IMG/VR virus record: IMGVR_UViG_3300024320_000499
Span: 1-20,806 of that record
Source of the DNA: a virus
DNA length: 20,806 nucleotides
Strand: one strand, 5' to 3'
The position numbers were made by a program, and so were the translations under genes. Positions 1 to 20,806 of this stretch are shown here, one piece after another. The notes under the pieces are model-generated. The model searched no databases. It saw only the letters and a list, made by a program, of their open reading frames with translations, and had not been told where the DNA came from. The number at the start of each line of letters is the position of its first letter. The stretch's first letter is position 1.

Positions 1-297
1 ATTTGTTTTACACCTAACGTTATCACACAGAATTTTGAAGGCATTCTCAACTCTCATTTGTTGTTTACGATTTTTAGATTCGTAAACTTTGAGTATTAGC
101 CAGCCAATTGGTGCTTTAGTTCTACCAAGTTCTGCAACTCTTCCAATATCTGTACTATCTTTGTTGATTACTGTGATACCACATTTAATTTCTGGGTCAA
201 GAATTTCACCAGTAGTTGCATCTACCATCTGTAGGTTTATGTTTGGGTCCGAATGAAACTGAACACCAATATAATTTAAAAATCTATCTTTATTCAT
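1..297 (-). CDS. Hypothetical protein, C-terminus cut by window edge
   Basis: An open frame begins with ATG at 297 and stays open for 99 codons to the window edge, so the 3' end is missing. The start has a good ribosome-binding site (AAAGGGAG, 7 bases upstream), and the stop codon of the preceding gene lies only two bases away, which supports a real operon member. The visible protein begins MNKDRFLNYIGVQF and continues with a mixed hydrophilic sequence containing GWLILKVYES and a basic stretch (ESKNRKQQ). I see no signal peptide, membrane segment or known motif. I do not recognise the family. Function is unknown; reality as a gene is likely from the spacing, the ribosome-binding site and the uninterrupted frame. 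Confidence 0.7.
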   Translation of the reverse strand, partial: MNKDRFLNYIGVQFHSDPNINLQMVDATTGEILDPEIKCGITVINKDSTDIGRVAELGRTKAPIGWLILKVYESKNRKQQMRVENAFKILCDNVRCKTN

Positions 298-299
298 TT

Positions 300-626
300 C
301 TATACTCCCTTTGCTAGTTTAAAATCAATTTCATACGTTTCTGATACATCAATATCATTTAGTGTATTATGAAATCTATATCCTCGTGACTTGAGAATTT
401 CTTTACATAAAGTCCATTCATTTACTTTATATCCTACACAAATTGAGTAGTCTATAGGTTCATCAATATTTTTATATGTCATACCAGACGGTGCAAACCA
501 CCAACCATCTTCGGTATAACCAGATTGATAAAGGTCAAACTCTGGACCATATTCTGAGGTTGCGAAGACAGACCCTGCCATAATTGTAAAACAAAACACA
601 CTCATTAATATTGTAAACTTTTTCAT
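300..626 (-). CDS. Small exported protein of unknown function
   Basis: The 108-aa product starts with a clear Sec-type signal peptide: basic MKK, a hydrophobic core at about residues 4-17 and a plausible signal peptidase I site after VFA (residue 22), with no lipobox cysteine. The mature part is about 86 residues, rich in Tyr and Trp, with two cysteines (in SICVGY and TLCKEI) that could form a disulfide in the periplasm. The ribosome-binding site AGAGGA lies just before the ATG, and the gene follows the VWA/metallopeptidase-like gene by 8 bases. No family is recognised. An exported phage protein suggests action on the host envelope, such as superinfection exclusion or protease inhibition, but that is speculation. 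Confidence 0.75.
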   Translation of the reverse strand: MKKFTILMSVFCFTIMAGSVFATSEYGPEFDLYQSGYTEDGWWFAPSGMTYKNIDEPIDYSICVGYKVNEWTLCKEILKSRGYRFHNTLNDIDVSETYEIDFKLAKGV

Positions 627-634
627 ATATCCTC

Positions 635-1954
635 TTATGATTGGCTATAGTATGCATGTTCACCGAAAGGTGGAACAATTTGGTCAGTACCGTGAATGAC
701 AAATAAACTATCACAATAACTTTCATCGCCCCAGGAATCCCAAGGCATACCATCTGTAAACATAATAAACTTATCAGGAGTAATATCGTTTTCCTTCATA
801 AAGTTATAGTTACAATCGAAGTCAGTACCACCACCGCCGACAATCTCATATTCTTTTAGTTCATCAGCATTGTATGGGTCAAACTCTTTATAACCTTCTT
901 TGTTTACTTCGGTATCAAATGTCCAAATTCTAATCTTAAAATCTTGAAACTGTTGCATAATTCCGTGAACTTCACCAAGAAATTCTTCAATCATTGAAGA
1001 TGAAATAGAACCTGAAACATCAAGGGCAATTGCAACATCAATCTTATCTTCGTTCTTCGAACCAGGAAGATAAACTCCCATTGATTGTGATTTACGAGAT
1101 TGTCTCATAAATGTGAAATCACTTTTCAAAAGACTTTGAATTGAAATGTTAAGAAGTTCTCTCCAATCCATTTTAGGATTAGTCATACCACTTATAATTC
1201 TTTTGATATCACCAGGAAGAGTTCCTGCATCAGTTGATTGAGCCGCTTGTAATACTGCCTGTTTCATCTGGTCTTTGATTGCTTGGGCTTCTTGAGGTGA
1301 AACTTTAATAGGTGATTTTCTTCCAGTTGGGTCGTCTTTGCCGTCACCTTCACCTTTTCCATCACCATCACCAAACATGTGTTGGTCTAATGTTTGTTTA
1401 TCATCGCCCTCACCAGTTTCTTTTAGGTGTTCATAAATTTCTTCTGTATAACTTCTGTAATATTTTCTATCATGTAATGCTTGTTTCGGCATAACACCAA
1501 CATTTGATTCCACTAATGCTTGGTTAACTTTATAGTCAGCCGCAATATTCCAAAGTTTCATATCTCGGTCTTCTTCTTTTTTGTCCATCAATCTACCAAA
1601 CTCACCACAATGTTCATAAACACAATGCATAACTTCGTGACCAACAACAAAATCAATTTCTTCTGGAGTTAAAGTTCTAAAAAAATCTGAATTATAATAT
1701 AAATGTCTGCCGTCAGTTGCGGCAGTAGGACACCATTCTGCCTCGACCATTTTAAGTCTAGTAGCAAGTGTGCCAAAAAATGGATGTCTTATAAGAAGTC
1801 TAACTCGACTACTTACAATCATCTCTTTAACTTGTTCGTCAGTATAATCAAATACTACTGGAGCAGGAAGAGTATCATCTATCTCAACACCGTTAGCCGC
1901 CAAAACATCATCTAATGCTTTGTCTAATTCTTGTTCATTTGTAACTGTTGACAT
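635..1954 (-). CDS. VWA-like / putative metallopeptidase protein (DUF2201 type)
   Basis: The 439-aa protein has two recognisable parts. Residues about 40-180 hold a zincin-like signature, HEVMH at 106-110 followed by His115, as in the putative metallopeptidase domain of DUF2201 proteins. Residues about 305-439 are a von Willebrand A-like domain with the MIDAS motif DVSGS (312-316), the threonine motif GGGGTD (373-378) and FTDG with Asp401. A Gly/Asp/Lys low-complexity linker (about 195-210) precedes a helical middle part. Proteins of this architecture are usually encoded beside MoxR-type AAA+ ATPases and are thought to act with them in remodelling or maturing target proteins. Such an ATPase is encoded at 8044-9174, about 6 kb upstream in transcription order. 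Proteolytic activity is unproven. Confidence 0.85.
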   Translation of the reverse strand: MSTVTNEQELDKALDDVLAANGVEIDDTLPAPVVFDYTDEQVKEMIVSSRVRLLIRHPFFGTLATRLKMVEAEWCPTAATDGRHLYYNSDFFRTLTPEEIDFVVGHEVMHCVYEHCGEFGRLMDKKEEDRDMKLWNIAADYKVNQALVESNVGVMPKQALHDRKYYRSYTEEIYEHLKETGEGDDKQTLDQHMFGDGDGKGEGDGKDDPTGRKSPIKVSPQEAQAIKDQMKQAVLQAAQSTDAGTLPGDIKRIISGMTNPKMDWRELLNISIQSLLKSDFTFMRQSRKSQSMGVYLPGSKNEDKIDVAIALDVSGSISSSMIEEFLGEVHGIMQQFQDFKIRIWTFDTEVNKEGYKEFDPYNADELKEYEIVGGGGTDFDCNYNFMKENDITPDKFIMFTDGMPWDSWGDESYCDSLFVIHGTDQIVPPFGEHAYYSQS

Positions 1955-1968
1955 ATTTTATCCTTTAC

Positions 1969-2169
1969 TTAAAATAAACTTTCATATGCATTCTCATTAA
2001 TATAAGATGCTGTTTCGTCTAGTTCGCTAAATGCTTCTAGTTCAACATCAGTTAGTGGTGTACCATCTAACTTTTCTGCACTCTCAACATATGCATCACA
2101 AAAATCTGGATAGTCGTTCATATCAACGCCACCTAGTTCAATGTTTGTTACTTCGTTAAATTTTATCAT
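1969..2169 (-). CDS. Small acidic hypothetical protein
   Basis: This 66-aa protein is strongly acidic, with many Asp and Glu and few basic residues. It contains the stretch DMNDYPDFCDAYVESA and has no signal peptide or membrane segment. Small proteins with a DYPDFCDA-like motif seem familiar to me from phage genomes, but I cannot name a family. It has its own strong promoter (2203-2230) and an AGAGAGGT ribosome-binding site, and is followed 14 bases later by the VWA gene. The strong early-type promoter and small acidic product fit an early protein acting on the host, which is inference. Confidence 0.7.
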   Translation of the reverse strand: MIKFNEVTNIELGGVDMNDYPDFCDAYVESAEKLDGTPLTDVELEAFSELDETASYINENAYESLF

Positions 2170-2202
2170 ATTTTTACCTCTCTAATTATTTAATATACTT
2201 AT

Positions 2203-2230
2203 ATTATAGCACGGATATGTATTTTGTCAA
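2203..2230 (-). promoter_or_regulatory. Sigma70-like promoter of the gene at 1969-2169
   Basis: TTGACA at 2230-2225, 16-base spacer and TATAAT at 2208-2203 with extended -10 TG (GTGCTATAAT). The leader TATATTAAATA followed by AGAGAGGT resembles those at 9204 and 9531. It lies just behind the stop codon of the gene at 2234-3034. Confidence 0.88.
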
Positions 2231-2233
2231 GTT

Positions 2234-3034
2234 TTAAGCAAATTTGACATAATTTACCTTAGTTTCATTGACGGAATCATCTTTCCAAGCAGTTCCAAGT
2301 GCTTTCACTTTACAAGAAACTTTAATATTGTTTCTACTATTTGCAATATCTTCATTTGAAGTGAAGAAAGATAGTCTATGGTTGTCAGTTGTAATAGCAT
2401 TAACCATATAACCAGCACCACCATATTGAGTTGTTGCTATATATTTTGATGAAAGTATTTCAATTTCAGTATCAACCTTTTCGCCTACCTTTGCTAGATG
2501 TCCAGGTTGATTACTTCTTTCTTTAAGTTCATCATTTTTTGTGTGGGTTTCATAATACGTAGGAATATATGCGGCAATTCCCATTACATGACTGCTAAGT
2601 GAACTATCTTCTGCCAGGAACTTAGCAATACCATCTTCAAATTCAGTTAAATTATCAGCAAGAATTTTATATGCAAATTCATCTTCAAGATATGTCATAA
2701 CTTCTTTTGCTTTTTGATAATCTTTATTTGTAATCAAATGACGATAATTAGTAAGAATCCCTATCATTATTTCTTTATTACTGAAGGCAATCTTTTTAAA
2801 TTCACCATCTACAATCTCAAATTGACCTCTTGATTTCACATACTTATCATTGAATTTATTAGCAACGATTGATGCACTTAATATCTCAGTTTTGGTAAAA
2901 GAATGCACAGAATCTTTCTCTTGCATATCTTTCAATGTTTTTTCAGAATCAGTAAAATTATACTTACTAAAGTATAGGACTACTTTAGAGTCATTAAAAT
3001 CTATATATGTGTGTTTTTGTGAAGTGTCTATCAT
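2234..3034 (-). CDS. Phage protein of unknown function with OB-like C-terminal domain
   Basis: The 266-aa protein is mostly helical and hydrophilic over residues 1-170 and matches nothing I can name. The last 80 or so residues (from VGEKVDTEIEIL) have an alternating strand pattern with YGGAGYMVNAITTDNHRLSFFTS, then a spaced KVSCKVKALG and a final NETKVNYVKFA. That pattern resembles a small OB-like beta-barrel found at the C-terminus of various phage proteins, where it may bind nucleic acid; this is a resemblance, not a firm assignment. The gene has its own promoter (3064-3091), whose -35 box overlaps the stop codon of the upstream ketosynthase gene. The ribosome-binding site is weak (AGCGGAT). 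Confidence 0.75.
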   Translation of the reverse strand: MIDTSQKHTYIDFNDSKVVLYFSKYNFTDSEKTLKDMQEKDSVHSFTKTEILSASIVANKFNDKYVKSRGQFEIVDGEFKKIAFSNKEIMIGILTNYRHLITNKDYQKAKEVMTYLEDEFAYKILADNLTEFEDGIAKFLAEDSSLSSHVMGIAAYIPTYYETHTKNDELKERSNQPGHLAKVGEKVDTEIEILSSKYIATTQYGGAGYMVNAITTDNHRLSFFTSNEDIANSRNNIKVSCKVKALGTAWKDDSVNETKVNYVKFA

Positions 3035-3063
3035 ATCCGCTACTTTTATTGAATTATGATATA

Positions 3064-3091
3064 ATTATAACACGAAAGTCACTCCTGTCAA
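3064..3091 (-). promoter_or_regulatory. Sigma70-like promoter of the gene at 2234-3034
   Basis: TTGACA at 3091-3086, 16-base spacer ending in GTGT and TATAAT at 3069-3064. The TGA stop codon of the ketosynthase gene (3090-3088) lies inside the -35 box, marking the end of the biosynthetic cassette. Confidence 0.87.
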
Positions 3092-4239
3092 GTTTTTGTC
3101 AGAAAAATACTTGCGTTTGCACCACCAAATCCAAAACTATTACATAGAACTGAATCTACCATATAATTCTTGGTGGTTGGAGTATACTTTATATTGTAGC
3201 CATCTTCTAAGTAATCTATATTCAATGAGGGTGTTATTACCCCATGTTTTAGTGATAATACACTTAAAGCCAACTCCATAGACCCGGCAGCACCCATGAG
3301 ATGCCCAATTTGCGACTTATTAGCAGTTACCCATACATCTTGTAGTCCGAGACGATTAAGTGCGTCTATTTCAATATAATCGCCCATAGGAGTAGATGTT
3401 GCATGGGCATTGATTAAGTCTGGAATACGCCCATTCAATGCATCTTTCATGCATTTCTCTATCATAACCCCCTCTGGATGCGGTGCCACGACTTGATAAG
3501 CATCATTGTTCATGGAGTAACCAGATATCTCTGCTAACGTCTCTGGTGTCTTCTTATTAGACAATAAGAACAATGCTCCCCCCTCACTAAGTACTAATCC
3601 ATCACGTTTTGTATCCCAAGGGCGAGATGCCTTTTCTGGAGTATTGTTGTATTTTGTAGATAATGCTCTAAGTTTTCCGAACTGTTTATAGGAATCAGGT
3701 GATACAGAATCATCAAAAGACCCTGCAATTATGTTATCTGCTTGACCAGTTTCTATTAACATACATCCCATAATAACACTATACATTCCTGTAGAACAAG
3801 CACTAGAAGTCATAGTACTCGGACCAGTAAATCCATATTGAATGTTGATATTATTAGATATCATGTTTGGTGTAAAAGTGAAAGTATTATCTGTATCTTT
3901 CTCATTAGCCCTTATAGTTTCAAGGTACATACTTAGTGCTGATGAAACTATTACACCAGTTCTTTCTTTGTCTAACTCTTTGCCCTCTAATAGTTCCTGT
4001 GCTGATGCTAATGCCCATTGCATATATTGTGGCATCTTTTCGCGGTCTCTTTCAGATATGCTATCATACTCTTCGGCATTGAATTTCACTTCGCCTGCAA
4101 CTTTAGACCTAGTATATCTATCCCACGGAAATTTACTTAGTTCGCCATAACAGACTTTGTTATCTGTTATGCCTTTCCATGTTTGGTCTAAATTACCAAA
4201 AGGAGTTAATCCACTGATTGCGTTAATGTATACGGTCAT
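3088..4239 (-). CDS. 3-ketoacyl-ACP synthase (KAS II/FabF-like condensing enzyme)
   Basis: The 383-aa protein is a full thiolase-fold condensing enzyme. The nucleophile is Cys148 in SSACSTGM, followed by His279 in NAHATSTPMGD, then Lys308 and His313 in NKSQIGHLMGAAGS, giving the complete Cys-His-His centre of FabF and polyketide synthase KS domains. RPWDTKRDGLVLSEGG (206-221) and the terminal NSFGFGGANAS (367-377) are also diagnostic. Length is slightly below E. coli FabF (about 410 aa). Such enzymes accept an acyl group on the cysteine and condense it with malonyl-ACP after decarboxylation. It is the last gene of a four-gene operon, joined to the GNAT-like gene by an ATGA overlap. Sequence alone cannot separate a fatty-acid from a specialised-product role; the neighbours favour the latter. 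Confidence 0.9.
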   Translation of the reverse strand: MTVYINAISGLTPFGNLDQTWKGITDNKVCYGELSKFPWDRYTRSKVAGEVKFNAEEYDSISERDREKMPQYMQWALASAQELLEGKELDKERTGVIVSSALSMYLETIRANEKDTDNTFTFTPNMISNNINIQYGFTGPSTMTSSACSTGMYSVIMGCMLIETGQADNIIAGSFDDSVSPDSYKQFGKLRALSTKYNNTPEKASRPWDTKRDGLVLSEGGALFLLSNKKTPETLAEISGYSMNNDAYQVVAPHPEGVMIEKCMKDALNGRIPDLINAHATSTPMGDYIEIDALNRLGLQDVWVTANKSQIGHLMGAAGSMELALSVLSLKHGVITPSLNIDYLEDGYNIKYTPTTKNYMVDSVLCNSFGFGGANASIFLTKT

Positions 4240-4847
4240 TTTTTAAATTTAATCTTTTCAAGTGATACAAAATCTCTAACATTTACTCGGAAGATATCTT
4301 GCTTTGTATTATAAACAGATGCATCTTTATGAATTAATGTCATCCATCCAGTCTTGCCATTTTCTCTACGATTGCGTCCATGTGAATGTACTTTATTCAT
4401 TGTTTCGCCTTCTGTGACATCTGAATTGGTAGTTGCGATAATTTCAGTTGCTCCTTTTGATACTGCCCAGTCAACTTGTGCTGGCATAATTGCTCTAAAG
4501 CAAAAGTTGTGTTGCATTTTTCTAAGAGATATCTTTGCACTTGCCATTCCACGATATGCTTTCAATGTAGCCATTCTATACATTATTCGATAACAATCTT
4601 TGTGAAAATGCGGATAGTAATGCGAGCCACTCATAGCAATAATTTTATCACCATGATATACAACATGCCATTGTTCAAGTTCACCCCATTTGCCAAACTT
4701 CATTGCTTTTAGGCTGGAGTTGTTTTCGATACCTTCTGTTTCACAGGCTTCACAAAATGCTAGAACATCATTCAGAATACTAGGAGTATATTCAACTAAC
4801 TTGAATTCTAAATTGTCAGCACCTATCCATGTTTCTAAAACATTCAT
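4236..4847 (-). CDS. Putative GNAT-like N-acyltransferase
   Basis: The 203-aa protein has the approximate layout of a GNAT fold: an N-terminal helix pair (to about 50), strands around HVVYHGDKIIAMSGSHYY (61-78), a strand and turn RIMYRMATLKAYRGMAS (87-103) where acetyl-CoA would bind, then a helix and VDWAVSKGATEIIATTN (125-141). The canonical (Q/R)xxGx(G/A) pyrophosphate loop is not clean, so the assignment rests on overall pattern and size. It overlaps the halogenase gene before it and the ketosynthase gene after it by four bases each, so it is translationally coupled to both. In that setting it might acylate an amine or hand over an acyl group, which is inference. A wholly unrelated fold is possible. 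Confidence 0.5.
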   Translation of the reverse strand: MNVLETWIGADNLEFKLVEYTPSILNDVLAFCEACETEGIENNSSLKAMKFGKWGELEQWHVVYHGDKIIAMSGSHYYPHFHKDCYRIMYRMATLKAYRGMASAKISLRKMQHNFCFRAIMPAQVDWAVSKGATEIIATTNSDVTEGETMNKVHSHGRNRRENGKTGWMTLIHKDASVYNTKQDIFRVNVRDFVSLEKIKFKK

Positions 4848-6541
4848 TTTGCCTTTTTGGCTTTTGCATATTTTTTGAGATTCTCCTGAAGAACTTCATC
4901 ATGTGACTTATCACCAAAGAGTACTTTCTTATGCCACTCATAGGCATTAGGTGCATTCACACCATTTCGTTTTGCTGATGTTCGAAGCCAAGAGAACTTT
5001 TCATTTGCTTGTTCCATTAGTTCTGGTTTTGTATTCAATTTAATATCATCATCAAACTTACCCATAGCAACCGCCATCATCGCCCACATAAAATCTGGAA
5101 CTCCTGATTCAGCATTGTTGCCAGGAACTCTATATTCTCTCCAACATGCTTCTTTATGTTTCATGTCAATACCAAGTTGTTTCTTTTTCTTCCAGAATGG
5201 AGTATCCTCTCTTTCTGATAATGTATAATGAAATAAAATAAATCGTTTAATAGTTTCAACCAACCAATCTATATTCTTGTTGTATGCATGGAGTGACCCT
5301 CTGCCAATAACTTCATCATTTTCTTCTGCACGAGCAATTAATGAACTACACAATTGAAATCCTGCTTGAGCAATGCCAAGAATATTTGCTTCCATCGGTT
5401 CAATCATAGAACCTGACATACCAATTGACACGACATTTTTATTCCATTGAGTTTTATATTTGCCTGCTTCCCAGGACATGTGTTGTGGCTCTTGGATAAA
5501 TTCGTAACCTTCCCAATACTTTTTATATTTCTTTATTGCATCTTCAACAGATATCTCACTACTATCAAATATATAACCAGACCCCATTCTATTATATAAT
5601 GGTATAACAAATAACCAACCCTCATCCATTGCGTTACTCATAGTGTACGGACGGAATTCTTGGTGTACATTTTTATATTTTATTGGTGCAACAACTATAT
5701 CTGTGGCTGTTATCTCTGGCATCGGTATCCATTCTACATCCATTGTTTTTGTTAGTACTCTATAGAATCCAGTACAATCAAGGAATAAATCACCTGTAAT
5801 TTCTTCACCTTCTTCGGTAACAATTGAGGTAATATAACCATCATCATCTTTATTAATATCTGTAACATGACCATGTAAGTGAGTAACACCGTGAGGTATT
5901 GCAACCTTGTCTCTGATTATTTCTGGAAATCTATTTGCATCTACGTGGTATGTAACACCTTGCCATGTACCAACTAATAAATTATCATCCCAATCATACG
6001 GCGCCTTATTGTAATCCATAAGATATGTTGCCTCTTGCATATCTTGTGCCATTTCCCAATGGTTCTTGCGACCATCACGTAATAACTGTAACCAGTAATC
6101 ATTCCATTTATCATCAACTCCAGGTTGTCCTTTAGAGTTTCTGAATAAGTCTTTCTTTTCTAATGGATGATATAGACCTGATGTAATATTCTTTTCAGGT
6201 AGGGCGTAAGAGAAACCATAATATTGTTCGTCCCATCGTGAACACCAAAAATGATTAGTTGCGTGGTCACGTTTGCCTTCGATATTCCAACCAACAAATT
6301 TATTACCTAGTTTGTAAACAGAATTTGTATGAGTCATCCAATCTCTTTCTTCTAATCCAATCTCTTTCATCATTGTACCTAGTTGAGGCAATGTACTTTC
6401 ACCTACACCAATAGGTGGAATTTTATCACTTTCAATGATAGTTACTTTGATATTAGGATGTTTGACTGCCATCCAGGCCGCTGAGAACCAACCACCAACT
6501 CCACCGCCTACAACAACGATACTTTTTATTTTAGATTTCAT
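4844..6541 (-). CDS. Flavin-dependent halogenase (tryptophan halogenase family)
   Basis: The 565-aa protein has the FAD-binding GGGVGG (12-17), the family-typical VGESTLPQLG (46-55), the motif VYKLGNKF with Lys77 in the position of the catalytic lysine (Lys79 of PrnA), and LDCTGFYR (254-261). GWLFVIP (308-314) is a variant of the GWxWxIP motif with Phe for the second Trp. IEPMEANI (380-387) holds Glu384, matching the catalytic glutamate of PrnA (Glu346), with Ala in place of the neighbouring Ser. These enzymes use FADH2, oxygen and halide to make HOCl, HOBr or HOI, which passes to the lysine and halogenates an electron-rich substrate. A viral member, VirX1 of cyanophage Syn10, is known. It overlaps the ligase gene by 11 bases and the GNAT-like gene by 4. 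Halide and substrate cannot be read from sequence. Confidence 0.92.
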   Translation of the reverse strand: MKSKIKSIVVVGGGVGGWFSAAWMAVKHPNIKVTIIESDKIPPIGVGESTLPQLGTMMKEIGLEERDWMTHTNSVYKLGNKFVGWNIEGKRDHATNHFWCSRWDEQYYGFSYALPEKNITSGLYHPLEKKDLFRNSKGQPGVDDKWNDYWLQLLRDGRKNHWEMAQDMQEATYLMDYNKAPYDWDDNLLVGTWQGVTYHVDANRFPEIIRDKVAIPHGVTHLHGHVTDINKDDDGYITSIVTEEGEEITGDLFLDCTGFYRVLTKTMDVEWIPMPEITATDIVVAPIKYKNVHQEFRPYTMSNAMDEGWLFVIPLYNRMGSGYIFDSSEISVEDAIKKYKKYWEGYEFIQEPQHMSWEAGKYKTQWNKNVVSIGMSGSMIEPMEANILGIAQAGFQLCSSLIARAEENDEVIGRGSLHAYNKNIDWLVETIKRFILFHYTLSEREDTPFWKKKKQLGIDMKHKEACWREYRVPGNNAESGVPDFMWAMMAVAMGKFDDDIKLNTKPELMEQANEKFSWLRTSAKRNGVNAPNAYEWHKKVLFGDKSHDEVLQENLKKYAKAKKAK

Positions 6542-7919
6542 TTAATTCCCCTTTTCGTAAAATGTCTTTTACGATATGTCGTTTAATTTTGCCCATCGCA
6601 TTTCTTGGCAAGCCTTCTGTCACAATTATGACATCTTTAGGTAGTTCGTAGTGCATTAACTTTTTCTTTATGTGTTCTGTTATCTTGTATTTATTCAATT
6701 CAGTATCATCACTTCTTATCACGGCAACTAGTTCCTTCTCTCCTAGACCTCGTTCTCTGTAGGTAACACATACTTCATCTACTCCCTCATATGTAAGGAT
6801 GGCGTTCTCCACTGCTACAGGAGACACATTAAAACTGTTCACCTTAATCAAGTCTTTCGCTCGTGTCTTAAATGCTAACTCGTTATGTTTCCGCTCAAAT
6901 ATATCACCAGTACACCAATATCCCTCAGCATCAATAATCGTTGCTTCACTGTTCAAGTATCGTTTTGTTATTGTTGGTCCTTTCAACCACAATACACCAA
7001 ATCTATCTAACTTATGCTCATAAAATTCTGATACTTCCAGTTGCAATTTGTGTTCAGTATCGGGTTCAATAAGATACGTGAGTGCAGGTACGTGTGTTTC
7101 TGTACATCCATAAAGATGTCTGACAAGTGGGACTCCCTTATCAAATAATATATCTATCACTTCATTAGTGATTGCAGTACTGCCAATACTCAACTGTCGG
7201 TAATGAGACATACTATAATCTTTCCATTTACGAACTTTTTGCAAAGCAAGTAACATTGCTGGTACCATTGTACCGATAGTAGGCTTCCATTTGTTACATA
7301 ATTCTATATGTCGTCTAGGTTCAAACTGTTCAATAATTATAGTAGCACCTTTTATTAATCCTGGTAGAGTATACAAGTACATACCAGCAATCGTTGATGG
7401 TGGAAGTTGAGATAATATTACATCATTAGATGTTAACTTGTGTATTGAAATACTATGTAGACATCCTAGCATACATCCAGCGGCTGAATGAACGACCGCA
7501 GATGGACTACCATTCGTGCCACTCGTAAATAAAATAGTATAGGTAGCATTGTCTTCCTTGACATATACTAGACCTTTATTATGTGGTTTTAGTTCTAAGG
7601 CATCTTGCTCACTCATTATAACATGGTCAGGTTTACAAGCATCGACAATATCAAATAAGTAATCTTCTGGTAAATTAGGATGAGTTGGAATAAATGTAAC
7701 ACCTAGGATATCACAAGCAAGTATCATTCTCACATAGTGATATTCTTTTTCACTTGCAAACAGTATTTTTTCACCAGGTTTTATAGCAGTTGATAAGACG
7801 GCAGCCAGTGTCTCTACACTCTCTATGAGTTCAGAATAGGTATATTGCTTATCTTTACAAATAAGTGCGGTTTTTGACCCGTGGTCACGAGCGGAATGCT
7901 TTATAGTTTCAAATATCAT
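6531..7919 (-). CDS. Acyl/aryl-AMP ligase (ANL adenylate-forming enzyme)
   Basis: Counted from ATG at 7919 the protein has 462 residues and both ANL subdomains: FTSGTNGSPS (131-140, A3 phosphate loop), HLYGCTET (268-275, A5), YWCTGD (334-339, A7), RAKDLIKVNSFNVSP (353-367, A8 hinge) and PRNAMGKIKR (438-447, A10) with catalytic Lys444. The lysine normally ending the A3 loop is Ser. The enzyme should activate a carboxylate as acyl-AMP and pass it to CoA, a carrier thiol or an amine. A longer frame from TTG at 7961 would translate the terminator and promoter and has no sensible ribosome-binding site. ATG at 7919 lies six bases after a TACAAT -10 box, so the mRNA is probably leaderless. It opens the halogenase-GNAT-ketosynthase operon. 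Confidence 0.88.
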   Translation of the reverse strand: MIFETIKHSARDHGSKTALICKDKQYTYSELIESVETLAAVLSTAIKPGEKILFASEKEYHYVRMILACDILGVTFIPTHPNLPEDYLFDIVDACKPDHVIMSEQDALELKPHNKGLVYVKEDNATYTILFTSGTNGSPSAVVHSAAGCMLGCLHSISIHKLTSNDVILSQLPPSTIAGMYLYTLPGLIKGATIIIEQFEPRRHIELCNKWKPTIGTMVPAMLLALQKVRKWKDYSMSHYRQLSIGSTAITNEVIDILFDKGVPLVRHLYGCTETHVPALTYLIEPDTEHKLQLEVSEFYEHKLDRFGVLWLKGPTITKRYLNSEATIIDAEGYWCTGDIFERKHNELAFKTRAKDLIKVNSFNVSPVAVENAILTYEGVDEVCVTYRERGLGEKELVAVIRSDDTELNKYKITEHIKKKLMHYELPKDVIIVTEGLPRNAMGKIKRHIVKDILRKGELNEI

Positions 7920-7954
7920 AATACTATTGTACCATAAAAAAAGAGGGAAGTCAA
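7920..7954 (-). promoter_or_regulatory. Sigma70-like promoter of the ligase-halogenase operon
   Basis: TTGACT lies at 7954-7949, a 17-base spacer follows, and TACAAT lies at 7931-7926, preceded by TG at the extended -10 position (TGGTACAAT). The start codon of the ligase gene is six bases beyond the -10 box, so the expected transcription start falls on or next to the A of ATG. The -35 box lies inside the loop of the terminator hairpin at 7936-7969. Confidence 0.75.
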
Positions 7955-7969
7955 TAGACAACCCTCTTT
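7936..7969 (-). terminator. Intrinsic terminator upstream of the biosynthetic operon
   Basis: Reading the minus strand, AAGAGGG at 7968-7962 pairs with CCCTCTT at 7947-7941, with one more A-T pair possible, across a 14-base loop. The 3' arm runs into a run of T (7942-7936). It lies after the MoxR-type ATPase gene and would stop transcription coming from that block. Confidence 0.75.
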
Positions 7970-8043
7970 CATCTTCTAGGTTATGTAGTCTAGGATTACC
8001 TGATACCCTACGTATCCCGGCAGCCCCCTAGTGGGCTATTCTT
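7970..8043 (-). other. Structured intergenic segment, possible leader or attenuator RNA
   Basis: On the minus strand, AGCCC (8037-8033) pairs with GGGCT (8026-8022) around a six-base loop ACTAGG. GATAC (8016-8012) pairs with GTATC (8006-8002) around GTAGG. The loop sequence CTAGG can pair with either of two downstream CCTAG copies (7994-7990 or 7980-7976). The terminator follows directly. The segment is more GC-rich than its surroundings and has no tRNA T-loop. It may be only the 3' part of a terminator region or a regulatory RNA; the sequence cannot decide. Confidence 0.35.
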
Positions 8044-9174
8044 TTAGGCGTTATGTGCCTCGATAATTAACTTACCATGTTTTTTGAAGAACTTCTCAAT
8101 ACAAGGTACTTTTCTAGGTTCTAGAGGTAACTTGTAAACTTTAAGAGCAGTTCTGCCACCTAATACTGTCATTTCAGTATCAAAGTTTTCCATCATAAAG
8201 TTGAAGAAGTTATCAGCCATTTTGTATAACTCATCCATTTTATCTTTACCATTTCTATCTACAAAGTCTTTCAACTCATAACATAGTGAAGTAGTCAATG
8301 AAAACATTGCTGAAATTTCTTTTGCCTCAGCAGAAAGTGATGTAACTGTACCGTCTAGGATATCAGAAGGAACAGGTAACTTCCCAGAAATGGCTCTGTG
8401 AGCCATAAACTTAGTAGCAACTCCGTCACCAACTGTACCAGCAATCAAGTCGTGTAGTCTACTATCACTAATTTCTTCGCCTTCTTTCGGTAACATTTCT
8501 GAAACAAAAGTCCAACTTCTTGGAGTAGCAAAGGCTCTTGAAGCCGTTCTAGGGTCAAAGTTAAATAAATCCATCTTGTTAGATGTTAAGAAACCTACAA
8601 CATCAGAATGAATTTTATTCTCTAATGCCCAAGTCTGCCAATCTTCAAAGTCAACACCCATTTCTAAGTGAACAAATCTGTTAGCAAGTGGTGAAGGCAT
8701 CCTATAAGCAACACCTCTATCACTCTCTCTATTACCAGCCGCAACGATTAAAACATTGTCTGGTAAAACATAAGAACCCAATCGTCTATTCAGAATTAAC
8801 TGATAAGCCGCGGCTTGAACTGATTGTGGTGCTTGGTTCATTTCATCAAGGAATAAGATAACTGACTCGTATTGGTCTGCTAATTCTTGACTAGGTAAAT
8901 CCGAAGGGGTAGCCCATTCCATTGTACCATTTTTATCATTGAAATATGGAATACCTCTTAAGTCAGTTGGTTCCATCAGAGCAAGTCTAAGGTCAATCAT
9001 AAAACCTGACCTTTCTTGTGTAATACTATCTACAATTTCTGATTTACCAACACCAGGAGGACCCCAAATGAATACAGGTCGTTTTCTATTAAATGCATAA
9101 TTAAGTTCAGCCCTAATATCACTAGGTCTGACAACTCTTACATCTAAATCGTTTGTTGATACTTTATTTTTCAT
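8044..9174 (-). CDS. MoxR-type AAA+ ATPase
   Basis: The 376-aa protein carries Walker A GPPGVGKS (38-45), Walker B VILFLDE (105-111), sensor 1 VAAGNRES (144-151) and the ATPRSW region further on, all typical of MoxR/RavA-like AAA+ ATPases. The family forms hexamers and works with VWA-domain partners to remodel or insert cofactors into proteins. The likely partner is the VWA/metallopeptidase-like protein at 635-1954. The gene has its own promoter (9204-9231) and an AGAGAGGT ribosome-binding site next to the ATG. Cyanophage CobS-like proteins are another phage MoxR-like group; this one lacks any reason to link it to cobalamin. Which host or virion protein is the target is not visible. Confidence 0.85.
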   Translation of the reverse strand: MKNKVSTNDLDVRVVRPSDIRAELNYAFNRKRPVFIWGPPGVGKSEIVDSITQERSGFMIDLRLALMEPTDLRGIPYFNDKNGTMEWATPSDLPSQELADQYESVILFLDEMNQAPQSVQAAAYQLILNRRLGSYVLPDNVLIVAAGNRESDRGVAYRMPSPLANRFVHLEMGVDFEDWQTWALENKIHSDVVGFLTSNKMDLFNFDPRTASRAFATPRSWTFVSEMLPKEGEEISDSRLHDLIAGTVGDGVATKFMAHRAISGKLPVPSDILDGTVTSLSAEAKEISAMFSLTTSLCYELKDFVDRNGKDKMDELYKMADNFFNFMMENFDTEMTVLGGRTALKVYKLPLEPRKVPCIEKFFKKHGKLIIEAHNA

Positions 9175-9203
9175 AACATAACCTCTCTATTTAATATACT
9201 ATT

Positions 9204-9231
9204 ATTGTAACACTGATTCTGGATTTGTCAA
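9204..9231 (-). promoter_or_regulatory. Sigma70-like promoter of the MoxR ATPase gene
   Basis: TTGACA at 9231-9226, a 16-base spacer ending in GTGT (extended -10 TG), and TACAAT at 9209-9204. The upstream bases are AAAAACTTGACA, and the leader ATAGTATATTAAATAGAGAGGT is nearly shared with the promoters at 2203 and 9531. Confidence 0.85.
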
Positions 9232-9240
9232 GTTTTTCAC

Positions 9241-9498
9241 TTATTGACCCAAATACTCACGTTTTAATACCTCTAACTTCTCACCAGCATCATTCAGAAT
9301 GTAATCTTCTGCCATCTCGTCAAAGATTTGGTAGAATTTATCACCAAAAAGAACATCCCAACCATCAAGACATAGGTCGGCATCAACAAAGTTCCAGTTA
9401 ACTTTACCATCTGATAACCTATTATCAGAATCGTCTACTGCTTTATTGAATGCTTTTATGAATTTATCGAATTTTAATGCGTAATCTTTTATTGACAT
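9241..9498 (-). CDS. Small hypothetical protein
   Basis: An 85-aa acidic protein (MSIKDYALKFDKF at the start) rich in Asp, Lys and aromatic residues, with predicted helices at both ends and no signal peptide, membrane segment or known motif. I checked it for the DSL phosphopantetheine motif of an acyl carrier protein, because of the ketosynthase nearby, and found none. It has a strong promoter (9531-9558) and an AGAGAGGT ribosome-binding site seven bases or so before ATG. The function is unknown; the promoter suggests early expression. Confidence 0.7.
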   Translation of the reverse strand: MSIKDYALKFDKFIKAFNKAVDDSDNRLSDGKVNWNFVDADLCLDGWDVLFGDKFYQIFDEMAEDYILNDAGEKLEVLKREYLGQ

Positions 9499-9530
9499 AT
9501 TTAACCTCTCTTTTATTAAACTATACTAGT

Positions 9531-9558
9531 ATTATAGCATAAAAGCGGTATCTGTCAA
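9531..9558 (-). promoter_or_regulatory. Sigma70-like promoter of the gene at 9241-9498
   Basis: TTGACA at 9558-9553, 16-base spacer, TATAAT at 9536-9531 with TG in the extended -10 position. The TGA stop codon of the preceding gene (9557-9555) lies inside the -35 box. The upstream bases AAAAACTTGACA match the promoters at 3064 and 9204. Confidence 0.88.
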
Positions 9559-9923
9559 GTTTTTGGGGTATTAAAAAAAGTCTTATTTTCTACCCATAAA
9601 TCGATATCACCATCAATCATTAGCAATTCTGCCGCGGCGACCTCTTCAAATAGAACTAATTTAGACTTTCTTAGATAATAGGGAGTTTTGAGATACTTAT
9701 CAAGTGCAAGTATTTGATTACCTGTGCCAGTAGCAATTTCTGATTTTATCTCTATATTATATGTTTTGAAATGTTTTTTGAGGATATCTCGACCGAGTGC
9801 AGACACTCTAAATTGGTTAGATAGAGTACTTATAAAGATATCACTTTGAGTAAGTTCTTTTCTACCTGCGATTTTTCCAGTTGTGTGTTTGTTAATATAA
9901 TTTATTAACTCAATCTTTTTCAC
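9555..9923 (-). CDS. Hypothetical protein
   Basis: The 122-aa protein starts MKKIELINYINKHTTGK and has a repeated helix-turn pattern with GRKELTQSDIF, FRVSALGRDILKK and a C-terminal LVLFEEVAAAELLMIDGDIDLW. It has no signal peptide or membrane segment. The middle part could form a small winged-helix or other helical domain, but I see no diagnostic motif and do not recognise the family. It starts one base after the preceding gene ends, so it is part of that operon, and its stop codon is part of the next promoter. Confidence 0.7.
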   Translation of the reverse strand: MKKIELINYINKHTTGKIAGRKELTQSDIFISTLSNQFRVSALGRDILKKHFKTYNIEIKSEIATGTGNQILALDKYLKTPYYLRKSKLVLFEEVAAAELLMIDGDIDLWVENKTFFNTPKT

Positions 9924-9924
9924 T

Positions 9925-10212
9925 TTACAACTCTAATTTGTCACCTTTAGTTAAGACGTATACTTCGAAATCGTCACATCTAAATAACTTATTCAAACGT
10001 TGTGCTAGGTTGATTGCGTGTCCAGGATTACTAAAAGATACTTTCTTGTATTTTGGACCAGGAAAGTTTACCAACGAGTTAAGGCTACGAAGATTTATCG
10101 CAACTCCTTTATAAAATACGGAATATACTGCCGTTGCTTTGAGTACTTGTTCACTACGGTATGTTTGATTGTCCGTATGTTCCAAGATTATTGTAGGTTT
10201 AGGTCTTGCCAT
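9925..10212 (-). CDS. Conserved-looking small phage protein, function unknown
   Basis: The 95-aa protein begins MARPKPTIILEHTDNQTY and contains FYKGVAINLRSLNSLVNFPGPKYKK cut here as two parts, YKGVAINLRSLNS and VNFPGPKYKKVSFSNPGHA. The mixed strand pattern and the FSNPGHAINLAQRLN helix look like a compact alpha/beta domain. It recalls proteins common in T4-like marine phages, but no function is known to me. Its start region is unusual: the ribosome-binding site AAGGA lies in the loop of an 8-base-pair hairpin whose 3' arm reaches the A of ATG (arms 10212-10219 and 10236-10243), and a late promoter-like sequence overlaps the 5' arm. Confidence 0.75.
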   Translation of the reverse strand: MARPKPTIILEHTDNQTYRSEQVLKATAVYSVFYKGVAINLRSLNSLVNFPGPKYKKVSFSNPGHAINLAQRLNKLFRCDDFEVYVLTKGDKLEL

Positions 10213-10243
10213 AAGAGTATCCTTATTAATGGTTCTACTCTTA
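10212..10243 (-). promoter_or_regulatory. Hairpin over the translation start of the gene at 9925-10212
   Basis: TAAGAGTA at 10243-10236 is an exact inverted copy of TACTCTTA at 10219-10212, with a 16-base loop. The loop holds the ribosome-binding site AAGGA (10224-10220), and the 3' arm includes the A of the ATG. In read-through transcripts this could limit translation. Confidence 0.55.
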
Positions 10244-10249
10244 TTTATC
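10242..10249 (-). promoter_or_regulatory. Possible T4-type late promoter
   Basis: GATAAATA differs from the T4 late consensus TATAAATA at one position. Transcription would begin about 5-7 bases further on, within the 5' arm of the hairpin at 10236-10243, giving a late transcript that could not form the stem. Confidence 0.4.
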
Positions 10250-10280
10250 TAATTATCAGAATAATAGACGTATATAATGG

Positions 10281-10475
10281 TTATTCCTCATTGAAACCAC
10301 CACCATCCAAAGTGGTTCCAACGTTGGTATTACGTTTTTTTAGTTCTAACAGTAGCATAGCAATGTCATTTTGTATATTAACTGCTTCATCCATAGGAAG
10401 TGTTACCTTGTGGTCACCTCTAAGATTTGCTCGTTTGATTGCCGCTAGAAAATCTTTTAAATTTTTATAATCCAT
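10281..10475 (-). CDS. Small hypothetical protein
   Basis: The 64-aa product is mainly helical: MDYKNLKDFLAAIKRANL, then a central EAVNIQNDIAMLLLELKK helix and a Gly-rich tail ending GGGFNEE. There is no signal peptide or membrane segment. It overlaps the preceding gene by 11 bases, so it is translationally coupled to it. I do not recognise a function; a small helical regulator or partner of the upstream 178-aa protein is possible but not supported beyond position. Confidence 0.65.
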   Translation of the reverse strand: MDYKNLKDFLAAIKRANLRGDHKVTLPMDEAVNIQNDIAMLLLELKKRNTNVGTTLDGGGFNEE

Positions 10476-11001
10476 CTCGTTTAATCGCTAATTTTGTTTC
10501 GTTTTGCATTTCAGATTTAGTTTTGAATGGTCCTATAAACTCGTAAGTATTTAGTGTATCAAGTTTTCCACCATAAAACCATCGCCAGTCAACTGCAAAT
10601 CTTACTCCATAATAACCAGCGGCATATCGTACTTTACTTGTTTCTGTTTTAGTATAGGTTGGAATTTGTTTTCCTTTTAACTCTATTGTTTCTGTGTTAT
10701 ATGGTACATGTTTAGAAGGATAGTCTTCTACAATTCCTAATGAAGTCTTCAAGGCTTTTCTTTCAGATAACGGATTTGATTCAACTATAGGACTTTCTTT
10801 TGCTTCTAGTATCTTCTCACCAAAACATTGTATGAGTTCTGAATGTGTAACGTGTTCATTATTGATTCCAGAAGATATGTCTGTATTCTTTACATTGACT
10901 ACAAAATCATCAGATGAACAGAACCGTATTGTTCCTATTTTAATACCTGAGTTTTCTAAAATCCAAAACTTATCTTTAACTATTTCTTTAGTGTATATCA
11001 T
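10465..11001 (-). CDS. Hypothetical protein
   Basis: A 178-aa soluble protein. Residues about 1-60 look like a small beta-rich domain (FWILENSGIKIGTIRFC). A Lys/Glu-rich linker follows, and the last 60 residues contain VRYAAGYYGVRFAVDWRWFYG and YEFIGPFKTKSEMQNE, an aromatic-rich segment that reminds me of a module found in other marine phage proteins. It has no catalytic motif I can identify. It overlaps the SGNH-like gene by 14 bases and the 64-aa gene by 11, so it belongs to the HAD-SGNH operon. Confidence 0.7.
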   Translation of the reverse strand: MIYTKEIVKDKFWILENSGIKIGTIRFCSSDDFVVNVKNTDISSGINNEHVTHSELIQCFGEKILEAKESPIVESNPLSERKALKTSLGIVEDYPSKHVPYNTETIELKGKQIPTYTKTETSKVRYAAGYYGVRFAVDWRWFYGGKLDTLNTYEFIGPFKTKSEMQNETKLAIKRDGL

Positions 11002-11722
11002 ATCTATCCTTTAAGAATGGCATAATAATTTTATCGGTGAAAATTATATGTTGATGTCCTGACGGATGAAAACCATCGGGACATAGTGGTATTCCAGTAG
11101 TTACATTATGCTCTTTTGCCCATTCATACATTCCCTTAACAGGTAAGAACACATCATGGTCAATTAAATCAATTAAATGTTGTGTCTCTTTTGATTCAGT
11201 TTCAAGTGAAAACATTGATTGCATAGTTGTCATAAAATATTTAATTTTATATTTTTCTAACAAATGTTGTACCCTTAATATATGTTCTAATGTTTGTATT
11301 AACTGTCCTTGGGTATTATGAAAATGCTTATAATATAATTTTGATTTTTCATACTCCCAATGAGAATTTAGTATTTCCCAATTTCTGTAGCCATCTATGA
11401 ATTGCGTAGGATTTTCTATCCATCCATCTTCATTTTCTTTCCAATTCTTCTGAGAAGGATTGTAAATATAAACTTCATGTCTATCCGGATGAGACCACTC
11501 TACCCCTACAATTATGTTTTCTGGTTGCACTCCAAGGCTAAGTTGATTACTAACTTCCCAAATAACACTTCTTGCAATTAAACCATTACCTTGGCTCGAC
11601 ATGCCTTTTGGTATTAGTTCGTATTCTGGTAGATTTTTTGCTAAGTGTAAAGGCCAAGTTTCAAGATTGCCACTTAGGGTTTCACTAAAACTACATCCTG
11701 CTGATATTAATTTCTTTATCAT
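10988..11722 (-). CDS. SGNH-hydrolase-like protein
   Basis: The 244-aa protein shows the spaced blocks of SGNH hydrolases: GCSFSET (9-15) with Ser11 as likely nucleophile, SSQGNG (42-47) as the Gly/Asn oxyanion block, and PDGFHPSGHQH (215-225) with Asp216 and His219 as the DxxH pair. The family includes esterases, acyl- and acetyl-transferases and sialate or carbohydrate deacetylases, acting on O-acyl groups. No signal peptide is seen, so it acts in the cytoplasm or within the virion. It is joined to the HAD gene by an ATGA overlap, so a sugar-related job is plausible but inferred. Overall similarity to characterised members is low. Confidence 0.7.
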   Translation of the reverse strand: MIKKLISAGCSFSETLSGNLETWPLHLAKNLPEYELIPKGMSSQGNGLIARSVIWEVSNQLSLGVQPENIIVGVEWSHPDRHEVYIYNPSQKNWKENEDGWIENPTQFIDGYRNWEILNSHWEYEKSKLYYKHFHNTQGQLIQTLEHILRVQHLLEKYKIKYFMTTMQSMFSLETESKETQHLIDLIDHDVFLPVKGMYEWAKEHNVTTGIPLCPDGFHPSGHQHIIFTDKIIMPFLKDRYDIH

Positions 11723-12441
11723 TTAAATCTTTTTAGTATCTTCCATGTTTCTTTCCAATTCTTTACATGATGAACCTCAGTACGGTCATAGGGACCATAT
11801 TCAATTACTTGTGCAATTCCATAATCATTGCCACCAGGTTGTATATTGTCACCGAAGAATATCAGTTCATCTTGGAATGTGAAATCTTTAAGTATCTGTG
11901 CTTTGTCTTTACCTATTTCTATAATATCTAATCCAGTTTCGCCTGCTATCTGCGATACAATATTAAGTTTTTCTGAGAACTTCTTATTAAATTCATCAGA
12001 AATCGTTTGTCTTTCATTCGTTGATGTATCGTATGTAACATACTTCTTTCTTTGGGCCTTTGATGCATTTCTACCAAGTATACTAAAGTTTAATAAACCT
12101 GGTCTAGAGTCAAAATGTAATCCAGTTTTTGGTTCCCATTTACTGTTAATCATTTTCTTTACTAAGAACTTGTGTGCTACCTCAGGTAACTCAAAATCTT
12201 TAGTATTGAATACACATACACCTTTTTTATGTTTAGTATTGCCTGATGAATTATATACTGCGTTTACTTTTGCGTATAGAGTTTCACCAATCTGTTCTTC
12301 GGTTTTGTATCTATCACTTCCTGTGACTAAGTATACGTTGTTCCATTTGTTAAACTCTAAGAACCACTTTAGAAATTTTTCATCAATCTTACCTCTACTT
12401 GGAGTAAGAGTACCATCCACGTCAAAAATATAATTTTTCAT
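11719..12441 (-). CDS. HAD-family hydrolase, phosphomannomutase-like
   Basis: The 240-aa protein follows the eukaryotic-type phosphomannomutase (PMM2) layout of the HAD superfamily: DVDGT (7-11) with Asp7 and Asp9, TGSD (40-43), a cap segment with RPGLLNFSILGRNAS (113-127), GKDKAQIL (177-184) with the motif III lysine, and FFGDNIQPGGND (195-206) with the motif IV acids. PMM2 converts mannose-6-phosphate to mannose-1-phosphate; related HAD proteins are phosphatases. A sugar-phosphate mutase or phosphatase is the best call. The ATG abuts the stop of a 31-aa micro-ORF, and GGAAG just before it serves as ribosome-binding site. The gene runs into the SGNH-like gene by ATGA overlap. Confidence 0.8.
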   Translation of the reverse strand: MKNYIFDVDGTLTPSRGKIDEKFLKWFLEFNKWNNVYLVTGSDRYKTEEQIGETLYAKVNAVYNSSGNTKHKKGVCVFNTKDFELPEVAHKFLVKKMINSKWEPKTGLHFDSRPGLLNFSILGRNASKAQRKKYVTYDTSTNERQTISDEFNKKFSEKLNIVSQIAGETGLDIIEIGKDKAQILKDFTFQDELIFFGDNIQPGGNDYGIAQVIEYGPYDRTEVHHVKNWKETWKILKRFK

Positions 12442-12537
12442 TTACTTCCAAAACAGTATAACCAACCCATAAACAAATGTTATCACTGCGAATACTAATA
12501 AGGATTCAATCAATGAAGTTGGTTTTCTTTTTCTCAT
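12442..12537 (-). CDS. 31-aa single-pass membrane micropeptide
   Basis: This frame encodes a basic N-terminus (MRKRKPTS) followed by a hydrophobic helix of about 20 residues (LLVFAVITFVYGLVILFW) and a final Lys. ATG at 12537 overlaps the TGA stop of the 5' nuclease gene (ATGA), and the TAA stop abuts the ATG of the HAD gene, leaving no spare base on either side. This exact fit in an otherwise unexplained gap is the main support. The basic-in, helix-out layout predicts a small inner-membrane protein. Its own ribosome-binding site is weak, so translation would depend on coupling. The function is unknown. Confidence 0.6.
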   Translation of the reverse strand: MRKRKPTSLIESLLVFAVITFVYGLVILFWK

Positions 12538-13535
12538 TGTGCCGGATATGGCTGATTAAGGATTGATGCAAGTTCATCTGGTGACTTAGCAAGATTTTGT
12601 AAATCATGTATGCCACAGAACTTTAAGAAGTTCATACCAACACCAGCATTAGTCTTAGGAATACTATTCTCTGCAATAGTTTCTACAAACTTTACTTTTA
12701 AATCTATAGGTTGAGCAGTTAAGTCAACTAGTTTTACGTTGCGTTCATAATCATCACGTACTGTATGCTCTACACCATTATGGTCAGTCCATACCTGTAG
12801 CATAAAATTATTCCAATTAAATCCACCATTTTCTTTATCTGCATATGCTTCTAACATACCAACTTTGTTCTTTGTGCCTTTCTTACGACAACCAGGATAT
12901 GCACTAAAGATGTTATCTGATGTATCACCACGGACACACTTCTCAAACAATGCCCACTCTGGGTCTACTTTTTCTTTAACTTCACCAGTTTTCTTTTCTT
13001 TTATAGGTGTCATGTTCTTATCATCTTTAAAGAAACCATCTTTAGTAATGATACGATTTTGTACACCGTCATACATTGTTACGTTATCTGAAATTAACTG
13101 AAAGTAATCACTATCACTTGATACAATAATGTGATTGTCATTTGGATGTGCCTCGATGAATAGTGCAATCATATCATCTGCTTCGGCTTCGGGATTTTGT
13201 AATAGTGTTACGTTTGTTTTTTCATCTAAGAATGTAATCATATCATCATATGATTGATACATGATTTGGTCTTCTTCTTGTTCTCTGACACTCTTAGCCA
13301 TACGGGCGACTTGTCTGTTCTTCTTATATGGTTCATAGAAGTCTTTACGCCAACTACGACCTTCTAAACAGAACACGGCATGGTCTGCGTTGAATTTGTT
13401 ATAACATAGTTTTACACTACTAAGCATAATATGATATGCCATACCAATTTTCATATCAATACTAGCACCACGCATTGCAACGTGTTTTGCTCTATGATAC
13501 ATATTAAACGAATCTACTAGAATGAATGTAGTCAT
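12534..13535 (-). CDS. rnh: 5' nuclease, T4 RNase H / FEN family
   Basis: The 333-aa protein has the acidic metal-binding residues of flap endonucleases: Asp8 in ILVDSFN, then EGRSWRKDFYEPYKKNR (58-74) as the basic helical arch entry, EAEADDMIA (116-124), SSDSDYFQL (139-147) and RGDTSDNI (202-209). In T4 this enzyme removes RNA primers and short 5' flaps during lagging-strand synthesis, working with gp45 and gp32. The length is close to T4 RNase H (305 aa). A promoter lies upstream (13567-13595) and GGGGA is the likely ribosome-binding site. It overlaps the membrane micro-ORF by four bases. The assignment is firm to family; interaction partners are inferred from T4. Confidence 0.9.
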   Translation of the reverse strand: MTTFILVDSFNMYHRAKHVAMRGASIDMKIGMAYHIMLSSVKLCYNKFNADHAVFCLEGRSWRKDFYEPYKKNRQVARMAKSVREQEEDQIMYQSYDDMITFLDEKTNVTLLQNPEAEADDMIALFIEAHPNDNHIIVSSDSDYFQLISDNVTMYDGVQNRIITKDGFFKDDKNMTPIKEKKTGEVKEKVDPEWALFEKCVRGDTSDNIFSAYPGCRKKGTKNKVGMLEAYADKENGGFNWNNFMLQVWTDHNGVEHTVRDDYERNVKLVDLTAQPIDLKVKFVETIAENSIPKTNAGVGMNFLKFCGIHDLQNLAKSPDELASILNQPYPAQ

Positions 13536-13566
13536 GTGTTCCCCATTTTATGAATAAGTTAATACC

Positions 13567-13595
13567 ATTATAACACGATTAATGATAAACGTCAA
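13567..13595 (-). promoter_or_regulatory. Sigma70-like promoter of the 5' nuclease gene
   Basis: TTGACG at 13595-13590, 17-base spacer ending in GTGT, and TATAAT at 13572-13567. It lies directly after the TAA stop codon of the gene at 13597-14064. Confidence 0.82.
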
Positions 13596-13596
13596 A

Positions 13597-14064
13597 TTAA
13601 TAGTACTCAGAGGTATTTTTATCTGTTTTAACCTTGCTAATGATTAGACCATCTTTGCTATCCGTCATTACACTTTTTCTGACACCTTCTGCATCTTCTA
13701 AATCATTCAGCACAATATTCTTACATAAATCATTAAACCAGTTGTCAACAATTTGGTCTTGTTCAAGACCTTCATATCCGTTTTCTGCTAGATACTCTAC
13801 GAACTGGTCATTGAAATCTAATTCAAAGAAACCTTGTCCTGGTTTATCTTTATCTAATTCCATACCAACAACTCTGACATATTCTTTGCCTTGTAATGTT
13901 GCCATGTTTTTATCGTGTGCATGTTGGTCTATATGACCATACTTGAAGTTAATCTTTTCAAGTGCAATTGCTTGTTCTTTTTCGTCAACAATTCGTCTAG
14001 CAATTGCTCTTTCTTTTTCTTCTGGTGTGCCAAACCAGTTAGATGGATTTAGTGGATTGCTCAT
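13597..14064 (-). CDS. Conserved-looking hypothetical phage protein
   Basis: The 155-aa protein begins MSNPLNPSNWFGTPEEKERA, followed by a charged helix with several Glu and Lys, then a central strand pair (YVRVVGMELD, GFFELDF) and DNWFNDLCKNIVLND in the C-terminal half. It is acidic, soluble and shows no enzyme motif. It resembles proteins I associate with marine T4-like phages, without known function. It overlaps the preceding gene by an ATGA, and the next promoter begins right at its stop codon. Confidence 0.75.
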   Translation of the reverse strand: MSNPLNPSNWFGTPEEKERAIARRIVDEKEQAIALEKINFKYGHIDQHAHDKNMATLQGKEYVRVVGMELDKDKPGQGFFELDFNDQFVEYLAENGYEGLEQDQIVDNWFNDLCKNIVLNDLEDAEGVRKSVMTDSKDGLIISKVKTDKNTSEYY

Positions 14065-14345
14065 CTATATACTCCTTTCTTTGGTTGTTCTTTTTGTTTT
14101 CTTATCATTGCTTTAGACATATAAGGTTTAGGTATTTGAAATCCTCGCTTTTTTCTTCCAATAGGAACTTTTGCCCATCTATCAATTATATTGCCTTTCT
14201 TGTTCTTATACTTAACACGAACAAGTACATCTTTAATCTTTGATTGGATATCAAACAATGCTTGTTTTAGTCCTTTGTATTCTTTTGATTCTATTTCTGT
14301 ACCATCTAACGTTTCAAACGTAAATGTTTTCATCTTACTGCTCAT
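14061..14345 (-). CDS. Small basic hypothetical protein
   Basis: From ATG at 14345 the product has 94 residues. This start has a clear AAAGGGA ribosome-binding site five bases or so upstream, while a longer frame from 14411 would overlap the preceding gene by 77 bases. The protein is Lys/Arg-rich, especially at the C-terminus (GRKKRGFQIPKPYMSKAM, then KQKEQPKKG), with a beta-rich first half (MKTFTFETLDGTEIES). The charge suggests nucleic acid binding, but no known fold is recognised. It overlaps its neighbours on both sides by a few bases. Confidence 0.65.
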   Translation of the reverse strand: MSSKMKTFTFETLDGTEIESKEYKGLKQALFDIQSKIKDVLVRVKYKNKKGNIIDRWAKVPIGRKKRGFQIPKPYMSKAMIRKQKEQPKKGVYR

Positions 14346-14607
14346 TTGTTTCCCTTTCATATTCAGTGAAGTCGTAGTCTTTATCTCTCCAGACTTCGTT
14401 ATCTTCTTCATCTAAAATTTTAATCCATTCAATGTCAAAGTCGCCTAGCCCAACTGGTGTTTCATTTTCTGGTTCATGGTCGACTGCATTCTCACCCAAA
14501 TCGTCCATTAAATCATCTAAACTTTCAGCAGTGTTTCCTTCACGTACAAAGAATTTCTTTTCAGCATCGTAGTAGTTAACTTCCCATAGAACTGTGAAGT
14601 TTACCAT
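14335..14607 (-). CDS. Small acidic hypothetical protein
   Basis: From ATG at 14607 the product has 90 residues, beginning MVNFTVLWEVNYYDAEKKFF. A GGGAG ribosome-binding site lies eight bases upstream within the end of metK; another in-frame ATG at 14622 has no such site. The protein is very acidic with an early beta-rich segment resembling a short strand-turn-strand (WEVNYYDAEKKFFVREG) and an Asp/Glu-rich rest. The start overlaps the last codons of metK, so the genes are coupled. I do not recognise a function. Confidence 0.65.
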   Translation of the reverse strand: MVNFTVLWEVNYYDAEKKFFVREGNTAESLDDLMDDLGENAVDHEPENETPVGLGDFDIEWIKILDEEDNEVWRDKDYDFTEYERETNEQ

Positions 14608-15689
14608 CCTATTTTCTCCCATGGAACATCTTTATTACCAAAGTGTCCATATGTACAGTTTTCACTATACTTATAAAAATCAAATAAACCAAATCTATCA
14701 ATGATTCCTTTTGGTGTTAGGTCAATGTTTTCTTCGATATACTTTTGGATAGTTCTATTGTGTCCATTACTATCTACATAGATACTCGTTGGCTCTTTAA
14801 CACCGATAGCATAACTCAATTGAATTTGACACCAATCTGCCATGTTATCTGCTACAACATTCTTTGCTAACCATCGTGCCATGTAGGCGGCACTTCGGTC
14901 GACTTTTGTTGGGTCTTTTCCAGAAAAGGCACCACCACCATGGGGAGCATAGCCACCATAAGTATCAACGATAATCTTACGCCCGGTAAGTCCTGTGTCG
15001 CCATCAGGACCACCAATGACAAACTTGCCTGTAGGATTAATATGCCATGTAGTGTTTTCATCAATTAAATCTCCCATTACATTATTAACTGCTTCACCAA
15101 CTGTACTTTTAAGAAGTTGTTCAGAACCCTCGGTATGCTGTGTACTTACAACAATCTGGTCAGCACGTTTTACTTTACCACCTTCATATTGTAAACTTAC
15201 TTGTGATTTCGCATCTGGTAATAGAAATTTATAAGCAGTATTTCGTTTCTCTTTGAGGTCTTTAAGTATCTCGTGTGCGTAATATATAGGTGCTGGTAGC
15301 ATTGCATTGTTTTCATTAGTTGCATAACCAAACATTAATCCTTGGTCTCCAGCGCCGAAATCATCGGTTCCTAGTGCGATATCGCCTGATTGTGAATGTA
15401 TTTCATTATAGACTTTTAGTCTTTCCCAATGAAAGCCTTCTTGTTCATATCCAATTTCTTTAACTGTATAGCGGACAATTTCTTCTACATCGTCCTTACT
15501 AACATTAAAGTTCTTTACTTCACCCGCTAACGTTACGTGGTTAGTAGTTACAAGTGTTTCGACTGCAATCCTTGTAGTTTCATCACCATTTTTTAGTCCA
15601 GCATCTACCATTCTATCACTAATCTGGTCAGAAACTTTATCTGGATGACCGTCGCTTACACTCTCGCTTGTAAAAATATAGTTGTTCAT
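14601..15689 (-). CDS. metK: S-adenosylmethionine synthetase
   Basis: The 362-aa protein is a complete methionine adenosyltransferase, making SAM from ATP and methionine with release of phosphate and pyrophosphate. Visible signatures are ESVSDGHPDK (9-18) with the active-site His15, GAGDQG (112-117), the ATP-binding GGGAFSGKD (251-259) followed by DRSAAY, and the C-terminal WEKIGW. It is a little shorter than E. coli MetK (384 aa) with no missing domain. Cytoplasmic; usually a tetramer. It has its own promoter (15724-15752). It lies next to adenine phosphoribosyltransferase, which suggests a joint role in SAM supply and adenine recovery during infection. A phage copy could also feed methyltransferases, none of which are visible here. 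Confidence 0.95.
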   Translation of the reverse strand: MNNYIFTSESVSDGHPDKVSDQISDRMVDAGLKNGDETTRIAVETLVTTNHVTLAGEVKNFNVSKDDVEEIVRYTVKEIGYEQEGFHWERLKVYNEIHSQSGDIALGTDDFGAGDQGLMFGYATNENNAMLPAPIYYAHEILKDLKEKRNTAYKFLLPDAKSQVSLQYEGGKVKRADQIVVSTQHTEGSEQLLKSTVGEAVNNVMGDLIDENTTWHINPTGKFVIGGPDGDTGLTGRKIIVDTYGGYAPHGGGAFSGKDPTKVDRSAAYMARWLAKNVVADNMADWCQIQLSYAIGVKEPTSIYVDSNGHNRTIQKYIEENIDLTPKGIIDRFGLFDFYKYSENCTYGHFGNKDVPWEKIGW

Positions 15690-15723
15690 TCGAATCCTTA
15701 ATAAAAGTTAATAGTTATCTACT

Positions 15724-15752
15724 ATTATACAAAATAATAGACCAAAAGTCAA
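15724..15752 (-). promoter_or_regulatory. Sigma70-like promoter of metK
   Basis: TTGACT at 15752-15747, 17-base spacer and TATAAT at 15729-15724, followed by a 34-base leader with an AAGGA-type ribosome-binding site. It occupies the gap after the DUF2452 gene. Confidence 0.82.
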
Positions 15753-15763
15753 GTGGTTTTATT

Positions 15764-16132
15764 CTATTGTCTTTCCCAAGTATGCTCAGAAGTCAATTTA
15801 AAACTGCCAAAACATGGCATATTCCAACGCTCTGGTTCTATCATACTTAAAAACAGCCCATTATTACCTTTGTAAAGATGATATATTCTGCCTACTACAG
15901 GATTGATATTACATGTGGCATTATACACCATTTCAGTATCTTCTGTTAGTTTGGCTAATCTAAAGTATTCTTCTTTGAGTTCTTCAAATTTAGAAGTAAG
16001 TTGTGCCCGAGCATTTGCTCCTCGTTCTCTTTTCTTAGATAATACGGCAGGAACTGTAAATGCTGGTGCTCCTACATTTGTAGGATAAGGAGATAATCCA
16101 GGATTATCTGCTACTAAGTCTGGCTTCTTCAC
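15764..16132 (-). CDS. DUF2452-family protein
   Basis: The 122-aa protein has the features of DUF2452: an N-terminal NPGLSPYPTNVGAPAF (10-25), a charged central helix (LTSKFEELKEEYFRLAK), and the C-terminal block GRIYHLYKGNNGLFLSMIEP with a final SEHTWE. The family is found in bacteria and phages and has no assigned function. The gene overlaps apt by an ATGA, so the two are made together. Apart from this coupling nothing hints at the role. The assignment rests on the GxxYHLY...LSMIxPxxW...HTWE pattern as I remember it. Confidence 0.7.
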   Translation of the reverse strand: MKKPDLVADNPGLSPYPTNVGAPAFTVPAVLSKKRERGANARAQLTSKFEELKEEYFRLAKLTEDTEMVYNATCNINPVVGRIYHLYKGNNGLFLSMIEPERWNMPCFGSFKLTSEHTWERQ

Positions 16133-16683
16133 TTTTCTTGTAAGATAGAATATACGTCATAACCAGCATCACGTAATTTAGCACCGCCACCTAAAAACTC
16201 AAGTTCCATTATACTTAATATACATGAAACGTTTGCTTCACATCTTTCTATCAACTCAATGGCAGCCTCAAGTGTTCCGCCTGTTGCTATAACATCATCA
16301 ATAATCAGAACTTTATCATCTTTTTGTATTGCATCTATTTGTAAATGCAATTCATCAGTTCCATATTCTAATTCATATTCAGTAAAGATTGTTTCTCCTG
16401 GTAGTTTACCTTTCTTTCTAGCCATTGAGAATGGTATACCAGTTTGAGAACTCAAAGCACCTGCCATTGGAAATCCACGAGCATCTAAACCAACTATTTT
16501 ATCAAATTCTACTTTACCTTTTGCTAAAAGATAATCATCAAACAATGACATTACATTCTTTAAGCCTTTAGGTGCATTAAAGATACTTGCCATATCCTGA
16601 TAGAGTACTCCAGGCCTAGGATGGTCTGGAATAACTCTAATCAAGTTTTGAATAGTTTTTGGGGTTGGTTTTATAATAGTCAC
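16129..16683 (-). CDS. apt: Adenine phosphoribosyltransferase
   Basis: The 184-aa product matches the length of bacterial Apt. It has IPDHPRPGVLYQD (18-30), GLDARGFPMAGA (65-76), the substrate segment ARKKGKLPGETIF (88-100) with ELEYGTD (104-110), and the PRPP-binding loop VLIIDDVIATGGT (125-137) with the usual two acidic residues. The enzyme joins adenine and PRPP to make AMP, recovering adenine freed from host nucleic acids or from breakdown products of SAM. It shares an operon with the DUF2452 gene and lies upstream of metK. Some related transferases use other purines; the APT-specific KLPG and LEYG segments favour adenine. Confidence 0.9.
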   Translation of the reverse strand: MTIIKPTPKTIQNLIRVIPDHPRPGVLYQDMASIFNAPKGLKNVMSLFDDYLLAKGKVEFDKIVGLDARGFPMAGALSSQTGIPFSMARKKGKLPGETIFTEYELEYGTDELHLQIDAIQKDDKVLIIDDVIATGGTLEAAIELIERCEANVSCILSIMELEFLGGGAKLRDAGYDVYSILQEK

Positions 16684-16693
16684 AAGTTGTTTT

Positions 16694-16903
16694 CTAACTC
16701 TGTAACTCTGCTTCTAATTTTACAATCTCTTCTTTTAGATGTAGTTTCTTTAATTTCAATTTAGAAACAACTCCATCTTCCGTATGCATCTTAAATGCAG
16801 TAATGATTCCGTTGTCTAAATCTCTGTGTTGTTTCTTAAGATAGATGAGGCGTGTACGTTTCTTCTCGTCTACGTCTGGTCGTATTGGTGTAGTCATATC
16901 CAT
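16694..16903 (-). CDS. YdcH/DUF465-like small coiled-coil protein
   Basis: The 69-aa protein is helical, with LKKQHRDLDNGIITAF and a second helix LKLKKLHLKEEIVKLEAEL that matches the LKKxKLxLKDEI pattern of the YdcH/DUF465 family of small helical hairpins. The function of the family is not established. GGAG precedes the first ATG (16903) by only three bases, so the second ATG (16897), nine bases from it, may be the true start. A T4-type late promoter (16933-16940) lies upstream, so this gene and apt downstream may be expressed late as well. Confidence 0.7.
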   Translation of the reverse strand: MDMTTPIRPDVDEKKRTRLIYLKKQHRDLDNGIITAFKMHTEDGVVSKLKLKKLHLKEEIVKLEAELQS

Positions 16904-16932
16904 TAACTCCTATATAAGACCTCTCTCAGATG

Positions 16933-16940
16933 TATTTATA
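16933..16940 (-). promoter_or_regulatory. T4-type late promoter
   Basis: TATAAATA on the minus strand is an exact copy of the T4 late promoter consensus, in the short gap between gp45 and the DUF465-like gene. In T4 such promoters need gp55, gp33 and the gp45 clamp. The exact match and intergenic position support it. Confidence 0.65.
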
Positions 16941-16943
16941 TTA

Positions 16944-17699
16944 TTAGTTACCGGCTTTTGCAGGTAAAATATATTCATATAAACCTAGACCACTATCAAC
17001 TGAAATCATCATAGCACCTTGGTCAGAGAGTTTCATATTCATGGTACTTGTGTCACTTAGTCTAAGAATAGTTAGAACTGTTGATAATGGAAAACTCCAC
17101 CCAGTCTTTAATTCGCCTTCAACATTTGATGCAAATGGAAGTTCTACTTTATCTGTTGAACTATCACCAATATAGAATACTAAGTTACCATCAACTGTTC
17201 TTGCAGTAAGCAATGGGTCAAATGCACCTAGAATACCTGCAAAGTATTGTAAGTCTTTGATTGCTTTTTGTGATGGCATAATTTCTACATTCCATGCCGC
17301 ACCTCTGAAAGTTGCAGTTTTAATTTGGGCATCTACTAATTCACTTACGATTACTCGATATGAACTATCAAACCCACCTGGCATTGAGAAGTTAAGTTCG
17401 GTAGTAACGTCTGCACCATTACGTGTTTCTGTGCCTACTTTAACATCTGACTCAATTGCATTGCCTTCTTTATCTTCACTAGTATAACTAAGAAGACCAC
17501 TAAGAACGCCTAGTCTACCTAGACCAAACTTTCCTTCGAATTCAGGAACTGGCGTGTGTAATTTGCCACTTAATACAACAGTACGGTCTTCGTCCATCGC
17601 ATCGATTGTAGTCCCCTCTTTATCTGTTGTCACTTTAGCCGCTTGGATAATACCTAGCGAATGTGTGTGCTTCACAATATCTTTTAAAATATCACGCAT
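16944..17699 (-). CDS. 45: Sliding clamp (T4 gp45-like)
   Basis: The 251-aa protein is the phage processivity clamp. It has the length range of gp45 (228 aa in T4) and the two-domain beta pattern: MRDILKDIVKHTHSLG at the start, a central IKTATFRGAAWNVEIMPS and QKAIKDLQYFAGILG, and the end STMNMKLSDQGAMMISVD. A trimer of gp45 tethers gp43 to DNA and in T4 also activates late transcription. There is no clean catalytic motif, so the call rests on position behind gp43 and recognition of the family pattern. Its own promoter lies at 17728-17757. The clamp-loader genes 44 and 62 are not next to it, unlike in T4. Confidence 0.88.
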   Translation of the reverse strand: MRDILKDIVKHTHSLGIIQAAKVTTDKEGTTIDAMDEDRTVVLSGKLHTPVPEFEGKFGLGRLGVLSGLLSYTSEDKEGNAIESDVKVGTETRNGADVTTELNFSMPGGFDSSYRVIVSELVDAQIKTATFRGAAWNVEIMPSQKAIKDLQYFAGILGAFDPLLTARTVDGNLVFYIGDSSTDKVELPFASNVEGELKTGWSFPLSTVLTILRLSDTSTMNMKLSDQGAMMISVDSGLGLYEYILPAKAGN

Positions 17700-17727
17700 T
17701 TTTGCTCCTTTTGATTAATATTAATTT

Positions 17728-17757
17728 ATTATAACACAATTTAGAACCATTTGTCAA
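17728..17757 (-). promoter_or_regulatory. Sigma70-like promoter of the sliding clamp gene
   Basis: TTGACA at 17757-17752, an 18-base spacer ending in GTGT, and TATAAT at 17733-17728, followed by AAAGGAG as ribosome-binding site. It begins one base after the TAG stop codon of the polymerase gene. Confidence 0.8.
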
Positions 17758-17758
17758 C

Positions 17759-20566
17759 CTATAAATCGAATAGATTATCAAATGTTTCTGATGCATTTGC
17801 ATCACTCATATCCCAATTTAGTACTCCAATTAGGTTATCTAGTTTCTTATCAACAATAGTCTGTTCCATTAACTCATGGTCAAATGGCAAATCTTGGAAC
17901 CATTGTGGTATTTTTGTAGCATCTACAGGATATGCAACACTTTTCAACTTAAATGTATTTGGCTTTAGTTTACATATAATACATTTCATACCATCTACAA
18001 TTTCTACTGCATATCGGTCTTGATTAAGTTCTCGCAACATATTCCAGTTTAGTGCGGCAGATACGTGTCCAGGAAGATGCACTTTATCTCTTTTAGATTT
18101 ATCACCGCCGTTATTCAAATCTCTTGCCATTGCCTTCTTGGCGGCATTCACTCTGTTCTTGTATGAAGTCAAATTATTCACACGGGACTGAGAACCTTTT
18201 TCCCAACCAGGCTTTGCTCTAAACTCTTTCTTAAACTCTTTAACCATCTCAATAACGTCTTCTCTGCTACCATCAGTCAACACTTTCAATAGTACTTCAC
18301 TGAGAAAGTTTTGCATATATCCAGGAGTATCAGAACGTTTTAGGTCAAGACCCATTGCTTTAATCTTTCCTGGCTTACCATCAACATCTCTGCGTTCACC
18401 GTCATCATCATAGATGAGCATTGCGTATCGTTTCTTTTTAATAAAGATACCTTGTGTCGCACAGTTCTCACGACCAGCAACAATAATCTCACCTTCTTTT
18501 CTAGGAACATTAAAGAATGTTTTCATAAAATCTGGAAAACTTTCGTTCACTTGATTCGCTACCTCGTCATACAAAGATAACACTTTATCTTTATCCCACT
18601 CAATAGTTCCATCATCAATCTCTTGTTTGTAAACAGGATACATTGAATAGTAAATGGAGTCTGTGTCACCGTAGATAACTGCTGGACCTTTGTAATCATA
18701 TGCACCTGCAATAACTTCATTTGTCTTAGCACCCATATGTCGAGTAATGCAACGACCTGTTAGAGTTGTACTCTGACCAATACGTTTATCATAGAATCGA
18801 CAACCTTGGTTCAAAATCGCACCATATAATGAGTTCAAGTTAATCTTCTTAACAAGTTGTCGTTTATCCCAGAATGCTATTTCTTCTTTATCACCGGCTT
18901 CAATTGCCTTTTTCTTGTTCTGTTGCATCACTTGTCGTTCTGCATACCACCGTTCTAATAAACTTGGAATAATACCTTGAACGTCTTGCTTGAAAATAGT
19001 ACCATTGGCTGTAAGAGTCCAGTTCAATTCACTATTGTATATTAAATCATATGCTTCTGCGCCTGATAGTGCTTGTGTTGTTTTGTTTTCTTCCCATGGT
19101 GCATCTTCTAAGACTAAAGTAATATTACTTGCTTTGTCTTTCTCATTAACTAAACGAAATTCTTCTGAACTAAACGTTTCGTCCCATGCTTGAGATGAAC
19201 CGTATGTTTTAGCACCAGTCTTTCTGCCCTCTGATATTCTATCACCAATAAGTTTATTTGTAAAGTCTGGTCTTAGTTGTCCAGCAATAGTTTCTGGTGA
19301 CATATTCATTGCACGAATAACTGAAGGATAAAGAGAGTTGATATCAATACCTGCTACCCACTTCTGTAAACCTTTCTTGGGAACTGCCACAAAAGCACCA
19401 GCGGCCTTCTGCATTTCTAAGTCATGTAATTCTTCGTCACTCAAATCAACATCATCATCTGACCATTCACGTCTCTTTCTGTCAGGAACAACCATACCAC
19501 GTCTGTGTGCTTCGTTAATGATTGCTTGTTCTGTAACTGCAACTGCGCCCATTGTTGTTTTGATATTAACAGTGTTATCGTGGGCAATTTCATTTGCTAG
19601 TTCAATAAATCTTAATTTCTTATCAATCTTATCAAGTAGTGCAACGTCTTGTCTGTTGTATTCTACAAATTTATAAAAGTCATTGTTATATAATTGGTCT
19701 AATGTGCCTTCATAGGCAGTTTTCTTTTCACCAACTTCGTGTTCACCAATAGTATCAAGTGAGTAGGAATGCATTTCGTGGTAAGTATACTTACGATATA
19801 GTTCTAAGTAGTCTAAGTGAATTCTTCCGAACAAGTCAAACGTTTCTTGTTCTTTACCATATTTTACTATCTTACGTTTCTGAGGAAATAAATCCCAAAG
19901 ACACATCTTGCGTGTATGCGACTTACTTAATACCTCAGTTATTCTATTAACAGTATAGGGAATATCATAACCTTCAGAGTTCCAACCAGTTAACACATCT
20001 GCATCTTCAATGACATCCATGAAATCATTCAGCATATCTGCTTCACTTAGGTATAGTTGAGTGTTATCAAATTGCTCACAAATACGTTGGGCTTCTTCAA
20101 GACCTTCACCACTTCTCATCGACTTGGGTGGGATAGCAAGAGTCACAAGCAAGTCTAACCATTGAAGATGTACTGTGATTGCTGTGATTGGCATGAATGG
20201 GTCACTAGGGTCAGCAAATCCCCGATTTGCATCGAAGTCTGTTTCGATATCGAAAAAGGCAGTATTTAGAGTAGGCGAATCAAGACCATTATAATTCTCA
20301 CTCAAACACTTAACTTCAGGCTTCATATCACTTTCGTAAAATGTCTTGCCTGTGTTTATCTTTCGTTCTTTATGGAGGTCTTTGAGACGTTTACATTTGA
20401 TTTGACGAACTTTGTCACCATGAATACTTACATGGTCACCGCGTGGGTCTTTCACATAGAAAGTACGCCACGCTGGATAATCATTGTAAACTCGTTTACC
20501 TTTACTTCTTTCTACAACTTGAACAATATCTTTGTCTTTGTTGTAGAATGCATCTACATAACTCAA
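17759..20566 (-). CDS. 43: Replicative DNA polymerase, family B (T4 gp43-like)
   Basis: The 935-aa protein is a full family B polymerase. The 3'-5' exonuclease motifs are FFDIET (104-109; Asp106, Glu108), GWNSEGYD (194-201; Asp201) and YNRQD (303-307; Asp307). The polymerase motifs are A, DINSLYPS (408-415); B, KINLNSLYG (574-582); and C, YGDTDS (632-637). KKKRYAML follows. The C-terminal ETFDNLFDL is a short hydrophobic peptide like the gp45-binding tail of T4 gp43. It is slightly longer than T4 gp43 (898 aa). It starts in an ATGA overlap with the DsbA-like gene, and no regA, 62 or 44 gene follows before gp45. Confidence 0.97.
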   Translation of the reverse strand: MSYVDAFYNKDKDIVQVVERSKGKRVYNDYPAWRTFYVKDPRGDHVSIHGDKVRQIKCKRLKDLHKERKINTGKTFYESDMKPEVKCLSENYNGLDSPTLNTAFFDIETDFDANRGFADPSDPFMPITAITVHLQWLDLLVTLAIPPKSMRSGEGLEEAQRICEQFDNTQLYLSEADMLNDFMDVIEDADVLTGWNSEGYDIPYTVNRITEVLSKSHTRKMCLWDLFPQKRKIVKYGKEQETFDLFGRIHLDYLELYRKYTYHEMHSYSLDTIGEHEVGEKKTAYEGTLDQLYNNDFYKFVEYNRQDVALLDKIDKKLRFIELANEIAHDNTVNIKTTMGAVAVTEQAIINEAHRRGMVVPDRKRREWSDDDVDLSDEELHDLEMQKAAGAFVAVPKKGLQKWVAGIDINSLYPSVIRAMNMSPETIAGQLRPDFTNKLIGDRISEGRKTGAKTYGSSQAWDETFSSEEFRLVNEKDKASNITLVLEDAPWEENKTTQALSGAEAYDLIYNSELNWTLTANGTIFKQDVQGIIPSLLERWYAERQVMQQNKKKAIEAGDKEEIAFWDKRQLVKKINLNSLYGAILNQGCRFYDKRIGQSTTLTGRCITRHMGAKTNEVIAGAYDYKGPAVIYGDTDSIYYSMYPVYKQEIDDGTIEWDKDKVLSLYDEVANQVNESFPDFMKTFFNVPRKEGEIIVAGRENCATQGIFIKKKRYAMLIYDDDGERRDVDGKPGKIKAMGLDLKRSDTPGYMQNFLSEVLLKVLTDGSREDVIEMVKEFKKEFRAKPGWEKGSQSRVNNLTSYKNRVNAAKKAMARDLNNGGDKSKRDKVHLPGHVSAALNWNMLRELNQDRYAVEIVDGMKCIICKLKPNTFKLKSVAYPVDATKIPQWFQDLPFDHELMEQTIVDKKLDNLIGVLNWDMSDANASETFDNLFDL

Positions 20567-20806
20567 AGAGTACGACCAACTGTTTCTAAGATAGTTTCCA
20601 TATCTTCAAAGTCTTGGCGAGTTTCGGCAAGTTTTGCCTTGTGTGCCACAGAGATTGCTTTGTTTAAAACTGCTGGTTTGACATCGATTTCTTCAGCAAT
20701 TGCTCTTACAGTATCACGTAATCCACCTTTGAGGTCTTCACATTCTTGTAGAACTAGACAACCTTCATTCACTAGTTGAATGAGTTTTGCTTTTTCTTCT
20801 TCATTA
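20563..20806 (-). CDS. dsbA: DsbA-like dsDNA-binding protein, N-terminus cut by window edge
   Basis: The frame is open from the stop at 20563 to the window edge, giving at least 80 residues. A GTG at 20772 is internal, because upstream codons (NEEEKAKLIQL) continue in frame. The protein is charged and helical, with ECEDLKGGLRDTVRAIAEEI, DVKPAVLNKAISVAHKAKL and EDMETILETVG. The size and helix pattern match the T4 DsbA family (89 aa), which binds dsDNA near late promoters. In T4 dsbA lies between rnh and 33; here it immediately precedes gp43. The call is by pattern and location; confidence is moderate because the N-terminus is missing. Confidence 0.65.
   Translation of the reverse strand, partial: NEEEKAKLIQLVNEGCLVLQECEDLKGGLRDTVRAIAEEIDVKPAVLNKAISVAHKAKLAETRQDFEDMETILETVGRTL

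What the first reader, a model, noticed from the sequence alone, without database searches (positions are those of the whole stretch)
3088..7969. Phage-borne four-gene halogenating biosynthetic cassette
A complete adenylate-forming ligase, a flavin-dependent halogenase, a GNAT-like protein and a ketosynthase with intact Cys-His-His centre form one operon with overlaps of 11, 4 and 4 bases, in the middle of T4-like replication and unknown phage genes. It has its own promoter, a terminator before it and the promoter of the next gene at its end. Single viral halogenases are known, but I know of no described phage operon that joins carboxylate activation, chain extension, acyl transfer and halogenation. 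The inferred product is a halogenated acyl or polyketide-like small molecule made during infection, perhaps a toxin, signal or defence compound; the product class is speculation.
Basis: partly seen in the sequence, partly recalled or inferred. Interest (0 to 1): 0.92.

Follow-up and report, generated by a model that had tools for sequence, protein, structure and literature searches.

The report
Jumbo-phage acyl biosynthesis cassette with halogenase-like enzyme
A family of large ocean viruses of bacteria carries a small assembly line of enzymes, with its own acyl carrier and carrier-activating enzyme elsewhere in the genome, that looks built to make an unknown, possibly halogenated, fatty small molecule during infection.

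Summary
Four genes (acyl ligase, Trp-halogenase-like flavoenzyme, GNAT-fold protein, FabF-like ketosynthase) form one operon at 3088-7919, overlapping by 11, 4 and 4 bases, behind a promoter that recurs in 13 of 13 other cassette loci read. The order recurs in 31 other marine viral contigs (25 complete between the same two flanking genes, 6 cut by contig ends), so it is neither chimera nor chance. All four genes are under purifying selection; the three recognisable enzymes keep their catalytic residues.

(2) 10 of 12 large cassette records encode an acyl carrier protein, and two a holo-ACP synthase, far from the cassette. (3) Three records without the intact cassette lack the carrier gene at its conserved place; one also lacks the synthase gene at its place. 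That cassette-less lineage is nested among carriers, which suggests loss as a unit. I read it as a carrier-protein-dependent acyl pathway, probably released by N-acyl transfer.

Halogenation is likely, not shown: the second Trp of WxWxIP is Phe in all 15 sequences aligned. Product, substrate, host and role are unknown. New variant of a known kind (phage biosynthetic clusters).

The parts
7939..7970 (-). Rho-independent-terminator-like hairpin after the upstream MoxR ATPase gene; overlaps the -35 box of the cassette promoter
   Evidence: RNA fold -18.2 kcal/mol, z -4.85; inverted repeat with T run by eye in 11 of 15 related loci
7926..7954 (-). Cassette promoter TTGACT-17-TACAAT, 6 bases before the ATG (near-leaderless mRNA)
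   Evidence: -35 and -10 recur before the ligase in 15 of 15 related loci compared
6531..7919 (-). LIG: adenylate-forming acyl ligase, 462 aa, A10 lysine K444
4844..6541 (-). HAL: PF04820 flavoenzyme, 565 aa; GGGVGG, K77, E381-P-M-E384; WxFxIP instead of WxWxIP
4236..4847 (-). GNAT-fold protein, 203 aa, candidate releasing N-acyltransferase; close family found only in viral contigs in the scans made
3088..4239 (-). KS: FabF-like ketosynthase, 383 aa, C148-H279-K308-H313
3064..3091 (-). Perfect sigma-70-like promoter of the next gene, overlapping the KS stop
8044..9174 (-). Flank: MoxR-type AAA ATPase, fixed upstream neighbour of the insertion site
635..1954 (-). Flank: VWA / DUF2201 protein, marks the downstream side of the insertion site

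Best explanation
The cassette is the core of a phage-encoded, carrier-protein-dependent acyl pathway. Proposed order: a phage holo-ACP synthase arms a phage acyl carrier protein (both encoded far from the cassette in relatives); LIG adenylates a carboxylic acid and loads it on the carrier; KS extends it by two carbons with malonyl-ACP from the host; HAL, fed reduced flavin by the host, halogenates (or oxygenates) the acyl chain, plausibly at the activated carbon of a beta-ketoacyl-ACP or on an aromatic group; in many relatives one or two membrane desaturases add unsaturation; the GNAT-fold protein releases the chain by transfer to an amine. Shown: gene content, order, conservation, catalytic residues of LIG, HAL and KS, the GNAT fold as a model, and joint presence and absence of cassette and carrier protein. 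Inferred: substrate, order of steps, halogenation, that this carrier serves these enzymes, and the N-acyl product.
For: Same order in 31 other contigs, 25 complete to the VWA gene; of 30 contigs found by the GNAT profile alone, 30 carry LIG and HAL, and 29 of 29 that reach far enough carry KS. Catalytic residues invariant. dN/dS 0.10-0.23 for all four genes between the window and L025, L045 and L035. Desaturases inside or at the end of the operon in 17 of 31 contigs, which points to a fatty-acyl substrate. Carrier protein PF00550 in 10 of 12 large cassette records; in a second search 7 of 7 (records already in the first) with against 0 of 6 without the intact cassette. At the HscB-IscA locus the carrier gene is present in the six cassette records read there (loci L097, L113/L216, L114, L116, L117, L215) and missing in G013, G017 and G018, whose flanking genes are there. 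Holo-ACP synthase (G003 protein: TIGR00516 94.2 bits, cut-off 59.8) in one gene neighbourhood in G001, G003 and three more contigs (L200, L203, L204); absent from that neighbourhood in cassette-less G013. No ketosynthase anywhere in 6 of 6 records without the intact cassette. Cassette-less lineage nested among carriers, 97% support for its sister group. A ligase and a HAL relative in the same order, with a GNAT-position gene after them, recur without KS in a distant phage (L079), whose HAL is sister to this family, 100%.
Against: No biochemistry. WxWxIP is altered in all members. No flavin reductase (PF01613, 0 of 13) or SDR ketoreductase (PF13561, 0 of 13) was found, so host enzymes are needed or the keto group stays. 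The ACP sits beside Fe-S genes (HscB, IscA), where it could serve Fe-S assembly instead. The joint absences rest on few lineages; G017 and G018 share a similar replacement cassette, so they may be one event. AcpS absence at a well covered locus is one record (G013), and it was found in only 2 of 13 records, most being fragments. L201 has an AcpS at another place, and the three extra AcpS contigs are not known to carry the cassette. Shortened ligase copies in phages without HAL and KS still show dN/dS 0.19-0.25, at nearly saturated dS, so the ligase may have a use of its own. GNAT membership is fold only. The GNAT-position protein of L079 has no profile match.
Confidence: 0.62

Rival explanations
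1. Host membrane or envelope remodelling: the genes alter fatty acids or surface glycolipids of the infected cell (fluidity, receptor masking, superinfection exclusion), and no free small molecule is made.
For: FabF-like KS; desaturases in relatives, weakly DesA-like (63.2 and 53.5 bits, cut-off 400); ACP; three roseobacter prophages carry acpP, fabF and fabG (PMC8224337, passages); cyanophage lipid desaturases are known (title in that paper's reference list).
Against: I know of no lipid route that needs a Trp-halogenase-type flavoenzyme (recalled), yet 30 of 30 contigs found by the GNAT profile carry one; no SDR ketoreductase was seen (0 of 13); KS is below the FabF equivalog cut-off (272.8 against 493.75).
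Confidence: 0.2
2. The GNAT transfers the acyl group to a host or phage macromolecule (protein amine, tRNA or DNA amine), as a host-takeover or anti-defence mark.
For: Fold matches are protein and small-molecule acetyltransferases; the two best VIA rows are the GNAT domain of a protein acetyltransferase. Phages often modify host machinery (recalled).
Against: Fold similarity says nothing about substrate; a dedicated chain-extension, desaturation and halogenase-like route is much chemistry for a protein mark.
Confidence: 0.12
3. HAL is not a halogenase but a flavin monooxygenase or epoxidase, and the product carries no halogen.
For: Second Trp of WxWxIP is Phe in 15 of 15 members, Pro is Ser or Thr in 8 of 15, while all 8 cyanophage and pelagiphage sequences aligned keep WxW; the motif is suggested to prevent monooxygenation (PMC8407142, passages).
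Against: Catalytic Lys (K77) and EPME kept in all; the 30 solved matches at E up to 1e-10 are halogenase-family entries by name, LooH and VirX1 included; the motif or variants of it are known to be absent in some halogenases (PMC8407142).
Confidence: 0.3
4. Chance assembly or chimera of bacterial DNA in a phage contig.
For: Bacterial-type enzymes in a phage window.
Against: 31 further contigs with the same phage flank or flanks, uniform base composition; two scans of bacterial genomes found no relative of the GNAT or HAL.
Confidence: 0.01

Closest known systems
Chloramphenicol dichloroacetyl genes CmlK (AMP ligase), CmlM (putative ACP), CmlS (flavin halogenase), Streptomyces venezuelae (PMC4249514, passages read)
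   Same: AMP ligase, ACP and flavin halogenase proposed to make the halogenated acyl group of an amide
   Different: Bacterial; no KS or desaturase in that set as listed there; the CmlS model matches HAL only weakly (6.5e-7, residues 7-66); the paper itself calls the roles of these genes obscure
VirX1, flavin halogenase of cyanophage Syn10 (PDB 6qgm; review PMC8407142, passages; the primary paper is not held)
   Same: Viral PF04820 enzyme with catalytic Lys; matched by the HAL profile at 1.7e-70
   Different: Both Syn10 halogenase genes keep WxWx(I/V)P and lie in another clade; in the 9.3 kb read around them the LIG, GNAT and KS profiles found nothing
Roseobacter prophage acpP-fabF-fabG clusters (PMC8224337, passages)
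   Same: Phage-borne ACP and FabF
   Different: Ordinary fatty-acid operon order in prophages; no ligase, halogenase or GNAT mentioned in the passages seen
Phage-encoded biosynthetic gene clusters of Dragos et al. 2021 (known only through review PMC10452541, passages)
   Same: Natural-product genes on phages
   Different: Mostly bacteriocins in temperate phages; the same review found no cluster in 153 cyanophages by antiSMASH
Jamaicamide starter genes JamA-JamB-JamC with halogenase JamD (recalled, not read)
   Same: Acyl ligase, desaturase/acetylenase, ACP and flavin halogenase
   Different: Bacterial PKS-NRPS setting; the window itself has no desaturase

Membership tests
Flavin-dependent (tryptophan-type) halogenases, PF04820 | Profile match | tested here: met
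   284 bits, cut-off 21
Flavin-dependent (tryptophan-type) halogenases, PF04820 | GxGxxG and catalytic lysine (K79 in PrnA) | tested here: met
   K77 in 15 of 15 members and 10 of 10 other phage sequences aligned
Flavin-dependent (tryptophan-type) halogenases, PF04820 | WxWxIP | tested here: not met
   WxFxI(P/S/T) in 15 of 15; the motif or its variants are absent in some known members
Flavin-dependent (tryptophan-type) halogenases, PF04820 | Fx.Px.Sx.G tunnel motif | tested here: inconclusive
   F110 and P115 invariant, Ser at 121 or 122, but the spacing rule was not available
Flavin-dependent (tryptophan-type) halogenases, PF04820 | Halogenating activity | not testable with these tools
   Needs enzyme assay
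Condensing ketosynthases (FabF/FabB superfamily) | Both KS domains, Cys-His-His and Lys | tested here: met
   PF00109 and PF02801; C148, H279, K308, H313 in 14 of 14
FabF equivalog | TIGR03150 cut-off | tested here: not met
   272.8 bits against 493.75
ANL adenylate-forming ligases | Both domains and A10 lysine | tested here: met
   PF00501, PF13193 over cut-off; K444 in 15 of 15
GNAT superfamily | Fold | tested here: met
   VIA Z 12.0, rmsd 3.3, 149 aligned; model pLDDT 80.9
GNAT superfamily | Sequence profile match | tested here: not met
   No Pfam, PHROG, NCBIfam match
Carrier-protein-dependent (thiotemplate) pathway | Carrier protein and phosphopantetheinyl transferase in the same genome | tested here: met
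   In relatives G001 and G003; the 20.8-kb window record itself is too short to tell
Carrier-protein-dependent (thiotemplate) pathway | Enzymes act on the carrier-bound acyl group | not testable with these tools
   Needs reconstitution
Jamaicamide-type ligase-desaturase-ACP set | Desaturase in the cluster | tested here: not met
   No such ORF among the four cassette genes of the window; present in 17 of 31 relatives
Temperate-phage bacteriocin clusters | Temperate phage | not tested
   No integrase search was made

The most novel reading that the evidence does not exclude
Marine jumbo phages carry a nearly self-sufficient assembly line (own carrier protein, own carrier-activating enzyme, ligase, ketosynthase, desaturases, a private clade of halogenase-like enzymes and a phage-only acyltransferase) that makes a halogenated N-acyl metabolite during lytic infection, and gain or lose it as one unit from three places in the genome.
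Probability: 0.38. Interest if true: 0.92.

Novelty: new variant of a known kind. Interest (0 to 1): 0.82.

Why it matters
Phages are known to carry single metabolic genes and, mostly in temperate phages, bacteriocin clusters. A dedicated acyl pathway with its own carrier and activating enzyme would mean that large phages can divert host precursors into a product of their own, possibly an organohalogen, in the open ocean. It also makes the question of what viral halogenases are for testable, because here partner enzymes, and therefore a substrate class, are given.

Tried and rejected
Chimera or chance: rejected. Bacterial relatives of the GNAT and HAL families: pattern-based scans of the bacterial and archaeal genome collection matched 72 and 80 stretches, none confirmed by tblastn; this is limited by the pattern step and is no proof of absence. 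KS and ligase hits in the annotated phage collection (29 and 28 records) are mostly records without annotation and did not help; the GNAT had no hit there. The AlphaFold model of HAL was poor (pLDDT 52) and was not used. Flavin reductase and SDR ketoreductase: none in 13 records. Reading the short ligase copies (L124, L128, L136) as decaying remnants: by eye they have lost the ATP-binding A3 motif and the C-terminal part, but dN/dS is 0.19-0.25, so I do not call them pseudogenes. Toxin, signal or defence role: nothing found for it; no defence-library search was made. Literature: nine searches of the open-access library, of which I saw capped listings, showed no phage operon of this kind; most subscription papers are not held, so this is no proof that it is unpublished.
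Full report
What is there. The window is a 20.8-kb virus record, by its DNA polymerase a T4-like jumbo phage: closest are the 469-kb Sinorhizobium phage Phosso and the 490-kb Agrobacterium phage Atu_ph07, at 47-49% identity. On the - strand four genes follow each other with overlaps of 11, 4 and 4 bases: ligase LIG (6531-7919), halogenase-like HAL (4844-6541), GNAT-like (4236-4847) and ketosynthase KS (3088-4239). Base composition does not change across them. Pfam supports three of the four. The GNAT-like protein has no match in Pfam, PHROGs or NCBIfam and no meaningful one in PDB sequences; its model (14 sequences, pLDDT 80.9) is a GNAT fold.

Regulation. In front of LIG a hairpin with a T run (z -4.85) overlaps a promoter TTGACT-17-TACAAT whose -10 box ends six bases before the ATG, so the mRNA may be leaderless. 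In 75 bases upstream of LIG of 15 related loci (13 with the cassette, and L124 and L128 with only a short LIG) the -35 box and a TATAAT-like -10 are there in 15 of 15, at the same close spacing in 14; in L035 they lie about 28 bases further up. The inverted repeat is seen by eye in 11 of 15. The next gene has its own perfect promoter over the KS stop.

Conservation. Scans of viral contigs with GNAT, KS and HAL and with alignments of GNAT and HAL gave 31 contigs with the cassette besides the window. Order: ATPase-LIG-HAL-GNAT-KS-VWA complete in 11; the same with desaturases A and B in 9; with desaturase C in 4; with desaturase D after KS in 1; 6 more are cut by the contig end and agree as far as they go (2 plain, 2 with A and B, 1 with A, 1 cut inside HAL). 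Desaturases are thus seen in 17 of 31. These contigs were chosen by HAL; as a check, the GNAT profile alone found 30, of which 30 have LIG and HAL and 29 of 29 that reach far enough have KS. Many contigs are near-copies (24 HAL loci gave 16 distinct proteins), so the 31 are not independent. Of four desaturases tested, three match PF00487, two of them over its cut-off; A has no match and D is below the cut-off. The A-C sequences carry HxxxxH and two HxxHH boxes by eye.

Intact enzymes. KS C148, H279, K308, H313 (14 of 14); LIG TSGT, GCTET, TGD and K444 (15 of 15); HAL glycine-rich FAD motif, K77, EPME (15 of 15). Their catalytic roles are recalled from the families. dN/dS between the window and L025, L045 and L035 is 0.10-0.23 for all four genes; against more distant L029 and L041, with dS over 1.1, it is 0.15-0.37.

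The halogenase question. HAL matches the halogenase family strongly and its best solved relatives are Thal and PrnA, but the second Trp of WxWxIP is Phe in 15 of 15 and the Pro is Ser or Thr in 8 of 15, while 8 of 8 cyanophage and pelagiphage sequences keep WxW. Two further phage sequences, L079 and G015, also have Phe. With L079 this family forms a clade of its own (100%), apart from the cyanophage enzymes. A review says that the motif or its variants are absent in a number of flavin halogenases (PMC8407142, passages). So halogenation is likely but open.

A carrier protein and its activating enzyme. PF00550 was found in 10 of 12 large cassette records; the two without are 72- and 60-kb fragments, and I did not check whether they cover the locus. 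In a second set, 7 of 7 records with the intact cassette (all in the first set too) have it and 0 of 6 without; none of those six has a ketosynthase either. One ACP type lies directly after an IscA gene, next to an HscB-like gene. At that locus the ACP is present in G001, G003, G006, G007, G010 and contig 3300027801_001463, all with the intact cassette, and absent in G013, G017 and G018, which have HscB, IscA and the following gene. G013 has no cassette: between ATPase and VWA lie about 800 bases with one 210-aa ORF that looks GNAT-like by eye but does not match the GNAT profile. G017 and G018 have a short LIG, a divergent GNAT and a mini-ligase instead. G014 does not cover the ACP locus and says nothing. 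A second ACP type lies elsewhere: beside a radical SAM gene in G005 and at 245 kb in G001, and at 115 kb in G001. A holo-ACP synthase was found in G001 and G003 (2 of 13; the other intact-cassette records searched are 76- to 139-kb fragments and may miss it); the G003 protein is over the curated cut-off. The same gene neighbourhood with the synthase is in three further contigs, L200, L203 and L204; a fourth, L201, has a synthase next to a radical SAM gene instead. L200 and L203 come, to judge by their names, from the same metagenomes as two cassette contigs; whether these phages carry the cassette is not known. G013 has the flanking genes but not the synthase. G014 and G015 gave no match to the family, but G014 lacks most of that locus and G015 has it only in part.

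History. A two-gene tree of the flanking ATPase and VWA (26 loci) puts the cassette-less G013 group inside the cassette carriers, sister to L037/L039/L042 (97%). So cassette, ACP and AcpS were probably lost together there, from three places that in G001 lie near 34, 82-89 and 316 kb. G017 (L128) and G018 (L124) fall in two further places, but they share a similar replacement, so recombination could make this one event. Eight more distant contigs (L138-L142, L144-L146) have ATPase and VWA about 200 bases apart; in L137 other sequence of 3.8 kb lies between, without the cassette. Several nodes are weak (41-65%).

How it most likely works. See Best explanation. The absence of an SDR ketoreductase in 13 records fits a kept beta-keto group, whose neighbouring carbon is a good target for electrophilic halogenation (recalled chemistry), but host FabG or another reductase cannot be excluded. 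The nearest worked analogue is the CmlK-CmlM-CmlS set of chloramphenicol (PMC4249514, passages). In L079, found in four near-identical contigs, a ligase and a HAL relative are followed by a gene in the GNAT position, without KS; that gene has no profile match, so its kinship rests on position and a few shared residues.

Known or new. Single viral halogenases, phage ACPs, prophage acpP-fabF-fabG sets and temperate-phage bacteriocin clusters are known. I saw no description of this combination in nine searches of an open-access library (capped listings). I file it as a new variant of phage-encoded biosynthetic clusters, with an unusual degree of self-sufficiency.

Host. Not established. A permuted tmRNA with tag ANDNYQPEMAMAA in G001 and the rhizobial phage relatives hint at an alphaproteobacterial host; that such tmRNAs are typical of that group is recalled. 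That the contigs are marine is inferred from sample numbers and from the marine phages nearest to HAL, not from a record shown to me.

Noticed in passing
L115:5062-11411 (G005), and G001 near 112-115 kb and 244-248 kb: A second carrier-protein neighbourhood: in G005 ACP next to a radical SAM protein, with a NodU-type carbamoyltransferase and (by eye) an SGNH-like gene near; in G001 split over two places, one with a desaturase-like gene.
   Followed up: partly
L124:7371-8863, L128:7046-8532, L098:3809-5042: Divergent GNAT paired with a 227-236 aa mini-ligase that lacks the C-terminal domain, at the cassette site in two phages and at another site in G001.
   Followed up: partly
L079:8883-12014: Compact 352-aa ligase, 498-aa HAL relative and a 195-aa gene in the GNAT position, in overlapping order, without KS.
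   Followed up: partly
L207:4007-6876, and L206-L213 by matches: In another phage group a 104-aa AcpS-like gene sits between a glycosyltransferase-like and a radical-SAM-like gene (by eye).
   Followed up: no
G001:32209-34097 and 47198-47578: HscB-like, two IscA-like and an IscU-like gene (the last by eye) in a phage genome: phage-borne Fe-S assembly (the G003 HscB and IscA relatives by profile).
   Followed up: no
L147, L149, L152: In S-RIM44, HTVC008M and Sf-CH11 the halogenases lie near structural, neck or terminase genes, in the last two next to dioxygenase genes, which suggests a different role, perhaps on virion proteins.
   Followed up: no
window 635-1954: PHROG 1314, matched by this protein, is named HNH endonuclease, but Pfam shows metallopeptidase and VWA-like domains; a separate HNH-like gene lies nearby in relatives (by eye).
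   Followed up: no
window 14601-15689 and 16129-16683: Methionine adenosyltransferase (435 bits, cut-off 309) and adenine phosphoribosyltransferase (179 bits, cut-off 125) genes.
   Followed up: no
L110:1184-1530: Permuted tmRNA gene in the 342-kb relative G001.
   Followed up: no
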